Below, piece after piece: positions 1 through 64,000 of a stretch of 64,000 bases of DNA (its first letter is position 1; each line of letters opens with the position of its first letter). This DNA is from an uncultured Eudoraea sp. (GTDB taxonomy: Bacteria; Bacteroidota; Bacteroidia; Flavobacteriales; Flavobacteriaceae): assembly GCF_947490415.1 (NCBI RefSeq), contig NZ_CANLGX010000001.1:124001-188000 (forward strand), in the 5' to 3' direction. The notes under the pieces are model-generated. The model ran no database searches. It was not told the DNA's origin and was given only the letters and a program-made list of their open reading frames with translations. Position numbers and translations under genes: made by a program.

Positions 1-35
1 GCCTACTATTAAGTAATCTACCATAGTGTAAAATT

Positions 36-69
36 AAAAAACGCTGCACCAAATGGCGCAGCGTTTTTT
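36..69. terminator. Bidirectional hairpin terminator downstream of gldN
   Basis: A 12-bp stem (36-47 with 58-69) made of an A-run, CGCTGC, GCAGCG and a T-run, extended by CC/GG around an AAAT loop with one A-C mismatch. The A-run and T-run flank the stem, so it can end transcription on either strand. It lies 35 bases past the gldN stop and closes the gld operon. Confidence 0.85.
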
Positions 70-103
70 AATTTATATCTGAATTGGAATTTAAAGCTTG
101 CTT

Positions 104-1006
104 CTAATATGCCCACATGTCCTGTTCCCTGTCTCGTATTGTTTCTTTAATACGATCTGCTTCAAGCAACTGGAATAGTGCATTGTCTGCTATGTAATCA
201 TTAATTATTCGATCACCCTGAACATTGTCCTCTCTATAGATCAGACCATTAAAACGTCTGGCATTCAACAACATATCAAAAGATATTGGCTGAGCCGAGT
301 TTTGTTGGTTAAAAACCTTGGCTCTGTGTAATACCTCTCTGGCACTCGGATACCACACCCAAAAGAGTTCAACTTTATTCTCATTGGGATCCATAGATTC
401 ATCATCTACAAAGTTGACATCGGGTGCTACCGGGGCAATACCCAACAGTCGATACTTCAATTCGCCCTGCCGCTTATCAAAATACCATATCCCTTTGATA
501 CGATATTCTTCAATATCCGCCGCCGTAAGTTCCCTCTGGTTAATATATTCGGGGGAAAGTTGTTCACCGGCATTGATTTGCTCATATCCAAGATCTGTGG
601 TATCAACTTTTTTCAAAGTAGCTTCCAGGTCACTGAAATTTCTTTTTTCCGTAAAATAGGAATCCACATATACGTCAGTAAGTTTACCGTTTTTAATGTT
701 TTTCATAAAAACATCATATAACGATCTTCTGTCCGCACCGATATCAATGGTGTCAAGCGGATAATACAGTGGAAAATTTACTCTTTCATCAAGATCAATT
801 ATCTCCCATACAGTCTTAGACCAAAGGATATCCCTGTCATCCACATAGCCGTATGGCAGCGGAGAATCATTATCCGCCGCTATTTGCGCTTCTGTCTTTT
901 TTCCAATTTCCTCAGGCAACTTGGCATTTAAAATATTAGCCTGTGCCATCATAGATATTGGTAGTAGCGCTACAGCTCCAGCAATTAAAACATTCTTCCA
1001 ATTCAT
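104..1006 (-). CDS. gldN: Gliding motility / type IX secretion protein GldN
   Basis: 300 residues with an N-terminal signal peptide (residues 1-22, ending near MMAQA). The family is known to be a periplasmic component that forms a ring with the lipoprotein GldK beneath the outer membrane and is needed for type IX secretion and gliding. Recognised from the overall sequence (for example the YGYVDDRDILWSKTVWE segment near residue 52) and from its place as last gene after gldK, gldL and gldM. It starts 23 bases after the gldM stop and is co-transcribed. No gldO-like duplicate follows in this window. Confidence 0.95.
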   Translation of the reverse strand: MNWKNVLIAGAVALLPISMMAQANILNAKLPEEIGKKTEAQIAADNDSPLPYGYVDDRDILWSKTVWEIIDLDERVNFPLYYPLDTIDIGADRRSLYDVFMKNIKNGKLTDVYVDSYFTEKRNFSDLEATLKKVDTTDLGYEQINAGEQLSPEYINQRELTAADIEEYRIKGIWYFDKRQGELKYRLLGIAPVAPDVNFVDDESMDPNENKVELFWVWYPSAREVLHRAKVFNQQNSAQPISFDMLLNARRFNGLIYREDNVQGDRIINDYIADNALFQLLEADRIKETIRDREQDMWAY

Positions 1007-1029
1007 AAAATTATAATTTATTACTATTC

Positions 1030-2598
1030 TTAGTTCGTAATCTCCACAATTACCGGAGATACTTTCTTCAGTTTATAGCTTTTGTTATTCGTGATATACG
1101 CTTGAATATCGAATACCTGAACAGCATCACCTCTTTTGGCTCTTTTTAAGGCCGATTTAGCTCTTGAATCCAGTTTGTTGCCATCTACACTTACGGTAGG
1201 TTGCCCAGGCACTTTGAATTTAAATCCACTAATTGCAAGATTCAAGTCAAAATCAAAATCTTCAAGTAATGCACCAATTGTTGCAATTTCAAGATTTCTT
1301 CTAGGCATCTTGGCACTTCCTGTTTCTCCTCGAATAGATCCGGATGGTCTTGGAATATCCTTGATTCTGAACTCAGATTTTGAGGAAACACGTTGGCCGT
1401 CAGGCAATGTACCAGATGCGACAATTGTAACTGTTCTTCCCGTTCCCGGGTTCATGATATACTTACTGCCTTCTCTTTTCTTAAGACCTGGTGCCGATGC
1501 ACTCACCTTGTTATTTGGAATTCCAGGAATCGAAATCGACATAGGGTTAGAAACCCCGCGATATACCACATTCATCTTATCTGCTGCAATTAATGCTGCA
1601 TTAGGCTTAGTGATCGTGGCAAATGTTTGAGAAACAGGAACTTCCGTTCTCTCACCATCCTGAATAAATACCAGGTTACCGGCAATCTTGTGGTCTCCGG
1701 GAGCTCCGGCACTAACTAAAAGTTTTACCTGACCATTTTTGATCTCATAATCCTTACCTTCATTCAGCTTTCTTCCATCTAAAGTAAGATTTACCTCATT
1801 TGGTCTTGTTGTAGCATCTTTACGACCTAATACAACTGCCCCTGAGAATTTCTCACCAGCATAAAATGCCGATTTTTCCTGCTCCAGTAGCGTGGTATAA
1901 TTAGTCATAGAAACTTCACTGGTCAGCTGACCTTCTAACATAGACTTTAAAGCATCCTGCTCTGTAGCCTTAACATCAGATTGTATCTGAGTTATTTTAG
2001 TTAGAGAAGCAACAACCGGAAAACCTTCGAAATGATAGTTGATCCAATCCTGTTTTGTTCCATCTCTTTTCTCAACTTTACCATTAGCATCACCAGTTTC
2101 AAATCTGGTTTGAACAGAAGCCTTAACTTCATTCATGCTTTCCGGTAAAATAGCCGAAACTTGAGTACGGTAATCAGTAATCCTCTTTAAGAATTCTTTT
2201 CCTTCCGGAGCCAGGTTATCACCTTGAAAAAATTTCTGATCTAAATAATCAGACTTATCCATAACCTGATAGTCTTTAGGATCTTTAATCTCGGTTAACA
2301 TTTTACCTTTAAGGGCCTCCAGATAGTCATAATAATCCTGGGACAATTCCTTAATCTTTTTGGCATCTTCCAGTAGCGGACCAAATTTTTCCGCATTTTC
2401 AGATGCTTTAGTTTCTAAACCATTTAAGAACGCTACGTTGTTCTCCGTGGTTTTTGCGTTAGAAGCTTCCAACTTTTCATTCATAAGACCGAATGCAGCT
2501 AGAACTTCCTTGCTCATATTTAACGCCAGCATCGCGATGAAGATCAAATACATTAAGTTTATCATCTTCTGACGTGGTGACAATTTTCCTCCTGCCAT
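1030..2598 (-). CDS. gldM: Gliding motility / type IX secretion motor protein GldM
   Basis: 522 residues. A single membrane helix lies near residues 12-35 (MINLMYLIFIAMLALNMS), followed by a long periplasmic region. In this family GldM and GldL form the proton-driven inner-membrane motor of type IX secretion, and the periplasmic domains of GldM reach toward the GldK/GldN ring. The length matches known GldM. It sits 53 bases after gldL in the conserved gldKLMN order. The long open frame on the opposite strand here (1136-1630) is a shadow. Confidence 0.96.
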   Translation of the reverse strand: MAGGKLSPRQKMINLMYLIFIAMLALNMSKEVLAAFGLMNEKLEASNAKTTENNVAFLNGLETKASENAEKFGPLLEDAKKIKELSQDYYDYLEALKGKMLTEIKDPKDYQVMDKSDYLDQKFFQGDNLAPEGKEFLKRITDYRTQVSAILPESMNEVKASVQTRFETGDANGKVEKRDGTKQDWINYHFEGFPVVASLTKITQIQSDVKATEQDALKSMLEGQLTSEVSMTNYTTLLEQEKSAFYAGEKFSGAVVLGRKDATTRPNEVNLTLDGRKLNEGKDYEIKNGQVKLLVSAGAPGDHKIAGNLVFIQDGERTEVPVSQTFATITKPNAALIAADKMNVVYRGVSNPMSISIPGIPNNKVSASAPGLKKREGSKYIMNPGTGRTVTIVASGTLPDGQRVSSKSEFRIKDIPRPSGSIRGETGSAKMPRRNLEIATIGALLEDFDFDLNLAISGFKFKVPGQPTVSVDGNKLDSRAKSALKRAKRGDAVQVFDIQAYITNNKSYKLKKVSPVIVEITN

Positions 2599-2651
2599 GT
2601 TTTCTAATTAGTTTTGATTAAAATTTTGATTTGGGTTTACTAATTCACTAA

Positions 2652-3299
2652 TTAGTTTTTACTCATTGCAGATAACATACCTCCATATACTCCATTTAAG
2701 GAAGAAAGATTGGAAGCAAGAGATTCCATTTGGTCTTTAAGAGCACTTGCATTTTGAACAACTTCTTCATTTACAGAAGCCTGTCTGCTAGCGCTTTCCA
2801 ATTGTACTTTATACAAGCTGTTTAAAGACTCCATTTGAGACGCTGCCTCTACCATTTCATCTGAATATTTTTTGGTAGATTCCATTGCATCTACTGAAGG
2901 AGCAATACCTTTTGCAGCACCTTCAAAATTGCGAATGCTTTCTCCAAGGCTTTCCATAAGGTTAGCGTCTATGTTTGCTTCTTTTAAAAGCTCATCTAAT
3001 TTTCTGGACAATATGCCTTCTGCTTCTTTCGCATCCTGAACATCATTTTTGTTACCAGACATACCGCCTGCTAATTCAGGGTATACCAGAGACCAATCGT
3101 ATTCGTCATCTACCGGTTCAAATGCACTAATTGCAAAAATAAGAGCTTCTGTAATAAGACCTACCGCCAGAAGAAGACCACCTGTTAGAGGTCCAAATTC
3201 CCAGTGAAGGATTTTAAATAACGCACCAATGATAACCACCGATGCTCCCAGGCCATAGGCCATGTTAAATAGTTTCTTTGTTGATTTTGACTGTGCCAT
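2652..3299 (-). CDS. gldL: Gliding motility / type IX secretion motor protein GldL
   Basis: 215 residues with two membrane helices in the first 60 residues (around 12-30 and 35-58), followed by a cytoplasmic, mostly helical and Glu/Ser-rich tail. GldL is known as the inner-membrane partner of GldM in the type IX secretion motor; an acidic residue within its membrane helices is implicated in proton coupling. It lies between gldK (77 bases upstream) and gldM. Confidence 0.96.
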   Translation of the reverse strand: MAQSKSTKKLFNMAYGLGASVVIIGALFKILHWEFGPLTGGLLLAVGLITEALIFAISAFEPVDDEYDWSLVYPELAGGMSGNKNDVQDAKEAEGILSRKLDELLKEANIDANLMESLGESIRNFEGAAKGIAPSVDAMESTKKYSDEMVEAASQMESLNSLYKVQLESASRQASVNEEVVQNASALKDQMESLASNLSSLNGVYGGMLSAMSKN

Positions 3300-3376
3300 A
3301 ATTCTAAATTTAATTTAAGTTTAATGTTAAAAATAAGTATTTGGTTTATTGTTTGATTTATTTATATACGGAAAAA

Positions 3377-4732
3377 CTATTGTGTTGAGTCTTCCTCGCC
3401 CATATAATCTTGTACGGTCCTAAAACCGATATAACTTCTGGCGGAATCTCTATACTCATAATCTCTGGTACTTACCTGTAGGAAATAAGCAACATCTTTC
3501 CAGGAACCTCCGCGTATAACTTTTCTTTTATTACCATAATCACCGCCATTGGGATTCATAGTAGATACGTAATCGTATGAATTTGCGTCATAGCTGGAAT
3601 TAGTCCATTCAGAAACATTCCCTGCCATATTGTAAAGATTGTAATCATTTGGCTCATAAGACTTGGCTTCTACTGTATACAAAGCTGCATCAGCTGCATA
3701 ATCACCTCGCTGTGGTTTAAAGTTAGCCATAAAACAGCCCGTATCGCTAATCACATAAGGACCACCCCAGGGATAAGTTCCACTTTCGATTCCACCTCTG
3801 GCGGCATATTCCCATTCGGCTTCTGTAGGTAACCTGAATCCGTTAACAAATTGTCTGCCTCGGCTCTTCTGGTCATCATTTTTAAATTTTGTTCTCCAGT
3901 TACAAAAAGCCTGGGCCTGCTGCCATGAAACTCCAACAACCGGATAATCACTATAGGCATCGTGCCAGAAATAGTCATTATGCATTGGTTCATTATAGGA
4001 ATATTCAAAGTCTCTTATCCAAACTGTCGTATCCGGATAGATCTCCAATTCCTCATGTTTAATAAAATCCTTTCTTCTTGCATCCCTTGAACGTGCAGCT
4101 GCCTCAATGTCCATCCAGCTGTAACTGTATTTAAGCTTTGTAACATCTACGGTGCGCTGACCGTTATATGATTCCTCTTCAGGAATATATATTGAATCCA
4201 TTATTTCTGTATAGTATTCATCAGGATATTCCGAAGTGTCCCAGACCAAATCCTGATCTCTATTTAGGCTTCTTCCTTCATAACCAGTCTCACCCATCCC
4301 TGAATAATTATCCAGCATATACTTGTCATAAGTAGACATTTGGGTAGTATCTGCATCCTTAAAGGCATATTCGCCGATACCTTCATCCTCCGGACCCATT
4401 CCTAATTCATCAGCCAGGATGGCCAACTTAGTTCTTACGATGGAATCTTTCACCCATTCTACAAACTGGCGATATTCACTGTTTGTTATTTCCGTATCAT
4501 CCATATAGAATGATCTTACGGTAACAGTTTTGGTTGGAGCGTTAAGAACCTTCCCTACGTCTTCCTCACTTTTACCCATGATAAATGATCCTCTAGGGAT
4601 CAGTTCCATTCCATAAGGTTTTTCCGGATACCACTTTTTACCCTGGACTCCGACTAGTTCTCCTTTTGTCTTAGACCCACAACTAGTGAGCAAAAAAACA
4701 AACGCTATAGATAATAACAATAGCTTCTTCAT
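3377..4732 (-). CDS. gldK: Gliding motility / type IX secretion lipoprotein GldK
   Basis: 451 residues. The signal peptide ends in a lipobox (LLTSC, Cys18), so it is an outer-membrane lipoprotein. The rest is a formylglycine-generating-enzyme/sulfatase-modifying fold: RLPTEAEWEYAARGG in the C-terminal half, then VIRGGSWKD and IGFRTVQ near the end. Known role: forms the periplasmic ring with GldN under the type IX translocon; it is not thought to be an enzyme. First gene of the gldKLMN operon. I see no clear TAnnTTTG box in the 116 bases upstream. Confidence 0.95.
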   Translation of the reverse strand: MKKLLLLSIAFVFLLTSCGSKTKGELVGVQGKKWYPEKPYGMELIPRGSFIMGKSEEDVGKVLNAPTKTVTVRSFYMDDTEITNSEYRQFVEWVKDSIVRTKLAILADELGMGPEDEGIGEYAFKDADTTQMSTYDKYMLDNYSGMGETGYEGRSLNRDQDLVWDTSEYPDEYYTEIMDSIYIPEEESYNGQRTVDVTKLKYSYSWMDIEAAARSRDARRKDFIKHEELEIYPDTTVWIRDFEYSYNEPMHNDYFWHDAYSDYPVVGVSWQQAQAFCNWRTKFKNDDQKSRGRQFVNGFRLPTEAEWEYAARGGIESGTYPWGGPYVISDTGCFMANFKPQRGDYAADAALYTVEAKSYEPNDYNLYNMAGNVSEWTNSSYDANSYDYVSTMNPNGGDYGNKRKVIRGGSWKDVAYFLQVSTRDYEYRDSARSYIGFRTVQDYMGEEDSTQ

Positions 4733-4848
4733 ACTTTAGGTTAAATTTCGATTAAGACTATAAACAGTATTCACAATTATTATTCTCTAAAACTGCATTT
4801 TGAATAATTTATTGTATAAAACTGTCTATCCTTTAAAATAATTTAGTG

Positions 4849-6006
4849 TTAGTTAAAACCTTTCTTATAGGCCTTGAACCACCTTTCGGGAATATTTTGG
4901 TTACATGCGTCTAAATAGTCCTGTTCAGTGCATGGTAATAACGCAGGTGAATTTATTTTATTATGTGAAGATAAAATTGATGGAATCTCAACCCACCACC
5001 TTTCGGTAAGTAAACTTTTATAAAAAATCAATTGTTCGGTTTCCGTAGGCACATTAAACTTGTTGAAGTCCTTGCTTTTAGCACTCGGTAACTCTTTTAT
5101 TCTAAAATTATATCCTTCTATAAAATACCATATTATCTGTGATATTAATTGAAAGGATTGTACGGTATTCTCGCTTTCATATATTCCAAATATTGCGACA
5201 TTATCACTCATTCCCGCATATCTGGCTATTGCACATATTTCTCTTCCATTAAATCCATTTGGTGAAAAATTCTTAGACCCATCAATCTCGCCTGCTTTAA
5301 TTGCCCTGGCATCCATACTTACAATATGTGCGTTTCGCAATACGGGTTCTGCCAGTGAAATGTCGGAGGTTATTTCTCCCAGCCTGTATGCATCAAAAAA
5401 TAGGCGGTCCATCAGATCTATTTCTTCCTGAGCATTAAAGTAGCTTTGATAACCAATATTAGAAAAATTGAAAAGATTGTTGGGCTTATCAGTAATTATT
5501 TTACTCATATAGGAATGCGAAGAAATAAGTTCCTCATCTGCCCCGAAATCGAACCTGCTGTCTATTGACACCAGATTTACCATATCCTTAATTTTATCAA
5601 ATGCCCTATAGGTAGGGTACGTAATATCCTGAGTCGCACCAATTATAATCGGAATTACATTTTCTTCCAGTAATTCGGCTACAATTTCCTTTACAACAAA
5701 ATAGGTATCTTCAACCGATTCGCCTTCTTCTATATCACCGAGGTCGACAAAGACTGAATTCCAATTACCCATCATTAGCTTGTAAAGCTGAATTCTGATC
5801 TCAGTAGTATCTAGGCGCTCTGTTTTCTTTTCAAATGCATTTCTTGATTCCAGAACTCCCATTAAGGCAAATGAAGCATTGGCAAGGACTGGCAGTCCTT
5901 TTTTCTCTGTATGCTTGTGAATATTCCTGCCAAGAGATTGTGGGGGTAATAGCTCACAGTGCGCGAGGGCCATTTCATCTACAGGAAGTAAAAAATCAAA
6001 CGCCAT
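4849..6006 (-). CDS. Arginase/formimidoylglutamase-fold protein, probable pseudoenzyme
   Basis: 385 residues with the arginase/ureohydrolase fold, probably what pipelines name formimidoylglutamase. The three metal-binding motifs are recognisable but degraded. The GG(D/G)H motif reads GATQD (123-127), so the His is Gln126. The DAHxD motif reads DSRFD (149-153), so the His is Arg151. The SxDxD motif reads SMDAR (230-234), so the second Asp is Arg234. Three of six manganese ligands are missing, so I infer it has no ureohydrolase activity. It lies 15 bases after topA and probably shares its transcript, with gldK next downstream. No histidine-degradation genes are nearby. Fold confidence is high; function unknown. 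Confidence 0.8.
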   Translation of the reverse strand: MAFDFLLPVDEMALAHCELLPPQSLGRNIHKHTEKKGLPVLANASFALMGVLESRNAFEKKTERLDTTEIRIQLYKLMMGNWNSVFVDLGDIEEGESVEDTYFVVKEIVAELLEENVIPIIIGATQDITYPTYRAFDKIKDMVNLVSIDSRFDFGADEELISSHSYMSKIITDKPNNLFNFSNIGYQSYFNAQEEIDLMDRLFFDAYRLGEITSDISLAEPVLRNAHIVSMDARAIKAGEIDGSKNFSPNGFNGREICAIARYAGMSDNVAIFGIYESENTVQSFQLISQIIWYFIEGYNFRIKELPSAKSKDFNKFNVPTETEQLIFYKSLLTERWWVEIPSILSSHNKINSPALLPCTEQDYLDACNQNIPERWFKAYKKGFN

Positions 6007-6021
6007 ATTGGTACGCTAATC

Positions 6022-8496
6022 TTAGGTTTTCTTAGTCTTCTTTTTCGGTTTTTTCTTTTCGAGTAATGCTTTTGCCTCTTCCAGGGAAACATTGGCAGCA
6101 TCTACCTCTTTGGCAAGCTCAACCTTGGTCTTGCCTTTAATAATTGTATGCCTTCCCCATCGCGCCTTTTCAATCCGAATGCCTTCATCAGACCATTCCT
6201 TGATAAGCTTCTCTGCTTCTTTTTGCTTTTTAGATTCTATCAACTCAATAATATCAATTTCCGAAAGATTATCAAAATCATATTTTTTATTCACATTAAT
6301 GAACATACCATCCCATTTGATAAAAGGTCCGAAACGACCTTTACCTTTTATTACATCTTTATTTTCATAAACCGCAATAGGGGCATCTGTCTTTTGCTTT
6401 TCGCGAATTAATTCTATTGCCCTTTCAAGATCGACATCAAAGGCACTCTCACCTTTGTCCAGAGAGACAAATTTTTTGCCGAATCTAACATAAGGACCAA
6501 ATCTGCCAACATTGGCCTCTACTTCTTCTCCTTCAAATACTCCTAACTTTCTGGGTAGTTGGAATAGCTCCATTGCTTCCTCATAGGTAATCGTATTAAG
6601 GGATTGTTCAGGGAGTAAACTGGCAAATAACGGCTTGTCCTCTTCCTCGACCGTACCAATTTGAACCATAGGGCCAAATCGTCCCAAACGAACAGCAACT
6701 TGTCTTCCCGTTTTAGGGTCTTTACCCAGGACACGTTCTCCGCTTGCACGTTCCGCGTTTTCTTCAACGTCCAGTACTTTGGGGTGAAAGTCCTTGTAAA
6801 AATCCTTCATTACCTTTTTCCAATCTTCCTGACCTTCAGCAATTTCGTCAAAATCTTTCTCCACTTTGGCAGTAAAGTTATAATCCAAAATATGCGCAAA
6901 ATGATTCACTAAAAAATCATTGACAATCATCCCTATATCTGTGGGTACCAATTTGCCTTTATCTGACCCTATCACTTCCGTGAGAGATTTTTCCTCAACT
7001 TTATCTGATTTTAAAATCAGTTGTGAATACTTTCGTTCTTCACCTTCAATACTTCCTTTTTCCACATAACCCCTGTTTTGAATGGTCGAAATTGTTGGGG
7101 CATAAGTTGAGGGTCTTCCAATACCCAGCTCCTCCAGTTTCTTTACCAAAGTAGCCTCTGTATATCTATACGGGGGTCTTGTAAACCGTTCTGTTGCGGT
7201 TATATAATTATAGAATAACTGATCGCCGGTTTTCATTGCGGGAAGCAAACCTTCCTGCTCTTCAGCTATATCCTCTTCGTCCTTACCCTCAAGATAAACC
7301 TTTAAAAACCCATCAAATTTAATGACTTCACCATTCGCGGTAAATTCTTCCTGATAAGAGTTCGACTTGATTTTTACATTAGTACGTTCTAATTGTGCAT
7401 CGCTCATTTGTGAGGCAAGTGTACGTTTCCAAATCAATTCATATAATTTAGACTGATCCCTTTCCAGTGAAGGAGATTGCAAATTCATATCCGTGGGTCG
7501 TATCGCCTCATGTGCCTCCTGAGCTCCTTTAGATTTGCCCTTATAATTTCTGACTTTACTGTACTTTTCACCATAATTCTGAATAATGGTGTCTTTGGCA
7601 GCCCCTATTGCCTCCCCGGATAAATTTACGCTGTCTGTCCTCATATACGTAATCAGACCAGCTTCATATAAACGCTGGGCAACCTGCATAGTTCTCGCTA
7701 CTGAGAAATATAATTTACGGGATGCCTCCTGTTGTAAAGTGGAAGTAGTAAATGGTGCGGCCGGCGATTTTTTTGCGAGTTTTTTATCCAGACTTGCAAC
7801 ATTAAATAGCGATCCTGCATTTTTATTTAAAAATACCTGAGCCTCCGCTTTCGTTTGGAAGCTCTTCCCAAGTTTTGCTCCAAATACATTCCCATTCACT
7901 GTTTTGAATTCCGCCACTACTTTATAGGAAGCTTCAGGATTAAAAACCTCAATGTCCCGTTCCCTCTCAACAATTAAACGAACAGATACAGATTGAACCC
8001 TTCCTGCAGATAAACCGGGTTTAATTTTTTTCCAAAGGACAGGTGATAACTCGTATCCAACCAACCTATCAAGAACTCTTCTTGCCTGCTGGGCATTTAC
8101 CAGGTTATAATTTATTTCTCTGGGGTTTTCAATGGCCTTTTGAATAGCTGATTTGGTAATGGAATTAAACACAATACGTTTAGTTTTGGATCGATCAAGG
8201 TCCAGTGTCTCCGCCAAATGCCAGGAAATAGCTTCTCCTTCCCGGTCTTCATCACTCGCCAGCCATATAGTATCCGCTTTTTTAGCAAGGTCCTTCAGCT
8301 TTTTAACCAGGGCCTTCTTGTCCTCGTCAACAATATATTTGGGTTTAAAATCATTTTCGACATCAACTCCTAACTCTTTGGAAGGAAGATCGGCTATATG
8401 GCCAAAACTGGATTCAACTTTAAAGTCTTTTCCCAGAAATTTTTCTATTGTTTTGGCCTTTGCAGGCGACTCTACGATTACTAAATTCTTAGCCAT
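6022..8496 (-). CDS. topA: DNA topoisomerase I (type IA)
   Basis: 824 residues. It relaxes negative supercoils. The Toprim domain is at the N terminus (VIVESPAKAKTIEKFLG, with DEDREGEAISWHLAE near residue 81). The active-site tyrosine lies in ITYMRTDS (around residue 288). The C terminus carries short repeats of the topoisomerase C-terminal type (GRFGPMVQIG, GRFGPYVRFG, GRFGPFIKWD) instead of Cys4 zinc fingers, then a lysine-rich tail. This layout is usual in Bacteroidota. The downstream arginase-fold gene is 15 bases away. Confidence 0.97.
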   Translation of the reverse strand: MAKNLVIVESPAKAKTIEKFLGKDFKVESSFGHIADLPSKELGVDVENDFKPKYIVDEDKKALVKKLKDLAKKADTIWLASDEDREGEAISWHLAETLDLDRSKTKRIVFNSITKSAIQKAIENPREINYNLVNAQQARRVLDRLVGYELSPVLWKKIKPGLSAGRVQSVSVRLIVERERDIEVFNPEASYKVVAEFKTVNGNVFGAKLGKSFQTKAEAQVFLNKNAGSLFNVASLDKKLAKKSPAAPFTTSTLQQEASRKLYFSVARTMQVAQRLYEAGLITYMRTDSVNLSGEAIGAAKDTIIQNYGEKYSKVRNYKGKSKGAQEAHEAIRPTDMNLQSPSLERDQSKLYELIWKRTLASQMSDAQLERTNVKIKSNSYQEEFTANGEVIKFDGFLKVYLEGKDEEDIAEEQEGLLPAMKTGDQLFYNYITATERFTRPPYRYTEATLVKKLEELGIGRPSTYAPTISTIQNRGYVEKGSIEGEERKYSQLILKSDKVEEKSLTEVIGSDKGKLVPTDIGMIVNDFLVNHFAHILDYNFTAKVEKDFDEIAEGQEDWKKVMKDFYKDFHPKVLDVEENAERASGERVLGKDPKTGRQVAVRLGRFGPMVQIGTVEEEDKPLFASLLPEQSLNTITYEEAMELFQLPRKLGVFEGEEVEANVGRFGPYVRFGKKFVSLDKGESAFDVDLERAIELIREKQKTDAPIAVYENKDVIKGKGRFGPFIKWDGMFINVNKKYDFDNLSEIDIIELIESKKQKEAEKLIKEWSDEGIRIEKARWGRHTIIKGKTKVELAKEVDAANVSLEEAKALLEKKKPKKKTKKT

Positions 8497-8515
8497 TCAT
8501 CAGTTTTTGAAGAAA

Positions 8516-8523
8516 CAAAAGTA
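8516..8523 (-). promoter_or_regulatory. Possible -7 box for topA
   Basis: Reads TACTTTTG on the minus strand, matching the Bacteroidota TAnnTTTG box, 19 bases before the topA start codon. No TTTG lies at the usual 17-23 base spacing upstream, so only the -7 half is supported. Confidence 0.45.
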
Positions 8524-8688
8524 TGTCAAATTTTTTATTTCTGTTGCTACAATGCAAAACCCAAGTCATTTATTAGTCGAAAGTAAGGGGTATTTTATAC
8601 CTTATATAATGCCAATAGGATTTGTTTTTAATTGGCGAAAAGATGTAAAAATTGTGTTATTTTTATGCAAATCGCTAACCCATAAATT

Positions 8689-11600
8689 ATGTTTCAAAAG
8701 ATCTCTATCCTGGTTTTTTTCCTTTCTCTAATAATTCCTATAACTTCAAATTCGCAAAGAAAAACTAAAGACAAAAACACCAATATATATAATGAAGCCC
8801 TTTACAATTCCATAGAATGGCGATTAGTAGGGCCGTTTAGAGGAGGGAGGTCCGGAACCGTAACGGGTGTAAAGGGTAATGATTTGCTTTACTATATGGG
8901 AACCGCCGGTGGCGGTGTTTGGAAAACTACTGATGCAGGAAGTACATGGGAATGTATTTCTGACGGCTTTTTTGGAGGCTCCATAGGGTCGGTTGCTGTT
9001 TCAGAATCCGACCCTAATGTAATTTATGTAGGGGAAGGGGAACAAACGCTACGGGGAAATGTCTCTTCTGGAAACGGGCTATGGAAAAGTGTAGATGCCG
9101 GTGAGACATGGAAATTTATTGGCCTGGAGGGGTCCGAACACATTGCCAGAATACGCATTCACCCTACCAATCCGGATATTGTTTATGCTGCAGCCATTGG
9201 AAATCTATGGATTCCTAATGAGACCAGAGGAGTTTACAAAAGTCTTGACGGTGGTTCTTCTTGGGAAAAGATACTTTATATAAGTGATAAAGCCGGAGCA
9301 GGTGATCTCATTCTAGATCCTAATAATCCTAGAATTCTTTATGCCTCAACCTGGGAAATGAAGAGAAACGGATATAGAATGGACAGCGGTGGGCCAGATA
9401 GCAAACTATATAAAAGCACTGATAGTGGCAATACGTGGACTGACATTTCAGACCATAATGGGCTTCCTTCGGGACCCTGGGGCATTGTGGGTATTACAGT
9501 ATCGCCGGTTGATTCAAATAGAGTCTGGGCAATAATAGAAGCGGAAGATGGTGGGCTTTTTAGATCTGATGATGCAGGCAAGACCTGGGAAAAAATTAAC
9601 GAGAACAGAGCACTACGACAAAGAGCCTGGTACTACAGTAGAATCTATGCAGATACCCAAGATAAGAACAAAGTTTATATAATGAATGTAAGTTATGGGG
9701 TATCTACAGATGGCGGCAAAACTTTTACATTGAAAAATGCCCCTCACGGAGATCATCATGATTTGTGGATAGACCCCGATAATAATCAGCGAATGGTTAT
9801 AGCGGATGACGGTGGGGCCCAGGTATCAAATGATGGGGGAACCAATTGGACAACCTATCACAATCAGCCTACTGCGCAATTCTACCGCGTTACCACAGAT
9901 ACGAATTTTCCATATAGAATTTACGGGGCACAACAAGACAACTCTACTGTTAGAATCTCCCATAGAAGCTCCGGAAGCAGCATCGGAGAAAAAGATTGGG
10001 AGATAACTGCGGGAGGCGAGAGTGCTCATTTAGCTGTTGACCCAAAGAACAATGATATAGTCTATGGTGGCACTTATAAAGGATATATGATGCGCTATGA
10101 CCATTCATTAGATCAGACAAGGTCTACAAATGTTTGGCCAGACAATCCTGCGGGTTCTGGTGTAGAAATTATGAAGTATCGTTTTAATTGGAATTATCCT
10201 GTTATGTTCAGTATACATGACAAAAATCGACTATATGCCGGATCGAATTTTTTACATATTTCTACAAACGAAGGACAATCCTGGGAGGTAATCTCTCCGG
10301 ATTTGACCAGAGGTCTGCCAGAGACAATAAAATCTTCTGGAGGCCCCATTACCCAGGATAATACCGGGGCAGAGTTTTATTCTAACATTTTTGCCATTGC
10401 AGAATCGTCCTTGGAGAAAGGGGTTATTTATGTAGGGAGCGATGACGGCCTGGTACATATAACTAAAGATGACGGGAAAACCTGGAAGAATATCACCCCC
10501 CCATCTAACCTATCACCCAAATTAAATATGATTAATTGTATAGAACCAAGTCCTTTCAAAGAAGGCGTTGCCTATTTGGCTGCAACGTCCTACAAGTTTG
10601 GCGACTATACCCCTTACCTTTATAAAACTACTAATTATGGTGAGAGTTGGACACTCATCACCAATGGGATAAAGAATAATCACTATACAAGAGCTATCAG
10701 GTCGGATAAAGTTAGAGAGGGATTATTATATGCAGGTACCGAATGGGGAATGTACATTTCTTTTGATGATGGAAAACAATGGTCTTCATTTCAACTAAAT
10801 CTTCCTATGACCTCCATAAGGGATTTAGCCGTTCGGGATAATGATCTTATTGCCGCCACACATGGAAGAAGTTTTTGGATGATTGATGATTTGACCCCCT
10901 TACATCAGCTCACAGAAGAAATGGCTAAAAGCGATTTTTATCTTTATAAACCTGATATTACGTATAGAACACAACAGTCCTCGGGTTGGAGCAAACCCGA
11001 CATGAGGTTAGAAGGTGAAAACCATCCTAATGGGGTCATTGTAAATTATTATATAAAAGACAAAAAGGAAACAGATACTATTGCCCTTGAGATATTGGAC
11101 GCTAATGGAGCGTTAGTTCAAAAGTATAACACGAATGCTAAGGTGGACAAACAGGATCCGTCGGCGACAAAACCTTTAAAAGTTGTTACGGGAGGAAATC
11201 GTTTTATCTGGGATCTAAGATACCCCGGCTTCAAAAGCTTTGAAGGAATGGTTTTATACTCTTCTCCTAATGTAGGTCCAAAAGCAGTTCCCGGCACCTA
11301 TAGAGTAAGACTTACTTATAATGGAATAGCATCTGAAAAGGAATTTACAATAGTAAAAGATCCAAGACTCCCAAATACAGTGACCGATTTTAAAAATCAA
11401 TTTGATTTCCTCATAAAAGTACGGGATCAGGTTAACAGAGCCAATCAGGCAATTATTGATATCCGCTCTGTAAAAAAGGATTTGGCTTACGTAAAGGAAA
11501 AAGTTACAACTGATGAGGATCTCAATAAACTTGTAGAAGAGTTCGAAACCAAGTTAGATAAGGTTGAAAATAATATCCATATGACGAAAAACCAAAGCAG

Positions 11601-11832
11601 GCAAGACCCGTTAAATTACGGCATAAGAATAAACAACAGGTTAGCATTTCTGATGTCAGATTCTCAAAGAGGGGATTACCCTCCAACAGATCAGTCACTT
11701 GCTTTTTTTAAGGAAATTAAAAAGGAATTAGACATAGAGATAGACAGTTTAAATGATTTGTTTGAGGCTTATGTGAATAAAATTAATAGTCAAGTATCAG
11801 ACAAACAGATAAAAATGATTTCTACTAACTAA
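8689..11832 (+). CDS. Exported VPS10/sortilin-like protein with Asp-box (BNR) repeats
   Basis: 1047 residues with an N-terminal signal peptide (cleavage near residue 22). At least eleven Asp-box motifs of the type S/T-x-D-x-G-x-T-W are spread over the first 720 residues (for example TTDAGSTW, SLDGGSSW, STDSGNTW, SDDAGKTW, TKDDGKTW), predicting one or two beta-propellers. The remaining 300 residues include a beta-rich part and a helical tail. Related proteins are annotated as VPS10-domain or glycosyl-hydrolase-like, but no catalytic set is evident. I see no C-terminal type IX sorting signal. Divergent from topA and transcribed alone. Cellular role unknown. Confidence 0.8.
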   Translation: MFQKISILVFFLSLIIPITSNSQRKTKDKNTNIYNEALYNSIEWRLVGPFRGGRSGTVTGVKGNDLLYYMGTAGGGVWKTTDAGSTWECISDGFFGGSIGSVAVSESDPNVIYVGEGEQTLRGNVSSGNGLWKSVDAGETWKFIGLEGSEHIARIRIHPTNPDIVYAAAIGNLWIPNETRGVYKSLDGGSSWEKILYISDKAGAGDLILDPNNPRILYASTWEMKRNGYRMDSGGPDSKLYKSTDSGNTWTDISDHNGLPSGPWGIVGITVSPVDSNRVWAIIEAEDGGLFRSDDAGKTWEKINENRALRQRAWYYSRIYADTQDKNKVYIMNVSYGVSTDGGKTFTLKNAPHGDHHDLWIDPDNNQRMVIADDGGAQVSNDGGTNWTTYHNQPTAQFYRVTTDTNFPYRIYGAQQDNSTVRISHRSSGSSIGEKDWEITAGGESAHLAVDPKNNDIVYGGTYKGYMMRYDHSLDQTRSTNVWPDNPAGSGVEIMKYRFNWNYPVMFSIHDKNRLYAGSNFLHISTNEGQSWEVISPDLTRGLPETIKSSGGPITQDNTGAEFYSNIFAIAESSLEKGVIYVGSDDGLVHITKDDGKTWKNITPPSNLSPKLNMINCIEPSPFKEGVAYLAATSYKFGDYTPYLYKTTNYGESWTLITNGIKNNHYTRAIRSDKVREGLLYAGTEWGMYISFDDGKQWSSFQLNLPMTSIRDLAVRDNDLIAATHGRSFWMIDDLTPLHQLTEEMAKSDFYLYKPDITYRTQQSSGWSKPDMRLEGENHPNGVIVNYYIKDKKETDTIALEILDANGALVQKYNTNAKVDKQDPSATKPLKVVTGGNRFIWDLRYPGFKSFEGMVLYSSPNVGPKAVPGTYRVRLTYNGIASEKEFTIVKDPRLPNTVTDFKNQFDFLIKVRDQVNRANQAIIDIRSVKKDLAYVKEKVTTDEDLNKLVEEFETKLDKVENNIHMTKNQSRQDPLNYGIRINNRLAFLMSDSQRGDYPPTDQSLAFFKEIKKELDIEIDSLNDLFEAYVNKINSQVSDKQIKMISTN

Positions 11833-11951
11833 TACTTATCTAGATATCTCTGTAATTCAAATACCTCCTTCTACTTATCCGAATTAAGTTCTGGAATAAG
11901 TAAATAGATGTTTCTTGGAACTATTAATATTGACAAATAATTAACTGTCAA

Positions 11952-11984
11952 TTTGTCACTTGTTTGCAGAATATACTATCTTTG
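11952..11984 (+). promoter_or_regulatory. Promoter of the miaB gene cluster
   Basis: TTTG at 11952-11955, then 21 bases, then TATCTTTG at 11977-11984: a good match to the Bacteroidota housekeeping promoter. Transcription should begin near 11990. An upstream in-frame start at 11960 would lie inside this promoter, which supports 12020 as the real start of miaB. Confidence 0.7.
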
Positions 11985-12019
11985 CAAACTGTTTGAGATA
12001 TCGCAGAAGAGACAAGAGA

Positions 12020-13465
12020 ATGGAGAAAATTATTGAGGAAAAAAATCAGGGTACCGCACTTACACTGGATAAAGACCAGAAAAACACCCGTAATTTATAC
12101 ATTGAAAGCTATGGCTGTCAAATGAATTTTTCTGACAGCGAAATTGTTGCCTCTATTTTAGCGCAAGAAGGATTTAATACCACTAATTCTTTGGAAGAAG
12201 CAGACCTTGTTTTGGTTAACACATGCTCTATTCGGGAAAAAGCGGAGCTGACTGTAAGAAAAAGGCTTGAAAAGTTTAACGCCATAAAGAAGACCAGGCC
12301 CCACATGAGGGTAGGTGTTCTCGGGTGTATGGCAGAAAGACTGAAGAGCAAGTTACTGGAAGAAGAAAAGATTGTGGATATGGTGGTTGGACCCGATGCT
12401 TATAAGGATCTGCCAAATCTTATCCGAGAAGTAGACGAGGGAAGGAATGCAGTTAATGTTATACTTTCCAAGGATGAAACATACGGTGATGTGGCCCCGG
12501 TAAGATTAAATTCAAATGGGGTAACAGCCTTTGTATCCATTACTCGTGGCTGTGATAATATGTGTACTTTTTGTGTTGTTCCCTTTACAAGGGGTAGGGA
12601 GCGCAGCAGAGATCCTCATTCAATTGTTAATGAAGTAAATGAACTCTGGGAAAAAGGATTTAAGGAAGTTACCTTATTGGGCCAGAATGTTGACAGTTAT
12701 TTATGGTATGGCGGAGGTTTAAAAAAGGATTTCGACGCTGCATCAGCAATGCAGAAAGCCACAGCCGTGAATTTTGCCAATTTATTGGAATTGGTTGCGC
12801 AAGCACAACCCAAAATGAGGGTTCGCTTTTCTACTTCAAACCCACAGGATATGACCCTTGATGTTATTGAAACCATGGCCAGGTTTAAAAATATATGTAA
12901 TTACATTCACCTGCCAGTACAGAGTGGAAGCGACAGAATTTTAAAGGCAATGAACAGATTGCACACCAGAGAAGAGTATTTTGATTTAATAAATAATATA
13001 AGGAACATTTTGCCGGACTGTGCCATAAGCCAGGACATGATTACAAGCTTCCCAACCGAAACCGAGGAAGATCACCGGGATACTTTATCCTTAATGGAAT
13101 ATGTAAAATATGATTTTGGTTTTATGTTTGCCTATTCCGAACGGCCTGGTACAATGGCCGCGAGAAAACTTGTTGACGATATCCCTGAGGAAGTAAAAAA
13201 AAGAAGATTAAATGAGATTATTGATCTGCAATTAAAGCATAGCTTTTTTAGAACAAAACAACACTTGGGTAAAGTTGAAGAAGTTCTTATTGAAGGGACA
13301 TCCAAAAAATCTGATTTAGAATGGATGGGGCGTAATTCTCAAAATACCGTTGTGGTTTTTCCTAAAGAGAACTATTCTGTTGGAGAATTTGTAATGGTAC
13401 GAATAGAAAATTGCACCTCTGCCACTTTATTGGGCAAAGCAGTTGGTTATTCTGAAAACAATTAA
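12020..13465 (+). CDS. miaB: tRNA-2-methylthio-N6-dimethylallyladenosine synthase
   Basis: 481 residues from the chosen ATG; an open frame extends to 11960 but that start is inside the promoter. Radical-SAM methylthiotransferase that adds the 2-methylthio group to i6A37 of tRNAs. Three cysteines for the auxiliary cluster are visible in [17 protein letters not shown] and VLGCMAE. The radical-SAM motif CxxxCxxC is in [19 protein letters not shown]-like RNA-binding end follows. Two bases separate it from the next gene, so the two are probably co-transcribed. Confidence 0.97.
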
Positions 13466-13467
13466 GC

Positions 13468-14742
13468 ATGGAAAGTGTACAGGCAATAAAACAACGTTTT
13501 GAGATTATAGGCAATGATCCAAAGCTCAATCGTGCCCTAGAAAAGGCTATTCAGGTTGCTCCTACAGACATTTCTGTCCTGGTCACAGGTGAAAGTGGTG
13601 TTGGAAAAGAGGCGGTGCCAAAAATTATTCACTCTTTATCCCATAGAAAACACGCAAAATATATAGCCGTAAATTGCGGGGCCATTCCCGAAGGCACTAT
13701 AGATAGTGAGCTATTTGGCCATGAAAAAGGGGCCTTTACCGGCGCAACCCAAACCAGAAGGGGGTATTTTGAAGTTGCAGATGGCGGTACTATCTTTTTG
13801 GATGAAGTAGGAGAACTTCCACTTACCACTCAGGTGCGACTACTCAGAATATTGGAAAATGGGGAATTCCTGAAAGTGGGATCTTCTCAGGTCCAAAAAA
13901 CCAATGTTCGCATTGTGGCTGCCACTAACATGAATATGATAGAGGCCATCAAAGAAGGAAAATTCAGGGAAGATTTATATTATAGATTAAGTACTGTAGA
14001 TATTCATATTCCACCTCTTAGAGAACGAAGGGAGGATATTCATTTATTGTTCAGAAAATTTGCTTCGGATTTTGGGCAGAAATACAAAATGCCCACTATA
14101 AGGCTTCAGGATGATGCTATACAACTTCTCACGAAATACAGATGGCCGGGAAATATCCGTCAATTAAGAAATGTTGCTGAACAAATATCTGTTTTAGAAG
14201 TGGGAAGAAATATTAGTTTATCTACTTTGAACGAATATTTGCCAAATGCCAGCGATTCTAATCTTCCCGCCGTTATTGGAAGGCAAAAAAAAGAAAATGA
14301 CTTTAGCAACGAACGAGAGATACTCTACAAAGTCTTGTTTGATATGAAATCAGATCTGAATGATCTCAAAAAACTTACTTTGGAAATGCTTCAAAACAAA
14401 GATTCGGCTAAAGTACAGAAGGAAAATGAAAATTTAATCCGTAAGATATATGGCACCAATGGGGAAGATATCGAGGATATTGAGGAAGAAAAGAGTAAGG
14501 CATTAAAAGTCTTACCCCTTCCGGAAGCCAGAATAGAAACGAAACCTGAAATACTACAGGAAGATAAATATCATTTTGCCGAGGAAATACAAGAGGAAGA
14601 AACACTTTCTTTACAGAAAAAGGAAATTGAATTAATCCAAAAATCACTGGAAAGAAATAGAGGAAAACGAAAGGCGGCGGCGGCAGAATTGGGAATTTCT
14701 GAAAGAACACTTTATAGAAAGATAAAACAATATGATTTGTAA
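13468..14742 (+). CDS. Sigma-54-dependent activator lacking an input domain
   Basis: 424 residues. The protein begins directly with the AAA+ sigma-54 interaction domain: Walker A GESGVGKE (41-48), the sigma-54 contact loop GAFTGA (88-93), Walker B GGTIFLDE (106-113). An acidic linker of about 120 residues follows. The last 45 residues form a Fis-type helix-turn-helix (RKAAAAELGISERTLYRKI). There is no receiver, GAF or PAS domain at the N terminus, so activity must be controlled by another protein, by the linker or by expression. It follows miaB by 2 bases and precedes lptE. Its targets are not known from the sequence. Confidence 0.93.
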   Translation: MESVQAIKQRFEIIGNDPKLNRALEKAIQVAPTDISVLVTGESGVGKEAVPKIIHSLSHRKHAKYIAVNCGAIPEGTIDSELFGHEKGAFTGATQTRRGYFEVADGGTIFLDEVGELPLTTQVRLLRILENGEFLKVGSSQVQKTNVRIVAATNMNMIEAIKEGKFREDLYYRLSTVDIHIPPLRERREDIHLLFRKFASDFGQKYKMPTIRLQDDAIQLLTKYRWPGNIRQLRNVAEQISVLEVGRNISLSTLNEYLPNASDSNLPAVIGRQKKENDFSNEREILYKVLFDMKSDLNDLKKLTLEMLQNKDSAKVQKENENLIRKIYGTNGEDIEDIEEEKSKALKVLPLPEARIETKPEILQEDKYHFAEEIQEEETLSLQKKEIELIQKSLERNRGKRKAAAAELGISERTLYRKIKQYDL

Positions 14743-14791
14743 CTAATTTTTTTGAATTGAACTATTCTGATAACTCTTTGAACTATATCTT

Positions 14792-15310
14792 TTGAAAAAA
14801 ACATTTAACAGTATTCTTAGCATCTCCCTGATGTTTCTATTAATGGGTTGTGGAGCTTATAACTTTACCGGTGGTGATGTAGGTACAGCCACCTCATTCC
14901 AGGTAAATTATTTCCAGAATTATGCTTCCCAAAGCCCGGGATCTACTTTTGAACCAGGTTTGGACAGGGATTTTACTTTGGCATTACAGGATCTGATTCT
15001 TAACCAAACAAGTTTAGATTTGCGGAATTCAGACGCAGATTTGATATATGAGGGCGAAATTGTAGAATTCCGGATATCTCCAATGACAGCGACCGCACAA
15101 CAGCGAGCCGCACAGAATAGATTAACCATGGGCGTGAATGTTCGCTTTTTTAATCGAACAAAAGAAGATGTAGATTTTGAACAGCGATTTTCATTTTTTT
15201 ATGATTACGACGCGAATACACAATTCTCATCGGTAAGAGATGAAGCACTACAGGCCATTTTTGAAAGAATAACCCAGGATATTTTTAATGCATCGCTGGC
15301 AGACTGGTAA
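14792..15310 (+). CDS. lptE: LPS assembly lipoprotein LptE
   Basis: 172 residues. The start is TTG: the only upstream codon that supplies the Lys-Lys n-region, since internal ATGs fall inside the hydrophobic part of the signal peptide. The lipobox is LLMGC, followed by GAYNFTGGD, typical of Bacteroidota LptE. Known role: plugs and assists LptD in inserting lipopolysaccharide in the outer membrane. It sits 49 bases after the sigma-54 activator and before a TPR gene and secG. Confidence 0.88.
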   Translation: MKKTFNSILSISLMFLLMGCGAYNFTGGDVGTATSFQVNYFQNYASQSPGSTFEPGLDRDFTLALQDLILNQTSLDLRNSDADLIYEGEIVEFRISPMTATAQQRAAQNRLTMGVNVRFFNRTKEDVDFEQRFSFFYDYDANTQFSSVRDEALQAIFERITQDIFNASLADW

Positions 15311-15332
15311 TACCTTTCGAAATATAAAAGGT

Positions 15333-15355
15333 GTATCCCATAATATGGGTGATAC
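15333..15355. other. Short inverted repeat upstream of the TPR gene
   Basis: GTAT (33-36) and CCCATA (37-42) face TATGGG (44-49) and ATAC (52-55), with a two-base bulge. There is no T-run, so it is not an intrinsic terminator. It could be a protein-binding site or chance. Confidence 0.3.
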
Positions 15356-15384
15356 AAAAAATAGTGATTTATTAGTTAATTGAT

Positions 15385-16308
15385 ATGAACGTAGCAGATT
15401 TTACATTCTTATTACAGAATCCGGATAAGGTTTTAGAACCTGTTCAGACAAATCAATTGGAAGATATCCTAAATGAATATCCGTACTTTCAGGCCGCCCG
15501 TGCACTTCATTTAAAAGGACTCAAGAATCTAAATAGCTTTAAGTATAATAGCGCACTAAAAGTGACAGCGGCTTACACCGCCGACAGGGATATACTTTTC
15601 GATTTTATTACTTCTGAAGTATTTCTTCAAAATTCAATTGCGGACACTATTTCCGGTAAAACCTTACCCCTGGCTGACAAGGAGATCCTCTCCGAAGAAG
15701 TTGAACCTAACCTGGATATCGATACTCACCTTATTGATGATTCACAGGATCATCCTTTACCACAGAGTGCCAAGGATGCAGATAACATCCTTGATCCTTT
15801 ACTTTTTTCATCAAAGGATCCTGAAGTAGATAAATTCATAGCTGCCGAAAAAAAGGCAGAGGAAGAGTTAGAACTCGGCAAACCCCTCCCATTTACAAAA
15901 CGAGAGAAACATTCTTTTGGGGAATGGCTGCAACTTACTTCATTTAAATCAATAAAAAGGACTAAGGAAAAATATGAAGATGTAGAAATGGAGAATATTC
16001 CTTTTCCATTGGAGGAGGACATCCTGAAAAAGAAAAAATTTGAGTTAATAGACAAGTTTATAGAAAACAAGCCCAGGATAGTCCCAACGGAAAATCTGAC
16101 TTCAAACGTTAACATTAAAGAATCAACTACGCTTGACAAAAATGAGTTGATGACTGAAACACTGGCGAAGGTTTATCTGGAGCAAAAAAAGTATAAAAAA
16201 GCCATTCAGGCATATAAGATTTTAAGTTTGAAATATCCAGAAAAAAGTAGTTTCTTTGCAAACCGAATAAAAGCAGTACGAAAGCTACAGCAAGAAAACA
16301 CAAAATAA
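15385..16308 (+). CDS. Conserved hypothetical protein with a C-terminal TPR unit
   Basis: 307 residues, no signal peptide, so probably cytoplasmic. Residues 1-90 are well structured (LLQNPDKVLEPVQTNQLEDI). The middle, about 95-240, is charged and low in complexity. The end (about 255-300) is a tetratricopeptide-like helical hairpin (AKVYLEQKKYKKAIQAYKIL, then LKYPEKSSFFANRI). The stop touches the ATG of secG, so the two genes are co-transcribed, suggesting a role near the envelope or Sec machinery. That role is inference from context only. Confidence 0.75.
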   Translation: MNVADFTFLLQNPDKVLEPVQTNQLEDILNEYPYFQAARALHLKGLKNLNSFKYNSALKVTAAYTADRDILFDFITSEVFLQNSIADTISGKTLPLADKEILSEEVEPNLDIDTHLIDDSQDHPLPQSAKDADNILDPLLFSSKDPEVDKFIAAEKKAEEELELGKPLPFTKREKHSFGEWLQLTSFKSIKRTKEKYEDVEMENIPFPLEEDILKKKKFELIDKFIENKPRIVPTENLTSNVNIKESTTLDKNELMTETLAKVYLEQKKYKKAIQAYKILSLKYPEKSSFFANRIKAVRKLQQENTK

Positions 16309-16677
16309 ATGAGCACATTTTCAATCTTTTTGGTCCTTATCATAGTGGTTTGTTTACTGCTGATATTGGTTATTATGGTGCAAAACCCTAAGGGAGGCGG
16401 ATTATCTTCTTCATTTGGTGGAGGAGGAACTCAAATTGTTGGGGGTGTAAAAAAAACTGGTGATTTCCTGGATAAAAGTACCTGGACTTTAGCTACGCTA
16501 TTGATAGTTCTTATTCTATTATCCAATGTAGCACTAAAAGGAAATTTTGGGGAAGCCGAATCTAAATTATTACAAGGTGATGACATAGAAAATGTGGTTC
16601 CCGAAACGGTTCCTGAGGAAGTACCTGAGCAAGTACCTTCAACTGATGGAAGTAATCCTGCAGATACAATTCAGTAG
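16309..16677 (+). CDS. secG: Preprotein translocase subunit SecG
   Basis: 122 residues with two membrane helices (about 3-22 and 57-75) joined by a Gly-rich loop (PKGGGLSSSFGGGGTQ), the hallmark of SecG. An extra Pro/Glu-rich tail of about 35 residues follows. It stimulates SecYEG-mediated protein export. The start codon directly follows the stop of the TPR gene, and a strong terminator lies 24 bases after its stop. Confidence 0.95.
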   Translation: MSTFSIFLVLIIVVCLLLILVIMVQNPKGGGLSSSFGGGGTQIVGGVKKTGDFLDKSTWTLATLLIVLILLSNVALKGNFGEAESKLLQGDDIENVVPETVPEEVPEQVPSTDGSNPADTIQ

Positions 16678-16700
16678 TATATAAGAAACAAAAAATATCC

Positions 16701-16737
16701 AAATGCCAGCAAAAATGACAAGCTGGCATTTTTATTT
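16701..16737 (+). terminator. Terminator after secG
   Basis: Perfect 10-bp stem: AAATGCCAGC (16701-16710) pairs with GCTGGCATTT (16722-16731), and a T-rich run follows. It separates the secG transcript from groES. Confidence 0.85.
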
Positions 16738-16762
16738 TAACATTATGTCAGTTTTTAAGAAA

Positions 16763-16778
16763 TGGCATAATTTCTGCC
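16763..16778 (+). promoter_or_regulatory. Sigma-54-like -24/-12 promoter upstream of groES
   Basis: Reads TGGCATAATTTCTGCC: GG at 16764-16765 and GC at 16776-16777 with exactly ten bases between, close to the consensus TGGCAC-N5-TTGC. Transcription would begin near 16789, about 29 bases before the groES ATG. I find no TAnnTTTG box and no CIRCE repeat between secG and groES. A sigma-54 activator gene lies upstream at 13468. Confidence 0.45.
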
Positions 16779-16817
16779 CTTTAGAAGAGGAAATTTATAA
16801 ACTAAAAACTAAATAAT

Positions 16818-17096
16818 ATGGCTAAAGTAAACATTAAACCACTTGCCGACAGGGTTCTTATTGAGCCTATGGCAGCGGAGACCAAGACGGCATCTGGTAT
16901 ATATATCCCGGATACTGCCAAAGAAAAACCACAAAAAGGGAAAGTGGTGGCAGTTGGACCGGGTACTAAAGATGAGAAAATAACCGTGAAAGTCGGAGAT
17001 ACGGTACTTTATGGAAAATATGCAGGTACTGAACTTAAACTTGAAGGTTCCGATTACCTTATGATGCGTGAAAGCGACATTTTAGCAATTATTTAA
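16818..17096 (+). CDS. groES: Co-chaperonin GroES
   Basis: 92 residues, the family's usual length. The mobile loop region ([20 protein letters not shown]) and the characteristic GKVVAVGPG and [10 protein letters not shown] segments are present. It caps the GroEL chamber during protein folding in the cytoplasm. It lies 23 bases before groEL as a two-gene operon, behind the secG terminator. Confidence 0.98.
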
Positions 17097-17116
17097 TAAT
17101 CAAAAATTACGAATAG

Positions 17117-18751
<1,635 letters not shown>

Positions 18752-18772
18752 GAATATAAAACAATGAATCAT

Positions 18773-18802
18773 AAACCACTCTTGAAAAAGGGTGGTTTTT
18801 TT
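18773..18802 (+). terminator. Terminator after groEL
   Basis: A 9-bp stem with one G-U pair: AAACCACTC (18773-18781) with GGGTGGTTT (18790-18798), loop TTGAAAAA, and a T-run after it. Confidence 0.85.
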
Positions 18803-18829
18803 ATTCCGGAAGTTTTTTTATTCGTCTTT

Positions 18830-18855
18830 ATTCCAGTATTATATAATACCGGAAT
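18830..18855. repeat. 26-base near-perfect palindrome between groEL and the copper operon
   Basis: ATTCC at 18830 faces GGAAT ending at 18855, around a GTATTATATAATAC core. Twelve of thirteen pairs match; the exception is A18835 against C18850. It has no T-run on either strand. It lies where the groEL (plus) and copper (minus) transcripts converge. It may be a protein-binding site or a 3'-end hairpin. Confidence 0.5.
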
Positions 18856-18934
18856 TAAAAAGCAGCACCCTATAAAGACAGACGCTGAATTTAGATACTA
18901 TAGTCTTTAATATACAGGGATAATAAATTAATAG

Positions 18935-20239
18935 CTAGTTATGACTCTCATGGCCTGTCTTTACTTTTTCCGCTTTTTCGTTCATCATAGATTTTTTACC
19001 TTTTAGCTGGGCCGCTGCATCCACTGTAAATGTTCCATTAGTAACAATATCATCGCCATTTTGCAAGCCATTTAAAACAATGTACCCTTCATTGAGCATA
19101 TCTCCCAGAGCTACTTCCCGCATTTCAAAAACTGGTTCATTTGGGTTAGTCCTGATGTAGACCACCGAGCGTTCCCCCGTCCAAAGAACAGCACTTTCTG
19201 GAATAATGATAGTATCGTCTTTTTGACTTGAAATCATTTGAATTGTCCCCTTTACGAACATCCCGGGTTTTAGTTGCCCATTTTTATTCTCAAGTTCTGC
19301 TCTAACTTCAACAGTGCGTCGGGTAGCGTTCAAAATAGGATCTATAAATACTATCCTGGCTCCTAATATATTGTTAGGGTATGCATTGGTAACAATATTA
19401 ATTTTTTGTCCCTTTTTCAACAGGGAAACCTGATTTTCATAGGCATCAAAAACAGCCCATACCGAGCTTAGATTCGCTAGCTTAAACAAAGGTTGCCCTT
19501 GTTTTACATAATCCCCCTCTTTTACCATAATCATGGAAACCGTACCTGATACATTTGCATAAATAGGGAAATATTCCAGTACTTGACCTGACTCCTCCAT
19601 CTGTTGGATTTGTTTTTCAGTTAGTTTCCAAAGTTTTAGCTTGTTACGCACAGCTTGGTATAAAGCCGGTTGGGATCCTTTTAGGCTTGCCGCTGTTATC
19701 AATTCCTGTTGTGCGGAAACAAGTTCGGGGGAATAGATGGTTGCCAGTTGCTGCCCGCTTCTGACCTCCTCCCCCTCAAAATTAACATACAGCTTTTCTA
19801 TACGACCTTCAAAGTAAGCCGCCTGGGTTGCAATAGCCTTTTCGTTTTCCACGATAGTTCCCGAAAGTTTTAGCGTATTGTCTCCGGAGGTGCCTGAACC
19901 GACAGTCGTGGTTCTAATATCGGCCAACGCCATGGCATTCTTGGTCATTTTGAACTGATCCAGTGCCAAACCATCGGCATCGGATTCAGCGGGTATGAGG
20001 TCCATACCACAAATGGGGCAGTCGCCTGGTTCAGGTTGCATGATTTGAGGATGCATCGAGCATGTCCACATTTCGCCCGATTCCATTTCCTGGCTATGGT
20101 CATGTTCTTCGGCTGAAACTTTATTTGGGTTATTTCCAAAAATCAGGTATCCGGCCAACAAGCCCCCTATGACTGCCAATCCGATGTAAAGAATATTATT
20201 TTTCATAATGCTGAAATTTACTTTTTTTCTTTTAATCAT
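18935..20239 (-). CDS. CusB-like periplasmic adaptor of a heavy-metal RND efflux pump
   Basis: 434 residues. An N-terminal membrane anchor (about 15-34) is followed by a heavy-metal-binding domain (57-83, CSMHP ... CPICGMDL). The adaptor hairpin, lipoyl-like and beta-barrel regions of the CusB/CzcB family follow. It links the inner-membrane pump to the outer-membrane channel and can hand over copper or silver. An alternative start at Met12 (20206) would give a tidier signal anchor; the longer start leaves 4 bases after the ATPase gene. Last gene of the operon. Confidence 0.9.
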   Translation of the reverse strand: MIKRKKVNFSIMKNNILYIGLAVIGGLLAGYLIFGNNPNKVSAEEHDHSQEMESGEMWTCSMHPQIMQPEPGDCPICGMDLIPAESDADGLALDQFKMTKNAMALADIRTTTVGSGTSGDNTLKLSGTIVENEKAIATQAAYFEGRIEKLYVNFEGEEVRSGQQLATIYSPELVSAQQELITAASLKGSQPALYQAVRNKLKLWKLTEKQIQQMEESGQVLEYFPIYANVSGTVSMIMVKEGDYVKQGQPLFKLANLSSVWAVFDAYENQVSLLKKGQKINIVTNAYPNNILGARIVFIDPILNATRRTVEVRAELENKNGQLKPGMFVKGTIQMISSQKDDTIIIPESAVLWTGERSVVYIRTNPNEPVFEMREVALGDMLNEGYIVLNGLQNGDDIVTNGTFTVDAAAQLKGKKSMMNEKAEKVKTGHESHN

Positions 20240-20243
20240 GGGT

Positions 20244-22745
20244 TTAATCTATCGTTGCATTTCTTAATCTGAGCGAATTAGCAATGACAGAAACAGAGCT
20301 AAAACTCATAGCCGCGGCAGCTATCATCGGGGAAAGCAATATCCCGAAAAAGGGATAGAGCACTCCCGCAGCAATCGGTACCCCAAGGGTATTGTACACT
20401 AGGGCGAAGAACAGGTTCTGTTTGATGTTCTTCATTACCTTTTCGCTCAGGTTTCTTGCCTTGACAATTCCATGCAAATCGCCCTTTACCAAAGTAATGG
20501 CCGCACTCTCAATAGCTACGTCTGTTCCTGTGCCCATGGCTATACCTACATCACTTTTCGCCAGTGCCGGGGCATCGTTTATACCATCTCCTGCCATGGC
20601 AACTACTTTTCCATTTCCCTGAAGTCGCTCTACTTCGTTTAACTTATCCGCAGGGAGCATTCCCGCTTTAAAATCAGCCAGATTGAGTTCGCCTGCCACC
20701 GCTTTCGCGGTATCGTGGTTATCTCCTGTGAGCATTATGACTGTGATTCCTTTGCCCTGTAATTCCTTGATTGCCCTGGCACTGGTCCCTTTTATTTTAT
20801 CGCCAATAACAACATAACCTACGGCCTTTTGATCAATAGCCAGGTAAGAAACAGTTTTACCTTGTTTTTGATAGGTCTGGGTTTCGTTTTCCATTGCCTC
20901 CAAAAGAGTTGCATTGGCCTGTTCCATCATTTTAGTATTGCCCAGAGTCGTTTTCCTTCCGTTCACATTGCCTTCAACGCCTTTACCTGTTACCGCATTG
21001 AAACCATCAGCTTTGAGGAATACCACCTCCTGTTCTTTACCATATTTTATGGTGGCTTCCGCTAAGGGATGTTCACTCAAACTGTTCAGCGATACGATGT
21101 ATTGTAACACCTCTTTTTCGTTAAGACTATCCCCGAATGCACCAACTTTTTCAACCGTTGGTTTTCCTTCCGTAATGGTTCCCGTCTTATCTATAATCAA
21201 AGTATCTACCTTATCCATCTTTTCCAGGGCTTCGGCATTCTTGATAAGTACCCCATTCTGTGCTCCCTTGCCCACACCAACCATCACCGACATCGGTGTA
21301 GCTAATCCCAACGCACATGGGCAAGCGATTATCAATACCGCAATCGCATTGACGAGGGCATAGACATAGACAGGTTCCGGACCCCAAACCGCCCAGACTA
21401 TAAAAGTGATGATCGCTATAATAACGACCACCGGAACAAAATAGCCCGAAACTGTATCCGCTAACTTCTGAATAGGTGCACGGCTACGACTCGCATCATT
21501 GACCATTTGGATAATTTGGGAGAGTAAGGTATCTGATCCAACTTTTTCTGCCTTCATCAAAAAGGACTGATTACCGTTGATAGTTCCGCTACTTACTTTG
21601 TCGCCAGGGCTTTTGTTCACGGGAATGGGTTCGCCCGTAATCATGGATTCATCAATGGAGGTCTCGCCTTCCGCAATTACACCATCCACAGGAATTTTGT
21701 CGCCTGGTTTTACCCTTAATATATCGCCCAATTGTATCTGATCTATGGGAACTTCCTCTTCCTGATCATTGACAATCCTAACAGCCTTATTGGGTGCCAT
21801 CTTCAACAATTCCTTTACTGCGGAATTTGTTTTACTATGTGCCCTTGCCTCCAATACTTGCCCTAACAATACCAAGGTAAGAATGACAGCAGCGGCTTCA
21901 AAATAGACGTGAACGCTTCCCGATTCCGTTTTGAATTGAGCAGGGAAAAAGTCTGGAAAGAGCATTCCGAATACACTAAAGAGCCAGGCCACCCCTGCTC
22001 CTATTCCTATTAGGGTAAACATATTGAGATTCCAAGTCTTGATGGAGCGATAAGCTCGTTCAAAGAACATCCATGTTGCATAGAACACTACAGGAATGGA
22101 AAGTGCGAATTGGATCCAGTTCCAGTTTTTCTGCTCCATGACATCATAAAACGGATTATCAGGCAACATCTCGGACATCGCAATCACAAAGATGGGCAAG
22201 GTGAAGGCCAATGCTATCCAAAACTTTTTGAGCAATTTTTTATAGGACTTTTCCTCAGCTGAAAGGTCGGGTTCGATCGGAACGAGATCCATCCCACAGA
22301 TAGGACAACTACCCGGTTCATCCCTGACGATTTCAGGATGCATAGGGCAGGTGTATTGGTTTGAAGCTGTGAGCGGGACATTTTGTTCCTCTATTAAATC
22401 CATTCCGCAGACAGGACAATCCCCGGGATGATCATAGGTCTTATCGCCTTCACAATGCATCGGGCAATAAAATGTCCCTGTACCTTTTCCATTGGGTATT
22501 TCCGTTTTATTTTCTTCTGTATGTTGATGTTTGCCCTGTTCATAGATGCTATATCCACCTCCACCATTTTTCAACGCCTCTTGCAACTTGTAGATGGGAA
22601 TGTGATTTTCCATCTCAATGGTTGCCTCCTCTTTTTCTAAATCTACTGAAACCACGGTTACACCCTTCACTTTTACAAGTGTTTCCTGAACATGGTTTCT
22701 GCAGCCATTACAGGTCATTCCGTATATGTGATAGGTGTGTTTCAA
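20244..22745 (-). CDS. Copper-translocating P-type ATPase
   Basis: 833 residues. An N-terminal HMA domain (GMTCNGC, 9-15) is followed by two heavy-metal-binding domains (about 92-118 and 131-156, each ending CPVCGMDL or CPICGMDL). The P1B-ATPase core shows the CPC metal site (IACPCALGLATP), the phosphorylated Asp in DKTGTITEGKP and the hinge GDGINDAPALAKSD. It pumps Cu(I) or Ag(I) out of the cytoplasm at the cost of ATP. The gene starts 3 bases after the DUF3347 gene. Probably copA-like; the exact metal cannot be read from the sequence. Confidence 0.95.
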   Translation of the reverse strand: MKHTYHIYGMTCNGCRNHVQETLVKVKGVTVVSVDLEKEEATIEMENHIPIYKLQEALKNGGGGYSIYEQGKHQHTEENKTEIPNGKGTGTFYCPMHCEGDKTYDHPGDCPVCGMDLIEEQNVPLTASNQYTCPMHPEIVRDEPGSCPICGMDLVPIEPDLSAEEKSYKKLLKKFWIALAFTLPIFVIAMSEMLPDNPFYDVMEQKNWNWIQFALSIPVVFYATWMFFERAYRSIKTWNLNMFTLIGIGAGVAWLFSVFGMLFPDFFPAQFKTESGSVHVYFEAAAVILTLVLLGQVLEARAHSKTNSAVKELLKMAPNKAVRIVNDQEEEVPIDQIQLGDILRVKPGDKIPVDGVIAEGETSIDESMITGEPIPVNKSPGDKVSSGTINGNQSFLMKAEKVGSDTLLSQIIQMVNDASRSRAPIQKLADTVSGYFVPVVVIIAIITFIVWAVWGPEPVYVYALVNAIAVLIIACPCALGLATPMSVMVGVGKGAQNGVLIKNAEALEKMDKVDTLIIDKTGTITEGKPTVEKVGAFGDSLNEKEVLQYIVSLNSLSEHPLAEATIKYGKEQEVVFLKADGFNAVTGKGVEGNVNGRKTTLGNTKMMEQANATLLEAMENETQTYQKQGKTVSYLAIDQKAVGYVVIGDKIKGTSARAIKELQGKGITVIMLTGDNHDTAKAVAGELNLADFKAGMLPADKLNEVERLQGNGKVVAMAGDGINDAPALAKSDVGIAMGTGTDVAIESAAITLVKGDLHGIVKARNLSEKVMKNIKQNLFFALVYNTLGVPIAAGVLYPFFGILLSPMIAAAAMSFSSVSVIANSLRLRNATID

Positions 22746-22748
22746 ATT

Positions 22749-23294
22749 TTACTTTTTTATGGTTTCAGTGACTTTTCCACATTTCAGCATCTTCTCTCCG
22801 TAATACGGATTCCTGATTTCTTCTGCATTGGAAATCCAATAGCCCCCTTTCCCTTCAAAGGCCATAGGGCAAAACTGCTTGTAGATGGCGCCTTCAGAAA
22901 TAGATTCTTTGAACAATGGTTCCACCTTCTCTGTAAACTGGGAAAATAGCTCCCTTTGTTTTTCAATGTCTTTGGCATCGGCCATGGCTATGGCCATCGA
23001 CTTCATTTCCTCCCATTCCCCGGCAAAACTTTCAGCAAGATTTCCGGCAGCAAGGTTCACCTCATCGGGGTTAGAGTTGACCAAAGCCACTCGAATCTGC
23101 TGATAATTTTGAAACACCTTTCCGGTCATTCCATCTGAAAAGGAGGCATCGGCTATTTCAGGGGTGCTTTCTTTTTTAGCCTCGATTCCTGCTGGTGAAC
23201 TCATTTTATTATCCTGCTTTTTCGTTGCATCACCACACGAGGATAAAGAAATAACAATAATAGTTGTGATTGTTAAGGTTACATTTCGTTTCAT
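22749..23294 (-). CDS. DUF3347-domain lipoprotein, probable periplasmic copper-binding protein
   Basis: 181 residues. The signal peptide ends in a lipobox (ISLSSC). The body matches the DUF3347 family, with a C-terminal metal-site-like segment: CPMAFEGKGGYWISN, then NPYYGEKMLKCG. The two cysteines and nearby methionines suggest copper binding. In other Bacteroidota this domain is also fused to CusB-type adaptors, which fits its place inside the pump operon. The gene is 3 bases upstream of the ATPase gene. Confidence 0.85.
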   Translation of the reverse strand: MKRNVTLTITTIIVISLSSCGDATKKQDNKMSSPAGIEAKKESTPEIADASFSDGMTGKVFQNYQQIRVALVNSNPDEVNLAAGNLAESFAGEWEEMKSMAIAMADAKDIEKQRELFSQFTEKVEPLFKESISEGAIYKQFCPMAFEGKGGYWISNAEEIRNPYYGEKMLKCGKVTETIKK

Positions 23295-23354
23295 CTTCTT
23301 ATTTTTTAGGGTTTAAATTTAAAATTGATACTGATAATTATGTAATTGTATTTT

Positions 23355-24572
23355 TTATTGATTAGTTAAATAATTGATTATGGTCATTTGAACATAATAA
23401 TTTTTGACGGCCTCTATAAGGTTTATCTGAAAGCGCAATTGCAGTTCCTGGATGTCAAGTACATCATTGAAATCTATTGTTCCTGTTTCATAGTTTTTTA
23501 TAAGAATTTCCTCCGCATTTTTAGCCTGTTCCAAATTCCTTAGTTGCGTTTTGTATTTAATATAGGATGCTTCCTTATTATTGAGGGCATCGCTCAAAAT
23601 AGTTTCCAATAGATTTCTTTGATTCGCTTTTTGTGCATTGATTTCCTCTTGTCGCAATTCATTCTGTACGGTTCTCGATTTATAATTATTGTTGAAAATG
23701 GGAATGGACAAGGAAACCATCGGCATTAGAATATCTTTCCCATTATCACTAAAGTCCATACCTGGTCTCTTCGCTACGGGTATATAATCCAACCCAAAAC
23801 CGAGATTGGGATTTGCCTCCTTTTGATTTAAAACTTCGGAATGTGCTACCGATTCATACAGCCTATCATATTTTTCTAATTCTGGATGCAGTTCTAATTG
23901 AACCTGCTGGATTTCAATAGGTTCTTCTACCGATAAGGCATCCACAACGGCAATAGAAGTATTTTCATTCCGGTTCAAGAAATTATTGAACTGCGTTTGG
24001 ACTGCCTTATATTCCTGCTCCAATACCTGTTTGGCTTCTTTAAGTTCATTCTGTCTTATCTGGAGTCTTAGAACATCTACGGCAGATGCGCCACCGACTT
24101 CAACCGAGGTCAAGGCCAACTTTTCATAAGTATTCAGGAGTTGAATGTTTTCCTCTAATACCACTTGTTTCTCCTCAATGGCGTATAGTTCATAATAGGA
24201 TTGTGATACCGATAATCGCAATTTTCTTTTGGTAATCACAATGTCCAAATAATCTACTTCGGCCAGAGAACTTGCATAGTTTTCCCGCAATGTAATAGAC
24301 CCAAACCAGGGAAGCATCTGTTTCACCGAAAACCGCGCTTTTTGTGCGCCAGTTCTCGTTTCAGGTTCGCTTACAAAAACACCTGCGCTTACTTCCGTTT
24401 TGGGGAAGGCATCTGCTTCTTCCACTTTCTCCTTCGAAATATTGTACCTGAGTTCAAATGCCTGCACTTCGGGATTGTTGTTTTCAGCCTCCTGAATATA
24501 GGCGTCCAGGGTTTGGGCTTTTAGAGCCGTAACCATTAATAATCCTATTACTATGTTTATTATATTTTTCAT
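23355..24572 (-). CDS. TolC-family outer-membrane efflux protein (CusC-like)
   Basis: 405 residues with a signal peptide (cleavage near residue 20, LKAQT) and two long helical stretches typical of TolC proteins. The family forms the trimeric channel that carries substrate across the outer membrane. The start codon overlaps the stop of the CusA-like gene by 4 bases, showing translational coupling with the pump. Confidence 0.92.
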   Translation of the reverse strand: MKNIINIVIGLLMVTALKAQTLDAYIQEAENNNPEVQAFELRYNISKEKVEEADAFPKTEVSAGVFVSEPETRTGAQKARFSVKQMLPWFGSITLRENYASSLAEVDYLDIVITKRKLRLSVSQSYYELYAIEEKQVVLEENIQLLNTYEKLALTSVEVGGASAVDVLRLQIRQNELKEAKQVLEQEYKAVQTQFNNFLNRNENTSIAVVDALSVEEPIEIQQVQLELHPELEKYDRLYESVAHSEVLNQKEANPNLGFGLDYIPVAKRPGMDFSDNGKDILMPMVSLSIPIFNNNYKSRTVQNELRQEEINAQKANQRNLLETILSDALNNKEASYIKYKTQLRNLEQAKNAEEILIKNYETGTIDFNDVLDIQELQLRFQINLIEAVKNYYVQMTIINYLTNQ

Positions 24573-27500
24573 GCATTTATTCTTTTAAGTTGCCACTCGC
24601 TTTTCCAACTAAACAATACCGGAACCACCAAGAGGGTTATCAGGGCAATCAGCATACCACCGAAAGAGGGTATTGCCATGGGAATCATAATATCGCTTCC
24701 CCGACCTGTAGACGTTAACACTGGCAATAAAGCCAGTATGGTCGTTGCCGTGGTCATCAAGCAAGGACGTATCCGTTTTTCCCCTGCTTCCACTACTGAT
24801 GCCCTAACGGCTTCCAGAGTACTGGGTTTGTTCCGTTCAAAGGTCTGGGTCAAGTATGTGGCCATGACCACACCATCATCTGTGGCTATCCCAAAAAGTG
24901 CAATAAATCCTACCCAAACTGCTACGCTTAAATTAATAGTATGCATCTGAAACATATCACGTAAATTCTCACCAAAGAAATTGAAATTTAAAAACCAATC
25001 CTGTCCATAGAACCAAATCATAATAAAACCTCCTGCAAAAGCCACAGCGATTCCAGTAAAAACCATAAGCGAAGTGGATACCGAACGGAACTGGAAATAC
25101 AGAATCAAAAAGATAATAAGCAAAGCCAATGGCACGACTACGGATAAAGTTTTTTCTGCCCGTAGCTGATTTTCATAGGTACCTGTAAATTGATAGTTGA
25201 TGCCATTGGGAACTACCAGTTCTCCGTTGTCTATTTTTTGTTGGATAAGGGCCTGCGAATTCTCTACTACATTGACTTCGGCAAAACCGTCCAACTTATC
25301 GAATAACACATAGCCCACTAAAAAAGTATCCTCGCTTTTGATGACCTGAGGCCCTTTTTCATAGCGGATGTTAACCAGTTCGCTCAAAGGAACAGAATTG
25401 CCCTTTGCCACCGGAACATAAATGTTCTTTATGTCAGTCGGGTTTTCCCGGAGCTCCCTTGGGTAGCGTACCCGAACCCCATAGCGTTCCCTGCCCTCCA
25501 CCGTCTGGGTCAATATCATACCACCAACAGCTACTTCTAAGACCTGCTGCACATCTTCGATTTGGATTCCATATCTGACCAGAGCCTCCCTATCAATATC
25601 TATTAGCAGGTAAGGTTTACCAACTATCCTATCGGCAAATACTGCTTCATCCTTGACCCCTTCTACCTCTTTCAGGATATTCTCCAGTTGGATGCCAAAG
25701 GCTTCAATTTGCCGTAAATCCTGACCCTTGACCTTGATACCCATCGGTGCGCGCATTCCTGTTTGTAGCATAACCAACCGGGTTTCGATAGGCTGTAATT
25801 TGGGAGCAGATGTAACTCCGGGCAAACGCGTTAGACGGATAATTTCGTTCCAAATATCATCGGGGGATTGTATTTCCGGTCGCCAATTACGGTAGTACTC
25901 CCCATCGGGATCGGGAATCAAATTATCAAAACCGATTTCTGAGAAATCTTCAAGATCGGTTTCCTCATATTCATGGGCTTTTTCTTCCAGTAACGTATTC
26001 GGGTTTAAAATAAAATTGCCGTCATTTAATACGAATAGTCCATCATTATTTACCTTAAAACGCTGCTGTTTGCCAGCTTCGTTTAGCATGTATTCAGGTT
26101 TGTACTGAATCATATTTTCGTACATGGATAATGGCGCAGGATCCAGTGCGGATTCCGTTCGCCCCGCCTTACCAACTACAGTTTCGATTTCAGGGATAGT
26201 GGCTACGGCCATATCCAATTGTTGCAACACCCGTTTATTTTCTTCCACCCCGGCATGGGGAAGGGATGTAGGCATCAACAAAAACGAACCTTCGTTTAAG
26301 GAGGGCATAAACTCCTTGCCTGTATTTTGCATGATAAGTACTCCGAAAACGACGATCACAGTTGGAATGAACAGGAACAGCAATTTGTTACGCAAGGCCC
26401 AACTCAAGATGCTGGTGTAATATTTACGAAAGGTTATAAATACCGCCAAAAGCCCAAAGCAGATTAGCGATACAAAAACCAAATTCCACAAAATATTCTT
26501 GTCCAAACCCAAAGGCCGCCAATATTCTGCCAGAAGAAAAATGATGACCAAAACCGAGATAACGATATTGATGAGATTTGCACGTTTTTCGGTTAAAGAG
26601 AACCCGTTGAACAAACGTGATGCCAGTTCAGGATTCTTTAACAGCCCGACTATTCCAAATGCAATTAATACTAATCCTGGCCAGTAACCATAGACAACGG
26701 CCAGAAGCCCTAGAAAGGCAAAAATTCCGTTGATGACATAACCCAAGGTCTTTTTACCACTTTTCTTTCTAAAGAGGAAGGCGGCAAAAGGAGGTATGAG
26801 AAACAAAGCGACTATTATGGATGCAGTCAAAGCAAAGGTTTTTGTAAAAGCTAACGGTCGGAATAGTTTTCCTTCAGCCCCTATCATCGTAAATACCGGA
26901 ATGAAACTGATAATGGTGGTCATAACCGCCGTAAGGATAGCACCCGAAACTTCGGCCGTAGCATTATATACAACCGTGTTTATGGGCAGTTTTTCTCCAT
27001 TCTCGTCCAGATGTCGGATGATATTTTCGGAGAGGATGACACCCACGTCCACCATGGTTCCGATTGCAATTGCAATTCCGGAAAGTGCCACTATATTGGC
27101 ATCCACACCAAAAAGTTTCATAGCAACGAAAACCATCAAAACCGCCACTGGCAACAATCCTGATATAAGAATAGAAGCCCGTAAGTTGAATACCATGATA
27201 ATGATGACCAAAATGGTAATCAGTATTTCCAGGGTTAACGCTTCATTGAGCGTTCCCAGGGTTTCCTGTATCAGTTCCGTACGATCATAAAAAGGCACTA
27301 TGGTCAATTGAGATGTACTGCCGTCTGCCAATTCTTTGGATGGTAAACCCGAACTTAGTTCCTTTATTTTTTCCTTTACATTATTGATAACCTCTAACGG
27401 GTTTGCTCCATATCTGGCCACGACAACACCGCCAACAACTTCTGCACCTTCCTTATCGAGAATACCACGGCGAACTGCAGGGCCGAGCGAAACACTGGCA

Positions 27501-28336
27501 ATATCCTTTATACGAATGGAAGTATAATCCTCCGAAGTGACTACGGCATTTTTTATGTCTTCCAAAGATTCAACATAGCCAAGACCTCTAACCAGGTATT
27601 CAGCCTGATTGATTTCCAAGGTCTGGGCACCAATATCACGATTGCTCTTTTTGACCGCATTAACCACATCATGAAGACCTATATTATACTGCTTCATCAA
27701 TTCAGGATTAACATCAATCTGGTATTCCTTTACATAACCACCGATAGAAGCTACTTCGGAGACCCCGCTTGCGGCGGAAAGGGCGAATTTTACATAGTAG
27801 TCCTGAACACTTCGCAATTCCTGTAAATCCCAGCCGCCTGTAACATTTCCTTCTTTATCCCTGCCTTCTAATGTGTACCAGAAAATTTGTCCCAGGCCCG
27901 TTGCATCAGGCCCCAGGGCAGGGTTTACTCCCTCCGGCAATAAATTACCAGGTAGCGAGTTCAGTTTTTCAAGAATTCGGCTGCGGCTCCAATAGAATTC
28001 CACATCCTCTTCAAAAATTATGTAGATGCTCGAAAACCCGAACATAGAGGAACTGCGTATTGTTCTGACTCCCGGTATGCCCAATAAAGATGATGTTAAC
28101 GGATATGAAATCTGGTCTTCAATATCCTGGGGAGAACGACCGGGCCATTTGGTAAAAACAATTTGTTGGTTCTCGCCTATATCCGGAATAGCATCCACCG
28201 CCACGGGATTACTTGGTAAAAATCCAATGTCCCAGTTAAACGGTGCGTTCACAATTCCCCATCCTACAAAAAGGACAAGCATCAGAACAGCAATCAGTTT
28301 GTTATTTATGAGAAATTTAATGCCCTTGTTTAGCAT
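24569..28336 (-). CDS. CusA/CzcA-type heavy-metal RND efflux pump
   Basis: 1255 residues, inner-membrane proton-driven pump of the HME-RND family. The signature GIAIAIGTMVDVGVILSEN (about 421-438) with its key Asp is intact. It is about 200 residues longer than E. coli CusA (about 1047). I locate the extra length in a hydrophobic insert around 524-635, holding about four extra membrane helices, and a hydrophilic insert around 745-825. The strong link to a copper ATPase suggests Cu(I)/Ag(I) export. It overlaps the TolC gene by 4 bases. Confidence 0.93.
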   Translation of the reverse strand: MLNKGIKFLINNKLIAVLMLVLFVGWGIVNAPFNWDIGFLPSNPVAVDAIPDIGENQQIVFTKWPGRSPQDIEDQISYPLTSSLLGIPGVRTIRSSSMFGFSSIYIIFEEDVEFYWSRSRILEKLNSLPGNLLPEGVNPALGPDATGLGQIFWYTLEGRDKEGNVTGGWDLQELRSVQDYYVKFALSAASGVSEVASIGGYVKEYQIDVNPELMKQYNIGLHDVVNAVKKSNRDIGAQTLEINQAEYLVRGLGYVESLEDIKNAVVTSEDYTSIRIKDIASVSLGPAVRRGILDKEGAEVVGGVVVARYGANPLEVINNVKEKIKELSSGLPSKELADGSTSQLTIVPFYDRTELIQETLGTLNEALTLEILITILVIIIMVFNLRASILISGLLPVAVLMVFVAMKLFGVDANIVALSGIAIAIGTMVDVGVILSENIIRHLDENGEKLPINTVVYNATAEVSGAILTAVMTTIISFIPVFTMIGAEGKLFRPLAFTKTFALTASIIVALFLIPPFAAFLFRKKSGKKTLGYVINGIFAFLGLLAVVYGYWPGLVLIAFGIVGLLKNPELASRLFNGFSLTEKRANLINIVISVLVIIFLLAEYWRPLGLDKNILWNLVFVSLICFGLLAVFITFRKYYTSILSWALRNKLLFLFIPTVIVVFGVLIMQNTGKEFMPSLNEGSFLLMPTSLPHAGVEENKRVLQQLDMAVATIPEIETVVGKAGRTESALDPAPLSMYENMIQYKPEYMLNEAGKQQRFKVNNDGLFVLNDGNFILNPNTLLEEKAHEYEETDLEDFSEIGFDNLIPDPDGEYYRNWRPEIQSPDDIWNEIIRLTRLPGVTSAPKLQPIETRLVMLQTGMRAPMGIKVKGQDLRQIEAFGIQLENILKEVEGVKDEAVFADRIVGKPYLLIDIDREALVRYGIQIEDVQQVLEVAVGGMILTQTVEGRERYGVRVRYPRELRENPTDIKNIYVPVAKGNSVPLSELVNIRYEKGPQVIKSEDTFLVGYVLFDKLDGFAEVNVVENSQALIQQKIDNGELVVPNGINYQFTGTYENQLRAEKTLSVVVPLALLIIFLILYFQFRSVSTSLMVFTGIAVAFAGGFIMIWFYGQDWFLNFNFFGENLRDMFQMHTINLSVAVWVGFIALFGIATDDGVVMATYLTQTFERNKPSTLEAVRASVVEAGEKRIRPCLMTTATTILALLPVLTSTGRGSDIMIPMAIPSFGGMLIALITLLVVPVLFSWKSEWQLKRINA

Positions 28337-28393
28337 ATGAATCGATTATTAAACAGTTAGAATCTGAAGTTGACCAATAGTATAATCAACAGC

Positions 28394-28430
28394 TTAAGCC
28401 CAAAAAACAGCAAGAACTGTCGGGCCTTAA
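28394..28430. other. Hairpin between the HYC_CC_PP gene and the cusA-like gene
   Basis: TTAAGCCC (28394-28401) faces GGGCCTTAA (28422-28430), with one bulged G. An inner ACAG/CTGT pair closes the stem. There is no T-run. It may slow decay or set differential expression between the small gene and the pump; this is a guess. Confidence 0.35.
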
Positions 28431-28446
28431 TTTCAATGTTTAAAAA

Positions 28447-28869
28447 TCAAATGAGAAAAGTCTGATCGAGAATTTGTATATCCCTGATCAGGAGGGGTGG
28501 GGAATACTCTTTGAAAGAAATGAGGTTTTTATCAACCGTTTCAAATAAGTTAACATAAGTGTCATAGAATGTTGAGATAAAGATCTGCTGCTCAAAAGTG
28601 AATTGGTCAAATGAAATTTTCAGATCATCCTGACCTTCCAGAACTATTTCCAAATCGGTGCAGCAATCCATCTCCATTTCCATAATGGAAGTCTCTCCTG
28701 TTGCTTTAGAAGAACTGGCTTTCATTGAACAGTTTTCTGCAGTTTTATAAAAACTGAAATCCACCAACTGGTCACCACAATAATGCATATCTACCGTAAA
28801 AGACATGGTAGAGAATAACACCAAAAGTGCCATGGTAAAAGATACTATTTGACGCAAAGTTTCCTTCAT
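28447..28869 (-). CDS. HYC_CC_PP family small exported protein
   Basis: 140 residues with a signal peptide (about 1-27). It carries the family's HYCG motif right after the signal (MHYCGDQLVDF) and a downstream CC pair in MDCCTDLE, then a C-terminal Pro-Pro (YSPPLLI). The family is found next to copper/silver efflux genes in Bacteroidota, and the Cys/His/Met residues suggest metal binding. It is first in the minus-strand metal operon, 110 bases before the pump gene. Confidence 0.82.
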   Translation of the reverse strand: MKETLRQIVSFTMALLVLFSTMSFTVDMHYCGDQLVDFSFYKTAENCSMKASSSKATGETSIMEMEMDCCTDLEIVLEGQDDLKISFDQFTFEQQIFISTFYDTYVNLFETVDKNLISFKEYSPPLLIRDIQILDQTFLI

Positions 28870-28877
28870 CAGTAATA

Positions 28878-28885
28878 CAAAACTA
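28878..28885 (-). promoter_or_regulatory. Possible -7 box of the copper operon
   Basis: Reads TAGTTTTG on the minus strand, matching TAnnTTTG, only 8 bases before the HYC_CC_PP start codon. That would give a nearly leaderless transcript. No TTTG is found at normal spacing. No regulator gene or obvious operator is adjacent. Confidence 0.4.
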
Positions 28886-29024
28886 CGAAAATTTGTCTTT
28901 TATTGTATTGGTTAACAAAAGTTTAAATATTCATTCGCTCTAATTTAGAAGATCATTTCGCTAAGATTTGTTTAAAACGCCATTATTAAAATCTACATTT
29001 TGAATACTTTTACAAAAAAATAAT

Positions 29025-29477
29025 ATGTTAAGTCCATTGCGGCCAAAAATAGAAGCTATTGTAAATAACGAAAATGTTGAAATAAAGATACGCCTTCAAC
29101 AAATCTGTGATCTGTTGCGAGAAAATATTTCATATTATGACTGGGTAGGCTTTTACTTTAAGAATGGAACTAAAGACGAGTTAAAACTTGGTCCTTATTC
29201 GGGTGAACCTACAGACCATACGATAATACCTTTTGGCAAGGGAATTTGTGGACAGGTTGCCCTTAGCAATGAAAACTTTGTGGTCCCGGATGTAAAAGCT
29301 CAGGATAATTATATTGCCTGCAGCATTAATGTAAAAGCAGAAATTGTTGTTCCCCTGTTTGTGAATGGAGAGAATATTGGCCAAATTGATATAGATTCCA
29401 ATACCGCAGACCCTTTTAATAAGGATGATGAGGAATTTTTAGAATTCGTTAATAAAGAGGTAGCTAAAATTCTTTAA
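29025..29477 (+). CDS. GAF-domain protein related to free methionine-(R)-sulfoxide reductase
   Basis: 150 residues, a single GAF domain. The fRMsr-type segments GKGICG (71-76) and NYIACS (95-100) carry Cys75 and Cys99, followed by EIVVPLFVNGENIGQIDIDS. Known fRMsr enzymes use three cysteines. The one expected about ten residues before Cys75 is absent here (His65), so the redox mechanism may be altered or lost. Transcribed alone, upstream of purH. Confidence 0.78.
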   Translation: MLSPLRPKIEAIVNNENVEIKIRLQQICDLLRENISYYDWVGFYFKNGTKDELKLGPYSGEPTDHTIIPFGKGICGQVALSNENFVVPDVKAQDNYIACSINVKAEIVVPLFVNGENIGQIDIDSNTADPFNKDDEEFLEFVNKEVAKIL

Positions 29478-29529
29478 AACTTTAACTCTTTTGTTAATAA
29501 CACGATCTCATTTGTAGCTTCAAAAAAAT

Positions 29530-29537
29530 TACATTTG
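29530..29537 (+). promoter_or_regulatory. -7 box of purH
   Basis: TACATTTG matches TAnnTTTG. A TTTG at 29511-29514 lies 15 bases upstream, shorter than usual. An in-frame TTG at 29535 lies inside this box, which argues for the ATG at 29571 as the purH start. Confidence 0.45.
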
Positions 29538-29570
29538 TGTCCTTTAGGATTTCTATTTAAGCAACACAAA

Positions 29571-31103
29571 ATGAGCACGACAAAAAAAATTAACTCAGCA
29601 TTAATTTCTGTATTTCACAAAGACGGACTTGAACCCATTGTAAGGAAATTTGACGAGCTGGGAATTTCCATTTATTCCACAGGAGGTACTGAAAAATTTA
29701 TAAGAGAATTGGGTATTGATGTTATTCCTGTAGAAGAGGTAACCAGTTATCCCTCTATTTTGGGCGGAAGGGTAAAAACATTACATCCAAAGGTATTTGG
29801 AGGTATTTTAAACAGACAGGATAACGAAAGTGACGTTGCTCAATTAGAAGAATTTGATATCCCCCAATTAGATGTTATTATCGTGGATCTCTATCCCTTT
29901 GAAAAAACGGTAAGTGATGGTGCTTCTGAACAGGAAATCATAGAAAAGATTGATATAGGTGGGATCTCCCTGATACGTGCTGCAGCAAAAAATTATAAGG
30001 ATGTTTTATGCGTTTCTTCAATGGAAGATTATACAGAATTCTTAGAATTAATTAATACTAAAGGAGGAGAGAGCTCAATTGAAGACAGAAGACATTTTGC
30101 CACAAAGGCATTTAATGTTTCCTCCCATTATGATACCGCCATTTTTAACTATTTTAATAAGGATCACAGGGAAACTGCTTTAAAGATTAGTGAAACCAGG
30201 GCTAAAGTTTTGCGTTATGGCGAAAACCCACATCAAAAGGGATTCTTTTTTGGTGATTTTGAGGCCATTTTCACTAAACTCCACGGTAAGGAACTATCCT
30301 ATAATAATTTATTGGATGTTGACGCCGCTTTGAATTTAATGAATGAATTTAAAAACGACGATCCTACTTTTGCCATTCTAAAACACAACAATGCATGTGG
30401 ATTAGCTACAAGAAGCACTATCCACCAGGCATATGTTGATGCATTGGCAGGAGATCCAGTATCCGCTTTTGGAGGCATCTTAATGAGCAATGTAAAAATC
30501 GATGTTCCCACAGCTCAGGAAATTCATAATTTATTCTGTGAGGTAGTTATTGCCCCTAGTTATGATGATGAGGCATTAGCTATTTTAAAGGGTAAGAAGA
30601 ATAGAATTGTTCTGATTCAAAAAGAAACACCTCTCCCAGATACTCTTGTCAGGACTTGTTTGAATGGTATTCTTGTTCAGGATAAAGATTTTAAAACGGA
30701 TACGCTGGAGGATTTGGAATATGTGACCACCAGGAAACCAAGTCAGGAAGAATTAGATGACCTCATTTTTGCTTCCAAGTTATGTAAGCATACAAAATCC
30801 AACACCATTGTCCTGGCAAAGAACAAACAATTATGTGCAAGTGGAACAGGGCAAACTTCAAGGGTAGATGCTTTAAACCAGGCCATTCACAAGGCAAAAT
30901 CCTTTAATTTTAATTTAGATGGAGCGGTAATGGCCAGTGATGCATTTTTCCCTTTTCCCGATTGTGTCGAGATTTCAAATAATAATGGTATTAAAAGCGT
31001 TATTCAACCAGGAGGCTCAATTAAAGATCAACTGAGCATCGATTATTGTAACGAAAATGGAATGTCAATGGTAATGACCGGCACTCGTCATTTTAAGCAT
31101 TAA
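29571..31103 (+). CDS. purH: Bifunctional AICAR formyltransferase / IMP cyclohydrolase
   Basis: 510 residues from the ATG at 29571; an upstream TTG (29535) lies in the promoter. It catalyses the last two steps of IMP synthesis. The N-terminal cyclohydrolase domain has the MGS-like fold (STGGTEKFI, GGRVKTLHPKVFGGIL). The C-terminal formyltransferase domain shows the KHNNACG motif with catalytic Lys and His, and SAFGGIL. It ends 56 bases before mreB. Confidence 0.97.
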   Translation: MSTTKKINSALISVFHKDGLEPIVRKFDELGISIYSTGGTEKFIRELGIDVIPVEEVTSYPSILGGRVKTLHPKVFGGILNRQDNESDVAQLEEFDIPQLDVIIVDLYPFEKTVSDGASEQEIIEKIDIGGISLIRAAAKNYKDVLCVSSMEDYTEFLELINTKGGESSIEDRRHFATKAFNVSSHYDTAIFNYFNKDHRETALKISETRAKVLRYGENPHQKGFFFGDFEAIFTKLHGKELSYNNLLDVDAALNLMNEFKNDDPTFAILKHNNACGLATRSTIHQAYVDALAGDPVSAFGGILMSNVKIDVPTAQEIHNLFCEVVIAPSYDDEALAILKGKKNRIVLIQKETPLPDTLVRTCLNGILVQDKDFKTDTLEDLEYVTTRKPSQEELDDLIFASKLCKHTKSNTIVLAKNKQLCASGTGQTSRVDALNQAIHKAKSFNFNLDGAVMASDAFFPFPDCVEISNNNGIKSVIQPGGSIKDQLSIDYCNENGMSMVMTGTRHFKH

Positions 31104-31109
31104 TTTTAC

Positions 31110-31117
31110 TACTTTTG
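31110..31117 (+). promoter_or_regulatory. -7 box of the mre/rod operon
   Basis: TACTTTTG matches TAnnTTTG, 42 bases before the mreB ATG and 6 bases after the purH stop. No clear TTTG element sits at 17-23 bases upstream. Confidence 0.45.
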
Positions 31118-31159
31118 TCGATGAAATACACCTTTTAAACCGAAACCAAATTAACGCGA

Positions 31160-32188
31160 ATGGGATTTTTTGATTTCTTAACTGAAGAAATAGCTATCGA
31201 CCTGGGCACTGCAAATACGCTTATTATCCATGATGACAAGGTAGTTGTGGACAGTCCGTCTATTGTTGCAAGAGACAGGATAACTGGTAAAATAATTGCA
31301 GTGGGTAAGGAAGCCAATATGATGCAGGGAAAAACCCATGAAAATATTAAAACCATCCGGCCACTAAAGGATGGGGTGATCGCAGATTTTGATGCTTCTG
31401 AAAAAATGATCAATATGTTCATTAAGAACATACCTGCCCTGAAGAAAAAATGGTTTCCACCCGCATTGAGGATGGTAATATGTATTCCTTCAGGTATTAC
31501 AGAAGTGGAAATGCGCGCAGTAAAGGAATCTGCGGAGCGGGTAAATGGAAAGGAAGTTTACCTTATACATGAACCTATGGCGGCAGCAATAGGTATTGGC
31601 CTGGATATTATGCAGCCTAAGGGTAATATGATTGTGGATATAGGTGGTGGAACGACGGAAATAGCGGTAATTGCTTTAGGAGGAATAGTTTGTGACAAAT
31701 CTGTTAAAATAGCGGGCGATGTATTTACGAATGACATCATCTATTATATGCGCACCCAGCATAATCTATACGTAGGGGAAAGTACAGCAGAGAATATTAA
31801 AATAACCATAGGTTCTGCTACGGAGGATCTTCAATCTCCACCAGATGAGATGTCTGTGCAAGGTCGGGATTTGCTTACAGGTAAACCAAAACAGGTTTCT
31901 ATTTCATTCAGAGAAATTGCCAAAGCCTTAGACAAGTCTATTTTACGGGTTGAAGATGCTGTAATGGAAACTTTATCACAAACTCCTCCGGAATTAGCGG
32001 CAGATATTTATAATACGGGTATTTACATGGCCGGTGGCGGATCAATGCTTCGTGGATTGGATAGAAGGTTATCCCAAAAGACAGATCTACCTGTTTATAT
32101 TGCAGAAGACCCATTGAGAGCTGTTGTAAGAGGAACCGGCATAGCGCTTAAAAACCTGGAACGCTATAAAAGTATTCTTATTAAATAA
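31160..32188 (+). CDS. mreB: Rod shape-determining protein MreB
   Basis: 342 residues, actin fold. The phosphate-binding loops are intact: IDLGTANTLI near the N terminus, DIGGGTTEIAVI in the middle and MAGGGSMLRGLD near the end. It forms filaments under the inner membrane that guide lateral wall growth. First gene of mreB-mreC-mreD-mrdA-rodA, whose products together form the elongasome. Confidence 0.98.
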   Translation: MGFFDFLTEEIAIDLGTANTLIIHDDKVVVDSPSIVARDRITGKIIAVGKEANMMQGKTHENIKTIRPLKDGVIADFDASEKMINMFIKNIPALKKKWFPPALRMVICIPSGITEVEMRAVKESAERVNGKEVYLIHEPMAAAIGIGLDIMQPKGNMIVDIGGGTTEIAVIALGGIVCDKSVKIAGDVFTNDIIYYMRTQHNLYVGESTAENIKITIGSATEDLQSPPDEMSVQGRDLLTGKPKQVSISFREIAKALDKSILRVEDAVMETLSQTPPELAADIYNTGIYMAGGGSMLRGLDRRLSQKTDLPVYIAEDPLRAVVRGTGIALKNLERYKSILIK

Positions 32189-32255
32189 CCTGAATTCGGT
32201 GAGGATTTAAGTTAAGACTTGGCATCTCATTTTAAACGCTTAACATAACAAGTGA

Positions 32256-33074
32256 ATGCAGCAGATAATCAATTTTATCATTAGGTATAAAACCTCGCTG
32301 CTTTACTTATTATTGCTGTTAATTTCTCTGGCCTTTACCATTGATTCTCATTCTTATCATCGGTCGAAATTCTTTAATTCTTCAAACCGAATATCCGGTT
32401 CTATCTACAATACTGCAGATGGTATTACACAATATTTTAACCTGAATGAGGAAAACAAAAAACTGGTTGAAGAAAACAAGAAGCTGCGAAATTTACTTTT
32501 CAATTCAAATATTGAAGACAGTGTACAATTAGATACAACCAAATTGGATTTTGCAATTACTGCCGGAAGAATTATTAAAAACAGTTATTCAAGTCCGAAT
32601 AATTATATAACTATAAACAGGGGAACAAACCATGGCATTAAACAGGATATGGGTGTAATTACAGCCAACGGAATTCTCGGAATTGTTGAACATACCACAA
32701 AAAATTATGCCTCTGTTCAAAGTATATTAAATACTAAATCTAATATAAATGCCAAAATTAAGAATACGAATTATTTTGGATCTTTAGTTTGGGACGGACG
32801 AGGCTATAACCAGGTAAAACTGGAAGATATTCCCAGATTGGTACCTCTATTAGTTGGTGATACCATAGTTACAGGGGCCATGTCTAGTATTTTTCCGGAG
32901 AATATTCCAATTGGGACTATTAAAAAATTCGACCTGAATGTATCAAAAAGTTTTTATAGCATAGATGTAGAACTTTTTAACGATATGTCCAATGTTAAAA
33001 ATATCTATATCATTAATCACAAAAACAGACCTGAGATCCTAGAGCTCGAAGCTAAAATTGCCAATGACCAGTAG
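32256..33074 (+). CDS. mreC: Rod shape-determining protein MreC
   Basis: 272 residues. One membrane helix (about 12-30), then a coiled coil (ENKKLVEENKKLRNLL) and a periplasmic beta-rich part. It binds and activates PBP2 within the elongasome. The 67-base gap after mreB holds nothing clear. Its end overlaps mreD by 11 bases. Confidence 0.95.
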   Translation: MQQIINFIIRYKTSLLYLLLLLISLAFTIDSHSYHRSKFFNSSNRISGSIYNTADGITQYFNLNEENKKLVEENKKLRNLLFNSNIEDSVQLDTTKLDFAITAGRIIKNSYSSPNNYITINRGTNHGIKQDMGVITANGILGIVEHTTKNYASVQSILNTKSNINAKIKNTNYFGSLVWDGRGYNQVKLEDIPRLVPLLVGDTIVTGAMSSIFPENIPIGTIKKFDLNVSKSFYSIDVELFNDMSNVKNIYIINHKNRPEILELEAKIANDQ

Positions 33075-33573
33075 TTATTACTATATCAATTTTATTAGAT
33101 TCGCCTTACTTGTCCTCGTTCAGGTCTTAGTATTTAACAGGCTGAATTTTTTTGGCTTTATAAATCCAATGGTCTATATTCTTTTCCTCTATTGGTATCC
33201 AATAAAGGAAAATAGATCGGTTTTTATTTTTACAGGATTTTTACTGGGTTTGTCCATTGATTTTTTTTCAGACACTATGGCTTTACACGCGGCATCTACT
33301 GCTACTATAGCTTATCTGCGACCTACTGTTATGCGTTTTGTTTTTGGGGTCAATTACGAATTTCAAAGTTTTAAATTATCTAATACTACCAGGGTACAAC
33401 AAATTACTTTTTTGACGTTATTAATTATAGTCCATCATGTTATTTTCTTTAGTTTGGAAATTTTCAGTTTATCAAATTTGCTGCTAATTTTAAAGAAGGT
33501 TATTTTTACCGGAATTGCCACACTTATACTGTGTTTACTTTTTGGTTCACTTTTCAGTATAAAGAAAGAATAA
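33064..33573 (+). CDS. mreD: Rod shape-determining protein MreD
   Basis: 169 residues, highly hydrophobic with about five membrane helices. I choose the ATG at 33064 (MTSSYYYINF); the frame extends two codons to a TTG at 33058. It overlaps mreC by 11 bases, a common arrangement that couples translation. Known role: inner-membrane partner of MreC and PBP2. Confidence 0.9.
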   Translation: MTSSYYYINFIRFALLVLVQVLVFNRLNFFGFINPMVYILFLYWYPIKENRSVFIFTGFLLGLSIDFFSDTMALHAASTATIAYLRPTVMRFVFGVNYEFQSFKLSNTTRVQQITFLTLLIIVHHVIFFSLEIFSLSNLLLILKKVIFTGIATLILCLLFGSLFSIKKE

Positions 33574-33609
33574 TAGGCATTCCAGCGAAATATTGAAAGC
33601 TAAATTTCA

Positions 33610-35478
33610 ATGAAAAAAATATTATTATCGTCAATAATCGTCCTTATCGGAATTACCTTTATTGGTAGACTGTCCTATTTGCAAATATTTAGCTTTTCAC
33701 CGGATCAGGTTTTGGAAGATCCTGCGATTAAAGCGATCTATGATTATCCGGAGAGGGGATACATATATGACAGGAACGGGAAACTTTTGGTAGGAAATGA
33801 TCCTGCCTATGATGTTATGGTAATACCAAGGGAAGTGAAACCCTTGGATACCCTTGAGTTTTGTAGCCTTTTAGGGTTAGATAAGGAAAAATTTATACAA
33901 AAACTTCGGAAAGCCCGAATATATTCTCCAAGATTACCTTCAGTATTAGTGCCTCAACTTTCAAAAGAAGATTATGCTATGCTTCAGGAGAAAATGAGGA
34001 AATATGAAGGATTTTATATTCAAAAAAGATCTTTAAGATATTACGATACTAAAGCTGCTGCTAATGTCCTGGGATATATTAGAGAGGTAAATGAACGTGA
34101 CCTGGAAAGAAATCCTTATTACGTGCAGGGAGAATTAACCGGGGGTAAAGGTGTAGAGCAGCAATATGAGGAAATTTTAAGAGGTAGAAAAGGGGTGCAA
34201 TATATTCAGAAAGACAGATTTAACAGAGATATAGGACCCTATAAAGGTGGTATTCTGGACACTCTTCCGGAACAAGGCAAGGAAATAAGCCTCACTCTTG
34301 ACAAGGAACTCCAGGAATATGGAGAGCTACTTATGGAAGGAAAACGGGGTGGAATTGTTGCAATAGAACCATCTTCCGGAGAAATATTAGCTATGATCTC
34401 AGGACCAACCTATGATCCCTCACTACTTGTAGGCAGGGAACGCTCAAAAAACTATAGCAAACTACATTATGATACTATTTCCAAGCCCCTGTTTGATAGA
34501 TCTATTTCGGCTGAAGGCTCTCCGGGATCACCATTTAAAACATTAAATGCCCTAGTAGCTTTACAGGAGGGGGTTATCCAGCCTGGTACGACTATTCGCT
34601 GCTATAATGGATTTTATGTAGGTAAAACAAAGAGGGGGTGTCATTGCGGAGGTGGAATAAGAAATTTAAACAGTGGTATCTATAAATCTTGTAATGCATA
34701 CTTCGCGGGTACATTTCGGAAAATTTATGAAAAATTTCCAACTACAGATGAAGGTCAGGATGTTTGGGAAAAACATATGAATAGTTTTGGCCTTGGAAAT
34801 TTTTTAGGATATGATCTTCCTACCGGAAGACCTGGAAGAATTCCAAGTAAGGAGTATTATGACAAATGGTATGGAGATAATCGTTGGGCTTCATCCTATA
34901 TTATTTCCAATTCCATAGGGCAGGGCGAAGTTGCAGCCACCCCGGTTCAACTAGCCAATATGACCGCAGCAATTGCCAACCGTGGTTATTATTTTACCCC
35001 TCATATCCTGAAGCAAGTTGAAGGTAAAGATATAAGCATTCCAGAATACGTCAAACCCAAGCACACTACTATTGATAAAAAGCATTTTAAACCTGTCATT
35101 AAAGGCATGGCTGATGTGTATAAAAAAGGCACGGCCAGGTGGGTACAAATACCCGGAATAGAAATTGCCGGTAAAACAGGTACAGTAGAGAATTATACAA
35201 AAATAGATAGTGTACGTACTCAGCTTACAGATCATTCAGTATTTGTCGCTTTTGCTCCGGTAGACAATCCAAAAATTGCCTTGGCAGTTTATATTGAAAA
35301 TGGCTATTATGGCTCAAGATATGCAGGGCATATAGCGTCTTTACTGATAGAAAAGTACCTGAAAGGAAATATTACCAGAAAGGATCTTGAAAAAAGAATG
35401 CTCGAAAAAACTCTTGAACATGAATATGCCAAGCCATACAGCGGAGAAGAATTCAAGATAAATGAGTATGTCTGGTAG
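33610..35478 (+). CDS. mrdA: Penicillin-binding protein 2, transpeptidase
   Basis: 622 residues. N-terminal membrane helix, PBP dimerisation domain, then the transpeptidase domain with its three motifs in order: SPFK (S-x-x-K, inside SAEGSPGSPFKT), SCN (KSCNAYF) and KTG (AGKTGTVEN). It cross-links wall peptides during elongation, working with RodA, which follows and overlaps it by 17 bases. Confidence 0.96.
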   Translation: MKKILLSSIIVLIGITFIGRLSYLQIFSFSPDQVLEDPAIKAIYDYPERGYIYDRNGKLLVGNDPAYDVMVIPREVKPLDTLEFCSLLGLDKEKFIQKLRKARIYSPRLPSVLVPQLSKEDYAMLQEKMRKYEGFYIQKRSLRYYDTKAAANVLGYIREVNERDLERNPYYVQGELTGGKGVEQQYEEILRGRKGVQYIQKDRFNRDIGPYKGGILDTLPEQGKEISLTLDKELQEYGELLMEGKRGGIVAIEPSSGEILAMISGPTYDPSLLVGRERSKNYSKLHYDTISKPLFDRSISAEGSPGSPFKTLNALVALQEGVIQPGTTIRCYNGFYVGKTKRGCHCGGGIRNLNSGIYKSCNAYFAGTFRKIYEKFPTTDEGQDVWEKHMNSFGLGNFLGYDLPTGRPGRIPSKEYYDKWYGDNRWASSYIISNSIGQGEVAATPVQLANMTAAIANRGYYFTPHILKQVEGKDISIPEYVKPKHTTIDKKHFKPVIKGMADVYKKGTARWVQIPGIEIAGKTGTVENYTKIDSVRTQLTDHSVFVAFAPVDNPKIALAVYIENGYYGSRYAGHIASLLIEKYLKGNITRKDLEKRMLEKTLEHEYAKPYSGEEFKINEYVW

Positions 35479-36751
35479 GAAAGTATTTAAGCGAATTGAC
35501 TGGCTTACCGTTTTATTTTATCTTTTATTAGTAGGGATAGGTTGGCTAAACATCTATTCCAGTACATTTTCGGAAAACAACTCCTCCATTTTTGATTTTA
35601 GTCAGTTGTACGGAAAACAATTGATTTTTATTGGATTAAGCCTGATAAGTATACTGGTAATTCTGGCTTTGGAAGCCGCTTTCTATGAACGTTTTTCCAG
35701 TGTTTTGTACATTATTTCTATGGTGCTCCTTTTGGGCCTTTTTATCTTTGGCAAGACCATTGCCGGAGCAACTTCTTGGTACAACCTTGGATTTTTTAAT
35801 TTTCAACCCTCTGAGCTTGCCAAAGTAGCCACCGCTTTGGCTTTGGCAAAGTATTTAAGTGATATACAGACAGATATTAAAAACCGGAAAGATCAATATT
35901 ATTCTTTTTTAATTATTTTGATTCCGGCCTTTTTAATCATTCCGCAACCAGATCCGGGCAGTGCGTTGGTATTTTTCGCCCTCGTCTTTGTCCTTTTCAG
36001 AGAGGGATTACCCTTGTATTACCTTGGTATTGCCCTTTTAGCTGTTGTGATTTTTATAACAACACTGATGTTCGGAACAATCTGGGTAGGAATTGGCCTG
36101 GCTTTAATAATTGCTCTTTTCTTCTTAATGAAAAGAGCCTCTTTTAAAGTTCCCATCTTACCATTAATAAGCCTTTTTGCTATTTCAATCGCCTTTTCAT
36201 TATCTGTTAATTTTGTTTTCAATAATATTTTTGAGCAACGTCACAGAGATAGATTCAGCCTTTGGCTTCGGTTGGAAAAAGATCCCAATAAACTCGAAGA
36301 AATTCGTAAAACCATAGGTTATAATACGTACCAATCTGAAAAGGCTATTGAATCTGGTGGTTTCTTTGGCAAAGGCTTTTTAGAAGGCACAAGAACAAAG
36401 GGCGATTTTGTACCTGAACAGCATACAGATTATATTTTTAGTACGGTGGGTGAAGAGTGGGGATTTCTGGGCACAACCATTGTTGTGATCCTCTTTACCA
36501 TGTTACTTTTACGACTGGTTTATCTGGCCGAAAGGCAAAAAAATGATTTTAGCCGAATGTATGGATACGGAGTAATATCTATACTGCTGATTCATTACTT
36601 TATCAATATAGGAATGGTCATTGGCGTACTCCCGACAATTGGCATTCCATTACCTTTCTTCAGTTACGGAGGCTCCGGTCTTTTAGGATTTACAATTCTT
36701 TTATTTATATTCCTGAAATTAGATGCTAACAGGCTAAATGAGTGGGGCTAG
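35462..36751 (+). CDS. rodA: Rod shape-determining protein RodA (SEDS glycosyltransferase)
   Basis: 429 residues, multi-pass membrane protein of the SEDS family with about ten helices. Recognisable SEDS segments include GATSWYNLGFFNFQPSELAK, EQHTDYIFSTVGEEWGF and GIPLPFFSYGGSGLL. It polymerises lipid II with PBP2 as its transpeptidase partner. The ATG at 35462 lies inside the end of mrdA. Its TAG stop overlaps the stop codon of the opposing endonuclease gene. Confidence 0.96.
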   Translation: MSMSGRKVFKRIDWLTVLFYLLLVGIGWLNIYSSTFSENNSSIFDFSQLYGKQLIFIGLSLISILVILALEAAFYERFSSVLYIISMVLLLGLFIFGKTIAGATSWYNLGFFNFQPSELAKVATALALAKYLSDIQTDIKNRKDQYYSFLIILIPAFLIIPQPDPGSALVFFALVFVLFREGLPLYYLGIALLAVVIFITTLMFGTIWVGIGLALIIALFFLMKRASFKVPILPLISLFAISIAFSLSVNFVFNNIFEQRHRDRFSLWLRLEKDPNKLEEIRKTIGYNTYQSEKAIESGGFFGKGFLEGTRTKGDFVPEQHTDYIFSTVGEEWGFLGTTIVVILFTMLLLRLVYLAERQKNDFSRMYGYGVISILLIHYFINIGMVIGVLPTIGIPLPFFSYGGSGLLGFTILLFIFLKLDANRLNEWG

Positions 36752-37569
36752 AAGTTCCAATGCTTTGTATTTATACTTTGTTCCAGACGAGTTTCTATAT
36801 TTTTATCCATTTTATTAAAAAAATCTATCCCGCTAACCTCCTCCAAATCATCTATGGTCACCAAAAAATTTATAAGCGGTTCCCTGGTATCCTTGTGAGG
36901 AATTAGAAAAGCGAGAACTTTTATATCCTTACCCTCTTCTTTGACTACAATTTTATAATACCTTTTCGGGACTGCCACATCTTCTTCTCCAATCGTCGGA
37001 AGGCCTTTTTCCAGAATTCCACCAGTAATTATGTACAGGCTCCCATATTGTTTACTCCAACTTCTTATCTTCTTTTCCAATTGGTTCCATATCCCGGAAT
37101 TAAAATCATTCTTTTGAGGGGTAATATTGCTGGTATAAAAAGTTTCATTATAGGCATAAACTGAAAACCTTCTGTCCCCTGCCGGACAAAGATGCCCCCT
37201 GTCATATCCCGAGCCTTTATAATTTCTCCAGTCAGCAGATTTAGTGCTTACTTTAGGATCCTCAATATAATCAGGACGCTCCCTGTCATCATAGGTAAGG
37301 TGACTTCGATTTAGCACATATGCTACCCATTCGGCCTGCTCATAACGTTCCTTATAGGAAAGTATATAATTACTATGAATTACTATTTCACCCGAAGTTG
37401 AAGCTGGTAATATTCTATCCGGCACTTCAGAAGTTAAAACTTCATTCGGAGGGGCAGAATACAAATCGGGAGTATAAAAATTCTCAAACACCCAAAAACC
37501 TGCTATGCAAAGGATCAGCAAAAACATATAAATATTTCTATTCGTTTTTCTCGATCTGCTTTGCCTCAT
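36748..37569 (-). CDS. DNA/RNA non-specific endonuclease, membrane-anchored or exported
   Basis: 273 residues. One hydrophobic segment near the N terminus (about 13-28) suggests a signal anchor. The nuclease motif DRGHLCPAGDR is intact, with the catalytic His in DRGH; NITPQKNDFNSGIWNQLE carries the conserved Asn. The family needs a divalent metal and cuts DNA and RNA, here probably in the periplasm or outside. A box TAACTTTG (minus, 37574-37581) lies 4 bases before the start, so the mRNA may be leaderless or translation may start at Met15. Confidence 0.88.
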   Translation of the reverse strand: MRQSRSRKTNRNIYMFLLILCIAGFWVFENFYTPDLYSAPPNEVLTSEVPDRILPASTSGEIVIHSNYILSYKERYEQAEWVAYVLNRSHLTYDDRERPDYIEDPKVSTKSADWRNYKGSGYDRGHLCPAGDRRFSVYAYNETFYTSNITPQKNDFNSGIWNQLEKKIRSWSKQYGSLYIITGGILEKGLPTIGEEDVAVPKRYYKIVVKEEGKDIKVLAFLIPHKDTREPLINFLVTIDDLEEVSGIDFFNKMDKNIETRLEQSINTKHWNF

Positions 37570-37713
37570 AGATCAAAGTTAATTTAATTTCATTGAATTT
37601 TATGTTGAATAGATTGTAAGTTAGCAGCAAGTAATCCGACAAAAATTACTTATTTTCCCTTACAGGGAATTTATAAAAATTAAATTTAAAATACTCACCA
37701 TAATTGTAATTGG

Positions 37714-38164
37714 ATGTTGACTTGGAAAAACATAATAAGCTTTACAACAAACGGAAATCCCGCCCCGGAAAGGCGCGTTGAAAAAACAGAAAATGAATGG
37801 CGTGACATACTTACGCCTGACCAATTTCGGATTACCAGAAAAAAAGGAACTGAAGCCCCTCATTCAGGAGCATTATGCAGCATACATGATGCAGGTAAAT
37901 ATTCCTGTGTATGTTGCAGCACTCCTCTATTTGATTCCTCTATTAAATTTGAATCAGGAACAGGTTGGCCCAGTTTTACACAACCTATAGCAGAAAATGC
38001 CATAAAATATGAAAAGGATGTCACATTTGGTATGATTAGGGTAGAGGTCCTTTGTAATACCTGCGACGCGCATTTAGGGCATGTATTTCCAGATGGCCCT
38101 GAACCTAGTGGTCTTCGCTATTGTATTAACTCTGAGTCTATGATTATTGAAAAGGAGGTTATTG

Positions 38165-38175
<11 letters not shown>
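37714..38175 (+). CDS. msrB: Peptide methionine (R)-sulfoxide reductase
   Basis: 153 residues. It reduces methionine-R-sulfoxide in proteins. Two CxxC zinc pairs are visible (CVCC and CNTC), and the catalytic Cys is in RYCINS. No signal peptide, so cytoplasmic. It overlaps msrA by 11 bases. Confidence 0.95.
38151..38158 (+). promoter_or_regulatory. Strong Shine-Dalgarno sequence before msrA
   Basis: AAAGGAGG ends 6 bases before the ATG at 38165. Such sites are rare in Bacteroidota, whose ribosomes mostly ignore them. It lies inside the msrB coding region (codons for Glu-Lys-Glu-Val), so coding constraint may explain it, but it fixes the msrA start. Confidence 0.6.
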
Positions 38176-38713
<538 letters not shown>

Positions 38714-38793
38714 GAAAACCAGTTTAAAAACAGCAGGTCAAAGAGATAACCTTAAAATGTAATTTTTAAGACCTATAAATTATAAAAAAGAAC

Positions 38794-38830
38794 AAAAAAA
38801 GAGCTCCGGTAAAATTACTGGAGCTCTTTT
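38794..38830. terminator. Bidirectional terminator between msrA and the tail-specific protease
   Basis: A stem of up to 16 bp: AAAAGAGCTCCGGTAA (38797-38812) with TTACTGGAGCTCTTTT (38815-38830), including one G-U pair. It is flanked by A-run and T-run, so it serves both converging genes. Confidence 0.88.
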
Positions 38831-38852
38831 CTCAACTATAAACACTTATATA

Positions 38853-40982
38853 CTAGTCTTTTACGCTTGCTAATTTACCGTTTTTAATATTATTTATTTT
38901 CAAATCCTGAAGCACATTTATTGCCTCTTCTACATAGACATCCTTAGCAAGATTATTATGCCAACGGTCGCGTTTTTCCCTTAAAACAGGATCTTTAGTA
39001 AAAAGTTCTTCTTCGTATTTAAGAGATTCAAAGGTCAAATGCGAGTCGTAATCTGAAATAGACTTAAAATAGGTAGATTTTGCTTTATCCTTTTTCTCTT
39101 CCTTTTTGTAGATCTCAAAATTCAGAGAAACCACATTTTCATCCTGCTGTTCCTTAAGCCATTTGGCGTTTTCTTCAATTAGCGCAATCTGAGGATTCGC
39201 AGCCATCCGTTTGGTACTATTCGCAATAGTAGTTTCATAATCGATATAGCCATCCCATGGCTCGTAATCTGCCGGTGATATTTTGTCCCAGCTTAAAGGG
39301 TTACGCTGATCTCTTTCCCCAAGGTCGATATAACTGTACCTATCCGGAACAACAACATCACTTTTAACTCCTTCCAACTGTGTTGATCCACCATTTATCC
39401 TATAAAACTTTTGAGTTGTTAGTTTTATAGCTCCAAGATCACCATGCTCATTACTTCTAACAATATTTTCTAAAGGGATCACATTTTGTACTGTTCCCTT
39501 ACCAAAAGTCTGCTTACTGCCAATCACTACAGCTCTTTTATAATCTTGCATGGCAGCTGCCAATATTTCAGAAGCTGAAGCAGAAAGTTCATTCACTAAA
39601 ATAACAAGCGGACCATCCCATTGAATTCGTTCATCCTTATCCTCATAAACATCTTTTTCCTTGCCGGAAGACCTAACCTGAACCACAGGACCATCTTTTA
39701 TGAAAAGACCGGCCATTTCCACGACCGTTTTAAGAGATCCACCTCCATTGTCCCTAAGATCAATTATAAGGCCTTCTGCACCTTCCTGCTTTAAAAGCTC
39801 AACTTCTTTGGCCACATCTGTGGCTGCATTTCTTTCAGCATAATCATTAAAATCCACATAGAATTTAGGAAGGTTTATAATCCCGTATTTTTGATTTTCT
39901 TTAATAACCGTTGCAGATTTAGCATAACTTTCTTCAAGTTCAACTACATCTCTTGTAATTGAAATTTCTTCGATAGAGCCATCCACTTTCCTAACAGTTA
40001 AATCAACCACCGTACCCTTAGGGCCTTTAATTAGTTTAATAGCATCATCCAAACGCATTCCGACAATATTTACCGGTAACTCGCCCTCCTGCCCTACTTT
40101 TAATATTTCGTCTCCAACTTCCAGTTGCTGATTTCTCCAAACAGGTCCACCGGAAATGATTTCAACAATCTTAGCGCCCTCTGGTTTTTTCTGCAATCTT
40201 GCACCTATCCCTTCAAATTTACCAGACATGCTAATGTCAAATTTATCTTTATCCTCCGGAGCAAAGTAATACGTATGAGGGTCAAACTCATCAACTATTG
40301 TATTGATATAGTATACAAACCAATCTTCCCGCTTGAGATCGTCTACAAAGTCGAAATATTCATCCAGCGTCTTTTTAGTAGATTCTCTGGCCTCTGATTC
40401 CATTTGCGAAACTGCTATACTCTCATAATCTGAATCATCTTTCTTTTTTTGCTCCTGCTCTTTGAACTTAGAATCATAAGTTCCAATAGTGGCATATTTT
40501 AATTGTTTCCTCCAACGTTCTTTAAGTTCATTTCTCGTTGCTGCAAATGTCTGGTCCTTGTAATCTATATTAATAGATTCTTCGATTGTATAATCGAAAG
40601 GATCACTTAAAACCTCCGCATAAATGGATTTAGCATTTTCCATTCGCTTCATGAATCTGGCATAAACTATATTAAAGAAAGATATATCTGTATTTCTTAT
40701 CTGATCATCTATTTGAAATTTGTATTTCTCAAATTCCAAAATATCTTCCTCCAAAAAGTATCTTTTTGTAGGGTCAATAACATCTATGAAATCTTCAAAA
40801 ACACTAACTGAGAAATCATCATTAATTTCTTTAGGCTCATAGTGCCCGCGTTCCAAAATATATGTAATAAGATCTAAGAGTAATTTATCCTTATCATCAT
40901 TTTCAAATGACTTATTGGTAAAACTGCATGATGCAACCGCAATAAGTATCACCAAAAATCCAAGTATGAGGTTTCTTTTCAT
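38853..40982 (-). CDS. prc: Carboxy-terminal processing (tail-specific) protease, S41 family
   Basis: 709 residues from the ATG at 40982; an in-frame start at 41027 would lie in the promoter. The signal peptide ends in a lipobox-like VASC, so probably a lipoprotein. An N-terminal helical domain precedes a PDZ domain (about 235-320). The S41 catalytic region has Ser in ELSASASEIL and Lys in QTFGKGTVQ. A charged C-terminal domain follows. It degrades or trims periplasmic proteins from their C termini. Confidence 0.93.
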   Translation of the reverse strand: MKRNLILGFLVILIAVASCSFTNKSFENDDKDKLLLDLITYILERGHYEPKEINDDFSVSVFEDFIDVIDPTKRYFLEEDILEFEKYKFQIDDQIRNTDISFFNIVYARFMKRMENAKSIYAEVLSDPFDYTIEESINIDYKDQTFAATRNELKERWRKQLKYATIGTYDSKFKEQEQKKKDDSDYESIAVSQMESEARESTKKTLDEYFDFVDDLKREDWFVYYINTIVDEFDPHTYYFAPEDKDKFDISMSGKFEGIGARLQKKPEGAKIVEIISGGPVWRNQQLEVGDEILKVGQEGELPVNIVGMRLDDAIKLIKGPKGTVVDLTVRKVDGSIEEISITRDVVELEESYAKSATVIKENQKYGIINLPKFYVDFNDYAERNAATDVAKEVELLKQEGAEGLIIDLRDNGGGSLKTVVEMAGLFIKDGPVVQVRSSGKEKDVYEDKDERIQWDGPLVILVNELSASASEILAAAMQDYKRAVVIGSKQTFGKGTVQNVIPLENIVRSNEHGDLGAIKLTTQKFYRINGGSTQLEGVKSDVVVPDRYSYIDLGERDQRNPLSWDKISPADYEPWDGYIDYETTIANSTKRMAANPQIALIEENAKWLKEQQDENVVSLNFEIYKKEEKKDKAKSTYFKSISDYDSHLTFESLKYEEELFTKDPVLREKRDRWHNNLAKDVYVEEAINVLQDLKINNIKNGKLASVKD

Positions 40983-41024
40983 GTATTTTTTTTTAGGTGT
41001 GGCTCTTATTAACCCACTTAATAA

Positions 41025-41055
41025 CAAACTTAAATAATATAAAAAAGCATGGCAA
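41025..41055 (-). promoter_or_regulatory. Promoter of the tail-specific protease gene
   Basis: On the minus strand: TTG (41055-41053), 20 bases, then TAAGTTTG (41032-41025). Matches the Bacteroidota -33/-7 pattern and gives a leader of about 40 bases to the ATG at 40982. Confidence 0.6.
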
Positions 41056-41277
41056 TGCCAATGAATTCCCTAAGATACTGAAAAAACCATGCCACGTTGC
41101 AAGCCAGTAGCATTAATTTTTTGTTAAACATCATTAGGATTTGTTTCCAGCAAGCTTTAATTATCAACCCGTTGCACTGGATTTTTCAGTAAAGAGAAAC
41201 CGTATTCAAGAACATACCATAACTATTGTTTTTGAACAGGTCCTCCATTCGCGCGCCATAATAACATATTAAAAACG

Positions 41278-41285
41278 TATTTTTG
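41278..41285 (+). promoter_or_regulatory. -7 box of the surE operon
   Basis: TATTTTTG matches TAnnTTTG, 18 bases before the surE ATG. No TTTG element lies at the expected upstream distance. Confidence 0.45.
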
Positions 41286-41303
41286 CCGTAGAAAGTATAC
41301 AGT

Positions 41304-42083
41304 ATGCAAAAACCCCTTATTCTGGTTACCAATGACGATGGAATAACGGCCCCTGGCTTAAGAGCATTGGTTCGCTATATGAAGGCAATTGGAGAAGTGG
41401 TAGTTGTTGCGCCAGATAGTCCACAATCGGGAATGGGACATGCCATAACGCTGGATAATACACTTTACTCCAAGAAAGTTACTATAGATCTTGAAAATGG
41501 AGGCCATGAAGAGTACAGCTGCAGCGGAACCCCTGCCGATTGCGTAAAATTGGCGCTTCAGGAAATACTTGGGAGAAAACCAGACCTCTGCGTAAGCGGT
41601 ATAAATCACGGTTCCAATTCTTCTATAAATGTTATCTACTCTGGAACCATGAGTGCTGCCATCGAAGCAGGAATTGAAGGCATACCGGCTATTGGATTTT
41701 CCTTATGTGATTATTCATGGGAAGCAAATTTTAAAACCGCTGAGATAGCAGTAAAAAAAATTACAGAAGAAGCATTAAACAAAGGAATTCCTAAAGGAGT
41801 GGTTCTCAATGTAAATATCCCTAAAACCAATGGCGAAGGCATAAAAGGAATAAAAGTATGCAGACAGGCAAGAGCCAACTGGAAAGAAAAATTTGATAAA
41901 CGAACCAATCCAATGGGCAAAGATTACTATTGGCTTACCGGGGAATTTGAACTATTAGATAAAGGTGAAGATACCGATGAATGGGCATTAAGTAATGGCT
42001 ATATCTCGGTAGTGCCCACACAGTTTGATTTAACGGCACATCACGTCATACAGGATATAAACAGCTGGTCTTTAAATGAATAA
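41304..42083 (+). CDS. surE: 5'/3'-nucleotidase SurE
   Basis: 259 residues. A metal-dependent nucleotidase that removes phosphate from nucleoside monophosphates. The N-terminal LVTNDDG motif carries the metal-binding Asp pair. SGTPADCVKLAL and GINHGSN are the other conserved active-site segments. It overlaps the next gene by 8 bases and leads the operon surE, small membrane protein, lpxB. Confidence 0.95.
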   Translation: MQKPLILVTNDDGITAPGLRALVRYMKAIGEVVVVAPDSPQSGMGHAITLDNTLYSKKVTIDLENGGHEEYSCSGTPADCVKLALQEILGRKPDLCVSGINHGSNSSINVIYSGTMSAAIEAGIEGIPAIGFSLCDYSWEANFKTAEIAVKKITEEALNKGIPKGVVLNVNIPKTNGEGIKGIKVCRQARANWKEKFDKRTNPMGKDYYWLTGEFELLDKGEDTDEWALSNGYISVVPTQFDLTAHHVIQDINSWSLNE

Positions 42084-42360
42084 TAAAAAGGAAATATTAA
42101 TTGGTTTCGCAGTAGGAATTATTGCCAATATCATAGGAACACTTTTGTACATACTCATGTTTTCCGATTTTGGGATAATGGAAACGTTTAATGCAGCATT
42201 TAAACAAGGGCATATTGGCAGTTTACTAGCCTTGGGGGCAATTTTAAATCTGATCGCCTTTTTTGGCTTTCTGAAATTGAGAAGAGATCAAAGGGCGAAG
42301 GGAGTATTAATTGCCACTTTGCTTACTGCTATGGTAATTCTCTATTATAAGATTTTCTAG
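42076..42360 (+). CDS. Small membrane protein of unknown function
   Basis: 94 residues with three predicted membrane helices (about 7-28, 45-65 and 75-92). A basic loop (KLRRDQRAKG) lies between the second and third. It overlaps surE by 8 bases and ends 1 base before lpxB, so it is translated from the same message. No family recognised. Context suggests a link to the envelope, without direct evidence. Confidence 0.75.
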   Translation: MNNKKEILIGFAVGIIANIIGTLLYILMFSDFGIMETFNAAFKQGHIGSLLALGAILNLIAFFGFLKLRRDQRAKGVLIATLLTAMVILYYKIF

Positions 42361-42361
42361 A

Positions 42362-43474
42362 ATGAAGTATTATATTATCGCCGGGGAAGCTTCCGGGGAT
42401 CTGCATGGATCAAATCTTATTAAAGCAATTCTTGCTAAAGATACCCAGGCCCAAATACGCTGTTGGGGCGGTGATCAAATGCAAAAAGCCGGCGGTACTC
42501 TTGTAAAGCATTACAAGGAGATGGCTTTTATGGGGTTTTTGGAGGTAATTACCAATCTTAACACCATATTTAAAAATATTAAATTCTGTAAGGATGATAT
42601 TAAATCATATAATCCGGATGTCATTATTTTTATTGATTATTCAGGATTTAATTTGAGAATTGCCAGCTGGGCAAAGGAACATAAATATCGTACTAATTAC
42701 TACATTTCACCTCAAATATGGGCTTCAAGGGAAGGTCGTATCAAAAATATCAAAAGAGATATTGATGCGATGTATGTCATTCTGCCATTTGAAAAGGAGT
42801 TCTATGAAAAAAAACACAACTACCCCGTAAATTTTGTAGGGCATCCATTAATTGATGCAATAGGGCAAATTGATATTGGTAATGAGCAAGATTTTAGAAT
42901 TGAACATAAACTGGATCCTGATAAACCCATTATTGCCCTCCTCCCCGGCAGCAGGAAACAGGAAGTTCAACAAATGCTTGGCCTGATGTTAAAGATTACA
43001 CCTTCGTTTTCAGAGTATCAATTTGTAATTGCGGGGGCTCCAAGCCTGGATGTTGATTTCTACTCAGAATTCTTAAAAAATTATCCTGTAAATCTTGTTT
43101 TTAATAGATCCTACGAGTTGTTGAGTCATTCACATGCCGCTCTGGTAACCAGTGGCACTGCTACCCTTGAAACTGCTTTATTAAAAGTCCCGCAGGTTGT
43201 CTGCTACAAAGGCAATTGGATTTCCTATCAGATTGCGAAAAGAATAATCACTTTGGATTATATTTCACTGGTTAATTTGATTATGAACAAAGAAGTAGTA
43301 AAAGAACTGATTCAGGCAGATTTAACCACAAAAAACCTAAAGCAAGAGTTAACCAAAATCCTTGATGGCCCCATGCGCGAAGCACAATTAAAGGCTTATA
43401 ACGAGTTAGAAAAAAAGCTTGGCGGGAAAGGTGCAAGTGAAAAGGCTGCCGCACTTATTGTAGAAAATGCTTAA
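42362..43474 (+). CDS. lpxB: Lipid-A-disaccharide synthase
   Basis: 370 residues. Joins UDP-2,3-diacylglucosamine and lipid X to make the lipid A disaccharide at the cytoplasmic face of the inner membrane. Family segments: GEASGDLHGSNLIKAI at the start, LLPGSRKQEV, and TSGTATLETALL near the C terminus. Its start follows the previous stop by 1 base. Confidence 0.97.
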   Translation: MKYYIIAGEASGDLHGSNLIKAILAKDTQAQIRCWGGDQMQKAGGTLVKHYKEMAFMGFLEVITNLNTIFKNIKFCKDDIKSYNPDVIIFIDYSGFNLRIASWAKEHKYRTNYYISPQIWASREGRIKNIKRDIDAMYVILPFEKEFYEKKHNYPVNFVGHPLIDAIGQIDIGNEQDFRIEHKLDPDKPIIALLPGSRKQEVQQMLGLMLKITPSFSEYQFVIAGAPSLDVDFYSEFLKNYPVNLVFNRSYELLSHSHAALVTSGTATLETALLKVPQVVCYKGNWISYQIAKRIITLDYISLVNLIMNKEVVKELIQADLTTKNLKQELTKILDGPMREAQLKAYNELEKKLGGKGASEKAAALIVENA

Positions 43475-43507
43475 TTTTGATTCCCAGTAGATCATTTTTG
43501 TCTTAGG

Positions 43508-44065
43508 ATGAATAGAAAGTTTTTTATTTTTTTTATCAGTATACTGCTTACCGGATGTGGGATTGTTAAAAAGAAAACCACCTATGGCAAGGAAAGAACC
43601 ATTACTGTAGCCGCATCAGAAAATGATAGTTTAGTCACAGGAAAGAAGTTACCTGATTCTACAAAAACTGTCGTTGTCCTCGAAAAAGCAGATTTAATTA
43701 TAAATTCCGCTATGGCGTATTCAGGGGTCCGTTATAAGTATGGAGGGACAACAAAAAAGGGCATGGATTGTTCCGGATTGCTTTATGTTTCTTTTGGAAA
43801 AAACGATATTCCGTTGCCCAGGGTATCTAATCAAATGGCCCTTGAAGGAAAGAAGATTAATTTAAAAAAAGTAACCAAAGGCGATCTTTTGTTCTTTAAA
43901 ACGACTAAGAAAGGAAAAAAAATTAATCATGTCGGACTTGTAGTTGCCGTAGACGGACGTGATATTAAATTTATTCACGCTACTTCTTCAAGGGGAGTCA
44001 TTGTTTCTTCTTTACAAGAAGGATTCTGGAACTATGCTTTCGTTAAGGCAACCAGAGTTCTTTGA
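43508..44065 (+). CDS. NlpC/P60 family lipoprotein, probable peptidoglycan endopeptidase
   Basis: 185 residues. The signal peptide ends in lipobox LLTGC (Cys near residue 17). The NlpC/P60 domain fills residues 65-180, with catalytic Cys in MDCSGL, His in INHVGLV and a third polar residue in FIHATS. It probably cuts stem peptides of the wall from the outer-membrane side. 33 bases after lpxB, same strand. Confidence 0.92.
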   Translation: MNRKFFIFFISILLTGCGIVKKKTTYGKERTITVAASENDSLVTGKKLPDSTKTVVVLEKADLIINSAMAYSGVRYKYGGTTKKGMDCSGLLYVSFGKNDIPLPRVSNQMALEGKKINLKKVTKGDLLFFKTTKKGKKINHVGLVVAVDGRDIKFIHATSSRGVIVSSLQEGFWNYAFVKATRVL

Positions 44066-44194
44066 TTGCAAACTTCCATTATTATCGGATAGGTTTTTCC
44101 AAATTTTATATTTCAATTTACCTTTACTAACTGAACTTAACATTCAGTCCCCAATACTACATTTATAGCCTGTAGAATTAACCTGATAAATTCC

Positions 44195-46219
44195 ATGAAG
44201 CTATTGGATTTTATTCCGGTAAAGCTAACTCTGTTTTTGATTTTCGGAATACTTATAGGGTATTATAACAATATTTCCCTTTTGCTATCGACAGGACTTA
44301 CCAGTGGGTTCATAGTCTTACTGGGTATATCTTGGACGCGGAAAAAAAGACTGGATAATCTGCCCTTTGGTTTCCTTTCCCTATTGTGCACAATATGTAT
44401 AGGCATGATGTCCGTGGCCCTGACTTTACCTGTTAACAATTCAAAACATTACACCAACTTTAAGCTGCCAACCGAACAATATCTACATCTTAAAATCCAT
44501 GAAATCCTTAAGCCCAACAGCTATAATGAACGCTTTATGGCTGATGTAATTGAGATTGATGGGATATCAGCAAATGGAAGGATTCTCATTATTACTAAAA
44601 AAGACACCCTTAATCAGATATTCAAAGTAGATAACGAAATTTATACCCTGAATCTGCTTGAAGAAATTAGTTTGCCCCTTAATCCATATGGATTTAATTA
44701 TGCAGACTATCTTAAAAAATTGGGCGTTCTCCATCAACTTAAATTAAACAGTCGGGACTATTTTATTAAAAAGAACGCTACTATAACTTTATTGGGTCTC
44801 ACTGCGGCCGTAAGACACAAAATTATATCGGGTTTAGTCAAGTCCAATTTTGGAACAGATGAGCTTGGAATTATCCAGGCCCTGCTTCTGGGACAACGCA
44901 ATGATATTAGTGAAGAAACATACAAGCATTATAAGAATGCAGGTGCGGTGCATATTCTGGCCGTTTCGGGATTACATATTGGAATAGTATTATTGTTATG
45001 TCAATTTCTGCTAAAACCTCTGGAACGATTACCCAGGGGAAAGATTATCGCCTTGCTACTTACGGTGATTCTTCTCTGGGGATATGCCTTTCTGGCTGGT
45101 TTATCACCTTCTGTAATAAGAGCGGTTAGTATGTTTTCTTTTGTCGCCTATGCCATGTACCTGAACAGGCCAACCAGTACATTTAATATTCTGGCATTAT
45201 CCATGTTTTTTATTCTATTGACCTATGATCCAATGTTACTGTTTCAAGTGGGGTTTCAATTGAGCTATGCGGCAGTATTTTCAATTTTTTGGCTGTTTTC
45301 TAAATTACAACACCTCTGGAATCCGGAAAATATGATCCTTAAAAAATGCTGGCAATTACTATCAATTTCCTTAGCCGCTCAAATTGGGGTACTACCCATT
45401 AGCCTTTTCTATTTTCACCAGTTCCCCGGATTATTTTTTATTTCAAATCTCCTCATTGTACCATTCTTAGGTTTAATTCTAGGATTAGGTTTTCTGATCA
45501 TAGCCCTTATGCTTGCAGGTATCCTTCCAAATAGTTTATCCGTAATATACAATAAGCTTATATACCTTATGAATAATGTTATTGAATGGGTAGCCCAACA
45601 AGAATCCTTTATTTTCAGGGATATCCCTTTTGATGCTTCACAACTTGTATTGAGCTATTTGCTAATTTTTACTTTGGTATACAGTCTCACCGAGAAGAAA
45701 TTTAAAAACATTCTGGCAGCAGCACTATGTATTATAGGCTTACAGCTAAGGCTTATTTCTTCTACAGTAAAAAAAGGAAGGGAACAAAAAATTATGGTTT
45801 TGCATAAAACCGGAACCTCGGCTCTTCTATATAAGAAAGGTAATTACTTAGATGTAAATTGCTTAGATTCTGTTGCCGTGATAAAACTGGTGAAAGATCT
45901 TGTGGTAGAAGAAAACATCAAAAAAGTTAACTACAAAACGCTACAGAACAGCTATCACTTTAAGGGTCAAAGTCTGTTCATCTTGAATAAGGCTGAGATT
46001 ATCTCCCAAAAATTCCTGAAAACCGACTATGTAATCCTTGGAAATTCGCCTAAAATAAACCTTAACCGCTTCCTGGACTCCATAAAACCTGCAAGTATCA
46101 TAGCAGATGGAAGCAATTATAGGAGTGATATCCAAAGGTGGAAAAAATCGTGTTCAGACAGGAAGTTGCCATTCTATTATACCGGTGAAAAAGGGGCATA
46201 TATACTAGAAATAAAATAA
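44195..46219 (+). CDS. ComEC/Rec2-type DNA-uptake channel with degenerate C-terminal domain
   Basis: 674 residues. N-terminal helices and a DUF4131-like soluble domain (about 80-190) come first. The competence domain with about eight membrane helices follows (AGAVHILAVSGLHIGIV is the signature, near residue 250). The last 150 residues replace the usual metallo-beta-lactamase nuclease: I find no HxHxDH motif. In ComEC proteins this channel brings single-stranded DNA into the cytoplasm. The stop lies 1 base from the stop of the opposing transporter gene. Confidence 0.9.
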   Translation: MKLLDFIPVKLTLFLIFGILIGYYNNISLLLSTGLTSGFIVLLGISWTRKKRLDNLPFGFLSLLCTICIGMMSVALTLPVNNSKHYTNFKLPTEQYLHLKIHEILKPNSYNERFMADVIEIDGISANGRILIITKKDTLNQIFKVDNEIYTLNLLEEISLPLNPYGFNYADYLKKLGVLHQLKLNSRDYFIKKNATITLLGLTAAVRHKIISGLVKSNFGTDELGIIQALLLGQRNDISEETYKHYKNAGAVHILAVSGLHIGIVLLLCQFLLKPLERLPRGKIIALLLTVILLWGYAFLAGLSPSVIRAVSMFSFVAYAMYLNRPTSTFNILALSMFFILLTYDPMLLFQVGFQLSYAAVFSIFWLFSKLQHLWNPENMILKKCWQLLSISLAAQIGVLPISLFYFHQFPGLFFISNLLIVPFLGLILGLGFLIIALMLAGILPNSLSVIYNKLIYLMNNVIEWVAQQESFIFRDIPFDASQLVLSYLLIFTLVYSLTEKKFKNILAAALCIIGLQLRLISSTVKKGREQKIMVLHKTGTSALLYKKGNYLDVNCLDSVAVIKLVKDLVVEENIKKVNYKTLQNSYHFKGQSLFILNKAEIISQKFLKTDYVILGNSPKINLNRFLDSIKPASIIADGSNYRSDIQRWKKSCSDRKLPFYYTGEKGAYILEIK

Positions 46220-46220
46220 A

Positions 46221-48005
46221 TCAGCGTACTCCATGCATAAGTCTTTTTAAAACGGGGTTTAGTACTATAGAAATGATACCAAAAGCAATAGGCACCAGGG
46301 TAAACATTAAAAAGAAGGTACTTAAAGAATATTGTTCTGAAATTTTATCTATCATTCCCCCCATAGTTCCAGCCGCTTTTTGACCTATGGCAATGGCCAG
46401 ATACCAAATACCAAACATAAAACCGATCATCCTGGCAGGTACCAATTTACTCAGATAAGACAAGCCCACAGGTGAAAGGCACAACTCTCCCATCGTGTGA
46501 AGCAAATAGGCCAAAATAAGAAAAATCATACTTACAGAAGCCGTTTTTGACCCTTGCAAAACTCCAGCTGAACCATAAGACAAAATGGCAAATCCAAGAC
46601 CTAAAAGTATTAATCCCAGACCGTATTTCATGGCAGCACTCGGATTGTATTTGCTTTCCCACCATCTTGAAAAGAAAGGGGCCAGTGTGATTATAAAAAA
46701 GGAATTTAGAATTCCAAACCAGGATGCGTCTATCTGATTTCCCTCCTGTGAAAATTTGTCAATTAATCTATAAATAACCAAACCCCAAATGCCAACAAAT
46801 GCCAATCCCAAAACAATATTTGATAAGCCAATCCTGGAATATGTTTTTCTAAATAACAGATATAAAACCCATGTTATAATCATGAGAGGAACAGTCGTAA
46901 GTAGGGCATCCACCACTTTAAAGATCATTGCTGAAGATCCTACTAAATTTCTATTGGTGTAATCTCTTGCAAAGAGTGTCATAGAACCTAAGGCCTGTTC
47001 AAAGGCCGCAAAGAAAATTACAGTAAATATCCCAAAGAAAACAACTGCAATAATCCTGTCTCTCACCAAAGGAATATATCTTGAAATCCTTGAAACAAGA
47101 AGAATAAGAAACAAAACTAGTGCAAAGAGTACTACAAAATTTGAACCTGATAAACCAAGGACCTCAAAAGGCAATAAATTTTCTCCACTTATCTTTTCAA
47201 TGGGGTCATTAAAGAGGTAAAGCAATCCACCGATAGCAGAAAGGGCAATAAGTACATAATCAAAAGGCATAAACGGATTTAATTTTTCCACGGCCTTTTC
47301 TTCTTCAATTATTTCCGGAGACTCTTCATTAATGTTTTGAGGCAGTTCTACCTCATGGACTTTGCCTGGTTTGCCTCCTATACTCCCAAATAATTTTTTA
47401 GCCAATAAAAATTGCATCATTCCAAAAAACATAAAAATACCTGCAAGTCCAAAGCCCCAGGACCAACCAAAATTCTCAGCCAGATACCCACATAGCATCA
47501 TTCCGAAAAATGCGCCCGCATTAACCCCCATATAAAATATAGTGTATGCACCATCTTTTTTGGATTCTTTGCCTTTATACATTTCTGAAATAATGGAAGT
47601 GATATTAGGTTTAAAAAACCCGGTTCCTATAACCAAAAAGGCCAGACCCAGATAGAAGGTCGTGGTAGTCTCTAATGCCATAAAAGCATGACCCAAAGTC
47701 ATAATAGCACAGCCTATTACAACAGCCATGCGATATCCTGTAATCTTATCAGCTACATAACCTCCTATAATAGGGGTTAAATAAAGTAGAGAAGCATAAG
47801 TGCCTATAAGTGCCAGGGCATGTTCTCTTGGCCAATCCCACCCTGGATTATCACTGGCAAATGGGGCAGTAAGGAAGAGTATCAAAAGAATACGCATTCC
47901 ATAAAACGAAAAGCGCTCCCACATTTCTGTAAAAAATAATACTATTAAGCCTGCAGGGTGGCCTAAGACCTTATCCTTAAACAGATTCTCGATATCGGTA
48001 TTCAT
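46221..48005 (-). CDS. Proton-dependent oligopeptide transporter (POT family), copy 2
   Basis: 594 residues, multi-pass MFS protein. The POT signature is EMWERFSFYG near residue 27, which carries the proton-coupling ExxER. It imports di- and tripeptides with protons. It is longer than copy 1, with a charged cytoplasmic insert (NINEESPEIIEEEKAVEK) near residue 230. Third gene of the peptide operon, 58 bases after copy 1. Confidence 0.93.
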   Translation of the reverse strand: MNTDIENLFKDKVLGHPAGLIVLFFTEMWERFSFYGMRILLILFLTAPFASDNPGWDWPREHALALIGTYASLLYLTPIIGGYVADKITGYRMAVVIGCAIMTLGHAFMALETTTTFYLGLAFLVIGTGFFKPNITSIISEMYKGKESKKDGAYTIFYMGVNAGAFFGMMLCGYLAENFGWSWGFGLAGIFMFFGMMQFLLAKKLFGSIGGKPGKVHEVELPQNINEESPEIIEEEKAVEKLNPFMPFDYVLIALSAIGGLLYLFNDPIEKISGENLLPFEVLGLSGSNFVVLFALVLFLILLVSRISRYIPLVRDRIIAVVFFGIFTVIFFAAFEQALGSMTLFARDYTNRNLVGSSAMIFKVVDALLTTVPLMIITWVLYLLFRKTYSRIGLSNIVLGLAFVGIWGLVIYRLIDKFSQEGNQIDASWFGILNSFFIITLAPFFSRWWESKYNPSAAMKYGLGLILLGLGFAILSYGSAGVLQGSKTASVSMIFLILAYLLHTMGELCLSPVGLSYLSKLVPARMIGFMFGIWYLAIAIGQKAAGTMGGMIDKISEQYSLSTFFLMFTLVPIAFGIISIVLNPVLKRLMHGVR

Positions 48006-48063
48006 TAGTTTTAGTTTGGTTTGTTAACTTTATATATGATTCATCCCTCCAAAAAACAGAGCC

Positions 48064-49593
48064 TTAATGTGTCATGGCGTGTTCATCCTCTTCAGCCCCG
48101 TGCGTCAGCCTTTTTAAGGGTTTCAGAATAGTGATCACGAGCAGGCCAAAGATGACACAAAAAATAGTAATCCCGGCAAAGATATTGAGCTCACCAGCTT
48201 CTGAAGCCGATTCCCCAATTAATCCGGCCACCTTATTTCCCAATCCGGTAGCAGCAAAATAAACACCCATCATGAGGGCACCATAGCGTACCGGAGCCAG
48301 TTTCGTTATAAAAGAAAGTGCAACCGGAGAGGCACACAATTCGCCTATAGTGTGGAAAAGATATGCTAAGGCTAACCAATACAGAGCCGATTTACCCAGA
48401 GTTTCATACTGCATGGAAGCAAATACCATAAAAACAAATCCTAAGCCCATTATGATAACTCCGTTAGCCATTTTAAAAAGGGAGGAAGCTTCTCTCCCCC
48501 TATGCTTCCACCACATCCAGAAATTGGCTACAGGCACAGCAAATATTATTATATAGAATGGGTTGAAAAACTGAAAAGCGGCTGCAGGAATTTCATAACC
48601 AAATAAGAATCGGTCTGTCCTGTTCTCTGCATACAAATTCATAAGGCCACCTGCCTGTTCGAAGGCTCCCCAAAAGACAATCACAATAATAAAGGATAGA
48701 AGAAGTACCAGATAGCGGTCCTTTTCAATTTGAGAATGAAGGTCCTGATATATAGTGACCATCATTCCCACTACAACGGACAAGAAAATAAAGAAAATTA
48801 TATACGATAGTTTTTGGTCCTGAATAAAATACCAAGCCACCACACTGGAAGCCAATGCTAGGAATAAGGTGATTATTAACGGGATACGAGTACTGAATTG
48901 CTGTATAAAAATATCCTTTATGGATACGTCATCACTATTCTCCTCTTTTTCCTTGGGTTTGTTCCCTACGGTTACAAGGTATTTTTGTCCGGACAGATAA
49001 ATCACTTGCCCCAGGACCATGCCAATAGCGGCCAATCCAAATCCTGCATGCCAACCCCACACATCGGCTACCCAGGCCACTACCAAGGCGGCCAAGGCGG
49101 CTCCAGTATTGATCCCAATGTAAAAAATGGAAAATCCTTTATCCCTTCGTTCATCACCTTGTTTATATAACCCTCCGACCAGTGTAGAAATATTAGGTTT
49201 CAGCATACCTACCCCGGCAATGATAAGTCCTAAGCCGGTATAAAAGGCCCACATAAGTTCTATTGATAAAATACCATGACCGGCCACCAATAAAAAGCCA
49301 CCTATCATAACAGCTCTTTTTTGGCCTATTATCTTATCTGCTATAATACCCCCTGGGATAGAAGCCACATAGACCAGCATTGTATACCATCCGTATAAGG
49401 ACAAAGCCTCTCCATCTAACCAGCCTAACCCGGGGTTATCACCCCTTGTTTGTGCTGTCAGATACAATACCAGAATACCTCGCATTCCATAGTAAGAGAA
49501 ACGCTCCCACATTTCAGTCATAAACAGAATATAGAGCCCGGCAGGGTGTCCAAAGAGTTCTTTCTGGTGTACTGGTTTTGTTGATGTAGCCAT
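48064..49593 (-). CDS. Proton-dependent oligopeptide transporter (POT family), copy 1
   Basis: 509 residues, multi-pass MFS protein with the POT signature EMWERFSYYG near residue 27. Takes up di- and tripeptides. It begins 16 bases after the dipeptidyl peptidase stop, so the enzyme that makes dipeptides and this importer are on one message. The two POT genes in the window are clearly diverged paralogues. Confidence 0.94.
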   Translation of the reverse strand: MATSTKPVHQKELFGHPAGLYILFMTEMWERFSYYGMRGILVLYLTAQTRGDNPGLGWLDGEALSLYGWYTMLVYVASIPGGIIADKIIGQKRAVMIGGFLLVAGHGILSIELMWAFYTGLGLIIAGVGMLKPNISTLVGGLYKQGDERRDKGFSIFYIGINTGAALAALVVAWVADVWGWHAGFGLAAIGMVLGQVIYLSGQKYLVTVGNKPKEKEENSDDVSIKDIFIQQFSTRIPLIITLFLALASSVVAWYFIQDQKLSYIIFFIFLSVVVGMMVTIYQDLHSQIEKDRYLVLLLSFIIVIVFWGAFEQAGGLMNLYAENRTDRFLFGYEIPAAAFQFFNPFYIIIFAVPVANFWMWWKHRGREASSLFKMANGVIIMGLGFVFMVFASMQYETLGKSALYWLALAYLFHTIGELCASPVALSFITKLAPVRYGALMMGVYFAATGLGNKVAGLIGESASEAGELNIFAGITIFCVIFGLLVITILKPLKRLTHGAEEDEHAMTH

Positions 49594-49609
49594 GGTGTGT
49601 TTTGGTTTG

Positions 49610-51775
49610 TTATAAATTTTTCTGTATAAAAGTGGTCATTTTGGTATATAAATGCAGTCTGGTATTACCCCCGTTAATACCATGGTCTTTGTCGGGATAA
49701 ATTGCCCAGTCAAACTGTTTGTTGGCCTGAACCAGGGCTTCTATCATTCGCATACTGTTTTGCACATGCACATTATCATCACCGGAACCGTGCACCAACA
49801 AATAATCTCCCTTTAAGAGTTGCGGATAATTAAAAGGTGAATTCTCATCGTAACCTCCGGGATTCTCAGCTGGGGTTCTCATGAATCGTTCTGTATATAC
49901 AGTGTCATAAAAACGCCAACTAGTGACCGGTGCAACGGCAATCGCCATTTCAAAAGTATCGCTGCCCTTTAAGAGGCAGTTTGTAGACATATGTCCTCCA
50001 AAACTCCAACCCCATATCCCTGTTCTATCCGGATCTATAAAAGGGTATTCACTTAGTTTTTTAGCTGCAGCAATTTGATCCTCAGTTTCATATTTTACCA
50101 AATTCAAATAAGTCACCTTCTTAAAGTCACGCCCCCTAAAACCAGTGCCCCGGCCATCCACACAAGCAACAATATACTCCTGGGAAGCCAGAATCTGATG
50201 CCAATAGTCATCTGCGCCCATCCATCTATTGGCTACTTGTTGAGAACCCGGCCCGCTGTACTGAAACATTAGTAAGGGATATTTTTTGGACGGGTCAAAG
50301 TCTTTTGGTTTCACCATCCACATATTCAATTCGTTACCATTGACAGACAATGTAGAAAATTCCTTAGGGCTTAACTCATATTGTCCCAGTTTGCTCAATA
50401 GGGTATTATTGTCCAAAATGTCTTTTAATTTTTCTCCCGATGTCGCCTTATGCAGAGAAAATTCAGGAGGTATAGTTGAATTAGAAAACTCATTTATGAA
50501 ATACGTAAAATCTGCACTAAACTTAGCAGAATTGGTTCCTTCTTTGGATGAAAGTCGCTTCTTATTCTTACCACTACTTTCAATACGATAGATATCCCTG
50601 TTTATTGATCCGTTTTCCGTGGACTGGAAATAGACTCTATCCTTTTTTTGATCATATCCATAATAATTGGTCACTTCCCAATCTCCCTTGGTAATCTGAT
50701 TCATTAAATCCCCGCTTTTGGCATGCAGGTAAATATGATTATATCCATCCTTTTCACTGGTCCAGATAAAGCTATCATCGGCCAGAAAAGTAAGGTTATC
50801 TGTAATATCTACATAAGCTTCGTCTTTTTCCTCAAGTAAAAGAGATACTGAGTTATTTTCCATGTCAACGGCATATAAATTTAAATTATTTTGGTGCCTG
50901 TTTAATGTTTGGACACTTAAATAATTCGGATTATTCATCCGTGTTATCCTGGGAATGTAATAGGCTTCCGGGAGTGAAATTTCTGAAATTTCCCCTGATT
51001 CAATATCATAGTTATGCAATGTCACTACAGAATTATTTTCCCCGGCTTTGGGATATTTGAAGATATATTGAAAAGGATATAAGTCTGTTCCATAAACATC
51101 CATTGCAAATTCAGGAACAGCAGTTTCATCAAATCTTAAAAAAGCAATTTTTGTCCCGTCTGAGTTCCATTCAAAAGCCCTTACAATTTTAAATTCCTCT
51201 TCGTATACCCAATCTGCAATCCCATTAATAATCTTATTCTTCGCCCCGTCTGAGGTTATTTTTGATATTGTTCCATCGGCTATATTAAAAAGATAGATAT
51301 TATTATTGTTAGCAAAAGCCACCCTTTTTCCATCTGGCGAAAAAGTGGGTTCCTGAATCCATGTATCTGCTATTTGAGTTATCCTTTTAGTGACTACATC
51401 ATATATATAATAGATCCCCAATTTAGAACGCCTGTAGATAGGAGTCTCTTCTGTGGCCAATAATATTTTTGATTCGTCTGTGCTAAATGCATATGAACTA
51501 AATGCCGCTTTTGAAGTTAAATCCTGCGAAGAGACCACAGTTTCCAACTTCTCTAATGTATTATAATCGTATTTATCAATGCTGACAATTCCTTTGGTTT
51601 TATCCGTATTTAGAACTGTGTAGTGTTTGCCATTTTTTAAAGGATAAATGCCTTCCATGCCTTCGGTAACATAGGCTCCGGACCAAAGCTCTTCCAGAGA
51701 AATCTTTTTTTGTTGAGCAGGTGCGTAATTTAAAAAGCAAAAGGTAAGAAATATAAGAACGAAAGATTTATTCAT
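49610..51775 (-). CDS. Dipeptidyl peptidase IV-type S9 serine protease
   Basis: 721 residues with a signal peptide (about 1-20), so periplasmic or exported. An N-terminal eight-bladed propeller precedes the alpha/beta-hydrolase domain. Catalytic triad: Ser in GWSFGGH, Asp in GDDNVH, His in KDHGINGG. It removes dipeptides, usually X-Pro or X-Ala, from peptide N termini. First gene of an operon with two POT transporters. Confidence 0.94.
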   Translation of the reverse strand: MNKSFVLIFLTFCFLNYAPAQQKKISLEELWSGAYVTEGMEGIYPLKNGKHYTVLNTDKTKGIVSIDKYDYNTLEKLETVVSSQDLTSKAAFSSYAFSTDESKILLATEETPIYRRSKLGIYYIYDVVTKRITQIADTWIQEPTFSPDGKRVAFANNNNIYLFNIADGTISKITSDGAKNKIINGIADWVYEEEFKIVRAFEWNSDGTKIAFLRFDETAVPEFAMDVYGTDLYPFQYIFKYPKAGENNSVVTLHNYDIESGEISEISLPEAYYIPRITRMNNPNYLSVQTLNRHQNNLNLYAVDMENNSVSLLLEEKDEAYVDITDNLTFLADDSFIWTSEKDGYNHIYLHAKSGDLMNQITKGDWEVTNYYGYDQKKDRVYFQSTENGSINRDIYRIESSGKNKKRLSSKEGTNSAKFSADFTYFINEFSNSTIPPEFSLHKATSGEKLKDILDNNTLLSKLGQYELSPKEFSTLSVNGNELNMWMVKPKDFDPSKKYPLLMFQYSGPGSQQVANRWMGADDYWHQILASQEYIVACVDGRGTGFRGRDFKKVTYLNLVKYETEDQIAAAKKLSEYPFIDPDRTGIWGWSFGGHMSTNCLLKGSDTFEMAIAVAPVTSWRFYDTVYTERFMRTPAENPGGYDENSPFNYPQLLKGDYLLVHGSGDDNVHVQNSMRMIEALVQANKQFDWAIYPDKDHGINGGNTRLHLYTKMTTFIQKNL

Positions 51776-51912
51776 AAAATCTAGAAAATTGATTATAAAC
51801 TACCAAGTTTACTAATATTTTTGCGAAAAAAATAACTTTAATCTTAAAATATTCCAACTTTATACCCTGATACCCCGAATGAAGAAACTCCATAGCATAA
51901 TTGTGTAATCAC

Positions 51913-51920
51913 TATCTTTG
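51913..51920 (+). promoter_or_regulatory. -7 box of the mevalonate pair
   Basis: TATCTTTG, identical to the miaB -7 box, 20 bases before the HMG-CoA reductase ATG. No clear TTTG lies at normal spacing upstream. Confidence 0.5.
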
Positions 51921-51940
51921 CCCTTATAGAACCACAGCTT

Positions 51941-53263
51941 ATGACAACACCGATCCAGGGTTTTTCCAAACTTTCCAAAGAAGAAAAAATCAATTGGATT
52001 GCCGATAATTATACTGATAATTCGGAGGCCACAATACAAATACTTAAAAAATACTGGAATACAGATAATGGGTTACAAAAACTTCATGACGAATTCATAG
52101 AGAATACGATCAGTAACTATTACCTGCCTTTCGGAATTGCTCCTAATTTTCTTATTAATGATAAATTATATGCCATTCCAATGGCTATTGAAGAAAGTTC
52201 TGTTGTTGCAGCCGCCAGTAAAGCTGCCAAATTCTGGCTGGATAAGGGCGGATTTAAGACTAGCGTATTAGGAACCGAAAAGATAGGACAGGTACATTTT
52301 ATCTTCAAAGGTTCTTCAGAGAAATTGCAAGAATTTATTGAAAAAATAAAACCAATTTTAATTAATGATACTAAGTCCATTACCCGAAATATGGAAAAAC
52401 GCGGGGGCGGAATAACATCAATAGAACTTAGGGATCAGACGCATAAACTTGATAACTACTATCAGTTGCATTGTAAATTTGAAACCCTTGATGCTATGGG
52501 TGCGAATTTTATCAACTCCTGTTTGGAGCAATTGGCTACCACCCTGAAAAGAGAAGCCTGGACTTATAAGTTGTTTAACAAAGATGAACGGCAAATAGAA
52601 GTGGTAATGAGTATTCTCTCTAACTATGTGCCGGAATGCCGTGTACGGGCGGAGGTAAGTTGCCCTATTGATGATTTAGAGGTGGAACAATCTGTTTCCC
52701 CAAAAGAATTCGCAGAAAAAATGGTGAGGGCAGTTAATATTGCCAACGTTGAACCCTACAGAGCGGTTACCCATAATAAAGGCATAATGAACGGAATAGA
52801 TGCTGTTGTTCTGGCTACCGGTAACGATTTCAGGGCAGTAGAAGCCGGAATACATGCTTATGCGGCAAAAGATGGATCTTACAGAAGTCTTACGCATGCC
52901 TCTTTGGAGGATGGCATTTTTAAATTTTGGATAGAGGTGCCTCTGGCCTTAGGAACCGTTGGCGGGCTTACCAGATTGCATCCCTTAGTAAATCTCGCTC
53001 TGGAAATATTACAGAAACCATCAGCCCGTGAATTGATGCAAATTGTTGCAGTGGCCGGATTGGCTCAGAATTTTGCCGCCGTCAGATCATTAGTCACGAC
53101 AGGTATTCAGGAGGGCCATATGAAAATGCATTTGCTAAATATTCTTAATCAAATGAGTGCATCAGATGATGAAAAGAAGACTCTGATCGCCTATTTTAAA
53201 AAGAATGCAGCCACTCATAATGCCGTTGTTGAAGCGCTTCAAAATTTACGGAACAATCTATGA
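51941..53263 (+). CDS. Hydroxymethylglutaryl-CoA reductase, class II type
   Basis: 440 residues. Converts HMG-CoA to mevalonate, or the reverse in degradative relatives. Class II features: AIEESSVVAAAS with catalytic Glu, HNKGIMNGIDAV with catalytic Lys, TGNDFRAVEAG with Asp, and QEGHMKMHLL with the catalytic His. Pipelines often call this family degradative, but in Flavobacteriaceae it is expected to feed the mevalonate route to isoprenoids. Its stop overlaps the GYDIA kinase start by 4 bases. Confidence 0.93.
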   Translation: MTTPIQGFSKLSKEEKINWIADNYTDNSEATIQILKKYWNTDNGLQKLHDEFIENTISNYYLPFGIAPNFLINDKLYAIPMAIEESSVVAAASKAAKFWLDKGGFKTSVLGTEKIGQVHFIFKGSSEKLQEFIEKIKPILINDTKSITRNMEKRGGGITSIELRDQTHKLDNYYQLHCKFETLDAMGANFINSCLEQLATTLKREAWTYKLFNKDERQIEVVMSILSNYVPECRVRAEVSCPIDDLEVEQSVSPKEFAEKMVRAVNIANVEPYRAVTHNKGIMNGIDAVVLATGNDFRAVEAGIHAYAAKDGSYRSLTHASLEDGIFKFWIEVPLALGTVGGLTRLHPLVNLALEILQKPSARELMQIVAVAGLAQNFAAVRSLVTTGIQEGHMKMHLLNILNQMSASDDEKKTLIAYFKKNAATHNAVVEALQNLRNNL

Positions 53264-54201
53264 CTCAAAGGTACTATAGCAATGGAAAGTTGCTGCTTAC
53301 CGGCGAGTACGCAGTTCTTGACGGTGCCCTGTCCTTTGCCCTGCCTACTAGATACGGGCAAGATTTAACGGTTAAAGAATTGGATTCTCCGAGACTTTTA
53401 TGGACAAGCCTGGATGAAAAAAGCGAAATCTGGTTTCACACCTCTCTGCAATTGGAACTTTTTAGGACTACGGATATAGAAATTGCAAATGAACAGGAAA
53501 ACCATGTGGCATCTACAGATAAGGTCTCCAAAATGCTGTTGAAAATTCTACTGGAGGCAAAAAAACTGAATCCGAATTTTTTAAATGGAAAAAAGGGATA
53601 TGAAATACATACAAACCTCAGCTTTCCAAGGGATTGGGGACTTGGATCTTCCTCAACCCTAATTAATAATGTTGCGCAATGGGCAAACGTTGATCCTTTT
53701 GTTCTTTTATCCAAAACATTTAATGGAAGCGGATACGATATTGCCTGTGCACAACATAATCATCCAATAATTTATCAAATAAAAAACAAGGGACAATTTA
53801 TAAAAGAAATTGATTTCAACCCTCCATTCAAAGACGCTTTGTTCTTTGTACATCTCAACAGAAAGCAAAACAGCAGAGAAGGGATTACCAGATATAAAGA
53901 ACAGGAATTTGATAAAGAATCTTTAATACTTAAAATTTCAGAACTAACAGAAGAATGTATTCGTTGTACCGAAATAACCAGGTTTAAAGAATTAATGAAC
54001 ACTCATGAATTGCTTATGGCAGATACTCTTAATCTGACACCTGTAAAGGAAAAACTATTTCCCGACTTTGAAGGGTCTCTAAAAAGTTTAGGGGCATGGG
54101 GCGGAGATTTTGTACTTGCCATAGGAGATACTAAAACTCCTGAATACTTTATTAACAAGGGCTATAAGACTATAATTCCGTTTGCGGAAATGATATTATA
54201 A
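53260..54201 (+). CDS. GYDIA-type GHMP kinase
   Basis: 313 residues of the GHMP kinase superfamily. The ATP loop is the Gly/Ser-rich GLGSSSTLIN near residue 127, and the family-naming GYDIA motif (GSGYDIACAQ) is near residue 163. N-terminal LLTGEYAVLDGA is typical of mevalonate-type kinases. Coupled by a 4-base overlap to HMG-CoA reductase, so it probably phosphorylates mevalonate or phosphomevalonate. The exact substrate is not settled by the sequence. Confidence 0.9.
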   Translation: MTQRYYSNGKLLLTGEYAVLDGALSFALPTRYGQDLTVKELDSPRLLWTSLDEKSEIWFHTSLQLELFRTTDIEIANEQENHVASTDKVSKMLLKILLEAKKLNPNFLNGKKGYEIHTNLSFPRDWGLGSSSTLINNVAQWANVDPFVLLSKTFNGSGYDIACAQHNHPIIYQIKNKGQFIKEIDFNPPFKDALFFVHLNRKQNSREGITRYKEQEFDKESLILKISELTEECIRCTEITRFKELMNTHELLMADTLNLTPVKEKLFPDFEGSLKSLGAWGGDFVLAIGDTKTPEYFINKGYKTIIPFAEMIL

Positions 54202-54232
54202 AAAAAGCTTCTCATATGAGAAGCTTTTTTTA
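54199..54232. terminator. Perfect palindromic bidirectional terminator
   Basis: A 34-base perfect inverted repeat: an A-run, GCTTCTCATATGAGAAGC, and a T-run, including the stop codon of the GYDIA kinase. It serves both this gene and the converging peptidyl-prolyl isomerase. Confidence 0.9.
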
Positions 54233-54289
54233 ATATGATTTAATTGGGTTTCTTTTCTAAAAAGTTCTTGGCGATAAACGATATAGTTC

Positions 54290-56410
54290 TTAATAGAAAG
54301 TTGCTCTGTTATCTGTAATCTCTGAATTTTCCTTTAAGGCATTGAATACACTTATATTTACCCGGGTTCCGTTTGAAGCCTGCAAAGAATTGGCAAATGT
54401 GGTATAGTTTTCCAGCTTAGGACCCTCTTCTTTTTTGGATACTTCAATTTTAAAAACTCCGGTTTCGCCTTCAATAAGATCTGAAACACTCCCCTCAGCT
54501 AAAGCGAATGCAGTGCCCACAACCAAAGGTTCTCTGCCGGCGCCTGGTATTGTAGGAGTCTTAACCGTTAAGGCGGAGGCTGTAGATATATTAGTATTGT
54601 TGGCAGACGCAAAATCGTCCAAAGATTTCCCCTGGTTTTGAGAAATAATCCTTGAAGCTTTTTTCCCTTTACGAATTTTTGGAAGCACATTGGCGGAAGC
54701 ATCTTCAACAGACATTAAACCTTCTTCATACTTCGCCGTTAGCTGGACAACTGCATACCCGTTGCCAATTCCAAACCTCTTAATATCACCTATTTCAGTT
54801 TCGTCATTAAATGCCCATTGAACAATAGATCTTTGGTTAGAGAGTCCCGGAAGGTTTTCGTCTAATGCATTTATTTTATTAACAGGTCTTACTAAGTATT
54901 CATTTTCTTTTGCTACATCAGAAAAAGACTTTTCTGAAGACGTTGCCGACATTTCAAATTTAGTCGCATCAGTAAATAATTTATTTAATGTTTCGTCAGA
55001 AGCCTCAATTGCCCTGCTTAGAGTTGCCAGCTGAACAAGATCTTCCTTATCATCCACCCGTACAATATGATACCCAAATTCTGTTTCAACAAGTCCAATA
55101 TGGCCTTCCACATTTCCAAACGCAAAATCATTGAACTTAGGTGTCATTACACCTTCCTGAAAATAACCCAAGTCGCCACCCCTTGGAGCAGAAGGCCCGT
55201 CGGAATTATCTCTAGCCAGTTGGGCAAAAACGGCTCCTTCGGCTTTAGCTTGTTTTAGTAAATCTTTTGCTTTAGCCTCGGCTTCTTCTTTGGTTCTCTT
55301 GATTTCAGGGTTTGCTCTTTCGGCTCCTTCCCACGTAATCAGTATATGACTGGCCTTTACAGATCCATTCGGCTTTTTGCCAACCATTTTGGTGATTTTA
55401 AAACTATCACCATCCTGGTAAGGTCCAAATAACTCACCAATATTTAAGGCCATTAGTGTATCTGCAAATTTTATTGGGAGTTCATTTTTCGACTTATAAA
55501 TAGTATCGAATTTGCTATCTGAATTTCTATCAAGAAAAGCAGCGTTGTCTTTTGTATTTCTAAATCCCGGAATGGTATCTGTTTCATCGCGTTCTTCAAA
55601 ATATTCTACGGTGTCATCAAGAAGTTTTGTTATTTGATCTTTTATGGCAGCCTCATCTTCAAGAGAAGCTTTATCTTCAAAATAAACAAATTGAATATCT
55701 CTGGACCTTTGTTGCTTATATTCTTCCTTATGTGCATTGATGTAGTCCGAAATTTCTTTTTTAGTAATAATAAAAGTACTATCAGGAATGGACGTATAAG
55801 GAACTCTTACATATCTGATATCTACTTTATCTGTAGTTAATTTATAATCCAATTCCCCTTCTTTCAAAGTGGCACCAACTCCTGCTCTTATTAAATTAAA
55901 ATACGTTTGTTCCTTTGCGCCCTGAATAATAGCTTCTTCGTCCTGCAACCAATCGTTATATTGGGCAGGGGCATTGATTTTTAATTCGGCAATAAAATCC
56001 CGAAATTTTGTTTCATCAAATACTCCATTCTCATCTGAAAATTGTGGATTCTGAGCTATCCCGGGGCTGGATTTAATAACATTTATTATCTGGTCCTGCT
56101 CTATAGAAATACCCAGGTCTTCTATCTGTTGCCCCAAAATAGTGTTTCGTTCTACCTGGTTCCAGACAGAATTTACTAATTGCATAGATGAGGTTGTTGG
56201 CCCGGACCTTCTTGATGCCCTCTCAATTTTTCGTCTAAAGTCATCAATAGAAATTTCGTCCCCATTAATTTCACCTACAGAAGACCCAACTTTTCCACCA
56301 GAAAAATCATTACTGGTAAAAATTCCAGATATTACGAACGCAAATAAGGCCATCCCAATGATAAGGATTAAAATTGTTGTTCGTTTTCTAATATTCTCTA
56401 GAATTGCCAT
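54290..56410 (-). CDS. Periplasmic peptidyl-prolyl isomerase (PpiD/SurA-like)
   Basis: 706 residues. One N-terminal membrane helix (about 12-30) anchors it to the inner membrane. A SurA-N-like chaperone region follows, then a parvulin (rotamase) domain near residues 345-455 (ASHILITWEG, APRGGDLGYFQEG, GYHIVRV). It helps fold outer-membrane and secreted proteins. Last gene of the minus-strand cluster, 91 bases after the CNNM gene. Confidence 0.9.
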   Translation of the reverse strand: MAILENIRKRTTILILIIGMALFAFVISGIFTSNDFSGGKVGSSVGEINGDEISIDDFRRKIERASRRSGPTTSSMQLVNSVWNQVERNTILGQQIEDLGISIEQDQIINVIKSSPGIAQNPQFSDENGVFDETKFRDFIAELKINAPAQYNDWLQDEEAIIQGAKEQTYFNLIRAGVGATLKEGELDYKLTTDKVDIRYVRVPYTSIPDSTFIITKKEISDYINAHKEEYKQQRSRDIQFVYFEDKASLEDEAAIKDQITKLLDDTVEYFEERDETDTIPGFRNTKDNAAFLDRNSDSKFDTIYKSKNELPIKFADTLMALNIGELFGPYQDGDSFKITKMVGKKPNGSVKASHILITWEGAERANPEIKRTKEEAEAKAKDLLKQAKAEGAVFAQLARDNSDGPSAPRGGDLGYFQEGVMTPKFNDFAFGNVEGHIGLVETEFGYHIVRVDDKEDLVQLATLSRAIEASDETLNKLFTDATKFEMSATSSEKSFSDVAKENEYLVRPVNKINALDENLPGLSNQRSIVQWAFNDETEIGDIKRFGIGNGYAVVQLTAKYEEGLMSVEDASANVLPKIRKGKKASRIISQNQGKSLDDFASANNTNISTASALTVKTPTIPGAGREPLVVGTAFALAEGSVSDLIEGETGVFKIEVSKKEEGPKLENYTTFANSLQASNGTRVNISVFNALKENSEITDNRATFY

Positions 56411-56501
56411 TTTTTATTTGTTTAAAATCAGTTGGCGAAATTAGTATTTTACATTAAGAAATAAAAACTTAAAGCTTTCTATCTGGCTTATATTTATAGG
56501 G

Positions 56502-57791
56502 CTAATCCTTTTCCAGGACTTGAAGTGACACCAAATCTATTTTTGTGCTGGAAACTTCCAGGATGGTAAACAAAAAATGTTCAACCTTTATTTCTGCATT
56601 CTGGTCCGGGATCTCACCTGTTTCATTCACTATCAGACCGCCAAGTGTTTCGTATTCCTCGCTTTCAGGAAGCTCCAGCTTGTATTGTTCATTAAGGTAA
56701 TCTACCTCCAACCTGGCGGAAAATTTATAGGTATTACTGTTTAGTTGCTCTTCCAGTAAATCAGTAGAATCATGTTCATCTTCTATTTCGCCAAAAAGTT
56801 CTTCAACAATATCCTCAACGGTCATTATTCCTGACGTACCACCATACTCATCCAGGACCACAGCAATGCTTTTTCGCTTTTTTGTCAGCACATTTAGGAT
56901 GTCCTGAATTAACATGGTCTCCGGCACAAACTCTACCGGCAGAAGTATACTTTTTATTGTTTTAGGCTTCTTAAATAACTCATAAGAATGGATGTACCCA
57001 ATAATGTTATCTATAGTGTCTTTAAAGACTAATATTTTTGACAAGCCGGTTTCGGTAAAAAGTTTAGCCAGGTTTTTTGGAGTTTCATGCAATTCTACTG
57101 CTATAATCTCAGTCCTGGGAACCATAACTTCCCTTGCCTTTACCGCAGAAAACTCAAGTGCGTTCTGAAAGATCTGAATCTCAGAATCCACTTCATCCTC
57201 TTCCTTCACTGTCTCCATTTGTTCTGTGATATAGTCTCCTAATTCAATCTTACTAAATGCCAGTTGCACTTCATCCCCGTCTGTCTTGAAAAAGGTTTTG
57301 AGAAGAATATCGGAAACTTTAATGACAAAATCGGAAACAAAAGAGAATAACAAATAGAAAATATATGCCGGAGCCGCAAAAAATTTAAGTAGTTTGTTCG
57401 CATAGATCTGAAAAAGCACTTTGGGTAAAAATTCTGCCGTAAGCAAAATTATTATGGTGGAAATTAACGTCTGGGTCAGGAGGCTAAAATCTGTAAACAA
57501 AAGTTGAACAAAGCTATTCCCTGATGCCAATTTGGTTTGGAACCAATTCATCAATAACTCCCCCATATACAACCCATAAACCACTAAAGCAATATTATTG
57601 CCTATGAGCATGGTAGCAATAAACTTAGAAGGCTTTTTTGTTAACCGAGTAAGTATCTGTGCCAACAGACCTTCCTGTTTCTTTTCAATTTCTATATGAA
57701 TCTTATTCGCAGAGATAAAAGCAATCTCCATTCCGGAAAAGAATGCAGATAACAACAAACAAATACAAATAATAAGTATGCTAGAGTCCAA
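56502..57791 (-). CDS. Hemolysin-family (CNNM/CorC-like) membrane protein
   Basis: 429 residues: a DUF21 membrane domain with about four helices (1-180), a CBS pair (about 205-330, with DEYGGTSGIMTVEDIVEEL) and a C-terminal CorC_HlyC domain. The family is linked to magnesium or divalent-cation export. One member, GldE, assists gliding, but that gene usually sits beside gldD, which is absent here. It starts 2 bases after the small upstream gene. Confidence 0.88.
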   Translation of the reverse strand: MDSSILIICICLLLSAFFSGMEIAFISANKIHIEIEKKQEGLLAQILTRLTKKPSKFIATMLIGNNIALVVYGLYMGELLMNWFQTKLASGNSFVQLLFTDFSLLTQTLISTIIILLTAEFLPKVLFQIYANKLLKFFAAPAYIFYLLFSFVSDFVIKVSDILLKTFFKTDGDEVQLAFSKIELGDYITEQMETVKEEDEVDSEIQIFQNALEFSAVKAREVMVPRTEIIAVELHETPKNLAKLFTETGLSKILVFKDTIDNIIGYIHSYELFKKPKTIKSILLPVEFVPETMLIQDILNVLTKKRKSIAVVLDEYGGTSGIMTVEDIVEELFGEIEDEHDSTDLLEEQLNSNTYKFSARLEVDYLNEQYKLELPESEEYETLGGLIVNETGEIPDQNAEIKVEHFLFTILEVSSTKIDLVSLQVLEKD

Positions 57792-57793
57792 GG

Positions 57794-57997
57794 CTATTGC
57801 TGATTATCCCGTTTTCGCTTTTCGAAACGTTTTCTGTAATTACGCCTAAAAATAAACATTCCTATAGAGACGAGTGCAAAGAAAATAAAGATGTAAGTAC
57901 CTTCTCTGTTTATATTCCAAAGTTCAATTGTCTTATATACAGATATTATTGCGACAACCAGGTACAAGTATTCCGTATATCTTAGTATTTTAATCAT
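57794..57997 (-). CDS. Small membrane protein of unknown function
   Basis: 67 residues with two predicted membrane helices (about 8-26 and 34-50) and a strongly basic tail (RRNYRKRFEKRKR). It overlaps lptC by 4 bases and ends 2 bases before the CNNM gene, so it is a true operon member. No family recognised. Confidence 0.72.
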   Translation of the reverse strand: MIKILRYTEYLYLVVAIISVYKTIELWNINREGTYIFIFFALVSIGMFIFRRNYRKRFEKRKRDNQQ

Positions 57998-58599
57998 GTT
58001 TTATCTTCCTTAATTGTGATTAATCCATAAGTCTTATGGGCATTGAAGAAACTAAAGTCTTTATTGAAATCCATTCCCTCACCATCCATAATTGTCCCAT
58101 CTTCGGGATTGGTAAATTTAAATTTACGCTGCGTAAAAATCCACTCATTTGACTGATCATAAAAAAGCTGAGGAGCTTCAAGCTTTTTTCCATCATGAGA
58201 TTCGATTACTACGTTACCCTGCAAGTCTATTAAATTAGTGTTGGAATAAATAATCCCGTAGTCGGCCTTAATTGTACTTTTGTTATTTTCAGCATCAAAC
58301 AAATCCACCTCTAATCCATCCGGAAAAGTCCTAAACTTAAATCTCATATTGTCATAATCTTCACTCAGCGGACTTTTTAAAATGGCTATGATCTTGGAAT
58401 CTTTGGTATCTTCGCTTCCCAATTTTTCAGGAGTTTCTGTATAAGTAAGCACAAAATTCTGAGCAACCCCCTGGGGATAGATGGTTTGTTGTGCTTCTTC
58501 TCCAACCCTTTTGTAATTATCCTTACAGCCAAAAAACAACATTGCCACAGAAAATACCATGGCAATGTTGTTAATTTTATTTCCGTAAGAATTATCCAT
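57994..58599 (-). CDS. lptC: LPS export protein LptC, lipoprotein form
   Basis: 201 residues. The hydrophobic N terminus ends in a lipobox-like LFFGC, which would make it a lipoprotein rather than the membrane-anchored LptC of E. coli. The body is the beta-jellyroll of the LptC/OstA type (ADYGIIYSNTNLIDLQGNVV). Known role: relays lipopolysaccharide from the LptBFG complex to LptA or the outer membrane. It pairs functionally with lptE at 14792. Confidence 0.85.
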   Translation of the reverse strand: MDNSYGNKINNIAMVFSVAMLFFGCKDNYKRVGEEAQQTIYPQGVAQNFVLTYTETPEKLGSEDTKDSKIIAILKSPLSEDYDNMRFKFRTFPDGLEVDLFDAENNKSTIKADYGIIYSNTNLIDLQGNVVIESHDGKKLEAPQLFYDQSNEWIFTQRKFKFTNPEDGTIMDGEGMDFNKDFSFFNAHKTYGLITIKEDKT

Positions 58600-58601
58600 T
58601 G

Positions 58602-59972
58602 TTATAGATTAGGCACCGTTACGCTGCCTCCCACCCAACAACTAAAGCTGATGGTTTTACCAGCCATTCCAGAATTAAAGATATCTGTTTTTGAGGGTGC
58701 TTTGGCACTATAACTGGCCGCAGATTGATTTGCATTGCTGCTCAATGAAGGATCTACTCTACCAGCTCTTCTTGCCATATCTGCCGCTTTCCAATAGATT
58801 GCTCTTTTTTCAAATGGTGTACTACCACAATCATTAGCACTTGTAGCATATAAGTTTGCAATAAGAAGGTAGGCTCTCCCATTAGCAGGATTTGCATCTA
58901 TAGCCTTCTGGGCATAACTTCTTGCAGTTGATTTATTGGTTCTTCTATAGCTTGTTGCTATCTTATAGGCAATATTTGATTTCTTTTTAGAATCTGTCTC
59001 CAAATCAAGAGCTTTATTAAAATCTGCTATAGCTCCTTTGGTATCACCTGCCTTTTTCTTTAAGGTTCCTCCGTAAACATAAGCATCCGCAGAAGGATCC
59101 AGTGCTAATTGGGCCTCAAATAATTTTTGAAACATAGGATCATCAGTACAATCTTTGCTAAACATTCTTCCTACTGCCCTTTTTACCCAGGTAACGTCGG
59201 TTTTTTTGGATTCAAAACTCTTTTGATAAAGAGGAATAAGATTTTCACAATCTGCCAGGGCACCTAATTTGGAATCCACACTCCCGGCAATCTTACCGTA
59301 AGATTCAGAATTAGTGGTTGCCACTTTTAACTTTCTCTGATCTTTAGAAGTAAGGGTGCCAGCCTCTTCCTTAGGTAACAATTGGCTAATTACATCTGTT
59401 AGTTTATTGTTCTCTTCTTCTATTTTTTCAGTAACGTCATCATAGGTATCAAAAACTGTCTGAAGATCTTTTTTCCCTCCATTATAAAGATCTACAAGAC
59501 TTGAAAAATAGAGATAAAGTGCTTTTGGGTTTTTAAAATTTGAAGCGTCTTCCTCAAAGGCAACATGAAGCATATTATATAATTCTTCATCAGAAGCCAT
59601 TTTATTATCATATAAGAGTAAGGCCTTATCTATGGCAACAACCGCTTTGGGAAATTTATCCGGAAAAACTTTCAAACTATTGTCATATAAAGCAAGTAAG
59701 TCATTTATATAACCATCTTTTTCGGCGCCGGAACTATTATCTATTTTATAAGCCAGAATTTTTTCACCCAGCGAAAAATTGGCTTTATTTATCGACGGAC
59801 ATGTTTCATATACCATTTTCCATGGTGTGTAAGCAGCATCGTAATTTTTTACTTTTGCATGCTCAGCATAAATAGAAAGATTGGTCATACATTCAGGGTT
59901 TTGCGCTTGTGCATTTGCCGTACCCATTATTGCCAGAAACCCAATCATCATACAGTAAAACTCCTTTTTCAT
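58602..59972 (-). CDS. Exported tetratricopeptide-repeat protein
   Basis: 456 residues with a signal peptide (cleavage near residue 22, NAQAQ). Helical repeats run through it; the clearest TPR units are near residues 300-385 (DAYVYGGTLKKKAGDTKGAI, ARSYAQKAIDANPANGRAYL). Six cysteines are present in the exported part. It lies between a beta-barrel gene (40 bases) and lptC (2 bases), so a periplasmic scaffold role in the outer membrane is plausible but not shown. Confidence 0.82.
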   Translation of the reverse strand: MKKEFYCMMIGFLAIMGTANAQAQNPECMTNLSIYAEHAKVKNYDAAYTPWKMVYETCPSINKANFSLGEKILAYKIDNSSGAEKDGYINDLLALYDNSLKVFPDKFPKAVVAIDKALLLYDNKMASDEELYNMLHVAFEEDASNFKNPKALYLYFSSLVDLYNGGKKDLQTVFDTYDDVTEKIEEENNKLTDVISQLLPKEEAGTLTSKDQRKLKVATTNSESYGKIAGSVDSKLGALADCENLIPLYQKSFESKKTDVTWVKRAVGRMFSKDCTDDPMFQKLFEAQLALDPSADAYVYGGTLKKKAGDTKGAIADFNKALDLETDSKKKSNIAYKIATSYRRTNKSTARSYAQKAIDANPANGRAYLLIANLYATSANDCGSTPFEKRAIYWKAADMARRAGRVDPSLSSNANQSAASYSAKAPSKTDIFNSGMAGKTISFSCWVGGSVTVPNL

Positions 59973-60012
59973 GTTGTATAAATTTTAAAGTGGTTAATGT
60001 ACTAAATTTTTA

Positions 60013-61284
60013 TCAATTTATTTTCCTTTTTTGGAACCATTTATCGTTGAATGATAGTCCTACACTGACTTTGAAATAAGTTTCCTCAATTAAATCCGCT
60101 ACCGTGGTACCTCGTTTACCATATTCAAAACCAATATTCATATTGGAAAAACCTCCTCCAACTGGTAACCCAAGACCAAAAGTTATGCCAAAATCATTTA
60201 TCGAGGTATCATTGACTATCAATCCTGTTTTGGAAGTGCGCGCACCAGCCCTGTACGTGATTCTTTTCAAATAACTGGTAAATGATGCATAATCGGGTAC
60301 AAAATATCCGCCTACTCTAATGGTGTTGGCATCTTCATAGGCTATATTTTCGGGGTCAATAAAAGCATTTCTAAACGAACTCACCGCCTGTAAACTATAT
60401 TCTGCACCTATAAACCATTTTTTATCCCGACCTATCCCAAGTCCAAAAGTAGTTGTTGTTGGTATTTTCAGTTCTGTGTTCCTAAGATTTGAAGGTTCTA
60501 AATTTACATCTCTTACTTCAATTTCCTCTCCTGTACTTAACGAAAAGGAACCCAATCTTTCAGTGTTTGAAGATACCAGATTGGCCTGTGTATTCACGGT
60601 AACTGAACTAAATAAAGTGTATTTATTTTTAATCCTGGGGGTATACGTTGCTCCATAATTAAAATCATACCCGCTAATCTCAGATTCACGGATATTTATT
60701 GTACCATACTGCACTCCTGAAATACTTTGAACACTCTGGTATTGTATGTTCCCGAAGCTAAAATTTACTGTTGCCCCAACATGCAGGTTTTTAGTAATTT
60801 CATATCCAGCTGATAAAAATACTTTATTTAATCCCCCATCCCCGGAAAACTGATTTACAACCGTATCCTGGGTGGCATTAGTTGTTTGAGAAAAAACATT
60901 ATAACCCACCGCCGTATAAGGAAGAACTCCAAACCCAACTCCAAACTTTGGCGATATTGGAAATGCCAGGGCAATATATTCAAGAGTGGTGACCGAAGAA
61001 CTTTCTTTATCTGTAAAATCTTTTAATTTTACTTCTTTATGCCCACCTCCTGCGGTATATGTTACTAACCTGAGTTTTCCGTAAGCCGCAGGGTTATTTA
61101 GGTTGACATGAATACTATCGGTATACATGCTTAATCCTCCCATAGCCTGATTTTCTATTGTAGTCTGCGGTCTAAAATCTCCTATCCCGCCAAAAGAATA
61201 AGGTGATACGGTTCCGTTACCACTCTGGGAGTATGATGCTATCGCCGTTAAGCAGAGTATTAGCAATACGATTTTCTTTACCAT
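60013..61284 (-). CDS. Predicted outer-membrane beta-barrel protein
   Basis: 423 residues with a signal peptide (about 1-19, ASYSQ). The N-terminal part (SPYSFGGIGDF, NPAAYG) and the alternating hydrophobic strands resemble FadL-like/PorV-like barrels common in Bacteroidota; the end holds aromatic strand patterns. The ATG directly follows the coaX stop. Substrate or partner unknown. Confidence 0.78.
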   Translation of the reverse strand: MVKKIVLLILCLTAIASYSQSGNGTVSPYSFGGIGDFRPQTTIENQAMGGLSMYTDSIHVNLNNPAAYGKLRLVTYTAGGGHKEVKLKDFTDKESSSVTTLEYIALAFPISPKFGVGFGVLPYTAVGYNVFSQTTNATQDTVVNQFSGDGGLNKVFLSAGYEITKNLHVGATVNFSFGNIQYQSVQSISGVQYGTINIRESEISGYDFNYGATYTPRIKNKYTLFSSVTVNTQANLVSSNTERLGSFSLSTGEEIEVRDVNLEPSNLRNTELKIPTTTTFGLGIGRDKKWFIGAEYSLQAVSSFRNAFIDPENIAYEDANTIRVGGYFVPDYASFTSYLKRITYRAGARTSKTGLIVNDTSINDFGITFGLGLPVGGGFSNMNIGFEYGKRGTTVADLIEETYFKVSVGLSFNDKWFQKRKIN

Positions 61285-62013
61285 CTAGCGTTTGTTGTAT
61301 TCCAGTAAATAATTCAAGCCTTTTAGGAGAAAATTAGAATGCGCAAATATGGTATTTTTTAATCGTTTAGACAAAATTTGAGCGTCACCGCCTGTTAAAA
61401 TAACTGTTAAATCTTCAAATCGCGATTGGTATTGGCCTATGACCCCATCTATCTCCCTGCAAATGCCATTTAAAACACCACTATGGATACTTGCATCTGT
61501 AGAGTTTCCTATTATATCAATAAAATTCTCCGGTTCCAGCAAAGGCAACTTTGAAGTATGTTCATGCAGTGCCTTATAACGCATACGTAAGCCGGGAGAA
61601 ATTGCACCTCCCAGATACTCCCCATAGTCATTTATCATATCGTAAGTTATACAAGTGCCTGCGTCAATGACCAGGGTATTAGCATCAGGATTATGGTAGA
61701 AGGCTGCTGTGGCGAGCGCCACCCTGTCCATCCCTAAGGTCTGAGGCGTAGCATAGGAATTCTTAAAGGGAATTTTGCTGTTATGACTCAATAAATGTAC
61801 CTCAACAAAAACAGACAATACCGAAATATATTTTTTGTCTAAAACACCTACTGAAGAAACAATGGCTGCTTGTATAGCAGGATATTTTTTAAATACCTTT
61901 CTCACCATCTTTGGAAAGTCCTCTGGTTCAAACTTTTGTTGCCATAACAGGCTATGCCCGTTAAAAACGGCCAGCTTTATATAGGTATTTCCCGCGTCTA
62001 CAATGAGGTTCAT
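61285..62013 (-). CDS. coaX: Type III pantothenate kinase
   Basis: 242 residues. First step of coenzyme A synthesis. The ASKHA-fold motifs are intact: DAGNTYIKLAV at the start, GMDRVALATAA near residue 95, VIDAGTCITYD near residue 114, and GGAISPGLRMRYKALH. It leads the minus-strand cluster that runs to the PPIase. Confidence 0.96.
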   Translation of the reverse strand: MNLIVDAGNTYIKLAVFNGHSLLWQQKFEPEDFPKMVRKVFKKYPAIQAAIVSSVGVLDKKYISVLSVFVEVHLLSHNSKIPFKNSYATPQTLGMDRVALATAAFYHNPDANTLVIDAGTCITYDMINDYGEYLGGAISPGLRMRYKALHEHTSKLPLLEPENFIDIIGNSTDASIHSGVLNGICREIDGVIGQYQSRFEDLTVILTGGDAQILSKRLKNTIFAHSNFLLKGLNYLLEYNKR

Positions 62014-62065
62014 AACACAAAGATTATAAAATGAAAAAAAACAGCGGGCTTTTTTTTCTTTTTTG

Positions 62066-62096
62066 TTTGTAGTTCCTAAATTTGAAAGTATATTTG
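62066..62096 (+). promoter_or_regulatory. Promoter of tRNA-Phe
   Basis: TTTG (62066-62069), exactly 19 bases, then TATATTTG (62089-62096): the best Bacteroidota promoter in the window. The leader between it and the tRNA holds a CCCTCC/GGAGGG stem (62099-62104 with 62132-62137) and two copies of TTACGCT (62111 and 62123). Confidence 0.8.
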
Positions 62097-62154
62097 CCCC
62101 CTCCTTCGCGTTACGCTTTTGCTTACGCTACGGAGGGTGCTGGCCCAAAAATAA

Positions 62155-62227
<73 letters not shown>

Positions 62228-62253
62228 CAAGAGTAGCGAGTGGGAGCTACAGC

Positions 62254-62282
62254 AAAAAGCACGCATTATTGCGTGCTTTTTT
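62254..62282 (+). terminator. Terminator after tRNA-Phe
   Basis: Stem of A-run plus GCACGCA (62254-62265) with TGCGTGC plus T-run (62270-62282), loop TTAT. Strong intrinsic terminator. Confidence 0.88.
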
Positions 62283-62342
62283 GTTTGGCGCCGGCCAAGC
62301 GAATCGAGGTCTATGCCGCATAGGCTGAAAGCCGCAGCGGTA

Positions 62343-62359
62343 ATTCCTGGAGGTACCAC
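62343..62359 (+). repeat. Direct repeat, copy 2, duplicated tRNA-Phe 3' end
   Basis: Exact 17-base copy of the tRNA-Phe end (62212-62228). Upstream sequence does not fold as a tRNA, so this is a stranded 3' fragment and not a second gene. Confidence 0.85.
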
Positions 62360-62369
62360 TTAAAGCGCC

Positions 62370-62405
62370 AAACCCGCTTCTTGTAACAAGAAGCGGGTTT
62401 TTTTA
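62370..62405 (+). terminator. Second terminator, after the tRNA 3' fragment
   Basis: Perfect 14-bp stem (62370-62383 with 62387-62400), core CCCGCTTCTTG/CAAGAAGCGGG, loop TAA and a following T-run. It repeats the pattern of tRNA end followed by terminator. Confidence 0.9.
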
Positions 62406-62476
62406 TTTCATCGGACGTGGAAAGTTCACTTTCCTAAGGATCGGGGAAATAAAAAAAACCCTGCCGAAGGCAGCGA

Positions 62477-62548
62477 GGTTTGGCATTGTCAGGAGAGGTT
62501 CCTAAGGAACAACGACCCCGATAACTATCGGGGGAGTTAGTCCTGGAG
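62477..62548 (+). repeat. Intergenic repeat module, copy 1
   Basis: The first 37 bases (62477-62513) match 62672-62708 at 34 of 37 positions. The module ends with AGTTAGTCCTGGAG (62535-62548). This copy has an extra hairpin (62516-62533) in its middle. Confidence 0.75.
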
Positions 62549-62671
62549 GAAAAAATGAAGTACGAAGAAGGAAAAAATGAGGCGCGAAGTGGGAGGTAAT
62601 GAAATGGAACCTATAAAAGCCTGCTTTTTTCAGGGTCTGAAAAACAAAAAACCAACTTCAGAAGTCAGGAG

Positions 62672-62733
62672 GGTTTGGAATTTTCAGGAGAGGTTCCGAA
62701 GGAACAACAAGCAAAGCGCAGTTAGCCCTGGAG
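62672..62733 (+). repeat. Intergenic repeat module, copy 2
   Basis: Starts 195 bases after copy 1 and ends with AGTTAGCCCTGGAG (62720-62733). The internal hairpin GTTCC-GAA-GGAAC keeps pairing while the loop changes, which suggests the fold is maintained. Confidence 0.75.
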
Positions 62734-62848
62734 AAACTCTATAAATTCTTTAGATGAACTTGCTGTAATCCACGCCCAAATAAAAGATAATTACTAACTT
62801 CATACTCTACTATTAAGAAAAAGCCCCTGGGCGATAATTAAATCAAGT

Positions 62849-63781
62849 ATGCAAACAATTTTAGGTTCAGGCGGCGCTATTGGAATTGAACTTGCCAAAG
62901 CCTTAAAAGAGTACACCTCCCAAATTAGATTGGTGAGCAGGAATCCCAAAAAAGTGCATGAGACAGATGAAGTTTTCCCTGCAGATCTTCTAAATCCTTC
63001 TGAAGTAAATGAAGCAATAAAAGGTTCAACCATAGTTTATGTAACTGTCGGATTTCCGTATAATTTAAAAATCTGGAAGGAAAACTGGCCTAAATTCACC
63101 GCTAATATAATTGATGCCTGTAATACACATAATTGCAAATTGGTATTCTTTGACAACATCTATATGTACGACCCGGATCATTTAAACGGGATGAACGAGG
63201 AAACACCGATTAACCCTCCCAGCAAAAAAGGAAAAATACGTGCCGAAATAGCAGAAATGATCCTATCTAAAGTAAAAGAAGGAAAGCTTACTGCACTTAT
63301 CGCGCGTTCAGCAGATTTTTATGGGCCGGGAATAAAAAATACGAGTATGTTAACCGAGACTGTTTTTAAACCCCTGAGCAGCGGGAAAAAGGCAAATTGG
63401 ATGGCTTCCCCAAATTTTAAGCACTCTTTCACTTATACTCCCGACGCAGGTAAGGCAACTGCACTTCTTGGCAATTCTGAAAAGGCTTATAACCAGGTGT
63501 GGCACTTGCCAACGGCCGAAAATCCCTTCACCGGACAGGAATGGATTGACACAATTGCCAAAGAAATGAATGTAAAACCTAAAACCCAGACAGCTACAAA
63601 ATTCATTGTAAAATTGCTTGGGCTTTTTATTCCTTTGATGCGGGAAATGCCCGAAATGATGTACCAATACGACAGGGAGTATGTGTTTAATTCAGACAAG
63701 TTTACCAATCATTTTGATTTTAAACCAACCCCCTATTTGGATGGAATAAGGGAAATTATAAAATTAGATTACAGGAATTAA
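62849..63781 (+). CDS. NAD-dependent epimerase/dehydratase family protein (atypical SDR)
   Basis: 310 residues. The Rossmann nucleotide loop is at the very N terminus (GSGGAIG, residues 6-12), a GxGGxxG variant of the usual GxxGxxG. The body (VYVTVGFPYNLKIWKENW, FFDNIYMYDP, RSADFYGPG) is typical of extended/atypical SDR proteins. The active-site YxxxK is not evident, so activity on a sugar or other substrate is uncertain. It stands alone behind the tRNA region; no promoter box is clear. Confidence 0.8.
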   Translation: MQTILGSGGAIGIELAKALKEYTSQIRLVSRNPKKVHETDEVFPADLLNPSEVNEAIKGSTIVYVTVGFPYNLKIWKENWPKFTANIIDACNTHNCKLVFFDNIYMYDPDHLNGMNEETPINPPSKKGKIRAEIAEMILSKVKEGKLTALIARSADFYGPGIKNTSMLTETVFKPLSSGKKANWMASPNFKHSFTYTPDAGKATALLGNSEKAYNQVWHLPTAENPFTGQEWIDTIAKEMNVKPKTQTATKFIVKLLGLFIPLMREMPEMMYQYDREYVFNSDKFTNHFDFKPTPYLDGIREIIKLDYRN

Positions 63782-63908
63782 ATAGCTTGACATTGAATAA
63801 AAATCAAAAAAAAGGCTAAATGGAATGTAAAAAGAAGCTGAACCAGGAGCCTTTGTATATAATTTAAAACTTAAACTAACTTAATACCAATATTTAATTA
63901 GTACAGTC

Positions 63909-64000
63909 ATGAGAAAAATTATTTTATATCTATCACTACTCCTTGTTGCTCTTGTTTGTAAGGCTCAGAATGAGCCTGTATTCATAAATCCCAAGGGGTT
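63909..64000 (+). CDS. Exported protein of unknown function, cut by the window end
   Basis: Thirty codons are visible. The ATG is followed by a clear signal peptide (RKIILYLSLLLVALVCKAQ), probably cleaved after KAQ. The Cys in LVC is not in a good lipobox, so it is unlikely to be a lipoprotein. The mature part begins NEPVFINPKG. Too short to assign. Confidence 0.65.
   Translation, partial: MRKIILYLSLLLVALVCKAQNEPVFINPKG

Follow-up and report, generated by a model that had tools for sequence, protein, structure and literature searches.

What can a protein of the arginase family be doing next to the genes of type IX secretion and gliding, once it has lost half of its metal ligands? The question is raised by a gene in the first part of a 64,000-nucleotide stretch of DNA from an uncultured Eudoraea sp., referred to below as the window. 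The gene (4849..6006, minus strand) starts with ATG and is open over its full length, and it encodes an arginase-fold pseudoenzyme of 385 residues, which we call PSA. A first, sequence-only reading had described it as intact, without frameshift, and packed behind topA and before gldK, and both statements held. Upstream, topA (6022..8496, minus strand, assigned with family models) is separated from it by 15 nt, and downstream the gap to gldK (3377..4732, minus strand; TIGR03525, 604 bits) is 116 nt. On the same strand follow gldL (2652..3299; TIGR03513, 234 bits), gldM (1030..2598; TIGR03517, 458.5 bits) and gldN (104..1006; TIGR03523, 267.1 bits). Divergent to topA, miaB and then a sigma-54 activator gene are found at 11960-14742, an arrangement shared by many relatives (for instance L199, L206 and L215); among 100 loci that were clustered, MiaB was present in 32 and a sigma-54-type cluster in 28. 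No PADLOC match, which would have pointed to a defence role, was obtained for PSA up to an E value of 0.1, and the literature searched, whose scope leaves out most subscription papers and preprints, gave no description of PSA as a pseudoenzyme.

That the ureohydrolase fold is kept, as first proposed, was confirmed in two ways. The Pfam Arginase model PF00491 matches PSA with 38.9 bits, for a cutoff of 22. An AlphaFold2 model, computed with 60 sequences (mean pLDDT 71.8, pTM 0.79, the loops near residues 152-166 and 188-211 being weak), retrieved arginase-family chains in all of the best 50 Foldseek rows and all of the 50 VIA-align 2 rows listed. Ranked by Z, the best among those listed was 2a0m, the formiminoglutamase of T. 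cruzi (Z 27.3), aligned to residues 20-303 of the model with an rmsd of 2.6 over 258 residues. The family profile of PSA likewise reaches solved chains only to about position 307. Past the part that solved arginase-family chains cover lies a C-terminal extension, residues 304-385 (4852..5097, minus strand), which the enzymes compared do not have. Modelled alone, residues 298-385 gave a weak model (pTM 0.55), whose best Foldseek E value was 1.1, with no PDB match.

We then come to the metal site. The first histidine position is occupied by Gln126, in the motif GATQD (residues 123-127; 5626..5640, minus strand), the second by Arg151, in DSRFD (residues 149-153; 5548..5562, minus strand), and the last aspartate position by Arg234, in SMDAR (residues 230-234; 5305..5319, minus strand). 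An active binuclear ureohydrolase has six metal ligands, and the alignment thus bears out the claim that three of the six were lost in the window's protein, which retains D149, D153 and D232. The placement of the ligands by MAFFT was the same as that of the HMMER alignment of the family profile to two solved formimidoylglutamases, 3m1r and 4myn. The three changes do not carry the same weight. In the HMMER profile alignment the first-His position of the B. subtilis enzyme 3m1r is occupied by Asn, and the native T. cruzi enzyme would have Asn there too, to judge by the title of PDB entry 4myn (N114H variant), so that the change at residue 126 alone is not diagnostic. Unlike it, the changes at residues 151 and 234 are, judged from the alignment, diagnostic.

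Is this loss a peculiarity of one genome? An alignment of 184 sequences was used, from which 13 were set aside: nine enzyme rows (three from the window's genome, six from outside the PSA clade) and four shortened rows of family f19. Counts are therefore given over 171 members; the window's protein and its 80 close named relatives make up 81 of them. None of the 171 has six ligands. Three are kept in 126 members, four in 25, two in 5, one in 14 and none in a single one. The first His is retained in 25, mostly in f18 (10/13), f22 (6/6) and f15 (4/4), the second in 3; 13 members retain the last Asp, and 12 of these belong to f5, a family whose other ligands are mostly gone. As read from this alignment, ligand loss runs throughout the PSA clade. 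A search for a full ligand set in an orthologue at the same locus found none in the clade; full or near-full sets were seen at L194, L246-L249 and L257, all outside the clade. The nine enzyme rows have His at the first position in seven cases and Asn in two, and Asn replaces the second Asp in one. What did not stand is the expectation that Gln, Arg and Arg might themselves be conserved in orthologues: these replacements are lineage-specific, with Q in 126, R in 109 and R in 85 of the 171 at the three positions, respectively.

A tree of 105 rows was computed by maximum likelihood. The branch that splits the 96 PSA rows from nine enzyme rows has an SH-aLRT support of 98, and the PSA stem is long; the method is a quick one, branches are long and the four f19 rows were left out. 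This supports a single origin of PSA at the level of the sequences compared. The family groups form mostly single clades in the tree, as expected under vertical descent. PSA is a family of its own, with members in several orders of a single bacterial class. The nearest relatives among those listed are from Eudoraea, with 93-98% identity, in a listing that may omit records very near the window's genome.

The gene is under strong constraint. Between the window and four close relatives, dN/dS of PSA was 0.025-0.040, in the same range as its neighbours topA (0.032-0.057) and gldK (0.023-0.067). Two trivial explanations were discarded. A decaying gene is ruled out by these ratios and by open frames of at least 351 residues in the 171 members, one of which (L107) ends at a contig end. 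A local loss or a sequencing error is also ruled out: the ligand losses are common to relatives under strong purifying selection, and are consequently no local accident.

Where does selection act, if not on the metal ligands? Five residues, Q187, E220, R224, W337 and C359, are identical in all 171 members. Gln187 (5446..5448, minus strand) is also found in 5 of the 9 enzyme rows, so its conservation is partly inherited. E220 and R224 define a new family signature, E220-P221-x-x-R224 (5335..5349, minus strand), and each occurs in 2 of the 9, whereas W337 and C359, both in the C-terminal extension, occur in none. Conservation along the chain has shifted too. For 90 diverse PSA proteins, mean pairwise identity is 40.1% over residues 176-303 versus 33.8% over residues 45-175, where two of the three old motifs lie, and this N-terminal part is ahead in 503 of 4005 pairs. 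Seven hutG-like enzymes show the reverse (36.8% versus 39.3%, N-terminal part ahead in 14 of 21 pairs). In the four shortened f19 proteins little of the N-terminal half aligns, and Q187 and W337 are nevertheless kept in all four, E220, R224 and C359 in three. These four (L226, L237, L238 and L222) measure 288-342 residues, with an eroded N-terminal half, and three of them are found one gene away from a gldJ-like gene. Taken together, the five invariant residues, the shifted conservation and the retention in f19 indicate a new selected site, and the comparison points to a selection that moved off the metal pocket to the Q187/E220/R224 region and to W337 and C359 of the extension.

The name of formimidoylglutamase, which the sequence-only reading had called misleading, can be put aside. 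With the NCBIfam hutG model PSA scores 43 bits, far from the cutoff of 229.15. Its neighbours are topA and gldK-N, not genes of histidine degradation; neighbours of the urocanase or amidohydrolase type accompany enzyme-like matches instead, as at L246. The window's genome contains three further PF00491 proteins, all with six ligands. On the matched stretch one scores 281.2 with hutG, over the cutoff, another 215.7 with agmatinase, also over the cutoff, and the third 174.2, which is 0.1 bit under the agmatinase cutoff. Since a true hutG is present elsewhere in the same genome, formimidoylglutamase is the wrong name for PSA.

With moderate confidence, we propose that PSA is an old, repurposed cytosolic protein with a binding or regulatory task, not dedicated to secretion. 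Tree and alignment support a single event in an ancestor of several orders of the class, in which a hutG-like enzyme would have lost the complete two-metal site and acquired the C-terminal extension; since then the product has been maintained by the strong purifying selection seen in the dN/dS ratios. A metal site that is lost in a protein almost unchanged over several orders probably means a different job. The new role first suggested, such as binding or regulation, is in this sense backed as to its novelty by the loss of the site, the strong conservation and the displaced selection, and binding or regulation as such is what we infer from them. Most likely, PSA would be a metal-free cytosolic binding protein, regulator or adaptor, in which Q187, E220 and R224, invariant as they are, may form one site with W337 and C359. 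More tentatively, it could be a sensor or adaptor that connects a cytoplasmic signal with machinery of the envelope and, where PSA and the type IX/gliding motor coexist, with that motor as well; this we regard as a possibility, less probable than repurposing in general.

The main rival is a type IX role: PSA would serve type IX secretion and gliding as a dedicated cytosolic accessory; it might, for instance, bind GldL at its cytoplasmic part or tune expression of the gldK operon. Gene order was the first evidence examined. Of 174 PSA loci, 131 have topA immediately upstream; gldK follows immediately in 100 and after one intervening gene in 28, this gene belonging to a cluster with PorP/SprF as its tested representative. 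For the 139 loci of the window's order, the figures are 130 for topA and 126 for gldK within one gene, which speaks for the accessory, as does a linkage to gldK in f20 and f21. In f19, 3 of 5 PSA loci lie one gene away from a gldJ-like gene (404-411 bits, under the GldJ cutoff of 458.2). Linkage to gldK and linkage to a gldJ-like gene are two arrangements, and this counts for the same explanation. Against it, in f17, f18, f22 and f23 neither topA nor gldK is linked to PSA (0 of 28 loci). The proposed synteny with topA and gldK is thus found in the window's order and breaks down in these four families. In f5 (15 loci), topA is adjacent in 9 and gldK in 3, and the topA-PSA pair is kept with gldK elsewhere in part of f5 and in the draft genome G082, where topA and PSA are together and porP-gldKLMN is on another contig. 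Several f5 loci (among L178-L192) have glycosyltransferase, EpsG-like and polysaccharide-export genes after PSA, in the place of gldK.

PSA can also be missing while the gld genes are present: in G010 topA adjoins gldK, and in G012 it adjoins porP/gldK. These two junctions (L264 and L263, respectively) are natural deletions, useful for comparison. Outside the window's order the neighbours of PSA are mixed, with no recurring metabolic neighbour or pathway over the class. An S13 D-Ala-D-Ala carboxypeptidase cluster was noted near PSA in 9 of 13 f18 loci (L219, L230, L232, L234, L236, L243, L252, L253 and L256), and a SIS-domain (MurQ/GKRP-like) cluster in five f22/f23 loci (L227, L228, L239, L245 and L254); these neighbours hint at a possible cell-wall or envelope theme.

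TAnnTTTG is the Bacteroidetes -7 promoter motif. It occurs before topA, at 8516-8523 on the minus strand, and not in the gap between PSA and gldK; the motif is not enriched in the window (67 occurrences, 79.5 expected). A consensus scan found no terminator-like site in this gap (4733-4848), and one sigma-70-like match at 4804-4776 on the minus strand (9 of 12 positions), promoter-like matches overall being at the chance level (30 versus 27.5). Judging from the spacing, PSA and topA are probably co-transcribed in the window's order, perhaps together with the type IX genes.

Distribution was compared next, with GldM as the marker of the system. Among 395 genomes of the window's order, PSA is matched in 308 and GldM in 313; comparison of the lists by eye gave 305 genomes with both, 3 with PSA only, 8 with GldM only and 79 with neither. 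One of the 305 (G013) has a hutG-like match only, and stricter counts are 304 with both and 9 with GldM only. This co-occurrence favours the accessory, but at the order level it is confounded by shared descent and by gene adjacency in incomplete assemblies. The three genomes with PSA only (G020, G107 and G289) are assemblies 55-86% complete, and among the 20 GldM-negative genomes of the order that were listed, 12 are f16 genomes of 0.3-0.6 Mb. In a phylum sample, 155 of 392 genomes match PSA at E ≤0.001; 58 of these are outside the class, with weak matches that are hutG-like where examined. Of the 101 genomes over the GldM cutoff in this sample, 96 have PSA, again in favour of the accessory, and 5 do not (G564, G614, G702, G686 and G719). 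Class members of the sample include one with PSA and no GldM (G694) and three with neither. A profile search in 17 genomes without clear PSA found nothing in 13 (E up to 1), and in the remaining four yielded three matches at E above 0.006 and the hutG-like match of G013.

Exceptions therefore go both ways, and PSA is not present or absent together with the system: GldM occurs without PSA in at least 8 genomes of the order and 5 of the class, and three f17 genomes (G694, G801 and G805) have a full-length PSA and no GldM match. In this family PSA is present in all 93 genomes and GldM in 90. The three occupy at least two separate places in the PSA tree by the starred branches, and their GldM losses, with PSA kept, may be recent. 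SprA was not found in them either, with a model that also missed 8 of the 16 GldM-positive genomes of the same search. These eight (G396, G737, G760, G784, G785, G791, G804 and G814), some of them single-contig, represent either a real loss of the translocon or a search miss. The association with gliding and type IX secretion that the locus had suggested is consequently real as gldK linkage in the window's order (126/139), and does not extend to four other families (0/28) or to a strict tracking of GldM. One further point leans towards the accessory: PMC5445135 describes PorL as having a large cytoplasmic domain, and states that in 2017 no type IX protein other than PorX was known to be wholly cytoplasmic. 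On balance we consider a dedicated accessory somewhat improbable. The linkage to topA and type IX genes looks old and not obligatory, and the repurposed protein we prefer would then probably serve a wider envelope or growth task.

Could PSA still be an enzyme, with a single metal or a new chemistry, perhaps through C359 or the E220/R224 pair? Several acidic positions of the old site are largely kept (D149 in 159, D153 in 149, D232 in 153 and E277 in 125 of 171), and invariant polar residues and one invariant Cys are at hand. The f5 family argues against it. There, among 15 members, D149 is found in 5, D153 in 1, D232 in 1 and E277 in none, and the gene is still present, so that the old site cannot be needed in f5. 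Since a recurring metabolic neighbour over the class is also missing, a residual or new catalysis seems unlikely to us. A last alternative, that PSA is an inactive subunit which activates a true arginase-family paralogue coded elsewhere, as MetCb does, is highly improbable in spite of that precedent, of the metformin hydrolase chains that top the Foldseek list and of at least one other PF00491 match in 52 of 56 PSA genomes (by match counts), because no second arginase gene is labelled beside PSA in the gene orders listed (where the best match per locus is labelled) and because PSA is the sole PF00491 match in the four others (G011, G483, G694 and G801), which makes an obligatory active paralogue unlikely. 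A fifth genome with one PF00491 match, G022, is of another kind: there the search missed PSA, and the one match belongs to a different protein.

PSA, which 308 of 395 sampled genomes of the window's order carry and which also occurs in other orders, is easily misread as a histidine-degrading enzyme. According to one genome paper (PMC11278836), formiminoglutamase was the only step of histidine degradation detected. This would fit such a misreading, if the gene concerned is a PSA. If PSA was indeed repurposed, it would constitute a broad family of arginase-fold pseudoenzymes, and its invariant residues offer a direct handle for mutants.

Among known systems, HutG (T. cruzi 2a0m and 4mxr, B. subtilis 3m1r) is the nearest family to PSA by sequence and fold, 3m1r being the best profile match to the PSA family (E 1.2e-17). 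PSA differs from it by the absence of the second His and last Asp ligands, by its C-terminal extension and by its position outside a hut operon. The arginase-like protein of T. brucei and the arginase domain of some Fusobacteria are without a two-metal centre, as stated in PMC11271267, and this is their likeness to PSA, set side by side by description only. The same source recognises MetCb, a subunit of metformin hydrolase (8ryi, 8snf, 8x3g), as a pseudoenzyme and reports that proteins of the MetCb clade are metal-free, differ at three to five of the six ligand positions and are required by MetCa. PSA resembles MetCb in having the arginase fold with several metal ligands lost, three in the window and two to six over the family. 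The gene of MetCb lies beside that of its active partner, whereas PSA has no adjacent active partner, and in the window its place is between topA and gldK.
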